Assembly (NCBI GenBank): GCA_947166565.1
Contig: CAMVEL010000003.1
Location: 79,277 to 130,205 of the forward strand
Reading direction: 5' to 3'
Source: an uncultured Erysipelotrichaceae bacterium
GTDB taxonomy: Bacteria > Bacillota_I > Bacilli_A > RFN20 > CAG-826
DNA: 50,929 nt
How positions within the stretch are numbered: the first letter of the stretch is position 1; each line of letters begins with the position of its first letter. Shown here piece by piece: positions 1-50,929 of the stretch. The notes under the pieces are model-generated. The model was not told the DNA's origin and searched no databases. It was given only the letters and a program-made list of their open reading frames with translations. The position numbers and the translations under genes are program-made.

Positions 1-1398
1 GGAAACATCGGCAGGGTTGACCTTACCTTTGGCCTTTTTCATAACCTGTCCGATCAAGAAGCCGATGGCCCTGCCATTCCCGCCCTTGAAGTCGGCGATG
101 GATTGAGGGTTCTCGTTGAGGGCTTCGGTTACAAGGCTAAGGACGAGGTTATCGTCTTGCACCATCTTCTCGATGCCTTTGGCTTTTCTCGCCTCTTCAA
201 CCGACAAAGTCGGTTCTTCAAGAAGATAATTGAGGATATCCACGCATTGCTTATGGGTGAAACCATCCTCTTGAAGATTGGTTAATTCGCCAAGTTTTTC
301 GGGCTCAAGAGGGAAATCTAAGATGGAGATTCCACGCTTATTGAGATAACCGTTGACCTCAACGATTAGGTAATTGGCAAGGGTTTTCTCTTTCTTCGCG
401 CTCTTTAGGGCGGATTCGAAATAGGAGGCCATGTTGATATCGGAGAGGATGATGTCCGCATCCGTATCGGATAAGCCGGAGGCCACATAACGTGCCTTCT
501 TGCTCTCATAGAGTTCAGGGCAGGTATCAATGGCGTTTTGGACGAATTCATCACTCAAAGCGATTGGGGTGATGTTTGGTTCGGGGAAGTATTTGTAATC
601 GACCGCGTCGGTCTTTACGCGCATCAGGATCGTTTTGCCGCTAGCTTCATCAAAACGGCGCGTTTCCTGCTGCACGGGTGTCCCGGATAGGAGCATTGCG
701 CTTTGCCTAGCGATTTCATAATCGAGGGCTTGCTCAATGTTTTTCAAGGAGTTGATGTTCTTGATTTCGACCTTGGTGCCAAATTCTTTGACCCCATAAG
801 GACGGAGGGAAACGTTGACGTCACAACGGAGGCTTCCTTCCTCCATCTTGCCATCGCTTGTCAAGGAATAGACAACGATGTTGCGGATGCCTTCGACATA
901 ACGCATGGCCTCGGTTCCGTTACGGATTTCCGGGCGGGAGACGATTTCCACAAGCGGGGTGCCAGCGCGGTTATAGTCAAGAAGGGAATAATCCGCGAAA
1001 TGGAGTTGTTTGCAGGTATCCTCTTCCATGTGGATGCGTTCGATGTTGATGCGCTTCTTTTTGTTATCCCTATCGAGGATTTCGAGATAGCCATTCTTGC
1101 CGATCGGACGGAATTGCTGGGTGATTTGGAAGCCCTTTGGAAGGTCGGAATAGAAATAATTCTTCCTATCGAAGCAAATGGTGTGGTCGATTTCCATATG
1201 AAGGGCGTTAGCAACGCGGATCGCGTTGATGACCGCCTGTTTGTTAACGACCGGCATCGTGCCAGGATAGGCCATATCGAAGACGGTGACTTCGGTATTT
1301 GGGGATTTGGAGAAGGCGTTAGGGGAGGAAGAGAACATCTTGCTCTTCGTCTTCATCTGGACATGGATCTCAAGTCCGATTACTGCTTCAAAGTTCAT
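1..1398 (-). CDS. gatB: Aspartyl/glutamyl-tRNA amidotransferase subunit B (3' end outside window)
   Basis: GatB is the kinase-like subunit of GatCAB. It activates the side chain of misacylated Glu-tRNA(Gln) or Asp-tRNA(Asn) before transamidation in the cytosol. The minus-strand translation begins MNFEAVIGLEIHVQ, the classic GatB N-terminus, and carries the conserved DYNRAGTPLVEIVSRPE block and a C-terminal YqeY-like tail. The 466 codons seen are almost a full protein (family about 475 residues), so only about ten codons are missing at the left edge. The start ATG overlaps the gatA stop as ATGA, implying translational coupling in a gatC-gatA-gatB operon. Since asnS is present nearby, the complex probably serves mainly Gln-tRNA(Gln) formation (inference). 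Confidence 0.97.
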   Translation of the reverse strand, partial: MNFEAVIGLEIHVQMKTKSKMFSSSPNAFSKSPNTEVTVFDMAYPGTMPVVNKQAVINAIRVANALHMEIDHTICFDRKNYFYSDLPKGFQITQQFRPIGKNGYLEILDRDNKKKRINIERIHMEEDTCKQLHFADYSLLDYNRAGTPLVEIVSRPEIRNGTEAMRYVEGIRNIVVYSLTSDGKMEEGSLRCDVNVSLRPYGVKEFGTKVEIKNINSLKNIEQALDYEIARQSAMLLSGTPVQQETRRFDEASGKTILMRVKTDAVDYKYFPEPNITPIALSDEFVQNAIDTCPELYESKKARYVASGLSDTDADIILSDINMASYFESALKSAKKEKTLANYLIVEVNGYLNKRGISILDFPLEPEKLGELTNLQEDGFTHKQCVDILNYLLEEPTLSVEEARKAKGIEKMVQDDNLVLSLVTEALNENPQSIADFKGGNGRAIGFLIGQVMKKAKGKVNPADVS

Positions 1399-2870
1399 TC
1401 GAAACGTCCTCCTTTCCTTTCGTTGATCGATAATCCCTTTAGGCCTGAGAGGTTCTCTAAGGCAAGGGAAAGCGAGAGGATTTCGCCCTCTTTGAAGGCC
1501 CCGTTCATGAGGTTAGCCCCAATTGGCATGCCATCGACGAATCCCAAAGGAACCGTAATCGATGGAAGGCCGGCGAAATTGCCTAAGGCCATATGGTTAT
1601 CGGCGATTAGGTATTCATCGGAAAGCTTATCGCTGCTACCTTCGAATAAGGGAGCAACGTTAGGCGCGGCCGGTACATAGATGGCATCATGATTCTTAAG
1701 GATCTCATTGGTCCTTTCGACAATTTTCGCGCGATTACGTTGGGCACGGAGGAAAAGGACGTCCTGGTTTTCCCTCATAAGGGCGAAGGATCCGATGACG
1801 AAACGTCTCTTGATAAGCTCGGAGAAACCTTTGGTTCTCGCGTTATACATGACCTCTTGATAGGTCTTGCCTTCGTAATATGGACCAAACTTAATGCCAT
1901 CAAGGTTCGCGTCGTTGCTCGTAGCTTCAGCGCAGGAGATGACGATATAGGTAGCATAGATGGATTCAAGGGCTTCCTGACCGAATTCAACGTAATCGAT
2001 GATGGCCCCTTCTTTCTTCATGGCTTCTAGTGAAGCGTTGAAGACATGCATCACTTTTTCATTGGAAATCGAGTTTACGATATCCTTCAAAACGGCGATG
2101 CGTTTGCCTTTTAAGGATGGGTTAAGATCTTTGTAATATTCTTCAACTTTCCTAGTTGAGGAGGTCGAATCATGGAGATCGCGTCCAGAGAGGGCCTCAA
2201 GGATAATCGCGGCATCCTCGACGGAACGAGTGAAATATGCGACATGGTCAAGGCTCGGGGCAAATGGGAATAGACCATAGCGAGAAATCCTTCCCCAGGA
2301 AGGTTTGAAACCGACTAGACCTCCAAAGGCCGCGGGTTTTCTGACGGAGTCACCCGTATCGCTGCCTAAGGCAAATGGGGCGATGCCAGCGGCAACTCCA
2401 GCGGCAGATCCGCAGGAAGAGCCACCCATCATTCTCTTATGAGAAGGATCGTATGGGTTGAACGTTTTTCCTAAATGCCCAGTGGTTCCGGTTCCGCCCA
2501 TGGCAAGTTCATCGAGGGTGGATTTACCGATCATGATGCAATGCTTTTCGCGAAGTTTCTCAACGACGGTCGCATCAAATAGGGGTTTGTATCCATTAAG
2601 GACATTGCTGCTTGCAGTGGAAGGAATTCCTTTGGTGGAGAAATTGTCTTTGCAGATATAGGGGATTCCCCAAAGAGGGTTGTCGACCTCAACTTCGGTT
2701 AGGGCCGCGGCTTCCTTCAAAGCCTCTTCCTCATTGATGAATTCAAAGGCGTTATTCGTATCTTCTTTAGCGCGTCTTAAAGCCTCTTTGGTTAATTCAA
2801 GAGGGGTGGTCTCTCCTTTGACGAGAGCTTCATGGATCTCAAGGATCGTCTTATCCAAAATAGCCATCAT
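1395..2870 (-). CDS. gatA: Aspartyl/glutamyl-tRNA amidotransferase subunit A
   Basis: GatA is the amidase subunit that releases ammonia from glutamine or asparagine for GatB. The amidase-signature Ser-cisSer-Lys triad is visible: Lys74 in YICKDNF, the cis-Ser around 151-152 in GGSSCGSAAG, and the nucleophile Ser175 in GSDTGDSVRKPA. The usual GSDTGGSIRQP motif has Asp instead of the second Gly here, a small departure. The length of 491 residues is normal. Two ATGs lie in tandem (2870 and 2867); the second has the better distance from the upstream AGGTGG. The gene overlaps gatC (TGA/ATG) and gatB (ATGA), so the three are co-translated. Confidence 0.97.
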   Translation of the reverse strand: MMAILDKTILEIHEALVKGETTPLELTKEALRRAKEDTNNAFEFINEEEALKEAAALTEVEVDNPLWGIPYICKDNFSTKGIPSTASSNVLNGYKPLFDATVVEKLREKHCIMIGKSTLDELAMGGTGTTGHLGKTFNPYDPSHKRMMGGSSCGSAAGVAAGIAPFALGSDTGDSVRKPAAFGGLVGFKPSWGRISRYGLFPFAPSLDHVAYFTRSVEDAAIILEALSGRDLHDSTSSTRKVEEYYKDLNPSLKGKRIAVLKDIVNSISNEKVMHVFNASLEAMKKEGAIIDYVEFGQEALESIYATYIVISCAEATSNDANLDGIKFGPYYEGKTYQEVMYNARTKGFSELIKRRFVIGSFALMRENQDVLFLRAQRNRAKIVERTNEILKNHDAIYVPAAPNVAPLFEGSSDKLSDEYLIADNHMALGNFAGLPSITVPLGFVDGMPIGANLMNGAFKEGEILSLSLALENLSGLKGLSINERKGGRFE

Positions 2871-3163
2871 CCTACCACCTTCGGGATTTTGATTTCCCCA
2901 TCAAGTACACTTCCGGCGTTGCTAAGGGCTTCTTCTCTAGATAACGGCTCAGTCGCCACGTCTTCCCTAAGATAATCCACTTCGCAAGGGAAGGGGAAAG
3001 TCATCGGGGGATAATTTTCGAGTCCCTCGATTTTTCCAATCAATTCCATTTGCTTGGTAAGGATACCAAACTCCTCCAAAAGGGTCTGATATTCCTCATC
3101 GGACATATCAAAAAGAAGGCGATGGGCCGCATCATGAAGCACGTCGAGGTTGATTTCCTTCAT
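2867..3163 (-). CDS. gatC: Aspartyl/glutamyl-tRNA amidotransferase subunit C
   Basis: This is the small subunit that wraps and stabilises GatA in the GatCAB complex. From the chosen ATG at 3163 it is 98 residues, typical for GatC, with an N-terminal helical part (LDVLHDAAHRLLFDMSDEEYQTLLEEF) and the C-terminal LREDVATEPLSREEALSNAG region, which matches the GatC LR-D-x-x-PLxxEE pattern. A GTG at 3178 is in frame, but the ATG at 3163 has GGAG nine bases upstream and is preferred. It is first of the operon; its stop overlaps the gatA start. The ~230 bp region upstream is shared with the divergent TerB-like gene. Confidence 0.93.
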   Translation of the reverse strand: MKEINLDVLHDAAHRLLFDMSDEEYQTLLEEFGILTKQMELIGKIEGLENYPPMTFPFPCEVDYLREDVATEPLSREEALSNAGSVLDGEIKIPKVVG

Positions 3164-3409
3164 AACACTTATCTCCACATTCTCTTTTCTTCCGTAGCGC
3201 TCTTTTTAATAAAAGAGACTGCTGCTGGGAAGTAGTATACCACTATAGGGCCTACATTCCCTAGAGGGAAAAACGAGATGATGGCACGATTTATCCTAAA
3301 TGAAACCAATCGATTAACTTTTATATGGTTTTCTTTACAGGATGCAAAGTTCTTTATTTAGTTAATAAAGGGGAATAAAATAGAATGGCTTACAGGAAGG
3401 AGAAAAATC

Positions 3410-3832
3410 ATGACTTTTGCTGAACTTTACAAGAAAACTACTGAATTAAATAGAGAGGAATTACTCGCTAACGGCGTCAAGAGCTTCGAACAGCTCCGCG
3501 CCGAGATGCTTTCCGAAGGAATCCCTGAGGATGAAGTCGATCAGGATATCCTTGAGATGGTTGCCGTCTTCGTCTCTGTCGACCGTTTCTCTTCCAAACA
3601 GGAATTCTTCCTTTTCAAGAAAGTCTTCGGTGACTTAGGAGACTATGATGCCTTCGTTAAATTCGCCCAAAAGGGAGTCGAAGACGAATACGTTCAAAAG
3701 GTCATCAAGGGTATCTGCGGACTTAACCAAGTCTGCCGCGCTTCCGCTTGCAACCTCTGCCTCTGCTTCATCGCTTCCGATGGCGAAATCGAACCAAACG
3801 AATCCGCCCTCCTCGAAAAGCTTATCGGCTAA
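3410..3832 (+). CDS. TerB-like domain protein
   Basis: A 140-residue soluble acidic protein. Its C-terminal half (about 90-140, ending ACNLCLCFIASDGEIEPNESALLEKLIG) matches the helical DGxI-x-x-E pattern of TerB/DjlA-N-like domains, which bind metal or membranes in other bacteria; the role here is unknown. The start is well supported by GGAAGGAG eight bases before ATG. Codon choice is strongly biased to C-ending codons (CTC, TTC, GTC, CGC) compared with neighbouring genes, which suggests high expression. It is monocistronic: divergent from gatC and closed by a strong terminator at 3849-3879. Confidence 0.6.
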   Translation: MTFAELYKKTTELNREELLANGVKSFEQLRAEMLSEGIPEDEVDQDILEMVAVFVSVDRFSSKQEFFLFKKVFGDLGDYDAFVKFAQKGVEDEYVQKVIKGICGLNQVCRASACNLCLCFIASDGEIEPNESALLEKLIG

Positions 3833-3848
3833 TTGAAATCAAATATAA

Positions 3849-3879
3849 AACCGAGCGGTTAGTTGCCGCTCGGTTTTTT
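3849..3879. terminator. Bidirectional intrinsic terminator
   Basis: An eight-base-pair GC-rich stem (ACCGAGCGG / CCGCTCGGT) is followed by TTTTTT on the plus strand, and by TTTTATATTT on the minus strand. It lies between the convergent TerB-like gene and the secreted nuclease gene and can stop both. Confidence 0.88.
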
Positions 3880-3889
3880 CTTTGTTTGC

Positions 3890-6844
3890 TTAGTCTTCTC
3901 TGCGCCTATGTCTTATGAGGAACACGGTTTCAGGAATTAACGAAACGGTGGCTATAATTACTATCCAATAAACAACCGTTTTGCTGTTTTCTTGGGAAAC
4001 GGTTGCTATAAAGGCTGGTGAAGAAGGATTGCGCGACATGAAGTCATCCATTAGTTCGACCCCATACTTAATGACGATGTAGTCGTACCTCGCGGCGCAT
4101 TGTTCAAGGATGTCTCCTTCCTCATTGGACTCGGCGGATCTAAGTAGTCCTTTAGCAGTATTCGTCATAGCGGCAAAGGCAGTCGAAGCGTCTCCCCACA
4201 TCAAATACTCGAATCCTCCAGAAGGATTGCAACCTGCGGTGTAGGTATGAATGAAGGTATCGCTATAACGCTCCGCTTCGTATCTATAGGATTTATAGAT
4301 ATAAACGCTATTCTGAGTGCTGGCATAGCATGAAAAAATCAAATTGTTGGTGTTAAATTGCAATACCTTTGGTGAATTGCTCCCTTGGGCTGTTACAACA
4401 GCTTCGCCAGATCCACTAATTGATATGGTCCATTCGCCGTTTGCATCGTTATCTTTATGTGTACGAAGATAGTTTCCGCTTTCGCCGGCTGCGTATAAAT
4501 ATCCTGAACCAGTGTAGAGCGTCCAATTACCATTACTTTTACCTAGCGTTAAAATCTGATATGAATCGCCATCCAAGATGCCGTCTTCTGTCTCTTCGAT
4601 TTCAAAAGCAGTGCGGTTATTACTGTTTTGAACGGTCGATAACGCATACAGGGTGTCGTTCTTTTTGCCGGTTATTAAGATATGGTCACCTTCTTTTAAC
4701 TCAGATACACTCGTAACCTTCTTATAGTATTCTCCAGTATCTAAAACCTCAATTTCAGGAGATACGACGGTGATTTCGCAAGAGGCCGTAATAGCGTCGT
4801 TATCATCAGAAGTCGCGGTAATCGTTGCTGATCCTTCTGCAATGGCTTCTATCGCGCCAGATGAAGAAACGGAAACGATGTTAGAATTGTTAGAAGACCA
4901 ATTAATACCCTGGTTTTCGGCATAAGTTGGAGTGACGCTTGCAGTCAATAAGCCTTCCTCACCCACTTCCATCGTAAGCTCGGTATCGCTGATGTCTATA
5001 CCAGTAACAGGCTTTCCATAAGTAACTGATATCGTACTAAGCCACATCGCATTGGCAGATGACCTCATCCCGATATAAAGATACTTAGACGAAATGTTAA
5101 AGGTTGTTGATTTCCCATAAACAATGGTCCCCAAAAGTGCTCCTTTAACTTCTTCGTCATCGCTATAGAGGTCTGCCGCAAATGAATATGCGGCGTTTTT
5201 ACCAAATATTTGAAGCGTCCTTCCAGAGGCAGTATGCCCTTCCCACTCAACAGTAACCGAACGGACGTAGCCACCAGATTTAGTCATAACAATTCCGGAA
5301 TTGTCTGATCCACGAATCTGTATGGACCCGTTACCTTTCATTGCGTTGCCAACATATCTTGCTCCAGTAGCCAAATCTCCTGAGTCAAAATTTCCATATG
5401 AACCGCTTAAAGAAAAAACGTTTGGATTAAGGACATCAAAAACTCCAACGGAAACATTTACAGTGGCCTTAACCGAGGAATCTTCGGTCGATGTTGCAGT
5501 AATAACGGCCTCTCCGTTTGCAACGCCTGTAATTACACCTTCTGAAACAGTAGCTACACTCGTATTTGATGAGGACCATGTAACGGTTTTCACCGCATTT
5601 GCAGGAACGGAAGAGACAACTCTAACAGTCTGGGTTGATCCCGCGGTCACCGTTATTGAGGAATCACTTAACGTTAAGGAGGTGGGTGGAATTAAAACTA
5701 TTTCTCCCGGATCTCCAAAACCGTTGATGACATCGGCCGCTGGCGAAGCTACACCAGACTGACCGCCCCAAATTATGTTTGCCCAGCCTGGGAAATCGAT
5801 GAATGGATTGCGGTTGTTCGTGTAGTTGTTGAAAAGCAAATTATTACGGTGAATTTCGTATTCGTCAGGTGGGTCTTCTTCGTTCCATCTAAGCAAATCC
5901 GATAACACGCCCATGCTAAATGGCGTGCTGGAGGTCGAAGTTCCCTTCTCACTTGTAGCCCAAGCGGTCTCCGCCATTATGAGGTTAGGATTTCCGGCAT
6001 CGATATTTGAATCGTCCCCCGCCAAGTTGTTATAACGGGCAGCCATATAGAAACATGCCCTAGCGATATCACCTTTATCGGCATCGCAAGGTTCAAAAAC
6101 CGTTCCGCTGCCTAAAGTCTTGGAGGTTCCAAGATAATTACCGACCGAATAATCGATTTTGACGGAACAATCGGTTGTGATAGAGCTGACTTCGCCAAAG
6201 GCGAAATTACTGTGGATGTTGTTGGTATATCCATCCGCTGCCCATAAATGCATTGGGTCGCCCCTAGCTCCAGCTACTTCAGCGTTATCAAAACCACGGG
6301 ACTTCGGCCAGATGTGCTCACGATTAATTCCACCATATCCTTGGGAATGGTTGCCCCATGCCCTCATTGGATTATCGACGGTTCTATCAACATACAAAGC
6401 GTGAACATAAGGATTGCTATAGCTAGACCCGTATTTGTAATTGGTAATTTCGTCTGCAACAGCATCATAATTACCTTGTCCCGAAGTCAAAGCAGTGGCC
6501 GGGGAAAGCGCCCAATCTCTATCGGAGATTTCATATATTTTCCAAATGGCGCTGGAATCGTCGTATTTGTAGTACTTCTGATTGTTCTTCAATATGGGCT
6601 TCAAAGCAATGAGCAAATCATTGCCATTGAGGTTTCTACCATCTAAAGCCGAATAATAGGCCCTAATTTCACTTTCATCGTTATCTCTTAAATTAATCGT
6701 GTCCGGTAGTTCCGAAGCTTCATAATTCGAAGCGGCCTCTACGGGTTTTGGGGAACTGAAAGAAGTAACCCCAAATAAAGCTCCTCCAAGGAGGCTCATT
6801 CCTAGGGCGAATGCCGAAATTTTAACAATCGCGCGTTTTTTCAT
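3890..6844 (-). CDS. Secreted, membrane-anchored endonuclease I family protein with two Big2 domains
   Basis: A large surface nuclease, about 984 residues from ATG 6844 (a TTG at 6862 is in frame but no Shine-Dalgarno helps either). It begins with a Lys/Arg-rich N-terminus and a hydrophobic signal peptide ending near VEAAS. Residues about 45-345 form an endonuclease I domain: NREHIWPKSRGF supplies the His-metal site, GDPMHLWAADGYTNNIHSNFAFG follows, and GDIARACFYMAARY closes it. Then come a Big2 immunoglobulin-like domain (~380-465), a beta-rich stretch, a second Big2 (~615-695), and a further beta-rich region. The C-terminus is one membrane helix (VVYWIVIIATVSLIPETVFLI) followed by RHRRRED, a surface-anchor-like tail. 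It probably degrades extracellular DNA for nucleotide scavenging (inference). No terminator separates it from upstream ligA. Confidence 0.88.
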   Translation of the reverse strand: MKKRAIVKISAFALGMSLLGGALFGVTSFSSPKPVEAASNYEASELPDTINLRDNDESEIRAYYSALDGRNLNGNDLLIALKPILKNNQKYYKYDDSSAIWKIYEISDRDWALSPATALTSGQGNYDAVADEITNYKYGSSYSNPYVHALYVDRTVDNPMRAWGNHSQGYGGINREHIWPKSRGFDNAEVAGARGDPMHLWAADGYTNNIHSNFAFGEVSSITTDCSVKIDYSVGNYLGTSKTLGSGTVFEPCDADKGDIARACFYMAARYNNLAGDDSNIDAGNPNLIMAETAWATSEKGTSTSSTPFSMGVLSDLLRWNEEDPPDEYEIHRNNLLFNNYTNNRNPFIDFPGWANIIWGGQSGVASPAADVINGFGDPGEIVLIPPTSLTLSDSSITVTAGSTQTVRVVSSVPANAVKTVTWSSSNTSVATVSEGVITGVANGEAVITATSTEDSSVKATVNVSVGVFDVLNPNVFSLSGSYGNFDSGDLATGARYVGNAMKGNGSIQIRGSDNSGIVMTKSGGYVRSVTVEWEGHTASGRTLQIFGKNAAYSFAADLYSDDEEVKGALLGTIVYGKSTTFNISSKYLYIGMRSSANAMWLSTISVTYGKPVTGIDISDTELTMEVGEEGLLTASVTPTYAENQGINWSSNNSNIVSVSSSGAIEAIAEGSATITATSDDNDAITASCEITVVSPEIEVLDTGEYYKKVTSVSELKEGDHILITGKKNDTLYALSTVQNSNNRTAFEIEETEDGILDGDSYQILTLGKSNGNWTLYTGSGYLYAAGESGNYLRTHKDNDANGEWTISISGSGEAVVTAQGSNSPKVLQFNTNNLIFSCYASTQNSVYIYKSYRYEAERYSDTFIHTYTAGCNPSGGFEYLMWGDASTAFAAMTNTAKGLLRSAESNEEGDILEQCAARYDYIVIKYGVELMDDFMSRNPSSPAFIATVSQENSKTVVYWIVIIATVSLIPETVFLIRHRRRED

Positions 6845-6915
6845 CACGTAAAGGTTACTCAATTACGAGTAAAAAAGGAAAGGATATCTACGCGAAAAAT
6901 AATATGATCGATGTC

Positions 6916-11249
<4,334 letters not shown>

Positions 11250-11373
11250 AGCCTGTATATTCTACTTTTTAGACAAGGTTTTTTGAATGCCTAGAAAGCA
11301 ATTTCTAGAAGTTTTTTCCTAACTGGGGAAACCAGCCTTAAAAATATCCCCTCCTTATGGGTAAAATATACTC

Positions 11374-12291
11374 ATGAGGTTCTTCAAGAAGCGTGAAACT
11401 TTGGTGGAGTCCATCGCCTTCATGGCCATGTTCGCAGCGATCAACGCACTTTTCTGTGTGCTTGCTTCATTCTTCCCGTTAGGTGGGTTAATAGTCCTTT
11501 TCGTTGTCCCCCTTACCTCAATGGTCGTGGCCTTGTTCTGCAAGGACCTCCATTACTTAATCTATCTAGGGGCCTCCATGCCCTTATGCATCCTTTCTTC
11601 CTTCGCGGATATATCCTCCGCGATCTTCTATGCAATCCCAGGCCTTTTCACGGGAGGGCTATTTGGAATCCTTCTAAAAAGAAAGGCTCCCCTATATATC
11701 AACCTCTTTGCCTGCGGGGTAATCGAATTCCTTTTCTTCCTCCTTGAGCTTCCGATTATCAAAGCGACCATGAGCATCGATATGAAATCCGGCCTATTGT
11801 CTTTCTTCAGATTAAGCGAGAATGAATTCGCCACGTTGTCCTTCTTCGGTTTCATGGCTTTGTATACGATGGTGGAGATGACCCTTATTTCCATATTCGC
11901 CTTATCCATTCTTCCGCGTTTAGGAATAGATAAGCCAAAGGAAAACCCGATACATGTCCCCGCTATTTTTGCTTTAGCGTTATCAATAAGCGGCTTTATC
12001 ATCGGCTTTTTCAATATGGAGGTGGCCTTTGTGTTTTTGGCCTATTCCTTGTTCTGGTGCATCATCCTCATAAAAGACGAATTCCAATCTCTATCCTGGG
12101 TCTATCTTATCGCTAGCGGGACCATCTTCCTCCTTTGCTTTATCCTCTTCGCGATCGGTTTCACATACGATAAAACCCATGGCCTCAATTATTTGAACCT
12201 CTTCCCTTTGGGAATAGCGTTAATCGGGGCAATTCGCTCCCTTTTCCTGTTGAGGAAGGCGCGTAGCGAAACTAAAATATTGAAGCCATGA
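11374..12291 (+). CDS. Polytopic membrane protein, DUF2232/YybS-like
   Basis: A 305-residue integral membrane protein with about eight hydrophobic segments. The N-terminal part (ETLVESIAFMAMFAAINALFCVLASFFPLGGLIVLFVVPLTSM) resembles the ECF S-component-like fold of DUF2232/YybS proteins; transport of a small molecule is possible but unproved. The ATG lies only six bases after TAAAAT, with no Shine-Dalgarno, so the mRNA may be leaderless. The stop overlaps the next start as ATGA, placing it first in a three-gene membrane-protein operon that ends at the terminator near 13400. Confidence 0.6.
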   Translation: MRFFKKRETLVESIAFMAMFAAINALFCVLASFFPLGGLIVLFVVPLTSMVVALFCKDLHYLIYLGASMPLCILSSFADISSAIFYAIPGLFTGGLFGILLKRKAPLYINLFACGVIEFLFFLLELPIIKATMSIDMKSGLLSFFRLSENEFATLSFFGFMALYTMVEMTLISIFALSILPRLGIDKPKENPIHVPAIFALALSISGFIIGFFNMEVAFVFLAYSLFWCIILIKDEFQSLSWVYLIASGTIFLLCFILFAIGFTYDKTHGLNYLNLFPLGIALIGAIRSLFLLRKARSETKILKP

Positions 12292-12734
12292 AAATCTTGA
12301 AGGAATTTGCACTTGGTATCCTCTGGGCGGCCTTAACGCCCTTGCTACTCGTGGTCATCGCGGTAGTCGCGGTTTTCGCTATCGGAAATTTCTTCTATGA
12401 ATTCGTTTTGATGGTCATTCATTTCTTCCAGGGCAAGAAACTATTCCCGCCGTTTGAAGAGGATATAAAGGCCTACAAGATCCTCAAAAGAAGCATTGAG
12501 GAGGAGGAAAAGAAGGAAGAAGCCAAACCCGCTCCCGCTGGACCGGTTTACGTGCAGGCCAATTATTTCACGGGCACCCCTCCAGGAATGCCCCCTTTCC
12601 CAGGTGACCCAAGAATCGGAAATCCATCTTCTCCTTATGGAGTACCTCCCTCCGTTCCACCGGTTCCTCCTCCCCCAATAGAGAACCGCGAAGTCCCCGC
12701 GATTGAGAACAAGGAAGGGGGTGACGATCAATGA
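12288..12734 (+). CDS. Small membrane protein with proline-rich C-terminal tail
   Basis: A 148-residue protein I do not recognise. One long hydrophobic stretch (LGILWAALTPLLLVVIAVVAVFAIGNFFYEFVLMVIHFF, residues about 9-47) could span the membrane once or twice. A charged segment (KRSIEEEEKKEEAKP) and a Pro/Gly/Pro-rich tail (TPPGMPPFPGDP, VPPSVPPVPPPP) follow, likely disordered and cytoplasmic or surface-facing. It overlaps its upstream neighbour by ATGA and its downstream neighbour by the same kind of junction, so the three products are probably made together and may interact. Confidence 0.65.
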   Translation: MKILKEFALGILWAALTPLLLVVIAVVAVFAIGNFFYEFVLMVIHFFQGKKLFPPFEEDIKAYKILKRSIEEEEKKEEAKPAPAGPVYVQANYFTGTPPGMPPFPGDPRIGNPSSPYGVPPSVPPVPPPPIENREVPAIENKEGGDDQ

Positions 12735-13384
12735 TGAACCTTTTCATTTCCCTTTCCGAAACCGATAAAAGGGCCCTCATCATTTTGGTCATACTCCTTG
12801 TGGTTTTCCTAATCCTCATCGCCTTAATCGGCGTTGCGGTACGCAAAACCATGATTTACCAATCCAAACGGGCCGATACGATGATGCATGACGCCACGAT
12901 CACCCACGTTGTCGATACCCCAAAGGCCTTCCTTAACCTTGGAAGAAGAAAGAACAATCGCTTGCTGTATAGACAATCGATTCCCGCCTTCCTTTTGGCG
13001 TTGCTCGCTACGATAATCCTTATCATTGGCAACCTCGTTAACGGAAGATGGGGAGATAACATTTTCGCAGTAACGGGTGAGCTATTTTTCGCCTATGACT
13101 TCGATTCGGCGATTGTCCATGTATTCGGAATTCCTTTGATTGGCAACTGGCCAGCGGTTATCCATTCTCCAGAATTCCACATCGAAAATCTCTATATCTA
13201 TATGGAGACCCTCTTCTATGTGGCCGCGATCATTGTTGAGGCGGTTGCTTGCCAAGCATACATATCAAGGTGGCAGATGCTTCATTCGAGGGCAAGGACA
13301 GTATTCTCAAAGAGTCTTGATGGATATAACGCAAGTGACGATATCAAGGTCAAACGGGATAAGCCGCTTCCACCAAGCGATTAA
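12731..13384 (+). CDS. Hypothetical membrane protein
   Basis: A 217-residue protein with no family recognised. An N-terminal membrane helix (LIILVILLVVFLILIALIGVAV) precedes a soluble loop; two more hydrophobic segments lie near IPAFLLALLATIILIIGNLV and LFYVAAIIVEAVACQAYI. The C-terminus is charged (DIKVKRDKPLPPSD). Either of two in-frame ATGs (12731, 12734) could start it; the first overlaps the previous stop. It closes the operon that began at 11374 and is followed within a few bases by an intrinsic terminator. Confidence 0.65.
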   Translation: MMNLFISLSETDKRALIILVILLVVFLILIALIGVAVRKTMIYQSKRADTMMHDATITHVVDTPKAFLNLGRRKNNRLLYRQSIPAFLLALLATIILIIGNLVNGRWGDNIFAVTGELFFAYDFDSAIVHVFGIPLIGNWPAVIHSPEFHIENLYIYMETLFYVAAIIVEAVACQAYISRWQMLHSRARTVFSKSLDGYNASDDIKVKRDKPLPPSD

Positions 13385-13386
13385 TT

Positions 13387-13416
13387 GACGGGCAAAATAT
13401 TTGCTCGTTTTTTTAT
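13387..13416 (+). terminator. Intrinsic terminator of the membrane-protein operon
   Basis: The inverted repeat ACGGGCAAA / TTTGCTCGT (one mismatch) is followed directly by TTTTTTT on the plus strand, starting just after the stop at 13384. Confidence 0.8.
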
Positions 13417-13515
13417 TCATTTAATCGGGGTTTTTATCTTCCTCTAAAAATTTTTTTATTTTACGCGGACGATTTTCAATTTTTTTCACTATAAGTTAAG
13501 TAGGAGGACATTTCC

Positions 13516-13722
13516 ATGATTGAAGAGATCTGGGATGTATTTCCGCTCCCCGTCAATCCGCGCGAAGCCCTCTGGACGACGTTCCCTAGGCGCGGAAGGA
13601 AAGGAGGAAGAAGGCGTGCCGAAGACGCAAAAGAGGCCCGGGCGGCCCAAGGCGATCGCGAAAGCGGCGCTACGGATACTGCTCGCGGCCCTACTGCTGC
13701 TAGGGACGTTGTTCCCCCATAG
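13516..13722 (+). CDS. Possible leader ORF overlapping the toxin-like peptide
   Basis: A 68-codon frame with the best Shine-Dalgarno of the locus (TAGGAGGA, about eight bases before ATG 13516) and a TATAAG box just upstream near 13491. The product (MIEEIWDVFPLPVN..., then Arg/Ala/Glu-rich) matches nothing I know. It runs in a different frame across the whole hydrophobic peptide gene and stops four bases before that gene's stop. It may be a translation-coupling leader, like mok over hok, rather than a functional protein. The alternative is chance openness caused by high GC. Only the first of the two repeat units has it. Confidence 0.3.
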   Translation: MIEEIWDVFPLPVNPREALWTTFPRRGRKGGRRRAEDAKEARAAQGDRESGATDTARGPTAARDVVPP

Positions 13723-13726
13723 GTGA
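13616..13726 (+). CDS. Short hydrophobic cationic peptide, candidate type I toxin (copy 1)
   Basis: A 36-residue peptide starting at GTG 13616, with AAAGGAGGAAG at good distance. The N-terminal third is basic (PKTQKRPGRPKAI), the middle is a single hydrophobic helix (ALRILLAALLLLGTL) and it ends FPHR. This layout (positive tail plus one membrane helix) is typical of type I toxins, but the sequence is not Fst, Hok, Ldr, TxpA or Ibs as I know them. Copy 2 (13878-13949) differs in nine codons over the shared 22, eight of them synonymous, so this frame has been under selection as protein. A convergent small RNA starts just downstream. Local GC is far above the surrounding genes. Confidence 0.6.
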   Translation: MPKTQKRPGRPKAIAKAALRILLAALLLLGTLFPHR

Positions 13727-13727
13727 T

Positions 13728-13764
13728 GAAAAAAGCCCCGGCGGATAACCGGAGCAGAATTATC
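13728..13764 (-). ncRNA. Small convergent RNA of copy 1 (candidate antitoxin RNA)
   Basis: On the minus strand a near-consensus promoter (TTGAAA at 13794-13799, 17 bp spacer, TATAGT at 13771-13776) predicts a start near 13764. About 35 nt on, a hairpin GCTCCGG / CCGGGGC with TTTTTT forms an intrinsic terminator. The RNA would be fully complementary to the 3' untranslated part of the peptide mRNA and end at the peptide stop codon. Such a short convergent RNA fits an antisense antitoxin; some read-through into the peptide gene is possible. Confidence 0.55.
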
Positions 13765-13766
13765 AC

Positions 13767-13838
13767 CTAAACTATACGCCAAGGACCGTGCCCTTTCAAG
13801 GGGGCTAGGGCCGGAGACCGGACGTATAGTTTTTCTTT
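13767..13838 (+). terminator. Probable 3' end of the copy 1 peptide mRNA
   Basis: A ten-base perfect inverted repeat, AAACTATACG (13769-13778) and CGTATAGTTT (13823-13832), encloses further GC-rich hairpins and is followed by TTTTTCTTT. On the plus strand this looks like a terminator. The left arm doubles as the -10 region of the antisense promoter. Confidence 0.45.
13771..13799 (-). promoter_or_regulatory. Promoter of small RNA 1
   Basis: TTGAAA -35 (13794-13799), 17 bp spacer and TATAGT -10 (13771-13776) on the minus strand. The spacer and -10 are conserved in copy 2 (GGTCCTyGGCGTATAGTTTAGGTG core). Confidence 0.7.
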
Positions 13839-13949
13839 GACGAACATGACGGATCGCTAGCCGTTTTTTTTCACCGCTCGAAGGCGGCGCTACGGATCCT
13901 GCTCGCGGCGCTCTTATTGCTAGGGACCCTGCTCCCCCATAGGTGGTAA
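13830..13949 (+). pseudogene. Second copy of the hydrophobic peptide, apparently lacking a start codon
   Basis: The frame from 13878 to the TAA at 13947 encodes SKAALRILLAALLLLGTLLPHRW, nearly identical to copy 1. Upstream the frame is open back to a TAG at 13827, but no ATG, GTG or TTG occurs in it. The basic N-terminal segment of copy 1 is replaced by an unrelated sequence with a run of eight T. It is therefore either a 5'-truncated remnant or uses a non-standard start. Its own convergent RNA and promoter remain intact. Confidence 0.55.
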
Positions 13950-13984
13950 ATAAAAGGGCCGACGAATAGTCGGTCCAAAAACCC
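13949..13984 (-). ncRNA. Small convergent RNA of copy 2 (candidate antitoxin RNA)
   Basis: Minus-strand promoter ATTCAA/TTGAAT -35 (14014-14019), 17 bp, TATAGT -10 (13991-13996). The transcript would begin near 13984 and end at a hairpin GGACCGAC / GTCGGCCC (one mismatch) with TTTTATTT. The hairpin sequence is unrelated to that of RNA 1 although the structure and position are the same, so each RNA should be specific for its own mRNA. The terminator could also stop transcription coming from the asnS operon. Confidence 0.5.
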
Positions 13985-13990
13985 ACCTAA

Positions 13991-14019
13991 ACTATACGCC
14001 GAGGACCAAACTCATTCAA
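13991..14019 (-). promoter_or_regulatory. Promoter of small RNA 2
   Basis: TTGAAT -35 and TATAGT -10 with a 17 bp spacer on the minus strand, closely matching the promoter of small RNA 1. Confidence 0.65.
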
Positions 14020-14045
14020 GGAGGCCTGACATTGGGTTTTACCTA

Positions 14046-14213
14046 TCATTCAGATCTTATAACGAGGGAATAGGGGTTAAGTTTCTTTTCGTCGCCTATG
14101 GCGCAGACCCCGCCTTCTCCTGTGCACTTCCCTCCTTTAGAGGAAGAACAAGAAGCCAAAAAGGAAAGCGTCAAAACCAAGAGAACGATTTTAAGAGCAT
14201 TGTTCCTTTTCAT
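14046..14213 (-). CDS. Small lipoprotein
   Basis: A 55-residue predicted lipoprotein: MKRNNALKIVLLVLTLSFLASC is a signal peptide with lipobox LASC, followed by a short Cys- and Gly-containing mature part (SSSKGGKCTGEGGVCAIGDEKKLN). Two further Cys could form a disulphide. The start at 14213 is chosen because it overlaps the stop of the upstream 57-residue gene as ATGA, indicating coupling; a longer frame upstream is less likely. Function unknown. No terminator directly follows; the terminator of small RNA 2 is about 75 bp further on. Confidence 0.65.
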   Translation of the reverse strand: MKRNNALKIVLLVLTLSFLASCSSSKGGKCTGEGGVCAIGDEKKLNPYSLVIRSE

Positions 14214-14383
14214 AAGACAAGATGCTCCACTATTTCCCAAACAAGGAGGCCGATGATGATCACGATAACGCCAATGGAAAAGAAGAAGGTTCTTTTGGCG
14301 GCTAAAGCCCGCCTAGCTTCTTCGTCTGGTGAAAGAGGGGTTTCCCCTTCTTCCATTTCCATGTCTTCGTCATCTAATCTCAT
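14210..14383 (-). CDS. Small single-pass membrane protein
   Basis: 57 residues from ATG 14383, with AGGAGC seven bases upstream. An acidic N-terminus (MRLDDEDMEMEEGETPLSPDEEARRA) precedes one membrane helix (TFFFSIGVIVIIIGLLVWEIV). A longer in-frame opening reaches into asnS but has no ribosome site. It lies 14 bases after the asnS stop and overlaps the lipoprotein gene, so the three form one operon. No family recognised. Confidence 0.65.
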   Translation of the reverse strand: MRLDDEDMEMEEGETPLSPDEEARRALAAKRTFFFSIGVIVIIIGLLVWEIVEHLVL

Positions 14384-14396
14384 TATCAGCTCCTGT

Positions 14397-15794
14397 TTAG
14401 TATTTGATTTGCGAACTGGTGCGTGGGAATGGTTCGGAGTCGCGGATGTTGTTAACTCCGGTGAGATACATGAGCAAACGGTCGAATCCAATACCGAATC
14501 CCGAATGGATGCAGCCACCGTATTTGCGGAGGTTGAGATACCATTCTAGGCCATCCGTGTTGCCGATTTTGTCCATTTTGGCCTTAAGGATGTCATAGCG
14601 TTCCTCACGTTGTGAACCACCGATAATCTCTCCTTCGCCAGGAACGAGGCAATCGCAGGCGGCGACGGTTTTGCCGTCATCGTTTTCCCTCATATAGAAG
14701 GCTTTGATATCCTTTGGATAGTTGATGAGGAACATCGGTCCTTTGACAACTTCCTCGGTAAGATAACGTTCGTGTTCGGATTGAAGGTCCATGCCCCATT
14801 CAATGTTCGGATTCTCGAACTTGTGTCCGTTCTTAACCGCTTCTTTGAGGAGTTCGATACCTTCGGTATATTCCATCCTGCGGAACGGCCTAGCCAAAAC
14901 GGCGTTGAGTTTATCGATAAGGCCTGGGGTCATGAATTTTCCGGAGAAGAAAGCCATTTCGTCCGGGCATTTCTCCAAGACGTAACGGATGCAGAATTTG
15001 ATGGTCTCCTCCATGAGGTTCATATCGTCCTCTAAGTCCGCGAAGGCGATTTCTGGCTCGATCATCCAGAATTCGGAAGCATGACGTGGGGTGTTGGATT
15101 TTTCCGCGCGGAATGTCGGTCCGAAAGTGTAAACGTCGCGGAAGGCTAAGGCAAAGGCCTCAACATGAAGCTGTCCGGAGACAGTTAGGGAAACCTTCTT
15201 ACCAAAGAAATCGGTTTCGGAGGCTTTCCCCTTCTCATCGGGGGTCGTAATGGTAAAAACCTGACCAGCGCCTTCGGCGTCGTTACCGGTTAATTCTGGC
15301 GTATGGACATAGACAAATCCCTTGGATTGGAAGAATTCATGGATGCCAAGTGCGAGGACGGAACGAACGCGGTAAAGGGCGAGGAAGGTATTCGTTCTTG
15401 GACGAAGATGGGCGATTTCCCTAAGGTATTCAAGGGAATGCCTCTTCTTTTGAAGAGGATAATCGGGATCTACTTCTCCCACGACCTTAACCTCGACTGG
15501 ATGAATCTCGAACGGTTGAGGCATATCGGGAGTCAAAACGATATTGCCGCGAAGATAAAGGGCGGCCCCGGTTAAGACGTGGCTAATCTCCTCATGGTTT
15601 GAAAGCGAGGAATTATAGACGGCTTGGATACATTTAAAGCAGCTTCCGTCATTAATGGAAAGGAAGCCAATGGACCCGGAGTCGCGGTTTGTGCGGACCC
15701 ATCCCTCGATGATGATTTCGCCAAGGGCGGTGAGGTCTTCCCCCTGGGCATGGCGAGCATAGAGCTCGGATACTAGAATCGCTTGTGGTTGCAT
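14397..15794 (-). CDS. asnS: Asparaginyl-tRNA synthetase
   Basis: A class IIb synthetase that charges tRNA(Asn). The OB-fold anticodon-binding domain carries EGWVRTNRDSGSIGFLSINDGS; catalytic motif 1 is around HTPELTGNDAEGAGQVF, motif 2 is FRAEKSNTPRHASEFWMIEPE and motif 3 is GFGIGFDRLLMYLTG. The start at 15794 gives 465 residues, the family length; it lies seven bases after TATAAT with no Shine-Dalgarno, so the mRNA may be leaderless. An alternative start (ATG 15812) would put the -10 box inside the gene. No T-box leader is seen. AsnS beside GatCAB suggests direct Asn-tRNA charging with GatCAB serving Gln. Confidence 0.95.
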   Translation of the reverse strand: MQPQAILVSELYARHAQGEDLTALGEIIIEGWVRTNRDSGSIGFLSINDGSCFKCIQAVYNSSLSNHEEISHVLTGAALYLRGNIVLTPDMPQPFEIHPVEVKVVGEVDPDYPLQKKRHSLEYLREIAHLRPRTNTFLALYRVRSVLALGIHEFFQSKGFVYVHTPELTGNDAEGAGQVFTITTPDEKGKASETDFFGKKVSLTVSGQLHVEAFALAFRDVYTFGPTFRAEKSNTPRHASEFWMIEPEIAFADLEDDMNLMEETIKFCIRYVLEKCPDEMAFFSGKFMTPGLIDKLNAVLARPFRRMEYTEGIELLKEAVKNGHKFENPNIEWGMDLQSEHERYLTEEVVKGPMFLINYPKDIKAFYMRENDDGKTVAACDCLVPGEGEIIGGSQREERYDILKAKMDKIGNTDGLEWYLNLRKYGGCIHSGFGIGFDRLLMYLTGVNNIRDSEPFPRTSSQIKY

Positions 15795-15801
15795 GTGAAG
15801 T

Positions 15802-15807
15802 ATTATA
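15802..15807 (-). promoter_or_regulatory. -10 box of asnS
   Basis: TATAAT on the minus strand, seven bases before the asnS ATG. No convincing -35 is visible. An imperfect inverted repeat (GGAGG...CCTCC enclosing GTCATTTTT/AAAAATGAC) lies just upstream at 15829-15860 and might be a regulatory or processing hairpin. Confidence 0.5.
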
Positions 15808-15867
15808 GACATCAATTACCTTTCTTGGGAGGTCATTTTTGAAAAATGACGATTTCCTCCGAAAGAA

Positions 15868-15906
15868 GAAAAAAGGCGTCCTTTCCTAATGGATCGGACG
15901 CCTTTG
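15868..15906 (-). terminator. Terminator of the tsaE-tsaB-tsaD operon
   Basis: The ten-base-pair stem AAAGGCGTCC / GGACGCCTTT is followed by TTTT on the minus strand, about 25 bp after the tsaD stop. Confidence 0.85.
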
Positions 15907-15928
15907 ACAAACTTTTTTTCAAAACGGA

Positions 15929-16942
15929 TTAGAAATCCTTCCAATGATCGATTTTCCAGTTCGGATCGACTCCAAGGGAAAGAGGGGCGAAAACACCTAA
16001 GTCGTAAAGCCTTTCGGCGACTTTGGCGATCATCGCCGCGTTATCGGTCGTGCACCATAACGGGGGTATTATCAATTTGGTCTTGCTTCCTGCAAGCAAG
16101 GCGGTCATCTGCTCCCTAAGATAGGAATTCGCAGACACGCCCCCCGCCAAAATGACTTGGGAGACACCATATTGCTCAATGGCTTTCTTGGCCCTTTTGA
16201 CGATTACCCCAATCGCGACGTCTTGGAAGGATTTGGCCATATCGTCGACATTGACCTTCTCCCCGCGTTGCTTAATCGTATTGACGAGATTGATAACCTG
16301 GGTCTTTAATCCAGAATAAGAGAAATCATAAGGACCATCTGGACTATCGGGCTCCTTAAGGGGATAAACTGGTTTTCCGCGTTTCGCGGCCAAATCAATC
16401 GGAAGACCGCCTGGATAAGGGAGCCCAAGGACCCTCGCCACTTTGTCATAACATTCCCCGACGGCATCGTCCTTGGTTTCACCGATGATCTCGAAATCCA
16501 TATGGTCTTTCATGAGAACGAATTCGGTGTTCCCGCCTGATACGACGATTGCAAGAAGAGGGAAGACGAATTCCCCGACGTATTCATTCGCGTAGATATG
16601 TCCGGCGAGATGATGGACGGGGATAAGGGGCTTCTTATAAAGAAGGGCCAATGTTTTCGCGGCTTGGAGACCAACGTGGAGACAGCCGATTAAACCAGGA
16701 CCTCGTGTAACCGCGAAGGCATCGATATCCTCCAAATTGACTTTGGCTTTATCCAAAGCCTCCTTTAGGCAAACCGTGATGTTTTCCGTATGTAGGCGCG
16801 AGGCGATTTCCGGCATGACCCCGCCAAATTTCTCGTGAACAGAGATTTGGGTGGCGACAACGTTAGATAAGAGCTTCCCGTTATCGGTAATCGCGACAGC
16901 CGTTTCGTCGCAAGATGATTCGATTGCAAGGATCTTAGCCAT
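15929..16942 (-). CDS. tsaD: tRNA N6-threonylcarbamoyladenosine synthase TsaD
   Basis: The catalytic subunit that transfers threonylcarbamoyl to A37 of ANN-decoding tRNAs. Of 337 residues, the ASKHA fold is clear: MAKILAIESSCDETAVA at the N-terminus, metal-binding H110/H111/H115 in VHHLAGHIYANE, VSGGNTEFVLM and the LAGGVSANSYLRE loop. It follows the TsaB-RimI gene with only a one-base gap (TGA T ATG), so the two are co-translated. With tsaE upstream, all factors except TsaC are encoded here. Confidence 0.97.
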   Translation of the reverse strand: MAKILAIESSCDETAVAITDNGKLLSNVVATQISVHEKFGGVMPEIASRLHTENITVCLKEALDKAKVNLEDIDAFAVTRGPGLIGCLHVGLQAAKTLALLYKKPLIPVHHLAGHIYANEYVGEFVFPLLAIVVSGGNTEFVLMKDHMDFEIIGETKDDAVGECYDKVARVLGLPYPGGLPIDLAAKRGKPVYPLKEPDSPDGPYDFSYSGLKTQVINLVNTIKQRGEKVNVDDMAKSFQDVAIGVIVKRAKKAIEQYGVSQVILAGGVSANSYLREQMTALLAGSKTKLIIPPLWCTTDNAAMIAKVAERLYDLGVFAPLSLGVDPNWKIDHWKDF

Positions 16943-16943
16943 A

Positions 16944-17993
16944 TCAGAGACTCCTCACCATGTAGATGGCGTCTTCGCCATCGGAATAATAGTTCTTCTT
17001 GATGGTAATCTCGGAGAACTTGTGTTTCTTATAAAAGGCAATCGCCGGGGCGTTGGAAACGCGGACCTCAAGGGTGATAAACTCAACCACGTCCTCCTTG
17101 GATTCGCAATCTTTGATCATTTGGCCAAGAAGCATATTCCCGATGCCCTTACGTTTGAATTCCTCTTTGACGGCTATTTGGACGATGGTCGAGGAATTAA
17201 ACGTAATCATGAAGTCGATAAAGCCCACGACTTCATGATCGACGACGGCGACATACATCCCTGAAACGGGGTTTTCGTTAAGTTCGGCGGCAAGTTGTTC
17301 TTTGGTATATGGGTTATGGAAGGTGGCGTCTTCGATAGACTTGACCGCGTCTAAATCGCTTGGGAGCATTTTCCTTACGATGGTTTTGAAGTGCCCTTGG
17401 TCATAGGAATCCTTCAAATAGACCGGCCTAGCCCCAAGGGGATTCTCTTCCTCGTTTTCCTTGACGGAAAGACGGAGCAATTCCTCGGCGATATTCTCTT
17501 CCTCTCCTTTTAGGCCTAAATAAGCGAGGTCGCCACAAAGAAGGTAATCCGGGTGTTCATCGATATAGGCGAGGAGCTCACTGTTCTCGAGGATGCAATC
17601 CTCCATAATGGCCTTGCCCTTATCGTAAACCCCGACATAGCTTCTCTTGCTTCTTGCATTCATGATGCCGATTGATGGTTTCTCAAACGAATGGCAGATT
17701 AATGCGAGGGAAGAAATCGTGTAAAGCGGGATGTTAAGCGCGAAGGCGATGGTTTTGGCGATGCTCATGGAAATGCGCACGCCCGTATAGGAACCTGGGC
17801 CTTTGCCCACTGAGACGGACTCGATATCTTTCCGGGTGAGGTTGTTTTTGTTTAGGAGGTTATCGATTTCCAAAACCATGAATTCCGATTGCTTTTGCCA
17901 AGCTTCATAATCAACGGAGTCGATGATCTTATCCCTTTGCGCAATAGCGACAACCAAGCGCTTATCGGAGGAATCGAGAAGTAACTTAATCAT
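16944..17993 (-). CDS. tsaB: TsaB-RimI fusion protein
   Basis: Two proteins in one chain of 349 residues. Residues 1 to about 195 are TsaB, the scaffold partner of TsaD (VGKGPGSYTGVRISMSIAK at 62-80). Residues about 205-349 are a GNAT acetyltransferase like RimI, which acetylates the N-terminus of ribosomal protein S18 (acetyl-CoA loop around FKRKGIGNMLLGQMI, then VSNAPAIAFYKKHKF). The linker is short and the frame continuous, so this is a real fusion and not a missed stop. It overlaps tsaE by eight bases. Elsewhere tsaB and rimI are commonly adjacent separate genes. Confidence 0.93.
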   Translation of the reverse strand: MIKLLLDSSDKRLVVAIAQRDKIIDSVDYEAWQKQSEFMVLEIDNLLNKNNLTRKDIESVSVGKGPGSYTGVRISMSIAKTIAFALNIPLYTISSLALICHSFEKPSIGIMNARSKRSYVGVYDKGKAIMEDCILENSELLAYIDEHPDYLLCGDLAYLGLKGEEENIAEELLRLSVKENEEENPLGARPVYLKDSYDQGHFKTIVRKMLPSDLDAVKSIEDATFHNPYTKEQLAAELNENPVSGMYVAVVDHEVVGFIDFMITFNSSTIVQIAVKEEFKRKGIGNMLLGQMIKDCESKEDVVEFITLEVRVSNAPAIAFYKKHKFSEITIKKNYYSDGEDAIYMVRSL

Positions 17994-18456
17994 GGTCGAA
18001 AGCCTCCTTTATTTCCTCCAAAACGCGGGCAAGTCTTGGACAATCCGTTTTGAAAACCAATGTACGGGTGTTCTCTTCTTTATGGTTGATCTCGATTTCG
18101 ATGCGTTCATCGGGGATGAGGGGCTCGATGAATTTCGGCCATTCGATGAAGCAGGCCCCATCGCCTTCGATATATTCGTCAAGGCCGATTTCGATGTTTT
18201 GGTCCTCAAGGCGATAGGCATCGATATGGTATAGGGGCAGTCTGCCCCCGAAATAGCATTTCATAATGTTGAAGGTTGGGGAGATTACGTTATCCTTGAT
18301 GCCTAAGCCTTCCGCGACGCCTGAGACGAACGTGGTTTTGCCCGCGCCTAAATCACCCGTTAACAAAACTACGTCCATTGGGACGAGATATGGGGCGAGA
18401 AGGGCCCCCAGACGCTTGGTTTCTTCTTTATTGTGGCTTTCGAAAAATAGTTCCAT
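17986..18456 (-). CDS. tsaE: tRNA threonylcarbamoyladenosine biosynthesis ATPase TsaE
   Basis: A P-loop ATPase required for cycling of the TsaBD complex in bacterial t6A synthesis. 156 residues, with Walker A GDLGAGKTT at 34-42 and the conserved ISPTFNIMKCY switch and YHIDAYRLE strand. It leads the tsaE-tsaB/rimI-tsaD operon; a TATACT box lies about 20 bases before the ATG, 30 bp after the DUF402 gene stop, so the operon may have its own promoter. Confidence 0.95.
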   Translation of the reverse strand: MELFFESHNKEETKRLGALLAPYLVPMDVVLLTGDLGAGKTTFVSGVAEGLGIKDNVISPTFNIMKCYFGGRLPLYHIDAYRLEDQNIEIGLDEYIEGDGACFIEWPKFIEPLIPDERIEIEINHKEENTRTLVFKTDCPRLARVLEEIKEAFDHD

Positions 18457-18487
18457 GGTAAATTACCGAAGAGAAGTATACTACTTC

Positions 18488-19087
18488 TTAACGTAAAGGC
18501 ATCGGGTGGTTTTGAGAAAGGAAGAGTTCGTAGAGCCTTTCAATCGAATCGTCGTTAAAAGGAAACTCCCTTGCATCAATCATCCTTTTGACTTCCTCAA
18601 GGGATTTTTGGATGGCCTTGGTTAGGTCTTCCGGATAGCCAAAAGAAGATGCATGCCTATTGTATTCGTTCTCATCAAGGGTCTTTTCCAAACCGTCTGG
18701 ATAAAGCTTAACGTCGAGATCGTAATCGATATATTTCAGGAATCCCTTATCGAAAATCGTCGGGGAGGCGATGTTGACGTAATAGCAAATCCCCGCGGGG
18801 AAAACCTTGCCCTTATCGCCATGGGCCTCGGTTTCTTCCTTGAACATCGCGATGACGTTCATCCATTTATCCTTAAAAAGGAGGAAGATCGCTTTTTCCT
18901 TGGTTATCCACCTTCTGCCATCGCTTTCGGTGACCGCGGAGGATTTGCTGGCCAAAGCCCAATAGGAGGCGTTTTCCTCCACCAAATAAGCAGGGCTCCA
19001 TTGCCTATGCAAAGACCCGTCATGCTTATAAGCCTGTACTCTCATCCATCGCGGGAAACGCCCCGTGTTCTTTTCTTTTTTGTCCAT
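18488..19087 (-). CDS. DUF402 family protein (nucleotide phosphatase-like)
   Basis: 199 residues matching the DUF402 family: the RQWSPAYLVEE, GICYYVNIASPTIFDKGFLKYIDYDLDVKLYPDG block includes the conserved Asp/Tyr/Lys positions that in characterised staphylococcal relatives form a metal-dependent nucleoside tri-/diphosphatase site. The substrate here is unknown. It starts at ATG 19087 without an obvious Shine-Dalgarno and lies downstream of a terminator, so it is separately transcribed; tsaE follows after 31 bp. Confidence 0.8.
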   Translation of the reverse strand: MDKKEKNTGRFPRWMRVQAYKHDGSLHRQWSPAYLVEENASYWALASKSSAVTESDGRRWITKEKAIFLLFKDKWMNVIAMFKEETEAHGDKGKVFPAGICYYVNIASPTIFDKGFLKYIDYDLDVKLYPDGLEKTLDENEYNRHASSFGYPEDLTKAIQKSLEEVKRMIDAREFPFNDDSIERLYELFLSQNHPMPLR

Positions 19088-19142
19088 TTACGTTTGCCAA
19101 TATGGAGAAATGACTTCTCCGCCTGGCTAAAGTATAACCCAA

Positions 19143-19182
19143 AACGAAAAAGAAGCCATTAGGCAATGCGAAATGGCTTCGT
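19143..19182 (-). terminator. Intrinsic terminator
   Basis: The perfect nine-base stem GAAGCCATT / AATGGCTTC followed by TTTTTCGTTTT on the minus strand ends the upstream membrane-protein gene (stop at 19188). Confidence 0.88.
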
Positions 19183-19187
19183 TAAAA

Positions 19188-20375
19188 CTATTGTTTGTAT
19201 TTCTCTCCCGAAAGCGAATACCCGATTTCGAGGAAGGAAGCGAATATTTGCTTGTAGGCGATAAGGTAATTCGGGTTGAATTGATCCTTATTTGGCAAGA
19301 TCATCAAGGTGTCTTCGACTCCTAGATACATATACGTCCTGCCGGATTGGATGGAGATGGTGACATCGACTAAAAGCTTGTTGGTCCTGATCTTCTCGAT
19401 GAGCATCATGGTTTCGGAGGGGATTTTGGCGATATCCTTGCCAAGGCCATAGACGTTATAATAATCGTTTTTGATGGCAGGGGTCGCCCCAATTATGCCG
19501 GTAGGCGGAATGGCGCGGTCATTTCCCTTGAAGTAGAAGATGACCCCGTTATCAAGTTTTAGGTTATTGTGCATACGGAGGAATTTACCGACGAAAGTGA
19601 CCATCAAGGCCTTGTTCTTGCCTTCCTCTTGACTAGCGGCATCGGAAACCGCGGCATCAACGCCTTTATAGGTAAAGGTGAGGGAATCGCGGCTACCGAC
19701 GTTATGGGTTTTCTTGAAGGCTTTGCCCCCATCGAATTCCCCCTGGGAAAGTTTGGTATCGACATCCCCTTGGACGTTAGCGATATCAAGGTCCTCAAAG
19801 AGGTATTCGTCCATTGGCTTATAAAAGGCATGGAAATAGGTGGAGACGAAACGATTTTGCTTCTTCTTAACCAAGAAACTCGTCAAAGCCATGACAACAA
19901 GGGAGCCTGCCGCGGTGCCTAAAGCGATATATAAAGGCACACTGCCGGCGCTACTACCCATGACGGTGGTCGGGATGACCCAAGCCAAGACGATCAAAAG
20001 AAGGCAAAAAGTGGAGATTCCAACTTTAAGGATAGAGGAGAGACGATAGCTCTTCTTCCAGGCCTTCCTCGCTTCTTCCATCGCGGACAGTTTTGGGTTT
20101 CCGTATTCATAAACGCCTTTTTCATCAACCGTAATAACTCTAGGAACAGCATCCCCTTGGAGTTCTTCTGGCAGATGCAAATCGGAGGTATCGATTGGAC
20201 CTGTTTCCGTTTCAACAACTTTCCCGGCTTCCTCGGCCTCTTTCTTCTCCGCGGCCTTCTTGGCTTCCTCGGCTTTCTTAGCCTCCCTTTCCGCGGCTAG
20301 TTTCTCGCTTTCGACGTCGACGAATTCATCTTCATCAACGACGGTTTCTACTTTTTCTTTTTCTTCCTCAGGCAT
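19188..20375 (-). CDS. Membrane protein with charged coiled N-terminus, DUF3137-like
   Basis: About 395 residues from ATG 20375, chosen for the AGGAGG seven bases upstream (an ATG at 20405 overlaps that site). Residues 1-70 are Glu/Lys/Ala-rich (KKAEEAKKAAEKKEAEEA), likely a coiled coil in the cytosol. Two membrane helices follow (LKVGISTFCLLLIVLAWVIP and PLYIALGTAAGSLVVMALTSFLV). The remaining 210 residues form a soluble domain resembling DUF3137 proteins (FYKPMDEYLFEDLDI, VTFVGKFLRMHNN, SGRTYMYLGVEDTLM). Monocistronic, bounded by a terminator. Function unknown. Confidence 0.6.
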   Translation of the reverse strand: MPEEEKEKVETVVDEDEFVDVESEKLAAEREAKKAEEAKKAAEKKEAEEAGKVVETETGPIDTSDLHLPEELQGDAVPRVITVDEKGVYEYGNPKLSAMEEARKAWKKSYRLSSILKVGISTFCLLLIVLAWVIPTTVMGSSAGSVPLYIALGTAAGSLVVMALTSFLVKKKQNRFVSTYFHAFYKPMDEYLFEDLDIANVQGDVDTKLSQGEFDGGKAFKKTHNVGSRDSLTFTYKGVDAAVSDAASQEEGKNKALMVTFVGKFLRMHNNLKLDNGVIFYFKGNDRAIPPTGIIGATPAIKNDYYNVYGLGKDIAKIPSETMMLIEKIRTNKLLVDVTISIQSGRTYMYLGVEDTLMILPNKDQFNPNYLIAYKQIFASFLEIGYSLSGEKYKQ

Positions 20376-20426
20376 GGGTTTTCCTCCTTTTGGCTGGAGT
20401 ATCATAACACAATGAGGGCTTTAGCA

Positions 20427-20444
20427 TTATGATTTGAATCATAA
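20427..20444. promoter_or_regulatory. Perfect 18-bp palindrome upstream of the 20375 gene
   Basis: TTATGATT-TG-AATCATAA has two perfect eight-base arms. It lies about 20 bp upstream of a TATGAT box for the minus-strand gene starting at 20375, a fitting place for an operator. The regulator is unknown. Confidence 0.4.
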
Positions 20445-20494
20445 AAGGGCAAAAGAAAAGGATGCGGCACGTTTTTATAACTTAAAATGATGTC

Positions 20495-21577
20495 TTATTC
20501 TTTTGGTTCTTCCAAAGAGGCTTCTTTGTTTTCTTCTTTCCCCTTAACCTCAACAGATTTGACGGGGAAGAAGGAATTGACCCTAGCCAAAGGACCGTAA
20601 AGGGCCATGATGGCAACGGTGGCGATTCCTCCCGAAACGAAGACATAGCCAACGTTATATAAGGCGGCGGCGTCTAATTCATAGCCATAAAGGAGCATGG
20701 AGGAGACCGATCCGGCGGCAAAGCGGACCGCGCTGGCTATAGCGCAGCCGACGAAGATGAAGATCTCGCCTTTGAGGTTGTAGTTCTTTTGGTCTTTCCC
20801 AAGGATTAGATTCCCAAAGAACCCGACGATCGCGACCGACCCGATTCCTAGAAGGTAATCGAAGGGGAAGGTGGCGATTCCATAACCATCGGTTAGGCAA
20901 GTCAATAAACCAAAGATGATTCCCGCGGTTACGAATCCCTTTAATGGTCCGCGTCTAATCGCATAGATGAATAAGGGGAGCATCTGCAAATTAACGGAGC
21001 CCCCGGTAGGCATTTTGAAGAAGGTGATAAGGTTGAAGATAAAGGCAAGGGCAACGGTTATGCCGGCTTCCGTGATATCGGAAATGGTAAAGGATTCCTC
21101 TTTGCCGTTAATCACGAGGGTCATTAGGGCCGAAACGAAGAAACAGACAATTGGGAGGACGCCCCAAATCTGAATCTTGGCCGGTTCGGCAGACCAAGTG
21201 AAAACATAATTTATTACGTAGCCAGAGGCAATCGAGTTTACTCCGCTAAATAGAAGAAGGATGGTGGCCGCGGTATATAAACGCGTATTGAACTTTCCCA
21301 AAGCTATTAAGATTGCGGATAAAACGGGGAATCCCAAATAAATGACGATGAAGTAAGACCTCAATGAGGGTTTGAAGGACGCGTTGGAAATCATGTCGAT
21401 CAGTCCATAATAATGGGTGACTGTCTCCCCGCCTTCATCAAGTTTCACCCTGAAATAAGGACCTGCTAGAGAAATCGCAATGCCGATAAGAAAAATCGCG
21501 ATTGCGATATATGGGGCTAACCCCGTTAGCACTCCGCGCACCTTCGCAAAGTTGCCGTTTTCGTTGTTTTTTTCCAT
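20495..21577 (-). CDS. thiT: ThiT-like thiamine ECF transporter S component with N-terminal extension
   Basis: The C-terminal half (about 167-335) matches ThiT: ITEAGITVALAFIFNLITFFKMPTGGSVNLQMLPLFIYAIRRGPLKGFVTAGIIFGLLTCLTDG, followed by the FDYLLGIGSVAIVGF helix. ThiT binds thiamine in the membrane and works with a shared EcfAAT module. The first ~165 residues add four more membrane helices (around 18-40, 75-95, 100-125, 138-158), not normally present in ThiT (about 180 residues). A TPP riboswitch directly upstream supports thiamine as substrate. Start ATG 21577 has GAGGAG nearby. Monocistronic. Confidence 0.9.
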   Translation of the reverse strand: MEKNNENGNFAKVRGVLTGLAPYIAIAIFLIGIAISLAGPYFRVKLDEGGETVTHYYGLIDMISNASFKPSLRSYFIVIYLGFPVLSAILIALGKFNTRLYTAATILLLFSGVNSIASGYVINYVFTWSAEPAKIQIWGVLPIVCFFVSALMTLVINGKEESFTISDITEAGITVALAFIFNLITFFKMPTGGSVNLQMLPLFIYAIRRGPLKGFVTAGIIFGLLTCLTDGYGIATFPFDYLLGIGSVAIVGFFGNLILGKDQKNYNLKGEIFIFVGCAIASAVRFAAGSVSSMLLYGYELDAAALYNVGYVFVSGGIATVAIMALYGPLARVNSFFPVKSVEVKGKEENKEASLEEPKE

Positions 21578-21596
21578 GTTTCACTCCTCTTTGACG

Positions 21597-21698
21597 AGAA
21601 GCAAGTCGCCTTGCCTACGCCAGCATTATCTGGATCAGGTGCCGTTTCGATAGGAACACCATCGCTCTCAGGCTCCTTCATGGGAACCTCCGGATCGC
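21597..21698 (-). ncRNA. TPP riboswitch (THI element)
   Basis: On the minus strand the conserved TPP-aptamer pieces occur in order: GGAGCCTGAGAG (the GCUGAGA pyrimidine-sensing loop variant), then CACCTGATCCAGATAATGC and TGGCGTAGG (the pyrophosphate-binding helix). A short hairpin GCAAG-GCGA-CTTGC (21601-21614) follows. Then CTTCTC can pair with GAGGAG, the ribosome site of the ThiT-like gene, suggesting control of translation initiation rather than termination. Confidence 0.93.
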
Positions 21699-21702
21699 TA
21701 AA

Positions 21703-21730
21703 ATTCTAAATCTATCTATTTCGTTTTCAA
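21703..21730 (-). promoter_or_regulatory. Promoter of the thiT transcript
   Basis: TTGAAA -35 (21725-21730), 16 bp spacer, TAGAAT -10 (21703-21708) on the minus strand, giving a start just before the riboswitch. Confidence 0.65.
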
Positions 21731-21753
21731 GGATTATTTTTTGTTAAAAACTA

Positions 21754-22428
21754 CTACCGTTTTGCGATATTCGACCACCGTATTGGCGTTTCTCCCCTTT
21801 CAACTAGGAAAGCGTTGCACCTAGAGAAAACGCGGGTCCCAAACCATCCGCCTCTATTCGCGGATAATGGAGATGGGTGATTCGCGGCTATAACGACGTG
21901 GTTGGGGTTTCTTACGTAGCGCGCATAACGCTTAGCAAAACTTCCCCAAAGCAAATAGACGATAGGTTGATCTCTTTTTTCCAAAAACGCGAACACGTCC
22001 TCGACGAATTTGTCGTATTCGTCCATTCTATGGGATAAGGGCGAATTCCTAACCACCGTTAAATAAGCGTTAAGAAGCAAAACCCCTTGTTTGGCCCAGC
22101 AAGTCAAATCGCCTTTTTGAAAATCCATTTCCTCTTTCGTGTCATCTTGGATTTCCTTGTAGATGTTCTTCAAAGAAGGAGGCAGAGGGATTCCTTCGGG
22201 GACCGAGAAGCATAAACCCATGGCCTCACCTGGATTATGATATGGATCTTGGCCCAAGATAACGACCTTAACTTCGTTAGGAGATGTTTGCTCAAACGCG
22301 TTATATACGAGGTTCCTTGGAGGATAAACCGTCTTTGTCGCGTATTCGTTTTTTAAAAATTCTTTCAAGGACCGCGCGTATGGTTTTTCCTTGACGGAGC
22401 GGAAGAATTCATCCCAATCTTTGATCAT
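21754..22428 (-). CDS. ung: Uracil-DNA glycosylase
   Basis: Removes uracil from DNA in base-excision repair. The family-1 water-activating motif GQDPYHNPGEAMGLCFSVP (Asp61 catalytic) and the HPSPLSANRGGWFG leucine-loop motif (catalytic His) are present. From ATG 22428 it has 225 residues, the standard length. A longer frame back to 22512 would add a segment not found in the family. TATAAT lies nine bases before the ATG without Shine-Dalgarno, another probable short-leader mRNA. It is divergent from the first polysaccharide glycosyltransferase, with the two promoters back to back within about 60 bp. Confidence 0.96.
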   Translation of the reverse strand: MIKDWDEFFRSVKEKPYARSLKEFLKNEYATKTVYPPRNLVYNAFEQTSPNEVKVVILGQDPYHNPGEAMGLCFSVPEGIPLPPSLKNIYKEIQDDTKEEMDFQKGDLTCWAKQGVLLLNAYLTVVRNSPLSHRMDEYDKFVEDVFAFLEKRDQPIVYLLWGSFAKRYARYVRNPNHVVIAANHPSPLSANRGGWFGTRVFSRCNAFLVERGETPIRWSNIAKR

Positions 22429-22489
22429 AACGACAAGATTATAAAATAAATGGTCTCGGTTTTCCTTCTTAAATGGGATAATACCCCCG

Positions 22490-23596
22490 ATGAAAATATT
22501 TTGGCTCTTCAATCATCCCGCCCCATATAAAATCGATTTCTTCAACGAATTAGGGAAAGAGGTCGAGCTCACCGCGATGTTCATTCGCGATGAGGAATAT
22601 GTCCGAAACGCGACTTTTTATAGTGCAAGTCCAAGGAATTTCATCGCTTTATACGTACACGCGAAGAAGATAGGGGACGTTAACAGCAACTCAAGAGTCC
22701 CCTTAAAACATTTGAAGTCCCATAAATACGATATAGTCGTCATAAATGGTTATAGGTCTTTCACCGAGATGCGCGTCATCTCCTATCTGAAGAGAAAAAA
22801 GATTCCTTACATCTTCTATATCAACGGGGGCATCATCAAAAAGGAAAGCTTCATTGTTAAGGCTTTGAAGAAACATTTCATCAAAGGCGCGAACGCTTAT
22901 TTATGCCCCGATGAAAATTCCATGGCCTACCTCGTCCATTATGGGGCCGATCCGAAATCCGTCTCCCTTTACCCATATTCCAGCGTTAAAGAGGAAGAGG
23001 TGTTGAAAAAGCCTCTTACCGAAGAACAAAAGCGGGATATCCGAAAAGAATACGGCCTACCGGAAGGGAAATTGTTCGTATCCACCGGCTTTTTCATCGA
23101 AAGGAAGAATTTCGTTTCCCTTATTTCGATATTCGCCAAATACCAAGAGCCTAGCACCCTCCTTCTTATTGGAGAAGGCGAGCAAGAGAAGGCCATGAGG
23201 GATAAGATTGCCGAACTCAAACTCAATAACGTCATCATCATGCCCTTCAAAGAACACAAAGAGCTTCTTCGTATCCTCTCTTCCTGCGATGCTTTCCTCT
23301 TCCTTTCCAAAGAAGATATCTACGGCCATGTTATCGAGGAAGCCTTGAGCCAGGGGCTGCCCGTCATGAGTTCAAATGGAGTTAACGCCGCGAAGCATTT
23401 AATAAGGGAGGGGGTCAACGGTTTTGTTGTCGATGTCCATGACGATGAAGGCATTTTGAAGGCCATGAGCAACCTCACTAGGCGAGGGATGGCAGAGCAA
23501 AGTCTTGCGGTTGCTAAGGATAACACCATCCTTTCCACCCTCAATCATCATCTAACCTATTTTGCGGAATACTACGAAAGGCTAAAATCGAAGTGA
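22490..23596 (+). CDS. Glycosyltransferase family 4-type protein
   Basis: A 368-residue GT-B glycosyltransferase. The N-terminal acceptor domain begins MKIFWLFNHPAPYKIDFFNEL; the C-terminal nucleotide-sugar domain has STGFFIERKNF, LLLIGEGEQEKAM and the E-x7-E motif within EDIYGHVIEEALSQGLPVM. It should transfer a sugar to a lipid-linked or surface polysaccharide at the cytosolic membrane face; donor and acceptor are unknown. GATAAT lies seven bases before the ATG and no Shine-Dalgarno is seen. It starts the plus-strand pair of glycosyltransferases; the next gene begins one base after its stop. Confidence 0.88.
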   Translation: MKIFWLFNHPAPYKIDFFNELGKEVELTAMFIRDEEYVRNATFYSASPRNFIALYVHAKKIGDVNSNSRVPLKHLKSHKYDIVVINGYRSFTEMRVISYLKRKKIPYIFYINGGIIKKESFIVKALKKHFIKGANAYLCPDENSMAYLVHYGADPKSVSLYPYSSVKEEEVLKKPLTEEQKRDIRKEYGLPEGKLFVSTGFFIERKNFVSLISIFAKYQEPSTLLLIGEGEQEKAMRDKIAELKLNNVIIMPFKEHKELLRILSSCDAFLFLSKEDIYGHVIEEALSQGLPVMSSNGVNAAKHLIREGVNGFVVDVHDDEGILKAMSNLTRRGMAEQSLAVAKDNTILSTLNHHLTYFAEYYERLKSK

Positions 23597-23597
23597 T

Positions 23598-24755
23598 ATG
23601 AAGGTCATCTATTTATCAAACCACGTCGGCCAACTCGATTTTGACCTTATCGTCAAGAACGCCTCGAGGAAGCCTAATCCGGCAGGGCAGAATTTTCACG
23701 GCAAGCTTATAGCTTCTTTAGCCAAATATTTTGAAGTCACCTGCTTTAGCCTCGTCCCCTCTTCCGAAGATTGCTTCGAACATAAGAAGGGAATTAAGGG
23801 AAACGGCATCCCCCATTATTATTTCTATCCACCAAAAAGGCCAATCATTCCTAACGCCTTGACGATTCCTCCAAAAATCATCCGCGCGGTCATGGATAAA
23901 TTCGGCAAGGAAAAACCGGGAGACCTCATTATCGTCTATGACACCCTTAACATTTCCTTGAGCAGGGCGGCGAAATCTTTGGCGAGGAAACTTGGGTGCA
24001 AACGCCTTGCCGTCTGCACGGACGATCCCTTCAATATTTCGGGGACAAGCGATACATATATCTCGGCTTCCCTTGGCTTAAGCAAAGAGGCTGACGGATA
24101 TTTTTGTCTGACCAAAGGCTTGGAAGAGCTTTATAACGTGAAACAAAGGCCCTTCCTTATCCATATGGGCATAGTTGAGGAAACCCCCGAAATCAAACCT
24201 TATGAATCCGAAAAGCCATATGTCTATTATGGAGGGGCTTTATTCTATAAAGACGGGACGGATTCCCTGCTTGAGGCCTATTCTTCCTTAAAGGCCAACT
24301 TCAATTTGATTCTCGCGGGGCACGGCCCAAGCGAAAAGAAGGCCAAGGAACTCGCGGAGGCGAACGGAAACATCATCTTCCTAGGGCAGGTCTCGAAGGA
24401 GGAGAATTATTCCCTTGAAGCAGGCGCGGAACTTTTGATCAATCCTCGTATATATAGGGCCTATCTTGATAAATGCTCCGTTCCTTCCAAGGTCATGGAA
24501 TACCTCCACCTAGGAAAACACGTCGCCTCGACTTTATCCACCCCAATCAAGGATGTTTATGAAGAGTCAATAGATTGGATTCCTTCCGATCCCGAAAAAG
24601 CCAAGGACCAATTAATCGATTTCTTCGTTTCCCATATGGACGAAAACGGAAACCTCATCAATCTAAAAGAAAACACGGCCCAAGGCCGCGTCCTCGATGC
24701 TTACGGGTTGGAGGCAAGTGGAAAACTTCTTTACGATTTCATTTCCTCTCTTTGA
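23598..24755 (+). CDS. Glycosyltransferase (GT-B fold)
   Basis: 385 residues. The C-terminal half has the GT4-like pattern: YVYYGGALFYKDGTDSLLEAYSSL, LILAGHGPSEKKAKELAE, IIFLGQVSKEENYSLEAGAELLINPR and VPSKVMEYLHLGKHV. The acceptor domain is less typical. It follows the preceding glycosyltransferase after a one-base gap and presumably acts in the same glycan pathway. Its 3' end overlaps the convergent glycosyltransferase gene by 17 bases. Confidence 0.82.
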   Translation: MKVIYLSNHVGQLDFDLIVKNASRKPNPAGQNFHGKLIASLAKYFEVTCFSLVPSSEDCFEHKKGIKGNGIPHYYFYPPKRPIIPNALTIPPKIIRAVMDKFGKEKPGDLIIVYDTLNISLSRAAKSLARKLGCKRLAVCTDDPFNISGTSDTYISASLGLSKEADGYFCLTKGLEELYNVKQRPFLIHMGIVEETPEIKPYESEKPYVYYGGALFYKDGTDSLLEAYSSLKANFNLILAGHGPSEKKAKELAEANGNIIFLGQVSKEENYSLEAGAELLINPRIYRAYLDKCSVPSKVMEYLHLGKHVASTLSTPIKDVYEESIDWIPSDPEKAKDQLIDFFVSHMDENGNLINLKENTAQGRVLDAYGLEASGKLLYDFISSL

Positions 24756-25938
24756 TTGAGAGACAAAGCATTTCCGCGATTCTATCTAGCAACAAATCAA
24801 AGTCATAGACTCTCTCGTAGTATTCTTTCCCGTTATTGCCTAGGGTTTTTCTTTCTTCTTCGCTTAAGGAGAGGAGATTATCTATTGCTAAAGCAATGTC
24901 CTCCTCTTTTTCGCTATCGGAGAAAACAGCCGCGTCAGCTTCCTTTAGAATCTTCTCGCCGTCTCCTTTTATGACCCCTAGAACAGGACGGCCATAATAA
25001 AGGGAGGAGACGAGTTTATTGGGAACCGTTGCCCCCACGAAACCTTCGCCTTTTAAGGAAACCACCAAAGCGGTCGCGTTGATGAAATAGGAAGAAGTTA
25101 TTTCCCTAGATAACGGACCGTGTATTTCCACGACTTCCTCCAAATGCTTTTCCTTTACGATGCCCTTGACCTTTTCTAAGCAGTGTCCCATGCCTATAAC
25201 ATGGAGTTTGACTCCTTTGGTTTTGACTAGAGGCATGGCCTTAACAAGGTTCTCCACGAGTTGTAGGGGACCGACGTTCCCGGCATAGACAAGGCTATAA
25301 GGCGTATCGAATTCGATCGGTTTACCTGTTTCCTTCGCCAATAAGGCCGGCTGAGCGACATAGGTTATGGGGATGTCTTTGATTTTAAGGACATCCCTAA
25401 AGTAGGATTCAAAGGAAGGGGAGGAGATAAGTATATGGTCCATTTTCCGATATATCTTCTTGCTCCAAGAGAAAAGGAGGCGATACATGCATGAGTTTTT
25501 CCTCACCGCTCCAGTTACGACTGTCGATTCTGGCCAAAGGTCATAGCAATGATGGACGTGGGGAACATGATGCTTCTTCGCATAGAGGTTGGCCCCACTT
25601 GCCGCGGTAATAGGGGACATGACCTGCGAATAAACGACATCGAATTCTTCCTTCAGATGGCCAAGGTATTTCTTGGAATTCCTCCAAAAGGAGATGTAAT
25701 TGCGAAGGCGGGACATCCCAGAATTCCCTCTAGGGAAAAGTTTGCAACGATGGACGCGGACCCCGTTGATCTCTTCATCGAAGATATTCTCGTATCCTTC
25801 TTGGATATGGCCTAAACCGTAATTTGGCTGTCCGGTCACCACCAAAACGTCATGACCGCGTTTAACTAACCCCTCTGCCATTGCGGTCAGGGAAACTTTT
25901 TCCGGATAGTAATATTGTGAGACGATCAGGATTTTCAT
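24739..25938 (-). CDS. Glycosyltransferase family 4, WcaI-like
   Basis: About 399 residues from ATG 25938: MKILIVSQYYYPEKVSLTAMAEGLVKRGHDVLVVTGQPNY is the typical start of WcaI-type glycosyltransferases, which extend capsule or exopolysaccharide repeat units. The sugar-nucleotide domain shows YSLVYAGNVGPLQLVENLVKAMPLV, LHVIGMGHCLEKVK and VGATVPNKLVSSLYYGRPVLGV. The start is fixed by family alignment and by the promoter, whose GATAAT box ends seven bases before the ATG, leaving virtually no leader. It is transcribed divergently from the flippase gene. Confidence 0.88.
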   Translation of the reverse strand: MKILIVSQYYYPEKVSLTAMAEGLVKRGHDVLVVTGQPNYGLGHIQEGYENIFDEEINGVRVHRCKLFPRGNSGMSRLRNYISFWRNSKKYLGHLKEEFDVVYSQVMSPITAASGANLYAKKHHVPHVHHCYDLWPESTVVTGAVRKNSCMYRLLFSWSKKIYRKMDHILISSPSFESYFRDVLKIKDIPITYVAQPALLAKETGKPIEFDTPYSLVYAGNVGPLQLVENLVKAMPLVKTKGVKLHVIGMGHCLEKVKGIVKEKHLEEVVEIHGPLSREITSSYFINATALVVSLKGEGFVGATVPNKLVSSLYYGRPVLGVIKGDGEKILKEADAAVFSDSEKEEDIALAIDNLLSLSEEERKTLGNNGKEYYERVYDFDLLLDRIAEMLCLSIKERK

Positions 25939-25945
25939 CCCGTAA

Positions 25946-25974
25946 ATTATCTTTGTTAGGACCTTTTTGGGCAA
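25946..25974 (-). promoter_or_regulatory. Promoter of the WcaI-like glycosyltransferase gene
   Basis: TTGCCC -35 (25969-25974), 17 bp, GATAAT -10 (25946-25951) on the minus strand; predicted start at or within one or two bases of the ATG. Confidence 0.6.
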
Positions 25975-26031
25975 CATGGATTTACGGCAAAGTTTCCCTA
26001 TTTTCTTTAAGGTGTATAATTCCCCCGTTCT

Positions 26032-27573
26032 ATGAACGAAACGGCAAAGACCAAAAATCCTTCCTATAACGTCAGGGCCAACGTGCTCATCAATTTGATC
26101 CGCACCTTAACCATGACGATTCTTTCGTTCATCACCTTCCCTTATGTGACCCGCGCCCTTGGCGATTCCGTGTTCGGAACCTATACCTGGGCCAATACCT
26201 TCGTTTACTATTTCCTGATTTTGGCAAGGATCTCCATACCCAATATCGCTATCCGCGAATGCGCGAAGGTCAAGGACAACCAAGAACTCCTTAACAAAAC
26301 CGTTCAGGAATTCTTTTTGATGCAGGCCGTGATGACCCTCATAAGCTTTGGGCTAATGAGCGCGACCATCTTCACTTCCAGCGCATTAAGGGATAACGCC
26401 CAGCTTATTTTCCTCCTTTCGATAAATTTCCTAACAGGGGTCTTCTCCTTCGAATGGGTCTATATCGCTTTGGAAAGGCATTTCTATATAACGGTCCGTT
26501 CCATTCTTTTGATCGCTTTCTCCGGATTGCTGACCTTTACCTTCGTTAGGGGCTCGGCCACCCCATCCAACTATCTTTATACCTATGCCTTCATCGCGAT
26601 CCTCGGAACGGTTTTGACGGTCATCATCAACCTCCTTTATCTGCCGCGGTTCGTCTCTTTGAGGAAAACCCAAAAATACGAATTCAAAAAGCATTTCAAA
26701 TCACTTTTCGTCCTCTTTTTGATTTCCTTTGCCCTCGCCTTATATAACCAAACCGACGAATTCATCCTTGGCTTCATCGATTCGAGCAAGGCTTCCGTAG
26801 GGGCTTATTCGGTAGGTGTGAAGGGCATAGATATCGTCATCACCCTCATTACCTCCCTTTACGCGGTCTTCATGCCTAGGGCCTCATATTACTATTCCCT
26901 TGAGAATAAGCGTTTCTTCCAAAATCTCATCAATTATTCTTTGAACATCACCTTCTTCATCGCTATCCCGGCGATTGCCTGTATGGCGACGATGAGCAAG
27001 GAAATCACCCATCTAATCTCCGGTTCCAACGAGGTCAGCTATGAAAACGCCTTCTTGGTTTTGATAATCCTCGCTTCGATGATGCTCACCTACTCGATCG
27101 CGGATAACATCTATACCGAAATCCTCATCCCAATGAAGAAAGAGAAAATCTATCTTTTCACAATGGGGATAGGGGTCGCGTTAAATATCGGGTTGTCCTT
27201 GCTTCTTGCCCTAATCCCATTTAGGAATGACCCCGTCATAGGCGTAGCGATAGCAACAGCCGGAACGGACGCCTTGATCCTGCTGTTCCTTTTCTGGAAG
27301 ACCCCTCTATATTCCACGAAGGCCATCTTCCGTTTGAACAATCTGAAGATTTTGATCGCGGGTGGAGCGGTCGCCGTCTTCTCCTTCTTCATGATGCCGG
27401 TTTTCGAATCGCTTATGCCGATGCAGGAATTATGGCAAAGTTATCTTATTTCCATGATTATCGTCGTCGCCATAGACGCTTTAATATATATAGGCGGATG
27501 CTTGTTGCTTAGGGAAAACCTCGTCACTTCCTTCCTCCCAAGCCACCGCAACAAGGAGAACGTCGATGCGTAA
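26032..27573 (+). CDS. Polysaccharide flippase (Wzx-type, MOP superfamily)
   Basis: 513 residues with 12-14 hydrophobic helices, starting with the typical NVRANVLINLIRTLTMTILSFITFPYVTRALGDSVFGTYTWANTFVYYF segment of oligosaccharide flippases. It would move lipid-linked repeat units across the membrane. TATAAT (26015-26020) ends eleven bases before the ATG and there is no Shine-Dalgarno. The 3' end overlaps the ATP-grasp gene by eight bases (ATGCGTAA), indicating coupling. Confidence 0.92.
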   Translation: MNETAKTKNPSYNVRANVLINLIRTLTMTILSFITFPYVTRALGDSVFGTYTWANTFVYYFLILARISIPNIAIRECAKVKDNQELLNKTVQEFFLMQAVMTLISFGLMSATIFTSSALRDNAQLIFLLSINFLTGVFSFEWVYIALERHFYITVRSILLIAFSGLLTFTFVRGSATPSNYLYTYAFIAILGTVLTVIINLLYLPRFVSLRKTQKYEFKKHFKSLFVLFLISFALALYNQTDEFILGFIDSSKASVGAYSVGVKGIDIVITLITSLYAVFMPRASYYYSLENKRFFQNLINYSLNITFFIAIPAIACMATMSKEITHLISGSNEVSYENAFLVLIILASMMLTYSIADNIYTEILIPMKKEKIYLFTMGIGVALNIGLSLLLALIPFRNDPVIGVAIATAGTDALILLFLFWKTPLYSTKAIFRLNNLKILIAGGAVAVFSFFMMPVFESLMPMQELWQSYLISMIIVVAIDALIYIGGCLLLRENLVTSFLPSHRNKENVDA

Positions 27574-28468
27574 TAAGAACTTAAAGGAAAACAAACTGAA
27601 AAGACTTGTTGGGGTAATGAGCAGGCGAATCATCAAGGCCATCTCCAAAACCGCTTATGTGAAGTTGCAGTATAAATACATCACCCATCATAAGCTAAAC
27701 CTCAAAAACCCGACCCGTTACACGGAAAAACTGCAGGTCCTTCGTCTTTTCGTCTATCCAAAAGACAAAGAGGTCTCCCGTTGCGCAGGACGTGTTGGGG
27801 TTAGGGATTATGTCGCGGAGAAAGGTTATGGGGAATCCCTTATCCCCTGCCTAGGAATTTATGATCGCTTCGATGATATCGATTTCGCCTCTTTGCCGAC
27901 TTCCTTCGTCATGAAGGCGAGCCACGCGTCAGGATGGAACATCCTCGTTAGGAACAAAGCGGATTTGAATATCGAGGAAGCCAAGCGCAAATTCGATAAA
28001 TGGCTAAGGAAGGATTACGGGAAGATGACGGTTGAACCCCATTATTCTCCCATCAAACCCCAAATCATCATTGAGCAATTCATGGGGGACATCCATCATT
28101 TATTGACCGAATACAAGATCCATGTCTTTAACGGAAAGGCCAAGAACCTCTATGTCGTCACGGGTCGAGGCGAGGATATCCGTTATACAGAGCTCCATAT
28201 AGATTGGACGCCTTTTGATGGCAGCCAATTCAATGGTTGGAAGAAAGCGGATGAAATTCCTCCAAAGCCTTCTTGCTTTGCAGAAATGGTTAAGATGGCG
28301 GAGACCCTAGCTTCCCCCTTCCCCTTTGTCCGCGTCGATTTATATGAAATAGAAGGAAGAATCTATTTCTCCGAAATGACCTTCACCCCAGCGAAAGGAA
28401 CCTTGATCCTCGATGATGATAAGGTTGATTTCGAAATGGGCGAATGGCTAACTTTGCCAAAATATTAA
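27566..28468 (+). CDS. TupA-like ATP-grasp protein
   Basis: 300 residues of the TupA-like ATP-grasp family, found in capsule and teichuronopeptide loci, where such enzymes attach amino acids or other amines to acidic glycans. Visible features: YTEKLQVLRLFVY, the FVMKASHASGWNILVRNK nucleotide-binding strand, PQIIIEQFMGD, EYKIHVFNGKAKNLYVVTGRG and the metal-binding end FPFVRVDLYEIEGRIYFSEMTFTPAKG. Coupled to the flippase gene, so the product probably decorates the same glycan (inference). Its TAA overlaps the convergent lipoprotein stop by two bases. Confidence 0.85.
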   Translation: MRNKNLKENKLKRLVGVMSRRIIKAISKTAYVKLQYKYITHHKLNLKNPTRYTEKLQVLRLFVYPKDKEVSRCAGRVGVRDYVAEKGYGESLIPCLGIYDRFDDIDFASLPTSFVMKASHASGWNILVRNKADLNIEEAKRKFDKWLRKDYGKMTVEPHYSPIKPQIIIEQFMGDIHHLLTEYKIHVFNGKAKNLYVVTGRGEDIRYTELHIDWTPFDGSQFNGWKKADEIPPKPSCFAEMVKMAETLASPFPFVRVDLYEIEGRIYFSEMTFTPAKGTLILDDDKVDFEMGEWLTLPKY

Positions 28469-29388
28469 TACCAGGAGGAATCTGGGAAGAAGACTTCATA
28501 AAGGATGAGTCCGTTATGGTACTTCTCCTCGTCTAGGAAATCATCGGAGGGATGATAGATAACCCCGCCTTTTTCATAATTGTCGGAAACGATGCGGAAA
28601 TCGACGGACATCCCGACGATTCCGTTCGTGGAGAACTCCTCTCCGATCTCATTGAAATAGAATCCGACGAGCGCGGTATATTCCGAGGAATTGTTGGTTT
28701 GGAGGACGACGTCATCAAAGGCAAATTTGGTCCCGATCAACTCTTTGTTCGCGCCCCTCTTATAGAAGGTGACGTTGATGTCGTAGGTCGTTGTCCTGCC
28801 AGAAGGATATTCGGTGTCGCTTCCTCCGCGAAGGGCCATGCCGAAATATTTCGCCGAACGCATTTCCGCGGGGAACAATGTCCCGTATCCGCGCCTATCG
28901 AGTTCGACAATCGCGTAGGAGCTCCAGGCGTTGCAACGGATTTGCCCGTTATAGAGTTTGGAGAGATATCCCCTTCCAAACGCCGAATTTATGAGGGTCA
29001 TCTTCTTGGTTTGCCCATAGGCTTTGCCAATAAGGCTTGTTTGATCGGCCCAAACCCCAATTCCCGTATCGATGATATCGGGGGTCCAACTTAAGCCCTC
29101 GAAATCCTCAGGATGCCAAGAGGCGGCCTGACCAAAGCCCTGCATCTCATTGGCCTTGGTAAAAGAACCGGAACCATTGAAATAACGGTTATCCGCGTCC
29201 TTGTCGTTAACTAAGGGGATCGTCTTCTCGACGGCGGCCTTCTTAATGGGTTCGTCGTAATGGCTATAGCAATTTGGAAGGAAATCGCCGCCGATATATT
29301 GGTTCCCACCATAAAGTTCCGCGGTATCGACGCAAGAGGAAAGGACCACGCTAAGAAGGGAGACTAATAGAAGATTTTTCTTATTCAT
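28465..29388 (-). CDS. Lipoprotein in the polysaccharide cluster
   Basis: About 307 residues from ATG 29388 (AGGAGG upstream). The signal peptide LLLVSLLSVVLSSC ends in a lipobox. The mature part has a beta-rich look (GYGTLFPAEMRSAKYFGMALRGGSDTEYPSGRTTTYDINVTFYK) reminiscent of a carbohydrate-binding or jelly-roll module, but I recognise no family. It overlaps the polymerase gene by eight bases (ATGAATAA), so it belongs to that operon and may hold or process the glycan outside the cell. Confidence 0.7.
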   Translation of the reverse strand: MNKKNLLLVSLLSVVLSSCVDTAELYGGNQYIGGDFLPNCYSHYDEPIKKAAVEKTIPLVNDKDADNRYFNGSGSFTKANEMQGFGQAASWHPEDFEGLSWTPDIIDTGIGVWADQTSLIGKAYGQTKKMTLINSAFGRGYLSKLYNGQIRCNAWSSYAIVELDRRGYGTLFPAEMRSAKYFGMALRGGSDTEYPSGRTTTYDINVTFYKRGANKELIGTKFAFDDVVLQTNNSSEYTALVGFYFNEIGEEFSTNGIVGMSVDFRIVSDNYEKGGVIYHPSDDFLDEEKYHNGLILYEVFFPDSSWY

Positions 29389-30877
29389 TGACGCATGCCT
29401 CCTCTTTTTTAGATGGTTCAGCCTTTTCCTTTGGCTCATAGATATAACCTAAGAGCAAGGCCGCAAGAAGGAAGAACGACGAACGCGAAAGCGGTACGAG
29501 CAAGGATGAATGGTAAGAGAAGAATTCATCGAGCCCATACGCGTGCAAGAGGGGAATCTCGTCGTTATTGAAGCTGAAATAGACGAAGATTCCCAAAAGG
29601 ATTCCCATGAAAGCCATCCTCTGACATTTGGGTCCTCCATCCTCGTTTATGAGGAAACGGTGGCCATAATAGAAGCCAAAGAAGATGAGGAACATGAGCC
29701 CTGCGAAACCGACGAGGCCATTTTGATAGAGGATATCGAATTCGAAAATATGAGTGTTATAAACCATCAACCTCGTCCCGGAGGCATCGACCGCGTTCGC
29801 CCCGAATAAGGTGGTAAGGAAATTGAATCCTTGACGCGTCTCACCCCTAACGGTGAAGAAAGTGGCCTCGATGGCGTTTTCGATTTTATCGATCACCACC
29901 CCAAAGGTCCTTGGCTTATCGCCCGCGTAGAAAAGCGGGATTTTCCTTAAGAAGGAGGAAGCCCCAAGCATCGTATCGATGAAAAGAACCAATATAACCA
30001 CTCCAGCAAGCCCTAGGAGAACGAAAAAGACAATCTTCGCTATCTTATCCCTAGTTGCCCTATTTTCCTCTCCAGAGAGCCTGATTTGAATAAGCTGATA
30101 AATTCCCATGACTACGTAGACCACGAGCAAGAGAATCAAGCCAGATCGATATGGGGTGAAAATAAGGTCAAGTAAGCCGATCGCGGTGAAGCCGATTAGG
30201 ACAGGAAGCCTCCAAGTCCTCTTTTTGTAATCCATCGCGAAAAGCCCTACGCCAGAGCAAGCCAAAATGAAGGCAGGGGCTTTTGCTACGGCGATATTGA
30301 CTTCCCTAAACATGAAGCCATCGAGGAGTTTGCCTTCGCTTGCAATAGGAAAGACAACGCCATCAAAGTAATAGACCTTCCCGTTATTTATCGCGGCGTA
30401 GAAAAAGCCATATCTAATAAGGGAATAGAACCCGGTGACGAAGACCAAAAGAGCCAAGGCCCCTAAAATCGCTAAAGCGATATATTCCTTCTTCAAATCC
30501 GATAATTCCCTCAACGAGGAACCAAGGCAGAACATCGCGATAAAACCTAAGCTGACGATGAGGTTGAAAAGGATTCCGTAAACGATCGCCCCCGTATAAT
30601 AAGTCATCCAGAAATAGGAGATTCCAAGGAAGAACAAAGCCACCAAAGGCAATATGGGTAATTTGCTCTTCTTGACCCCCGCGAAGTGATAACGGAAATA
30701 AGGCAATAGGAATAAGGCGACCGAGAACCCGATAACCCTAAGGAAATTCAATCCATTCGCCCCGCCAAAGCCAAAGCAGATGAGGGCGATGACATCGAGA
30801 GTGATAAAACCAAGGATCCTCTCCAATTTCGGATCGCTCGGTTTCTTGATTTCCTTTTTCTCGTTCTCGTTATTCAT
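29381..30877 (-). CDS. O-antigen polymerase/ligase-like membrane protein
   Basis: About 498 residues from ATG 30877, with 11-12 hydrophobic segments and a larger extracellular loop near GASSFLRKIPLFYAGDKPRTFGVVIDKIENAIEATFFTVRGETRQGFNFLTTLFG, the Wzy/WaaL-like topology. It probably polymerises or ligates the repeat units flipped by the neighbouring Wzx-type protein. The start overlaps the upstream stop by eight bases (ATGAATAA) and its own end overlaps the lipoprotein gene in the same way. Confidence 0.75.
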   Translation of the reverse strand: MNNENEKKEIKKPSDPKLERILGFITLDVIALICFGFGGANGLNFLRVIGFSVALFLLPYFRYHFAGVKKSKLPILPLVALFFLGISYFWMTYYTGAIVYGILFNLIVSLGFIAMFCLGSSLRELSDLKKEYIALAILGALALLVFVTGFYSLIRYGFFYAAINNGKVYYFDGVVFPIASEGKLLDGFMFREVNIAVAKAPAFILACSGVGLFAMDYKKRTWRLPVLIGFTAIGLLDLIFTPYRSGLILLLVVYVVMGIYQLIQIRLSGEENRATRDKIAKIVFFVLLGLAGVVILVLFIDTMLGASSFLRKIPLFYAGDKPRTFGVVIDKIENAIEATFFTVRGETRQGFNFLTTLFGANAVDASGTRLMVYNTHIFEFDILYQNGLVGFAGLMFLIFFGFYYGHRFLINEDGGPKCQRMAFMGILLGIFVYFSFNNDEIPLLHAYGLDEFFSYHSSLLVPLSRSSFFLLAALLLGYIYEPKEKAEPSKKEEACVNE

Positions 30878-31250
30878 AGATACCATCCGAATCAACCACG
30901 TGTTCGAAGTTTGGGTCCTTCTCCTTTAGCCTTCTCATGAATAGCCTCGCGAGAAGCCCAACGGCAAAAAGGATAACGAATAGACCGACCAAACTCCAGC
31001 AAATAATCATCATTACGAACCTAACGGTGTTATCCGTAGCTTCGGAATATAGGATTGAGAAGACCAAACTAGCGACAAGGGAGAGGAAAAAACCAGGGGA
31101 GGCAATCCCAAGGAGAAGGCTGGATAATCTACCGAAAAAACGAATCCCCTTGCGGTGATCGTCTTTTATTTTTGCGGCCTGCACGGGTTTTTCCTTTTCA
31201 TCAAAGGTCATACCCTCGGCCACTACATCGATAACTTCCTTCTCTTCCAT
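30870..31250 (-). CDS. Small two-helix membrane protein
   Basis: 126 residues. A charged N-terminus (MEEKEVIDVVAEGMTFDEKEKPVQAAKIKDDHRKG) leads to two helices (LLGIASPGFFLSLVASLVFSIL and FVMMIICWSLVGLFVILFAVGLLARLF) and a charged end. I do not recognise it. It sits between another small membrane protein (3-bp gap) and the polymerase (8-nt overlap), so it is part of the operon. Confidence 0.65.
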   Translation of the reverse strand: MEEKEVIDVVAEGMTFDEKEKPVQAAKIKDDHRKGIRFFGRLSSLLLGIASPGFFLSLVASLVFSILYSEATDNTVRFVMMIICWSLVGLFVILFAVGLLARLFMRRLKEKDPNFEHVVDSDGIYE

Positions 31251-31253
31251 GTA

Positions 31254-31781
31254 TCACTCGGGTTTTTCTTCGTTCTTTTTCCCGTTTAGCTTTTCGTCGA
31301 TCAAGATGAAGCCCTTCTTGGCCATAGGGTTCATCCTTTTGTCCGCAAGCCAAATGAAACGGCGTTTGTTCTTGCCAATTCTCGCATACACCCCATTGTC
31401 GGAATAATACTCGATGGGGATAACTACATGCTTTGTTTTTCCGGTGAAACCGACCAAATCGGTTTCTAACGTCATCGCCTCGACGTCGATTTTGACCTTG
31501 GCGTTTTTAACGGGGCGATAGCCATACCAGAAATAGAACAAAAGGTAGAGGACCCCAAGAAGGATCGCGGCGACCCCAAAGGCGATCGTCAAAGCGAAAT
31601 AGGCGTCTAAAACGATTTTCCCGGATTTCCCACGGTTGACCGTCAAGCCGAAAAGGATGGCCGCGGCGACGATGATCATCTCGGCAATGACGAAAAAGAT
31701 GAAGAGTTTTTCTCTTTCGACCCTTTTAAGACGCCAATACTCGCGCCCGGTCGCCGCCGAAGTGGTAATGAAAGGTTTCAT
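31254..31781 (-). CDS. Two-helix membrane protein with soluble C-terminal domain
   Basis: 175 residues: two membrane helices (KLFIFFVIAEMIIVAAAILFGLTV and FALTIAFGVAAILLGVLYLLFYFWYGY) followed by a beta-rich cytosolic domain (KVKIDVEAMTLETDLVGFTGKTKHVVIPIEYYSDNG) that has a PH-like appearance. Family not recognised. It begins five bases after the flavodiiron protein stop and may be co-transcribed with it and with the polymerase genes downstream. Confidence 0.6.
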   Translation of the reverse strand: MKPFITTSAATGREYWRLKRVEREKLFIFFVIAEMIIVAAAILFGLTVNRGKSGKIVLDAYFALTIAFGVAAILLGVLYLLFYFWYGYRPVKNAKVKIDVEAMTLETDLVGFTGKTKHVVIPIEYYSDNGVYARIGKNKRRFIWLADKRMNPMAKKGFILIDEKLNGKKNEEKPE

Positions 31782-31785
31782 GTTT

Positions 31786-33657
31786 TTAGATTTCTACTTT
31801 CTCAAAGTCGCTTGCAGGGTGTTTGCATAACGGGCAGACATACCCTTCGGGAAGGGTATCGCCGACATAAGTATACCCGCATATCTTGCAACGCCAACCG
31901 ATTTTCTTCTCTTTTGATGGAGCGGATGGGATTGGCTTTGGCTTGATATGCTCGAAATAGAAGGCGTAGGTGACCGATGGGGCATTGGAAAGGACGCGGG
32001 CCTCATCGATTTCCGCGATAAATAGCATATGGGAACCGCAATCGACCATTTCAACGACGTTGCAGGCGAAATAGGCGTTCGTGGCTTTCTTCAAGTAATA
32101 GAGGCCGTTATAGGTTTTGCCAAGGTCGTTTTCGATGCCCGCAAATTTATCGACGGACCCATCGTGGTTGCTTTGGAACCCAAATCTCTTGAAAATGGAG
32201 AAATCGGCTTCTTCGGAAAGAACCGAGATCGCAAACTTCTTGGTCGCGATTATGTTATCCGCGGTTTTATTGGCCTTATTGACGGAAAGGAGAACGCGGT
32301 TTGGGGTGGAAGCAACTTGGAAGAAGGAATTGTTGATTGAGGCATCCATCCTTCCATTTTCATCAACGCTAGAACAAACGAACAATCCGTAGGAGAGTTT
32401 GAACATCGCGGAAAGATCAAGGACCTTGCCTTCTTCTTCGATCTTATCTTCGTTTGGACGGACTGAAGCGACAACGGCCTCTGCGATTTCATCAAGGTCA
32501 TCCAACTGGTTTTCCTTCAAAGACGAGGCAATGGTTAAGCTCTTTTCTATGTAATTGAGGTCCAAACCTTTCAAAATCCTTTGCATGTTGGCTTTGGCGG
32601 CAGGTGCCCAAGAACCGTTTTCGATAAAGGCGATGGTGCGGTTACGGATATGGTGGTTAGCTAAATCGTGGAGGAAGTCTTCCATCTTAACAAAGACCCC
32701 GGCGTTATAGGTGGTCGCCGCCAAAACTATGGTATTGACTCTAAACGATTCGGCGACAAGGACGCTGGAATCGGTTTTGGAGACATCGTACATAACAAGG
32801 TTGTGGAGACCTTTCTCCGCTAAGCGGGTCGCTAGACGCGTTGCGGCGTTGGCGGTATCGCCATAGACGCTGGAATAGGCAATCATGACCCCGTCTCTAT
32901 CTTCTGGGGTATAGGTGGCCCAAAGTTTATATGGATTAAGGACGAAGTTGAGGTTGCCCGTATGGATCGGACCATGAAGCGGGCAAATCATATTGATTTC
33001 CAAGTCCTCGGCAACCTTCAAAACCGCGGTAACCTGGTCGCCGTATTTGCCGACGATGTTGGTGTAATAACGTCTCATCTCCGCTAAATGGGCGGCATCA
33101 TAGTCCTTGGGGGTGGCGAGGACGTTCCCGGCCAATGCGCCGAAGGTTCCAAAGGCATCCGCGGAGAAAAGAACCTTTTCGGTTAATTCATATGTGAACA
33201 TAACTTCCGGCCAATGGACCATTGGGGCCTTAACGAAGGTGAATACGTGTTTGCCGATAGAAAGTTTGTCCCCGTTATCAACGATAAGGAATTTGGCGTT
33301 TTCGAGTTTTGGGAAATAATTAAGAAGGAACTTCTTGGCCATCTCGTTGGTAACGATCGTGGTCTCTGGATAACGGAGCATCAATTCCCCAATGCTTGAA
33401 GCGTGGTCTGGCTCCATGTGGTTAACGATTAGGTAATCTAGTTTCCTGCCGTTAAGAAGGAATTCAATGTTCTCGAAATATACAGAGCGTACCGATTCGT
33501 CTACCGTATCAAGGACAAGGGTTTTCTCATCAAGATAGAGATAGGAATTGTAACTAGCCCCATTTTCTAGGGGGTAGACATTCTCAAAAAGGGCGAGGCG
33601 GCGGTCGGATCCACCGATATAAAAGAAGTTGTCGGAAAGGCGGGTTTCAGTATGCAT
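31786..33657 (-). CDS. Flavodiiron protein fused to flavin reductase and rubredoxin domains
   Basis: 623 residues from ATG 33657 (AAGGAGA upstream). Residues 1-250: metallo-beta-lactamase-like diiron domain with H80-x-E82-x-D84-H85 (NHMEPDHAS). About 255-395: flavodoxin domain (AYSSVYGDTANAATRLA). About 415-570: flavin-reductase-like domain (YGLFVCSSVDENGRMDASINNSFFQVASTP). The last 36 residues are a rubredoxin knuckle pair (CKICGY...CPLCKH). Flavodiiron proteins reduce O2 to water or NO to N2O; the fused domains probably form an internal electron chain from NAD(P)H. It marks an anaerobe that meets oxygen. Confidence 0.93.
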   Translation of the reverse strand: MHTETRLSDNFFYIGGSDRRLALFENVYPLENGASYNSYLYLDEKTLVLDTVDESVRSVYFENIEFLLNGRKLDYLIVNHMEPDHASSIGELMLRYPETTIVTNEMAKKFLLNYFPKLENAKFLIVDNGDKLSIGKHVFTFVKAPMVHWPEVMFTYELTEKVLFSADAFGTFGALAGNVLATPKDYDAAHLAEMRRYYTNIVGKYGDQVTAVLKVAEDLEINMICPLHGPIHTGNLNFVLNPYKLWATYTPEDRDGVMIAYSSVYGDTANAATRLATRLAEKGLHNLVMYDVSKTDSSVLVAESFRVNTIVLAATTYNAGVFVKMEDFLHDLANHHIRNRTIAFIENGSWAPAAKANMQRILKGLDLNYIEKSLTIASSLKENQLDDLDEIAEAVVASVRPNEDKIEEEGKVLDLSAMFKLSYGLFVCSSVDENGRMDASINNSFFQVASTPNRVLLSVNKANKTADNIIATKKFAISVLSEEADFSIFKRFGFQSNHDGSVDKFAGIENDLGKTYNGLYYLKKATNAYFACNVVEMVDCGSHMLFIAEIDEARVLSNAPSVTYAFYFEHIKPKPIPSAPSKEKKIGWRCKICGYTYVGDTLPEGYVCPLCKHPASDFEKVEI

Positions 33658-33692
33658 AGAGGTTCTCCTTTTGCTATTGCCTTTTAATGATA

Positions 33693-33733
33693 ACAAAAAA
33701 ACCCGCCTCCGTGGGTGATGGAGACGGGTTTAA
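33693..33733 (-). terminator. Intrinsic terminator
   Basis: ACCCGTCTCC / GGAGGCGGGT (one wobble) followed by TTTTTTT on the minus strand, directly after the stop of the 34978 gene. Confidence 0.88.
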
Positions 33734-33745
33734 TTAACAAGGAGA

Positions 33746-34978
33746 TTACTTCTTGTCTTCTTCGCGGGTATAGCCCTTGGCAGCCATGACGTCGTCGACG
33801 AGTTTCTTCGCACGGCGGAAGCTGAGGTCGGACTTAACCTTGAAGGCCAATGGGAGGTCTTCGAGCCTCTTGGAGGTATTGACGTCGACTGGGATGGTCG
33901 TGTCTTTGTAATCCTCTGGATTGAGGGCGAAGCTCGCCTTGATGTGCTTGCCGGAGATGGTAAGGAAGACAAGTTTCTCACGATGGAGCGAGAAGGTATC
34001 GCCTGGACGGGAGATACGGTTGTTGATTCCGTAGGACTTGATGTAGTCGCGGAGATCATAGTATTTGTGACGGAGATCGTATTCGCTGTTCTTGAGTTTG
34101 GTCTCAAAGGAAGCGCCACGCCTTCTGGAATTCGGGAAGCGGCTATCATCGGCACCTTCAACTTCGCCTTCGACTGGAGCTTCTTCCTCGGCGGCTGGTT
34201 CTTCTTCCGGCTCTTCCTCGGGTTCTTCTTCAGGTTCTTCTTCGGCGACGGGCTCTTCTTCTTTCTTGGCTTCGGCGTTATTAACGACGACAGTGATGTT
34301 CTGAGGAGCTTTGTCTTGTTTGCCAAGTTCGTCGCGGACGATTTCGCGAACTTCTTCTTCGCCAAGGCCCTTTTCTTCTTCCTTGGGCTCTTCTTCTGGC
34401 TCGTTCTTGGCCATTTCGTCGCGGACGATGCGGCGGATTTCTTCTTCGTCAGCTGGAGCGACTTCAGCTTTTTCTGGTTCGGCTTCTTCTTTCTTGCCGA
34501 TTGGGAGCAAGCCGGAGTTCAAGGCATCGAAGAAGAGGAGTAAGAGGGCGATAAGACCGAGGGTCAAACCACCGGTAAGACCAACCATGGCCTTACGTCC
34601 GGCATAACCGGTATCGATGCCGACAAAAAGGACGACAGCGATGTAAGAGGTAACGAAACCGGCGAGCAAAAGAATGGCGACGTTGAGCAACTTCTTTGGC
34701 TCTTTGCGCATAAGGACGATAACCGTCATAAAGATAGATGCAGCAACCGTGAAGTAGAGGATGCCTTGCGCAAGGGCATCGCCACGGAACTGGCTGCGCA
34801 CTTCAAAGAGGAATGACTTCCAGAACCACCAGGTTCCAGCAGCCCAGCCCCAATGCTCCCCGCGACCATAAGTGTTGTCGACAGGGACGAAGATCATCAC
34901 AGCGACAAGCGCTAGGACGATGGCGATTAAGCCGAATGCCCATAAGGGCAATCCCTTCCTAACTTTTTTCTCACCCAT
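33746..34978 (-). CDS. Membrane protein with acidic repeats and C-terminal soluble domain
   Basis: 410 residues, no function recognised. Four hydrophobic helices lie in the first 155 residues (WAFGLIAIVLALVAVMIFVPV; GILYFTVAASIFMTVIVLM; LLNVAILLLAGFVTSYIAVVLFVGI; GLTGGLTLGLIALLLLFFDAL). A highly acidic linker follows with two EEEIRRIVRDEM/EEEVREIVRDEL units and a run of EEEP repeats. The last ~120 residues form a basic, folded-looking domain (LRHKYYDLRDYIKSYGINNRISR). C-ending codon bias is very strong, suggesting abundant expression. It has its own promoter, AGGAGG and terminator. Confidence 0.75.
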   Translation of the reverse strand: MGEKKVRKGLPLWAFGLIAIVLALVAVMIFVPVDNTYGRGEHWGWAAGTWWFWKSFLFEVRSQFRGDALAQGILYFTVAASIFMTVIVLMRKEPKKLLNVAILLLAGFVTSYIAVVLFVGIDTGYAGRKAMVGLTGGLTLGLIALLLLFFDALNSGLLPIGKKEEAEPEKAEVAPADEEEIRRIVRDEMAKNEPEEEPKEEEKGLGEEEVREIVRDELGKQDKAPQNITVVVNNAEAKKEEEPVAEEEPEEEPEEEPEEEPAAEEEAPVEGEVEGADDSRFPNSRRRGASFETKLKNSEYDLRHKYYDLRDYIKSYGINNRISRPGDTFSLHREKLVFLTISGKHIKASFALNPEDYKDTTIPVDVNTSKRLEDLPLAFKVKSDLSFRRAKKLVDDVMAAKGYTREEDKK

Positions 34979-35021
34979 AAGAAACCTCCTTTAAACGTAC
35001 AAATGTTTTTATGGTGCTTTA

Positions 35022-35050
35022 AGAATACGCCTGCTTTGCAAAGCATTCAA
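35022..35050 (-). promoter_or_regulatory. Promoter of the acidic-repeat membrane protein gene
   Basis: TTGAAT -35 (35045-35050), 17 bp spacer, TATTCT -10 (35022-35027) on the minus strand. The spacer contains the palindrome GCTTTGCAAAGC. The leader is about 37 nt and includes AGGAGG. Confidence 0.6.
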
Positions 35051-35263
35051 CCAAAAATCAAGGCATGCATCCGCTTATTTTTGCATTTCTCAATTATTTT
35101 CATTGGGTTTTGCGCAATTAATCATTTAGGAAAAATATAGATTTTATCGAACTTTTTTAATTCGGAGAAAATATGATTGTCTTTAGGAAAAATTAGGAAA
35201 AAACAACTATAAAAATTTTAAATTTTTTAAATAACTATGATGTGTATCGCCTAATTATGCTTA

Positions 35264-36343
35264 CTAACGGTTAATTACGACGCCGGTTATGAATACCAAA
35301 CCTTCGATTCCGATCATGATTCCGCTAGCTAAATCGATTTTGAAAGAAGAATCGTACACGGCCATGATGAAATAGGTCAAAACAAGGAATAATGGACCAG
35401 AGGCAAGACGGAAAATCCCAAATAATGGCGAAGTGAACATTATCAGCATCATCATCCCTAAAAACGCGGGGACTTTTACGTACCATGGACAATAACTCTT
35501 GCTTCCTGCGAGCTCGCCTTTCTTTTCGGAAACAAAGAAATAATAGAAAACCGAAAGGATGCCAGGAAGGTAAGCAAGCACGACGGAAATAATGAAAATC
35601 GGAAGTTGATAGGAACCTATTGTTTCGGAGAAATCAGAGGCTATTATGTTTTGGAATACCGTGTTTTGCATAACAATCGGCAAGGCCACTCCGCTAAACA
35701 TATAGGGATTGGAATAGAAATCTCTTCCGAGATTAAAGAACGAAGCAACCGCGGCAGGAGCTAGGGAAAGAGCCGTAAGGCCTAACCCAGAGGTCAATGA
35801 AGCGGAACGGGCCGAATTGCTGATCGAAGACATGCAGGCAACGAAGGCATAAAGGCAGAATCCCGCAAAGACGAAATGCAAATAGGCATATAGATACCCG
35901 AGGTAATACGGCGAATAGACCGCGGTATTCTCCATTTCTGATAAGTAGGGCTTAGTTGCCACAACCCTAGATGCATAAATACCGACTTCAGCCCAGAAAG
36001 CAAGCGTAAACCCGATAAGAAGCATAACGAAAGGAACCAAGACAATTTGGATTCTCAACGCGTTCCTTCCCATTGGAATTTGAAGATATGTATCGCTTAT
36101 TTGTCTTTTATATTGGTAATCCAAAACCCTTTGGGGAAGAGAGAAAAGGAAAACGAAGAAGAAAATAACAAGGGGGATAACCGCCAAAGCGGAACCATTA
36201 ATTTCAGTTTCCCCCGTTCTGACAAAAACAGTCACATCAGAGAATATTCCGCTTAAGAAGGCGACGAATAATAGGACGATCGACATGCCAACGAGCATCG
36301 GCAGCAGATTCTTAATCTGATAAGCGAGGAATTTCTTATTCAT
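35264..36343 (-). CDS. ABC transporter permease (ABC-2 type)
   Basis: About 359 residues from ATG 36343, with six or more hydrophobic helices and a larger loop between helices 1 and 2, as in ABC-2 permeases partnered with BcrA/YtrB-like ATPases. The start overlaps the ATPase gene stop by eight bases (ATGAATAA), so the two are made together. The substrate is unknown; export of a peptide, drug or lipid is likely. The 280 bp downstream to 34980 is AT-rich and holds no gene. Confidence 0.82.
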   Translation of the reverse strand: MNKKFLAYQIKNLLPMLVGMSIVLLFVAFLSGIFSDVTVFVRTGETEINGSALAVIPLVIFFFVFLFSLPQRVLDYQYKRQISDTYLQIPMGRNALRIQIVLVPFVMLLIGFTLAFWAEVGIYASRVVATKPYLSEMENTAVYSPYYLGYLYAYLHFVFAGFCLYAFVACMSSISNSARSASLTSGLGLTALSLAPAAVASFFNLGRDFYSNPYMFSGVALPIVMQNTVFQNIIASDFSETIGSYQLPIFIISVVLAYLPGILSVFYYFFVSEKKGELAGSKSYCPWYVKVPAFLGMMMLIMFTSPLFGIFRLASGPLFLVLTYFIMAVYDSSFKIDLASGIMIGIEGLVFITGVVINR

Positions 36344-37220
36344 TTTCTTCCTCCTTGGCAACCGCCATGCTCAAAGCCAAAATCTCATCCGCATCTATTG
36401 GAATCGGTTCAAACAAAATATGCTCTTTGGCTTGCATTAATCTTTGGATGGCCTGATCGTTCTCATAAACGATAAGATGAGTGATCGAACCGACCTTCTT
36501 TAGGCTTACAAGACGTAATCCAAAGGAAATAATGTCCTCTTTCGTAACGTCTTCTTTGAAAAGGACCTGGTATTTCTTTAAGTTCGCGGAAAGGTCTTCT
36601 TTGTTTCCAGAGGCCCCTAGTTCACCTTTGGTGAGGAGAAGGAAGGTATCGGCGATTCCATCAAGCGCGTGGATGTTATGGCTTGCGATGACGATGCTTA
36701 CGCCTGATTGCCTTTTCTTAAGCAAGGCTTTTTTGACTTTCTCCATGGTCAATGGATCGATTCCGTCAAAGGCCTCATCAAGAAGCAAATATTTGATTTT
36801 CATCGCAAGGCAAAGGGAAAGGAAGGCTTGCCTCCTCATACCCTTTGAGAAAGTGGAAACCTTTTTGTTCTCCGGCAATTCGAATGAACGGATATATTTA
36901 TAAAATATGCCTTCGTCTATTTCGTAAAAGAGGGAATAAAAACGGAAAATCTCTGACACGCATCCCCCGTTTGGGCAATATGGATCATCCGGAAGGAAGA
37001 ACAGATTCGCCTTAGAAGAGACCTCCGTATTGGAAATCCCATCTATTTCGATAAAGCCTTCATCGGGGTTGTAAACACCGGAAAGAAGACGGAGCAAAGT
37101 TGATTTACCAGCGCCATTCTCGCCAACAAGGCCGACAATTCCATCATCGATTTCAAAAGAAAGGTTGTTGATGGCCTTTTTATCCGCGAAGTTTTTTCTG
37201 ATTCCGCTAGCTCTAATCAT
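36336..37220 (-). CDS. ABC transporter ATP-binding protein
   Basis: 294 residues: Walker A GENGAGKST near residue 34, Q-loop around NLFFLPDDP, a degenerate signature FSKGMRRQ in place of LSGGQ (usual in BcrA/YtrB-type exporters), Walker B YLLLDEAFDGIDP and switch His ASHNIH. The C-terminal 80 residues are an extension seen in the same subfamily. TATAAT ends twelve bases before the ATG and there is no Shine-Dalgarno. It forms an exporter with the overlapping permease gene. Confidence 0.93.
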   Translation of the reverse strand: MIRASGIRKNFADKKAINNLSFEIDDGIVGLVGENGAGKSTLLRLLSGVYNPDEGFIEIDGISNTEVSSKANLFFLPDDPYCPNGGCVSEIFRFYSLFYEIDEGIFYKYIRSFELPENKKVSTFSKGMRRQAFLSLCLAMKIKYLLLDEAFDGIDPLTMEKVKKALLKKRQSGVSIVIASHNIHALDGIADTFLLLTKGELGASGNKEDLSANLKKYQVLFKEDVTKEDIISFGLRLVSLKKVGSITHLIVYENDQAIQRLMQAKEHILFEPIPIDADEILALSMAVAKEEENE

Positions 37221-37300
37221 AAGGGCCCCATGATTATAGCCTTTCCTTTTCTCTAAGAGAGAGTGTTCTTGTTGTTCACAAAAGACTATCTTTGGCCCAG

Positions 37301-37331
37301 AAAAAGAAAACGCCAGGCATCACTGCCTGGT
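37301..37331 (-). terminator. Terminator of the giant RNA
   Basis: CCAGGCA-GTGA-TGCCTGG with a GNRA-like loop is followed by CGTTTTCTTTTT on the minus strand. It isolates the RNA from the ABC transporter operon about 60 bp downstream. Confidence 0.88.
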
Positions 37332-38752
37332 GTCGCTTGGTCTTTCGAGTTAACGTCTTCAAGACTCCGAAGTTGACGGGGGATTTCATGTTTACGGTTT
37401 ACCGTGTGGGAGATTCCAACCAGCCACTTCCCGAAGGAATCGGTCCTTACCTCGGTTCCTTCTTGAAAGGGAATCGCATTCAGGATCAAGTTTTTGTTTC
37501 TCCGGTTTACCGGCGAGAAGATCTCTTATCTTCCTAGGCCTGTATTGAATTGCTTCTAGCAGGTCTCGACATCGATCTTAGGGTACGTCTTCGTTCGCCT
37601 AAGTATCTTTGCCACGTTCCGACTTCACGAATTGCAGGGTGGAACGACTTCCTTCGAGGACTTGCGTCTTCGATCTCGCCTAGACCGTAGCCTAGGGTCG
37701 AGGCTTTTCCAGCGGTTTACCGCGCGCCGAGCCTCTATTGGCACCGACCTGGTTATGAATTTCCAGGCGTTCACGGATCACCCCGAGGCCGAAGCCAGAT
37801 TGTGATTCGCAACCCCATTTTCAAGTTTCACTTGGCGGAGAGGCTCCCGCCGCACCAGTTAAGGTGGCTACCCAGACATCTCACCAGGGGATTTCACGAT
37901 GGGAGGAGATGGAGGGAGAAGAGATTTTTCGGTTTACCTGAGCCTTTCTTCGGGGCTTGGAGTTTTGAGCTCCTTTGTGGATCGCTCCACATTCCAGATT
38001 TGAATTCCTAGTCATACTAGGCAACGGTAGGAATTCCGTTGCGGACATCATCTTTCGATGCAGCCCGTTGACCTTCGACATCCTTTCGGTGAGGAGAGGG
38101 AGGGGAAGGGACCAATGTTCTCAGATCCTATCTGATGGATTGGCTGTTCCGCGAGAGGAAGTTGCCTTCTTCTCTTGGGCGGTTTGCTGGAGATCAAGCC
38201 AGGTCTGCCGTCATCCTTGTTTTCCTGGTTTACCAGGGGAAGCAGGAATCTTCCAAGTTGTTGGCTTTCGCTTTTTGTCCAGGCTTTGGCAAGCTTGGGG
38301 TTAGAAGCAGGCGTCGCGTTTTCCGGTGTACCGGAGGGGAGGTGCCTTTCCCTGGAGGGGTTCCGACGAAGTTCGGTTGCCCCTGCTTGCGGATATTCTG
38401 ATTTGCACAGCTGTCCGCAGATCGCTTTTTTCTAGGTAATCACTAGCCGTCAGCGAGTCGAGACGGTGGCTTTCCTTTTCCAAAGAAGAGGAGCCCTTGG
38501 CATTCCGTTCCTCCGAAGAAGTTAATCATCGTTTAGCGGAAGCCTTACCCTTTTGATGGTTTACCATCGGGCGGAAGTTCCTTAGGAATCGAGCGTTCAA
38601 GCGACGGGATTCCCTATGTCTCTTTCGAGGCAGAAGGCCTTTGTGGATCGAAGTCCAAGGGGCGTCTTTCTTTCCCTACCGTAGCGATGCAAGATCGTTA
38701 TGGCCTGCTTGGTTTTGCGGGTCCCGAAGGACTCGCCTTACCCATCGCAGGA
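37301..38752 (-). ncRNA. Giant structured non-coding RNA, about 1.45 kb (new candidate)
   Basis: No convincing gene occupies this stretch: open frames are short and overlap on both strands. It is dense with perfect hairpins whose loops read correctly only on the minus strand: GTCC-TTCG-GGAC (38721-38732), TTCC-TTCG-GGAA (37428-37439), CATC-GAAA-GATG (38049-38060), CTC-GAAA-GAG (38620-38629), TGTGGA-GCGA-TCCACA (37976-37991), CCTAGT-ATG-ACTAGG (38007-38021), GCAACGG/CCGTTGC (38021-38042). A stem with loop UAAA, GGTAAACC, recurs six times plus one UACA variant. A -35/-10 pair (38782-38787, 38758-38763) lies at one end and a terminator at the other. It lacks the signatures of RNase P RNA, tmRNA or a group II intron domain V, and is longer than the OLE, GOLLD or ROOL RNAs I know. 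Confidence 0.8.
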
Positions 38753-38757
38753 GAAAT

Positions 38758-38787
38758 ATTTTACTCGCATGCCAAAACACATTGCAA
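38758..38787 (-). promoter_or_regulatory. Promoter of the giant RNA
   Basis: TTGCAA -35 (38782-38787), 18 bp, TAAAAT -10 (38758-38763) on the minus strand. Transcription should begin near 38751, exactly where the sequence changes from AT-rich to hairpin-dense. Confidence 0.6.
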
Positions 38788-38978
38788 GCGTTTTTTTAAA
38801 GTATTTTAATTTTTCAATTATACACTGTATAGTTTGAAACGATTTTACCCGATGTTATCTAGATAATCATAATTTCAAAAAAAGTTAAAAAGTTTTAGAA
38901 AATAGTTGTTTTAGCTTTTTTACCCCTAAAAATCTCCTTATTTAAATATGTTATAATCCTTTTAATCGAGGAACGAAT

Positions 38979-39710
38979 ATGAAGGAAAGCGACAAAGTCA
39001 TTCAATGGATCAAGGACTACTTTGAAGAAAACGGGAAAGGCTGCAAAGCCGTCATCGGCATTTCCGGCGGAACCGATTCCTCTATCGTAGCCGCTTTACT
39101 CGTAAAAGCTTTGGGAAAAGAAAACGTCATAGGAATCATGATGCCTAATGGCGTTCAGCACGATATTGATGTCTCTTTGGCTTTAGTTAAGTACTTGGAT
39201 ATCCCTCATTACACGGTCAATATCGCTTCTTCTGTCAATGCGATGAAAGAAGAAATAGAAAAAGTCATGGGCATAGATACTAGCGATAAACCAATTTATT
39301 ATACAAACACGCCTGCACGTATACGAATGAGCGTGCTCTATGGTGTGTCAGCCTTAATCGGAGGGAGAGTCGCGAACACTTGCAACCTCAGTGAGGATTA
39401 TGTTGGCTATTCCACCAAGTTCGGGGATGCCGCCGGAGACTTTTCCCCAATATCCTCATTTACCAAAACGGAGGTTAGGGAATTGGGCCGCGAACTTGGT
39501 TTACCAGAAGAATTTGTGGAAAAGATCCCAGAAGACGGCATGTCAGGCTTGTCGGATGAAGAAAAACTCGGTTTCACATATGCAGAATTAGATAGATATA
39601 TACGCACGGGCGAGATTGATGACTTGGCCAAAAAGGAAAAAATAGAACGCCTTCATAAAGCTAACCTCCATAAGATTTTGCCAATGCCCCGTTACGAAAA
39701 GGAACAATGA
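38979..39710 (+). CDS. nadE: NH3-dependent NAD+ synthetase
   Basis: Converts nicotinic acid adenine dinucleotide to NAD+ with ATP and ammonia. 243 residues, the length of ammonia-type enzymes without a glutaminase domain. The PP-loop ISGGTDSSIVAALL, the TNTPARIRMSVLYG stretch, GRVANTCNLSEDYVGYSTKFGDAAGDFSPIS and the EKIPEDGMSGLSDEEKLGFTY region are conserved. TATAAT lies about 25 bases upstream and GAGGAA gives a normal ribosome site. It overlaps the next gene as ATGA and is divergent from the giant RNA. Confidence 0.96.
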   Translation: MKESDKVIQWIKDYFEENGKGCKAVIGISGGTDSSIVAALLVKALGKENVIGIMMPNGVQHDIDVSLALVKYLDIPHYTVNIASSVNAMKEEIEKVMGIDTSDKPIYYTNTPARIRMSVLYGVSALIGGRVANTCNLSEDYVGYSTKFGDAAGDFSPISSFTKTEVRELGRELGLPEEFVEKIPEDGMSGLSDEEKLGFTYAELDRYIRTGEIDDLAKKEKIERLHKANLHKILPMPRYEKEQ

Positions 39711-40228
39711 AATATAACCAAGCGGTAATACTAGGTAGATTTCAGCCTCTTCATCTTGGCCATGCCCATGTAATAGAGGAGGCTTTAAAGGCGGCCAAAA
39801 ACGTTTTGATAATCGTTGGATCGAGTCAGGAAAGCCGCACTCCAAATAATCCTTTTTCTTATGAGGAGAGAAAAGTCTTTATCCAAAAAGTCTTTGGAGA
39901 TAAGGTGCGAATCTGTCCTTTGAAGGATGCCGGATTAGGAAATGTCCACGCTTGGGGGGACCTCCTCGTCGAAACCGCGGAAAAGGAAGTAGGCCAAATC
40001 GATTGCTTTGTATTGGGAAGCGAAGCGAAGAACAATACCTGGTTCGATGAAGAAAAGAGAAGTCGCATAGACTTATTGGAAATAAGCCGCGCTGATATTG
40101 ATATTTCTTCAACCAAGATCCGCGACTTCCTTAAAAACGGGAACGAAGAATCATTCAAGGAATTTATGCCGATTAATCTTCATGAAGAATATGAATTCAT
40201 GAAGGACGTGATATCGAAATCAATCTAA
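39707..40228 (+). CDS. NadM-like nicotinamide-nucleotide adenylyltransferase
   Basis: 173 residues of the nucleotidyltransferase superfamily: GRFQPLHLGHAHVI carries the HxGH motif and SSTKIRDFL the ISSTxIR motif. It resembles archaeal-type NadM rather than bacterial NadD. It would make NAD+ or its deamido form from the mononucleotide. The ATGA overlap with nadE fits a two-step NAD module. A pantetheine-phosphate adenylyltransferase relative is possible, but the context favours NAD. A bidirectional terminator follows. Confidence 0.82.
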   Translation: MKYNQAVILGRFQPLHLGHAHVIEEALKAAKNVLIIVGSSQESRTPNNPFSYEERKVFIQKVFGDKVRICPLKDAGLGNVHAWGDLLVETAEKEVGQIDCFVLGSEAKNNTWFDEEKRSRIDLLEISRADIDISSTKIRDFLKNGNEESFKEFMPINLHEEYEFMKDVISKSI

Positions 40229-40270
40229 AAAGGAGATGGGATTCCACCACATCTCCTTCTTTTTTTATTT
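40227..40270. terminator. Bidirectional intrinsic terminator
   Basis: The perfect nine-base stem AAGGAGATG / CATCTCCTT is followed by CTTTTTTT on the plus strand and by TTTAGATT on the minus strand. It ends both the nad operon and the convergent ABC/FtsX gene. Confidence 0.85.
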
Positions 40271-42529
40271 CTCACGAATTGCGTCGACGGGTTTTTGATG
40301 CGCAAGACGGAAGGTCGGAAGGAAGGAAGATATGAAGGCGCTCCCTATCGCAACCCCGAAAATCAAGGCTATCGGAATGATTCCCGGCATAAGAACCGTG
40401 ATGGAGAAGGCAAGTCCTGAGCGAACGGCATTATTGACCGCGAAGGAAATAAGGAAAGTGAAAGTTAAAGCTAGAAGGATGTTTATCGCCGTGATGATGC
40501 CGGCTTCGGAAAGATAAATCTTGAAGACGTCCCATCCTCTTGCGCCAACAGCCCTAAGGATACCGATCTCGCGGCGTTTGTTGTTGATGGAGATGGAAAT
40601 GAAGTTATAGAAGAGCAAGGCGGCAAAGAACGCGGTTGCAACACCAAATCCGGTGAAGACTCCACTAAGGACGCCGAAGAGCATATCGATCGTTTCGCAT
40701 TCGGTGACGATGGAATTGCAAAGCTTCATGTAATAGGCGCTGGAATCACCGCTTTCCAATCTGCTTTTCACTTGTTTATAGCTGTTGATATAAGCGGCAA
40801 CCGCCTTTGAAACCCCGAAATAGTTTCCAACCGGCATTTTTCCAATAACGGCATGAGGCGTGACTTCGTTTTTAACAAAGCCCACGGAATGGAAGCTGAA
40901 CTGTCTGTCGTTATTCAGCATGGAAATAATCTGGGTGGCAGTAGGAGTCTTGTCGGTAACCTTGGCCTTGATGCTTTGAATATCGTATTTGGTGTCGATT
41001 ACACCGCAGATGGTGTAGGCGTTATCAATGGACTTCTTGCCAATGATATCCGCTTCTGTAGCGACTCCAGAATCAAGGAGACTCTCGTAAATGTATTTGG
41101 TGATGACGATATCGTTATCGTTAACCGGCATCCCGCCTAAAGTAAAGGTAAAACCAACGGAATTGAAATAATCTTGATCAGCTTTGACAAGGCCATAAAC
41201 ATTTGGATCATAAACCGTGTTGGAAGAAGAGGTGTTATTGGAAAAGGCAACCCTCTTTTTCTCTTCGCCCCTTAAATCGATTCCGCTGTCGTTTCTGATT
41301 TTTTGAACTTCCTCATTGCTTAAAGACGCGCTGCTATCAGTTGAAAAAAGACCGCTCAATATACCGGCCTGATTAGTTTTCTTATAGAAAGCGGTGTCCA
41401 CTTTGTTATCGAAAACGGAGGAAGTGACCATCGATTGCAAATCGGTGGTAGCCATGGTTGAGGCGACACCAAACAAAGTGAAGGCAATCGTCGAAAGAAT
41501 AATTGTCATTACAAGACGGAAGGGTTTAACGCGCAAGGATTTGGCGCCCATCCTAAAGGCGGCTCTAAACGGGAATTTGGATTTTATGACCTTCCAATCT
41601 CCTTCGCCCTGGTCAACGGCTTCGTTATCTGTCTTGGAGAATCTCTGCCTATTGCCGTTTTCCGCGATCATCGCGGAGGCGGCAATCGCCTTATTGACCT
41701 TTGGGTCAACGGAAACATAGGCTTCCTCACCACCTTCGATGATGCCGTTTATCTTTTCGATATCGGCATTGGTGAGTTTATGGCCTTTTTCGATGCGGAT
41801 GAGGCTATCGCCAACAAGGGTTAAGCCTTCCGATAATTCAGGGGCTTTCTCCTCTGTTTTGATAATATCGCTAATGATGACGCCGTCTTTTAATTCGATG
41901 ACCCTATCGCCAAAATATTCGGCGAATTCGCGGTCGTGGCTGACGACGATGACAAGACGGGTTTGGCTTAGTTTTTTAAGCGTTTCAAAGACCTGTTTTC
42001 CCGTGTTGGAATCTAGCGCACCCGTTGGCTCATCCGCGAAAAGGACCTGAGGTTCTTTGACCAACGCCCTAGCTATGGCTACCCTCTGCTTTTGACCGCC
42101 CGATAATTCGTTTGGTTTCCTTCTTTCGTATCCGACCAAATCGACTTCCTCAAGGATGTTTTTGATAATGGCATCATCGGCTTTGCGGTGCTGTAATTCG
42201 ATTGCTAAGGCAATGTTCTCCTTGACCGAAAAGTCGTTGAGAATGTTGTATTCTTGGAAAATGAATCCGAGATAAGTGTTACGGTAACTATCCATCTCGG
42301 AACCAGAGAAATCCTTGCTGGATTTCCCGTTAATGATGATTTCGCCTTCGTCGGCTTTATCAAGTCCGCCCATGACATTCAAAAGGGTGGATTTGCCAGA
42401 TCCAGATTTACCAAGGATAAAGACCAGACCTTTTTCGGGGAAACGCAACGAAATCCCGTTTAATGCTTTGACTGGCTCTCCTTTTTTGAGGGGATAGGTT
42501 TTGACTAGGTTTTTTACCTCTAGACGCAT
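40265..42529 (-). CDS. ABC transporter, fused ATPase and FtsX-type permease
   Basis: About 754 residues from ATG 42529 (AAAGGAG upstream). Residues 1-230 are a LolD/MacB-like ATPase: GKSGSGKST Walker A, LSGGQKQRVAIARAL signature, VLFADEPTGALDS Walker B. A linker of ~90 residues leads to the first membrane helix (FRLVMTIILSTIAFTLFGVAS), a large extracellular domain, and three C-terminal helices with the FtsX signature (NNKRREIGILRAVGARGWDVFKIYLSEAGIITAINILLALTF). Fused MacB-like exporters move peptides or lipoproteins, or sense antimicrobials. It is monocistronic and the substrate is unknown. Confidence 0.9.
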   Translation of the reverse strand: MRLEVKNLVKTYPLKKGEPVKALNGISLRFPEKGLVFILGKSGSGKSTLLNVMGGLDKADEGEIIINGKSSKDFSGSEMDSYRNTYLGFIFQEYNILNDFSVKENIALAIELQHRKADDAIIKNILEEVDLVGYERRKPNELSGGQKQRVAIARALVKEPQVLFADEPTGALDSNTGKQVFETLKKLSQTRLVIVVSHDREFAEYFGDRVIELKDGVIISDIIKTEEKAPELSEGLTLVGDSLIRIEKGHKLTNADIEKINGIIEGGEEAYVSVDPKVNKAIAASAMIAENGNRQRFSKTDNEAVDQGEGDWKVIKSKFPFRAAFRMGAKSLRVKPFRLVMTIILSTIAFTLFGVASTMATTDLQSMVTSSVFDNKVDTAFYKKTNQAGILSGLFSTDSSASLSNEEVQKIRNDSGIDLRGEEKKRVAFSNNTSSSNTVYDPNVYGLVKADQDYFNSVGFTFTLGGMPVNDNDIVITKYIYESLLDSGVATEADIIGKKSIDNAYTICGVIDTKYDIQSIKAKVTDKTPTATQIISMLNNDRQFSFHSVGFVKNEVTPHAVIGKMPVGNYFGVSKAVAAYINSYKQVKSRLESGDSSAYYMKLCNSIVTECETIDMLFGVLSGVFTGFGVATAFFAALLFYNFISISINNKRREIGILRAVGARGWDVFKIYLSEAGIITAINILLALTFTFLISFAVNNAVRSGLAFSITVLMPGIIPIALIFGVAIGSAFISSFLPTFRLAHQKPVDAIREK

Positions 42530-42642
42530 AGGATTGCTCCTTTCATGATGGCCGCGGTAAATCATACTATTTTGCGCGCATAAAAGAAGGGCAATAAACT
42601 GAGGAAGCAGGAACGCTCCGCAAATTGTAAAATATATTCGGA

Positions 42643-44049
42643 ATGAAAATGAAGAAAGACAAAGGCCAAAATAAGGAAACGAAGCAAAAAGAACGTAGGC
42701 ATGCGTCGGTTTTTGGCTGGATTAAGAATATCTTTAGAAGGACTCGTCCCTTAAAAGAGGGAGAAATCGTTTTTTCTTATCCGGAAGGTTACCTTGAGGA
42801 TACCGAAGATAAGGTTTTCTATAGCGACTCCTTCTTTCTCTCTGATAATTCCACATTCAATAAGCCCTTAGCCATTGCCTCCATGGGCTTAACGATGTCT
42901 TCCTTCTCCTCCAACAAAATAAAGCAGGACATCAAATTACAAAGCCAAAACGTTAAATCATTCCTTTCTTCCTGCGGTTTTGAAGACATTTATACAAACC
43001 CCTATTTTGATGAAGAATCCAAACCAGACGGAATTGCGTATGCCTTTGGCATGAAGACGATCAAAACCAAAGAAACCAAATTCACCCTTATCGCCATTGG
43101 GATTCGCGGGGCGAATTACGGCAAGGAATGGTCTTCGAATTTCCAAATCGGTGATTCCCAACTTCATGAAGGCTTTGTTTCGGCCTCTTTGCAAATCCTT
43201 TCCGATTTCGAAAAATACATCGCCAAAAGAAAGATCAAAGGAAACATAAGGCTATGGATGAGTGGTTTTTCACGCGGTGCGGCCGTTTGTAACATCCTTT
43301 CCCAAGATTTGGAGAAATCCCTCCTCTCCCTTCCTAAGAAAGCCAAGATAGAGAAGGTATATTCCTATTGTTTTGCTACTCCAAAGGTTTCAAAGCTAAA
43401 CGATTCATCTTCAAAAGGCATCTTCAATATCATCAATCCCTATGATTTGATTCCTAGAATCCCTTGTTGGAATTACTATAGATTCGGAAGGGACGTGTAT
43501 CTGCCTTTTAAGGAAAATCCCGACCCATCCTTCCATAAAACGAACACCAAAATCATCAGGAAAAACAAAGACGAAATGTCCGTTGACCAAAAATACGAAT
43601 TTGCGAACGAGATCGAGGATTTCGTCAAAAACAAATTGCCAATAAAGACCTATTTGGAGTTCTACCAAGGGCTTTTGGTAAACATCATGAAGCTAGTAGA
43701 TGTCAAAAAAGACAACCCATACGCGGATATTTCCTCTTTCGTCTCTTCGATAGTTAAGGAAATAAGCGAGGAATTCGGGAAGGTGAAATTCGTAGCTAAA
43801 CTGATTTTCAACAATTCCGATTGGGAGAAAGCCATAAAGCCATCCGTAGAAAAGGCCTTAAAGGGAAGAAGCTACGAAATAGAAGAATCCTCTATCCTCA
43901 AAGCCATCGATAGATTGCTTTCTTTTATCAAGAAGGATTTCCTCTCGTCGAGGGATTTCTATCTAACCTTAGGGCATGAAGGGAATCTTGCTTCTTATTT
44001 AGAGGAGCATAAGCATAGTCTCTACATGTCTATGTTAAGAGGGCTATAA
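42643..44049 (+). CDS. Lipase-like alpha/beta hydrolase
   Basis: 468 residues. The nucleophile elbow is GFSRGAAVCNIL (G-x-S-x-G), preceded by KGNIRLWMS, with NIINPYDLIPRIPCW providing the likely acid residue, as in DUF2974/class 3 lipase-like proteins. There is no signal peptide; the N-terminus is basic (KMKKDKGQNKETKQKERRH). A cytosolic or membrane-associated esterase is most likely; substrate unknown. TAAAAT ends nine bases before the ATG and no Shine-Dalgarno is seen. It is followed by a terminator shared with the convergent galactanase gene. Confidence 0.72.
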   Translation: MKMKKDKGQNKETKQKERRHASVFGWIKNIFRRTRPLKEGEIVFSYPEGYLEDTEDKVFYSDSFFLSDNSTFNKPLAIASMGLTMSSFSSNKIKQDIKLQSQNVKSFLSSCGFEDIYTNPYFDEESKPDGIAYAFGMKTIKTKETKFTLIAIGIRGANYGKEWSSNFQIGDSQLHEGFVSASLQILSDFEKYIAKRKIKGNIRLWMSGFSRGAAVCNILSQDLEKSLLSLPKKAKIEKVYSYCFATPKVSKLNDSSSKGIFNIINPYDLIPRIPCWNYYRFGRDVYLPFKENPDPSFHKTNTKIIRKNKDEMSVDQKYEFANEIEDFVKNKLPIKTYLEFYQGLLVNIMKLVDVKKDNPYADISSFVSSIVKEISEEFGKVKFVAKLIFNNSDWEKAIKPSVEKALKGRSYEIEESSILKAIDRLLSFIKKDFLSSRDFYLTLGHEGNLASYLEEHKHSLYMSMLRGL

Positions 44050-44052
44050 AGC

Positions 44053-44092
44053 AAAAACGCCTACCGTTTGGTGGCGTTTATTGGTTTTTAAT
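44053..44092. terminator. Bidirectional intrinsic terminator
   Basis: ACGCCtACC / GGTgGCGT stem; the minus strand reads into TTTTTGCTTT and the plus strand into TTTATTGGTTTTT. It lies between two convergent genes. Confidence 0.7.
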
Positions 44093-44109
44093 GGAAAACG
44101 GTGGTCTTT

Positions 44110-46038
44110 TTAGATTAACGATACATCGTCAAGGTAAGCCCATCCGCCTTCGCTTTTGAAGTTGAATTCAACTCCGACACGGACATTCGTGGCCTCGCTA
44201 TCCAAAGACACCTTGCCAGTGAACTTGGCCCAGTTCTCCCAACCGGATAAAGTAAACGGAACGGTTGTCACACGGGTCCCATTGATTTCCACGAAACCAC
44301 ATCCTTCAAAGCTGGAGCATTCGCCCATCGCCTGGAAGGAGAAGTCGTATTCGCCCGCTTTCACGGAAGCGAGGGTTTGATAGACTTCAAAGTCAATTGC
44401 CGCCTGATTCCATAAATTGCAGGAAGAAGAGCCGGTCACCTTCGCGTCGGATTTGACGGCGAAGGTTGAAGGCGAATCAATGCCTTCCGTCAGGGATTTG
44501 ATTGCCCATGGAGCGGTAGAACCTTCGAACGATCCGTTCGTCAACAGCTCCTTCTTTTCTTCTGGCTCCTCGGGATCTGGGTCTATGGTTTCTCCACTAT
44601 CATCGTGGTTGAAAACGTGGATTGAAGGCATTACATAGCCATCTTTATCAAAGAAGGCTTGGTTATCAACGGCGTTGCCACCATACCATTTGCCGGCGTC
44701 GTCTGGGTCATATTCTCCAGCATAGCTCGAAGCCCAACCGCAACCGTATTCTTCCCACATCTCGTGGTTTTCTTGCCAAGAAGAGCCATTGACGCTAATC
44801 CAGGTGCCTTCCCAATAGGAAACGCCAATTCCTCCGGTGGTATCATGAGCAATGGCATCCACTACGTCATAGATTTGATCGTATTGCCCTTGTAAGGAGA
44901 TTTCATGTGGTTGAACGTCGGTAGCCTTTGGAGAGGTGTTATCGTAATAATCCGTATCCTCCGTGGTATAGGCATAGCTTGTTTCCATGACCATGACCTT
45001 TTTGTTATACCTCGTCGCGACATCGGAGAGGACGGTTTTAAGGTTATCGAGGGTCCCATGCCAATATGGATAATACGAGGTTCCGAAAACATCATAGTCG
45101 AGACCGCGTTGGTTAAGTTGAGAAGCATAGGCCACGGGATAGGATATGGAACCGCTCTTCTTTTCGGGATTGGTGAAATGCACGGCAACCAAAGCGGAAG
45201 GATAGGTTTCCCTAACGGCTTTGCTTCCTTCTTTCATCAAAGCGACAGTGTTATCCCAAGAGGTTTCTCCGCACATCTTGCCGTTGTTGGTCTCGTTGCC
45301 GACTTGGACCATTCCGACATCGATGTTCTCCTTCTTCATTTCATTGAGGGAATCCTTGGTGAATTCGTATAAAGCGGTTTTCTTTTGATCGAGGGTGTAA
45401 TCCTTCCAAGCCTTTGGAGCCATTTGTTTGGCGGGGTCGGCCCAAAAATCGCTGTAATGGAAATCGACATGTAGCTTCATGCCATATTTGGTAACGCGTT
45501 TACCGATTTCAATGGCGTTAGCTAAATCGCAGTTTCCTCCGCCATAGCCTTTGCCTTCGCTATTGAACGGATCATTCCAAACACGAACGCGGACATGGGT
45601 GACTCCTTCTTTGGCTAGAATCGAAAACACATCCACTGGTTTGCCGGTTTCGTCACGGTAGACGACTCCAGCCCTTTCTAATGAAGGAACGGCCGAAGCG
45701 TCCATTCCAAAGATAAACCCTTCTGGAAGGTTCCCATAACTCTTTTCGGTTAATGTTGGGAAAGAGGGCACGTCATAGCTAGTCGATGCCTCGGAAGAGG
45801 TTTCGCTTTCACTGCTTTCAACTGGCTCGGTTGAGGATTCTTCCTTGCTGCTAGATTCCGTTTTGGTGGATTCGGAGGTGGAAGTCACGCTCTCCGTTGA
45901 TTCGCTTTTGCTGGTTGTGCTTTCCGTCTTTTCACTCGAAGCGGATGGGGCGGAACTTTCCGATGAAGAAGGCGTTCCGCCACAGGAAATCATGACCATT
46001 GAGGCGGCTAAACCAACCAATAACTTAATTATTTTCAT
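44110..46038 (-). CDS. Lipoprotein GH53 endo-beta-1,4-galactanase with C-terminal CBM61-like module
   Basis: 642 residues. The signal peptide ends in lipobox MISC (Cys19); a Ser/Thr/Glu-rich linker (20-90) places the enzyme off the membrane. Residues about 105-480 are GH53: FIFGMDASAVPSLE, VRVRVWNDPF, GMKLHVDFHYSDFWADP, acid/base Glu249 in VQVGNETNNG and nucleophile Glu352 in VMVMETSYAYT. The last ~140 residues (LLTNGSFEG to YLDDVSLI) look like a CBM61 beta-sandwich that binds galactan. It cuts pectic (arabino)galactan side chains outside the cell. GAGG before the ATG gives a normal start. Confidence 0.95.
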   Translation of the reverse strand: MKIIKLLVGLAASMVMISCGGTPSSSESSAPSASSEKTESTTSKSESTESVTSTSESTKTESSSKEESSTEPVESSESETSSEASTSYDVPSFPTLTEKSYGNLPEGFIFGMDASAVPSLERAGVVYRDETGKPVDVFSILAKEGVTHVRVRVWNDPFNSEGKGYGGGNCDLANAIEIGKRVTKYGMKLHVDFHYSDFWADPAKQMAPKAWKDYTLDQKKTALYEFTKDSLNEMKKENIDVGMVQVGNETNNGKMCGETSWDNTVALMKEGSKAVRETYPSALVAVHFTNPEKKSGSISYPVAYASQLNQRGLDYDVFGTSYYPYWHGTLDNLKTVLSDVATRYNKKVMVMETSYAYTTEDTDYYDNTSPKATDVQPHEISLQGQYDQIYDVVDAIAHDTTGGIGVSYWEGTWISVNGSSWQENHEMWEEYGCGWASSYAGEYDPDDAGKWYGGNAVDNQAFFDKDGYVMPSIHVFNHDDSGETIDPDPEEPEEKKELLTNGSFEGSTAPWAIKSLTEGIDSPSTFAVKSDAKVTGSSSCNLWNQAAIDFEVYQTLASVKAGEYDFSFQAMGECSSFEGCGFVEINGTRVTTVPFTLSGWENWAKFTGKVSLDSEATNVRVGVEFNFKSEGGWAYLDDVSLI

Positions 46039-46116
46039 ATTCTATCCTCGCAAAAATAAATACATTCAAAATATTTGAATGAATATCGCTATAGACGAAT
46101 TATCGGGGTTTTTGAA

Positions 46117-47283
46117 TCATTCATCAAGATTCTTTAGATAACGCTTGCGCGCATACATCTTGGAATCGGCACGGGCGAAAACCTGGATGAAGGTGTTGTC
46201 GATGCTTGAATCATATACGGCAATTCCAGAGGAGACTATGACGCCATGATTCTTCTCGTTTATATCGATTTCCTTGTCGAAGTTAGCCATTATCTCCTCG
46301 CGCCTATCAAATTCCTCGCCTTCGAGGATGGCGACGAACTCATCTCCTCCAACGCGGTATATCGGGGATTTTTGGAAATGTTTCTGGATGATTTTTACCG
46401 CATTAATGATGTAGGTATCGCCCGTTTCGTGCCCGAGGGTGTCGTTGATGTATTTCAAATTGTTGAGGTCGAACATCGCGATTGCAAAAGGGGTCATGGT
46501 TCCGTTACCCATCCTCTTATCGATGGCGGATTCGATATCGACGTAAGCGTGTTTGCTGCCAACGCCAGTCATAGGGTCGACATTTATCCTTAAGCGAGCA
46601 TCGTCCAGCTCACGTTCATTATCGGTCCTTTCCTCTTGGATAACGAAGGTATGGAGGACGCATATTCCTAACAAGAAGCCAATGGAATACATCGGGAGCA
46701 GTGGGAAGACCGCCTGCAAGATAATGGCTAATGCCATGGCTAAACCGAAAGAGGCAATCGTGAAATATCTGATCCTTGGAGCCTCTTTGGCTTTGAAGGC
46801 AGTAAAGAAAGCGTATATTGCCGTAGAAATGAAAACGAGAATTTGGGTGGAAAGAATCCCATATCTGCCTTCTTTGGCTGCATAGACGCATTCAGGGCTG
46901 ACTTCGAAAAGGATTGGATAGAAAAAATTGGAAATGATGACGCCGATTTGGAGAATAAAAATCACCACGTTCGAATAGAAGATGATCCTCGGCCAAACGC
47001 CTTTGCCGCCAAGATAACGGTAAACGAAGAGGCCCCAGAAAAGAATCGACAAAGCCATCGCGACGAAATAGATCATCGTGTCTGCCCAAACGGCAGTCAC
47101 CAATTTTGCATCGTATAAGAAACCCCAAATTCCGTCGGTGATGTGATAGACGATGATGGACATTAGGAAAAAGAAATATTCCTTCTCGGCGGTAAATTTC
47201 TTTATACCCCTTTTGATGAAGATATCGATATTCACGATAAAGTGAACCAATATCGCCAGAATTCCAACAATTGAATACGCCAT
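46117..47283 (-). CDS. Membrane-bound diguanylate cyclase (GGDEF)
   Basis: 388 residues. Seven hydrophobic helices in residues 1-215 form a sensor-like membrane domain, followed by a short charged linker and a GGDEF domain (235-388): DPMTGVGSKHAY, MFDLNNLKYINDTLGHETGD and an intact active site RVGGDEF (312-316). There is no RxxD inhibitory site five residues before GGDEF. It should make cyclic di-GMP in response to an unknown signal. TATAAT/TATACT boxes lie upstream but no Shine-Dalgarno is seen. It lies between the GH53 and GH13 genes and diverges from the latter. Confidence 0.92.
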   Translation of the reverse strand: MAYSIVGILAILVHFIVNIDIFIKRGIKKFTAEKEYFFFLMSIIVYHITDGIWGFLYDAKLVTAVWADTMIYFVAMALSILFWGLFVYRYLGGKGVWPRIIFYSNVVIFILQIGVIISNFFYPILFEVSPECVYAAKEGRYGILSTQILVFISTAIYAFFTAFKAKEAPRIRYFTIASFGLAMALAIILQAVFPLLPMYSIGFLLGICVLHTFVIQEERTDNERELDDARLRINVDPMTGVGSKHAYVDIESAIDKRMGNGTMTPFAIAMFDLNNLKYINDTLGHETGDTYIINAVKIIQKHFQKSPIYRVGGDEFVAILEGEEFDRREEIMANFDKEIDINEKNHGVIVSSGIAVYDSSIDNTFIQVFARADSKMYARKRYLKNLDE

Positions 47284-47360
47284 AAATATTGTTTATGGAA
47301 TTAGTATACACATTATACACATGCGCGCTTTTTTAGTCATTTTTAAATCAACAAAAATGG

Positions 47361-47374
47361 GGAAAACGCTTCAA
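47361..47374. promoter_or_regulatory. cre-like catabolite-control site upstream of the amylase gene
   Basis: GGAAAACGCTTCAA matches 12 of 14 positions of the CcpA operator consensus TGWAARCGYTWNCW. It lies about 75 bp upstream of the amylase ATG, fitting glucose repression by a CcpA-type regulator (inference). Confidence 0.5.
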
Positions 47375-47385
47375 AGTGAAGATAT

Positions 47386-47401
47386 TTGTCTTAAAAGACA
47401 A
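47386..47401. promoter_or_regulatory. Inverted repeat in the amylase promoter region
   Basis: TTGTCTT-AA-AAGACAA, seven-base perfect arms, between the cre-like site and the start. It may be a second operator or part of the promoter. Confidence 0.35.
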
Positions 47402-47446
47402 TCCTGAATGGTGATACACTATCAAAGTCTCGATAGGAGTCTAAAT

Positions 47447-49459
47447 ATGCATAAAAAACGCTTTTTACTCGTAGCTTCGCTTTCAGCCCTTGCGACTATC
47501 GCCATTTCCTCGTGTAGCATATCGGCAAATCCGACGTCTGTTTCCCCTTCTTCTTCAACGGGCGGGGCTTCCGCCTCGGAATCGACTTCGGTGTCTTATG
47601 AAGGAGGCGATACCGTTTCTCCAAGAACCGATGTCGTTTCGGTTTCCTCTTTGCCGGCAAAGGCGAGAAATTTCTATCAACTTCTTGTTTATTCCTTCGC
47701 TGACGGAGACGGGGACGGCATAGGCGATTTCAAGGGGATAATCGACCATTTGGATTATCTTGAAGACCTCGGCATCGGAGGATTGTGGCTTAGTCCAATC
47801 CATGAAGCCAAGAGTTACCACGCATATGATGTCATCGATTATTATTCGGTGAATTCCCGTTATGAGGTAAGCGTTGATGGGAAATCATATACCTTAGACA
47901 CTTTGCTTTCCGAATGTCATAAACGCGGGATCAAAGTCATCCTCGATCTCGTTCTCAACCATTCAAGCTCATCCTGCTCTTGGTATAAGGATCACCCAGA
48001 ATGGTATTCTGGTAAGGACGCCTTTGGTGGGGACATGAAGGATTTCGATTACGATAACAAATCCTTAAGGGCGGAAATAAAAAACGTCGGAAAGTATTGG
48101 CTTGATAAGGGAGTCGATGGATTCCGCTTGGACGCCGCCAAATGGATTTATAACGAAGGCGCGGTCAACGGCAAAGCCGATGATGAGAAAAACTATGCCT
48201 GGTGGCAGGAATTCTATGAATACTGCAAAGGGGTAAAGAATGACGTCTACGTGATTCAGGAAATCCTCACAGAGCAAGATAACGACGTCATCAATTATTA
48301 CAAAACGACGATGGACGGGGATTTCGATTTCGATATCCGCCCATCAATCTATAAAGCCGCGAGAAGAGGACAGATTGGCGATTACCTAGCCCACCTTCAA
48401 ACATACCTGTTGGAAATCCATAAAATCAACCAATCCGGCATTCTCTCTAGCGTAATTTCCAACCATGACATCGGAAGATTCCAAAATTACAACAAGAGGC
48501 AAGGCATCCTTGAAGGTAAAGCTCTAGCCTTCGCTGGACTACTTAACGTCCTCGCCCCAGGCGATTCCTATGTCTATTATGGGGACGAACTAGGTATGGA
48601 TGGAACCTGTTCCAACACAAGGGAAGGGTATTATGAAGACTTGAATTTCCGTACCCCAATGCCATTCTCATCCGGCCGTACCGTTTCGGAGAAATACCTC
48701 TATTCCTCCGTTCCCGGAAAATCGATGACGACGTCCACTTATAAAAACGAAACGCCTGAGAATTCAACTTTCAAAGCCACGTATCGCAAGGCCATCCAAG
48801 CCAAAAATAGGGCACCCATGCTTTATCAATGCGAGGTAGAAGCCAAACCGGTTGAAGGAGATTCAAGCCTCGGTTTCTATCTTGCCAAAAAAGGCAATGA
48901 CCGCGTCAGCGTCCTCTTCAATGCCTCTTCATCCGAAAAGAAGATGTATGTCGATGGAGTCAAAAGCTTCCTTGGCGAGGCCGCTTTGGAAGGTTCTTGT
49001 TCGCTTAACGGCAAAGCTTTGACCATGGCCCCATATTCCGCGGCCTTGTTTGAAGGTGAGATAGCGATTTCCAACGTTTCTGGAGGATCGGAAGGAGAGG
49101 CTTCAGATCCCTCCGATGAAGGCCCGATCGAAGATGATTTTGGCCATGAGGTCAACAATGAAGTCGATGGTTCCTTAACGATTCATTGCCTTCCTCCAAG
49201 CAATTGGAAAAACGTGAATTGCTATGCATGGGTTGGCCAAAATCAGTATTTTGGTGGTTGGCCAGGAAAAGCGATGATCAAAGAAGGAAACGTCTATACG
49301 ATAACTATTCCTCATGGTGCTTCTAACATCATCTTCAGCAACGGGTCAGATCAAACCGTCAATCTCTATCGTAATAAAGAAGGCGAATATTGGTTCGCGA
49401 TCGATGAAGGAACCGGCAAATCCTTAAGCGGCGCTTGGTATTTAAGCGACCCCAGTTAA
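47447..49459 (+). CDS. Lipoprotein alpha-amylase (GH13) with C-terminal CBM26-like starch-binding module
   Basis: 671 residues from ATG 47447 (TAGGAG upstream). A lipobox ISSC (Cys23) and a Ser/Thr-rich linker anchor it outside. The GH13 barrel shows a calcium loop DGDGDGIGDF (87-96), region I ILDLVLNHS, region II GFRLDAAKW (nucleophile Asp229), region III VIQEIL (acid/base Glu272) and region IV ISNHDIGR (Asp341). After a domain C beta-sandwich and an acidic linker, the last ~85 residues (LTIHCLPPSNWKNVNCYAWVG...YFGGWPGKAM) match CBM25/26 starch-binding modules. It degrades starch or maltodextrins at the cell surface. Confidence 0.95.
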   Translation: MHKKRFLLVASLSALATIAISSCSISANPTSVSPSSSTGGASASESTSVSYEGGDTVSPRTDVVSVSSLPAKARNFYQLLVYSFADGDGDGIGDFKGIIDHLDYLEDLGIGGLWLSPIHEAKSYHAYDVIDYYSVNSRYEVSVDGKSYTLDTLLSECHKRGIKVILDLVLNHSSSSCSWYKDHPEWYSGKDAFGGDMKDFDYDNKSLRAEIKNVGKYWLDKGVDGFRLDAAKWIYNEGAVNGKADDEKNYAWWQEFYEYCKGVKNDVYVIQEILTEQDNDVINYYKTTMDGDFDFDIRPSIYKAARRGQIGDYLAHLQTYLLEIHKINQSGILSSVISNHDIGRFQNYNKRQGILEGKALAFAGLLNVLAPGDSYVYYGDELGMDGTCSNTREGYYEDLNFRTPMPFSSGRTVSEKYLYSSVPGKSMTTSTYKNETPENSTFKATYRKAIQAKNRAPMLYQCEVEAKPVEGDSSLGFYLAKKGNDRVSVLFNASSSEKKMYVDGVKSFLGEAALEGSCSLNGKALTMAPYSAALFEGEIAISNVSGGSEGEASDPSDEGPIEDDFGHEVNNEVDGSLTIHCLPPSNWKNVNCYAWVGQNQYFGGWPGKAMIKEGNVYTITIPHGASNIIFSNGSDQTVNLYRNKEGEYWFAIDEGTGKSLSGAWYLSDPS

Positions 49460-49533
49460 GAAGAAAAGGACGAGAATCCTACAAGATATGACGAAGGAAC
49501 TTTCTTTCAAGAAAGAGGCATTAAGATAGGCTT

Positions 49534-50929
49534 ATGAAAAACAAGATATTTTTACCGTTAACAATCTCAATAGCCACAATCCTAACGGCGGTTGTCGTAG
49601 CCGCGGACGTTTTATGCCTTGGGCGTTTCGACCCTCTCCTCCGCATGTACCTTGGGGCTGCCCCAGATAGCACCGCCAAAATTAACGGGGTGGACACCAA
49701 TTATTACAAACCCAAATATCAAGATGTTCCAACCCTGGTTAAAGCAGAGGAGAAATTAGTCCGTAATATCGCTAGCGAAGGAATAACCTTAATCAAAAAC
49801 GACGATAACGTTTTGCCTCTTAAAAAGGGCGACACGGTATCCCTATTTTCCGTTAGCAGCGTCGATTTCCAATATGGTGGATCGGGCTCTGGATCTTCTT
49901 CCGTTTGGCTTTCCACCACGCTTAAGGAAGGCTTGGAGAAAAACGGCCTTAAGGTCAACAAAGACCTCTATGATTTCTACGCTTCCGGTGAAGGGGCCAA
50001 GTTCCATCACGGTGCAGGAGTCATAAATTTCGGGGTCCGCGAGGATTGGTCGGTGAAAGATTGCCCTGCCAACATTATCTCCAGTAACTCAAAACTAGTT
50101 AATTCCTTCAATGGAACAACCGCGATTTTCACCTTCTCCCGCACAGGGGGAGAAGCTGGTGATCCCACAAGGGATATGGAATCCTTTGGGGGTGAAAAAG
50201 GCCGTCATTACCTCGAACCATCACAGGAAGAATTGGATATCCTCAGCTATCTGAATGAACATTTCGACAAAGTCATCGTCTTGCTTAATTGCAACAATGC
50301 CTTTGAACTAGGCTGGATGAAGGATTATCCAAACGTCAAAGCCGTTCTCCATGTTCCTGGATTAGGAAGAACCGGAACCCTAGGCCTAGGTGAGGTTCTC
50401 GTTGGAGAAAACTTAGAGGGCGAAAGTATTTCCCCAAGCGGGAAGCTCGTCGATACCTATAGCTTCGATAATTTCTCTGCCCCGTCTATCCAAAACTTCG
50501 GCGACTTCTCCTATGAAGGCGATAACTTCTTCTATAACGCCTACAACGAGGGCATATACGTTGGCTATCGTTATTACGAGACGAGATATTTCGATAAGGT
50601 GACCAACAGGGCCAACGTCGGAGATTTCGATTATGATCAAACCGTAGCTTATCCATTTGGACACGGCCTTTCCTACGCCGACTTGGAATTTGGCGATATC
50701 ACGTACACCCTCGAAGGCAAAAAACTAATAGGCAAGGTAACCGTTACCAACAATTCCGCCACCCATTCTGGCAAAGAGGTTGTCCAAGCCTATATTTCTA
50801 AACCATATACCAATTACGACGAAGAACATGGCATTGAAAAAGCGGCGGTCGAACTCGTTGGCTTTGCCAAAACAGGCAACATCGCTCCACACCAAAGCGA
50901 AGAAGTCGAAATCGCAATTGATTTGGAGA
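49534..50929 (+). CDS. Membrane-anchored GH3 glycoside hydrolase, probably domain-permuted (5' part only)
   Basis: 465 codons are visible and the frame is open at the right edge. An N-terminal hydrophobic helix (IFLPLTISIATILTAVVVAADVL) anchors it outside the cell. EEKLVRNIASEGITLIKNDDNVLPLKKGD, GEAGDPTRDMESFGGEKGRHYLEPSQEELDIL and the YPFGHGLSY motif belong to the alpha/beta sandwich and fibronectin-like domains that normally sit at the C-terminus of GH3 enzymes. Having them first implies the permuted type, with the TIM barrel to follow outside the window. Likely a beta-glucosidase or related enzyme. A weak AGATAGG precedes the ATG; 74 bp separate it from the amylase gene. Confidence 0.88.
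   Translation, partial: MKNKIFLPLTISIATILTAVVVAADVLCLGRFDPLLRMYLGAAPDSTAKINGVDTNYYKPKYQDVPTLVKAEEKLVRNIASEGITLIKNDDNVLPLKKGDTVSLFSVSSVDFQYGGSGSGSSSVWLSTTLKEGLEKNGLKVNKDLYDFYASGEGAKFHHGAGVINFGVREDWSVKDCPANIISSNSKLVNSFNGTTAIFTFSRTGGEAGDPTRDMESFGGEKGRHYLEPSQEELDILSYLNEHFDKVIVLLNCNNAFELGWMKDYPNVKAVLHVPGLGRTGTLGLGEVLVGENLEGESISPSGKLVDTYSFDNFSAPSIQNFGDFSYEGDNFFYNAYNEGIYVGYRYYETRYFDKVTNRANVGDFDYDQTVAYPFGHGLSYADLEFGDITYTLEGKKLIGKVTVTNNSATHSGKEVVQAYISKPYTNYDEEHGIEKAAVELVGFAKTGNIAPHQSEEVEIAIDLE

Follow-up and report, generated by a model that had tools for sequence, protein, structure and literature searches.

The window, the whole 50.9 kb (50,929 nt) stretch of DNA that was analyzed, contains between nadE and an ABC exporter a block that almost certainly encodes a real structured non-coding RNA of ~1.45 kb, judging from the comparison of related copies. 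A sequence-only reading had proposed a stand-alone RNA gene here, running on the minus strand from ~38752 to 37301, and this proposal is borne out by the family homologues and the covarying base pairs described below. The elements of the gene are collected in Table 1. The predicted promoter, TTGCAA-18-TAAAAT (38787-38758), and the predicted intrinsic terminator are both present and both recur in other copies. It is this conservation that makes them credible, since scans of the single sequence stand near the chance level, with 3 promoter-like sites by consensus in the block vs 1.4 in shuffles (not clearly above chance) and 3 terminator-like sites vs 3.1 (not above chance). From the same conservation we infer that the giant RNA has its own promoter.

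Table 1. Coordinates of the giant RNA gene and its elements in the window
Feature	Position	Strand	Basis
Giant structured ncRNA, type A, ~1.45 kb	37301..38752	-	Full-length homologues, covariation, no conserved frame, no Rfam match
-10 hexamer TAAAAT (TATAGT in most type A copies)	38758..38763	-	Promoter scan and family comparison
-35 hexamer TTGCAA (TTGAC or TTGC in the family)	38782..38787	-	Promoter scan and family comparison
A-rich tract directly upstream of -35	38791..38814	-	A run in 28/29 regions with a located promoter
Dyad TATAC-AGT-GTATA, 31 bp upstream of -35	38819..38831	-	Dyad comparison across copies
Terminator hairpin, covarying stem and constant loop AGYRAT; T-rich tail to 37301	37309..37334	-	Family comparison
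GUANAC hairpin loop, site 198	38559..38564	-	23/23 copies
GUANAC hairpin loop, site 431	38326..38331	-	10/23 copies; commonest alternative GUGCAC
GUANAC hairpin loop, site 529	38228..38233	-	20/23 copies
GUANAC hairpin loop, site 825	37932..37937	-	16/23 copies
GUANAC hairpin loop, site 1042, within the conserved core	37715..37720	-	22/23 copies
GUANAC hairpin loop, site 1252	37505..37510	-	22/23 copies
GUANAC hairpin loop, site 1360	37397..37402	-	23/23 copies
Conserved core, basis of covariance model R1	37699..37830	-	Common to type A, type B and the second genus
Hairpin 720-739; loop at 38029-38033 in a covarying pseudoknot	38022..38041	-	Fold and covariation
Pseudoknot 3' partner 765-769, paired with loop 728-732	37992..37996	-	Folding-free covariation scan

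The block had been described as free of genes, and no gene is found in it. Two plus-strand ORFs of the window (109 and 88 aa), the only ones tested, have no Pfam match, and every one of the six frames contains at least three stops in all 23 full-length or nearly full-length copies, leaving no conserved frame. These 23, used for both the stop and the hairpin counts, are drawn from 30 copies by omitting G025a, G025b, G003 and four partial copies; G020a is kept, although it is cut at a contig end 40 nt short and its 3' part is nearly identical to the window copy. The frames of the opposite strand have fewer stops (median 9-11 vs 16-18), and the longest open stretch per copy on that strand has a median of 165 codons vs 126 in mononucleotide shuffles (95th percentile 195) and reaches 349 codons in G027b, as a protein-coding or antisense gene might produce. 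The long stretches, however, lie in differing frames and places among the copies, and the strong covariation also speaks against such a gene; the openness is taken as an effect of composition and not as a gene. A leader of the next gene fits no better, because 10 of the 30 loci in which a mechanical call places an ORF 3' of the RNA (37 loci in all) have it in antisense orientation, and the fixed same-direction downstream genes of a riboswitch or mRNA leader are missing, the neighbors being mostly different. A coding, antisense or leader function is in our estimate extremely improbable.

Across the family the control region has a recurring layout. A TTGAC or TTGC box followed by a TATAGT-like box is located by pattern in 29/32 regions (misplaced in one, G012), and an A run, which we take to be UP-element-like, precedes the -35 box in 28. 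No promoter is located by pattern in G018b, G026v1 and G026v2, the last two of which have one by eye. Farther upstream a perfect dyad with arms of at least 7 occurs in 17/32 regions, in 13 of them exactly 33 bp from the -35 box, and its arms vary in step with each other. The exact form TAGATAC-N3-5-GTATCTA has nine occurrences in 31 genomes, each directly upstream of the giant RNA; the dyad of the window copy is likely the counterpart of this TAGATAC-type dyad found 33 bp upstream in many copies. Of the 34 terminator motifs in the 31 genomes, 30 stand at copy ends, three in remnants at contig ends and one alone. Terminator and length are conserved in the family, and the promoter in most copies. 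The upstream dyad (38819-38831 in the window) is a candidate site for a dedicated regulator, or may mark the 5' end of a dispersing unit. The full-length copy G018b (L081, G018:C44), for which no promoter is found by pattern, is perhaps silent or differently driven.

Fold, covariation and repeated hairpins

Covarying base pairs among homologues were sought in an alignment of 27 of the 30 type A copies (four or five of them partial), the near-identical G025a, G025b and G003 being left out, and covariation is strong. Against a tree-based null of 20 alignments of the 27 copies, 30 column pairs lie above the score reached by at most one null pair in total, and all 30 are base pairs that are canonical in at least 80% of the sequences. 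The RNAalifold consensus has 364 pairs in 72 helices, 70 of them with three or more pairs; 90.1% of the paired positions are canonical, falling to 36-46% when the partners are slid by 1-3 columns, and 240 pairs show changes on both sides. A fold derived from 10 copies is 88.3% canonical in the other 17 (35-47% when slid), and the reverse cross-test from the 17 to the 10 gives 81.9% (36-46% when slid). A folding-free scan finds 30 covarying stems and none in each of five column-permuted controls. The predicted fold fully contains twenty-seven of these stems, and two are additional to it. In one of the two (728-732 with 765-769), the loop of hairpin 720-739 pairs with a strand farther downstream to form a covarying pseudoknot. 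The second, 804-807 with 817-820, is not claimed because all its pairs compete with predicted pairs. GU exceeds AC among the mismatches of paired columns (641 vs 271), which agrees with transcription from the minus strand, although the predicted fold itself favors GU.

Taken over 1.45 kb, the comparison shows a predicted fold of ~70 helices and one pseudoknot under strong selection, and in this class of 1.45-1.6 kb RNAs the covariation is strong enough to fix much of that predicted fold. The molecule is a large ornate structured RNA, a long non-coding RNA with an extensive fold supported by covariation. Two of its conserved loops carry palindromes, of 6 nt at 998-1009 in 19/26 copies and of 4 nt at 1393-1401 in 21/25. 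These loops would suit an RNA-only homo-oligomer, a cage or other particle in which copies of the RNA dock together and enclose or sequester something, as would the style of the molecule, which is that of ROOL, GOLLD and OLE, for all three of which PMC12286853 reports homo-oligomers. The palindromes, however, change without compensation (GAAUCC for GAAUUC in type B, GAAUAC in 3/26 type A copies), and the folding-free scan shows no loop-loop pairing beyond the one pseudoknot. Such an oligomer is possible, if rather unlikely.

The most striking repeat, absent from the sequence-only reading, is a hairpin with a UANA loop closed by a G-C pair, referred to as GUANAC. Hairpins of this kind with stems of at least 4 pairs number 5.7 per RNA vs 0.09 on the other strand and 0.03 in shuffles (23 copies), and the window copy has six and none on its other strand. 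They stand at eight fixed places, each occupied in 7-23 of the 23 copies and five of them in 20-23, and are built with variable stem letters, a constant loop and a mostly A-rich 3' flank. Each of three type B copies has 5, and the four copies of the second genus have 4-6. We know of no named motif of the G[UANA]C hairpin kind, and a literature search for it returned nothing useful. The tetraloops that had been noted as specific to the minus strand are real across the family, with GNRA hairpins of at least 4 pairs at 8.0 per RNA vs 0.96 on the other strand and 1.3 in shuffles, and UUCG hairpins at 1.1 vs 0.6 and 0.08; in the window copy alone the GNRA bias is weaker (6 vs 3; UUCG 3 vs 0).

A constant loop on variable stems, present about six times per molecule, might serve a protein-titrating sponge whose GUANAC hairpins would bind a regulator in many copies. 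RNAs of the CsrB type likewise repeat a single loop motif along one RNA; they are much shorter, have GGA loops and are not known for a comparably deep fold, whereas the giant RNA has UANA closed by G-C. Six or so sites in 1.45 kb are few for this purpose, and much of the remaining fold and of the unpaired sequence outside the GUANAC hairpins is also conserved, which a sponge would not need; by analogy with CsrB the sponge is conceivable and quite improbable. The hairpins could instead resemble docking units, at which either multiple copies of a single protein bind or tertiary contacts form, and they may be tertiary modules that involve no protein at all.

Copies, carriers and known RNA classes

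The picture of a single gene given by the window is corrected by its relatives, which make up a dispersing family that has multiple copies and no fewer than two subtypes. Among 96 related genomes, blastn finds matches in 19/31 genomes of the same genus (the window's own included) and in 0/65 others, and the homologues of the window RNA run full length and are mostly 63-69% identical to it. A profile search of the fetched loci gives 30 copies or part-copies of type A (mean pairwise identity 63%), of which 25 are full length at 1,389-1,473 nt, besides three further short remnants at contig ends. Type B, a diverged subtype of ~1.6 kb at three loci (one in G011:C18, two in G026), retains the core, the hairpins, the terminator and a similar promoter layout. 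With a covariance model of the core (133 positions) the RNA is found in 23/224 genomes of the bacterial family, namely the 19/31 of the genus and four of a second genus, where 4/37 genomes have one copy each, the one in G235 strongly diverged. A fifth match in the second genus (5/37 when it is searched alone) is weak and was rejected.

An order-wide search of 279 genomes finds the same 23 carriers and no more, and samples of the class (395 genomes) and phylum (392) yield only the window's own genome plus one rejected match; most of these wider genome searches used strict filters, through which remote forms could be missed. Two matches were discarded, that in G460 (class-wide, E 3.8e-4), which overlaps a tRNA gene (tRNA-Leu by eye) in antisense and is not matched by the RNA profiles, and that in G239 (E 3.4e-4), which is coding-like, has no GUANAC hairpin and has its sole profile match elsewhere at E 0.5. 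No match to the window RNA is found by blastn in 50,697 phage records or in plasmid records, and IMG/VR viral contigs have 0 matches to two core patterns. A pattern scan of named species genomes gives 37 stretches, of which 32 are labeled Erysipelotrichaceae, Bacillales, Bacilli or Firmicutes; the titles of 9 of these 32 records name the rumen, omasum or abomasum of goat or deer, and genome names starting with RUG are presumably rumen genomes. The other 5/37, in Proteobacteria or Acidobacteria, are regarded as chance because a profile match is present in only one of them and is 24 nt long. Some gut bacteria of ruminants carry this RNA gene, often in several copies. It is absent from 12/31 genomes of the genus, including one rated 100% complete, and is therefore dispensable for the genus.

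None of the 4,227 families of Rfam 15 is matched in the window by cmscan at the gathering score, and the RNA region searched at E values up to 5 gives two weak matches, both unrelated. The Rfam covariance models of ROOL, GOLLD, OLE and HEARO do not match, nor do those of group II introns, rRNA, RNase P and tmRNA; ARAGORN likewise finds no tmRNA. The sequence-only reading had seen no rnpB, tmRNA, rRNA or group II intron signature. Group II introns and rRNA are bacterial structured RNAs of similar or larger size, from which the giant RNA differs in being framed by a promoter and a terminator and in having no Rfam match. To our knowledge, only very few stand-alone folded RNAs of bacteria are much longer than 0.8 kb. 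OapA is one protein partner of OLE. Two others, OapB and OapC, appear in reference titles in PMC12286853. In PMC12286853, ROOL is represented by a 659-nt example from the cow rumen, ROOL and GOLLD are phage- or prophage-encoded and often near tRNA islands, and GOLLD, with many members >0.8 kb, is the largest of three known ornate classes.

On that description, the giant RNA is like ROOL a large ornate non-coding RNA with a rumen-linked example, but at ~1.45 kb it is about twice as long as the 659 nt of that ROOL example and shows no phage, tRNA-island or Rfam link in the searches made. It shares with GOLLD the character of a giant ornate RNA, GOLLD being phage-linked and the giant RNA having no Rfam match, and with OLE that of a large ornate bacterial RNA, differing in that OLE has protein partners and the giant RNA no fixed gene neighbor. 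No tRNA gene lies in the 50.9 kb window, and 27 other loci hold three single tRNAs, two tmRNAs and no tRNA island; the neighbors examined look like ordinary chromosomal genes and not like the phage or prophage setting of ROOL and GOLLD. The giant RNA is of the ROOL/GOLLD kind and does not belong to their families. A literature search, for which most subscription journals and bioRxiv as a collection were outside the scope, found no description of such an RNA, and the candidate set from the human microbiome in PMC8040213 spans 27-219 bp. The class is very probably undescribed so far. The sequence-only proposal of a new class of ornate large RNA accordingly gains support from the lack of an Rfam 15 match, the strong covariation and the lack of a conserved frame.

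Placement, dispersal and possible roles

The gene stands alone as had been suggested; its position between nadE and the ABC exporter, in turn, is not typical and is common, among the genomes searched, only to the window genome and one near-identical genome. Elsewhere in the genus, nadE is found on contigs apart from the RNA. Neighbors mostly change from locus to locus and none consistently adjoins the RNA, and the neighborhood therefore points to no protein partner. Genes read by eye as housekeeping-like are among them (serS, recN, pepF, an M18 aminopeptidase). Clustering of the neighboring proteins gives two larger sets, eight generic ABC ATPases and six M18 proteins, next to one set of three and some pairs. 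Of the 17 genomes with a close M18 orthologue, 8 have that gene no farther than 5 kb from the RNA, and its neighborhood is perhaps an old site of the RNA.

In the tree of copies the within-genome pairs G028a/b, G027a/b, G004a/b and G024a/b are sisters with support of 99-100 and have unrelated flanks, and the second-genus copy G233 groups with the partial copy G021a (98), nested among first-genus copies. Close homology of the sister pairs covers roughly the dyad, promoter, RNA and terminator, and downstream it stops at or within ~30 nt of the terminator tail in the pairs compared (G024a/b share ~30 nt more). The gene is considered to disperse because its copies stand at different loci, some as sister copies within one genome. 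Sister pairs and cross-genus placement point to copying to new places and to transfer, gene conversion and rearrangement also being possible.

The multiple copies, the sister pairs with unrelated flanks and the nested second-genus copy would also be produced by a selfish dispersing gene. Such a mobile element would be non-autonomous, and its structured RNA would help it to copy or integrate itself while the host gained little. Further points in its favor are the limits of sister-pair homology, near the dyad and promoter upstream and the terminator tail downstream; the exact dyad occurs only with the giant RNA and the terminator likewise with one exception, and in one genome a toxin-antitoxin pair lies between two copies of the RNA 3' end. 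No recurring recombinase or reverse transcriptase, however, is found among the annotated neighbors, and no clean empty site emerged from tracing the flank genes nadE and ABC permease through the genus or from comparing the M18 aminopeptidase locus. Gene conversion could equally produce look-alike sister copies, and both copies of G000 occupy the same loci in the near-identical G025. A selfish element is unlikely.

The reading preferred here, which we hold to be reasonably probable, is a new class of ornate large RNA in which the gene product is the folded molecule, with the scaffold, the docking hairpins and the spread included. A chromosomal gene with a conserved promoter and intrinsic terminator would yield an RNA that is itself the product and may act as a structural scaffold, its repeated GUANAC hairpins would hold a large particle together as docking units, and the gene would spread as new copies at other loci, at times crossing between genera. 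That the RNA is a scaffold which repeated docking hairpins hold together is a plausible mechanism, put forward tentatively and falling somewhat short of an even chance. A bolder form, speculative and held with still greater reserve, would make this the largest class of bacterial stand-alone structured RNA outside rRNA and introns, built on GUANAC, assembling a large particle of RNA or of RNA and protein, and dispersing as a dyad-promoter-RNA-terminator unit through the Bacilli of the ruminant gut. According to PMC12286853, known large ornate RNAs proved to form unexpected RNA-only particles, and a giant class with a partly fixed fold, multiple copies, two subtypes and a hairpin module is a ready target for structural biologists. 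Gut Bacilli hold giant RNAs that are missing from the current RNA library, and a dispensable, dispersing example makes the purpose of ornate large RNAs testable.

Several individual loci have further peculiarities. In G004:C7 (L069:9210-10055) the RNA is followed by an ORF pair read by eye as a RelB/DinJ-type antitoxin and a PIN-type toxin and then by a second copy, of ~37 nt, of the RNA 3' end, so that the ORF pair stands between two RNA terminators in direct repeat, an arrangement that would fit insertion at the 3' end. Antitoxin-like ORFs lie a few genes from the RNA in G246 and G019 (L107 and L075) and a PIN-like ORF lies near it in G246, again by eye. The ends of ssrA are known island sites, and two genomes, each from a different genus, have a tmRNA gene no more than 3 kb away from the RNA (L066:5165-5565 and L107:5945-6343). 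At L079 (G003:C198) one RNA is bordered upstream as in G024 copy a and downstream as in copy b, through either recombination between copies or an assembly chimera. The RNA of G020:C1 (L003/L062), within which the contig breaks off, is mosaic-like, with a 3' half nearly identical to the window copy and a diverged 5' half, as either gene conversion or a chimera would give.
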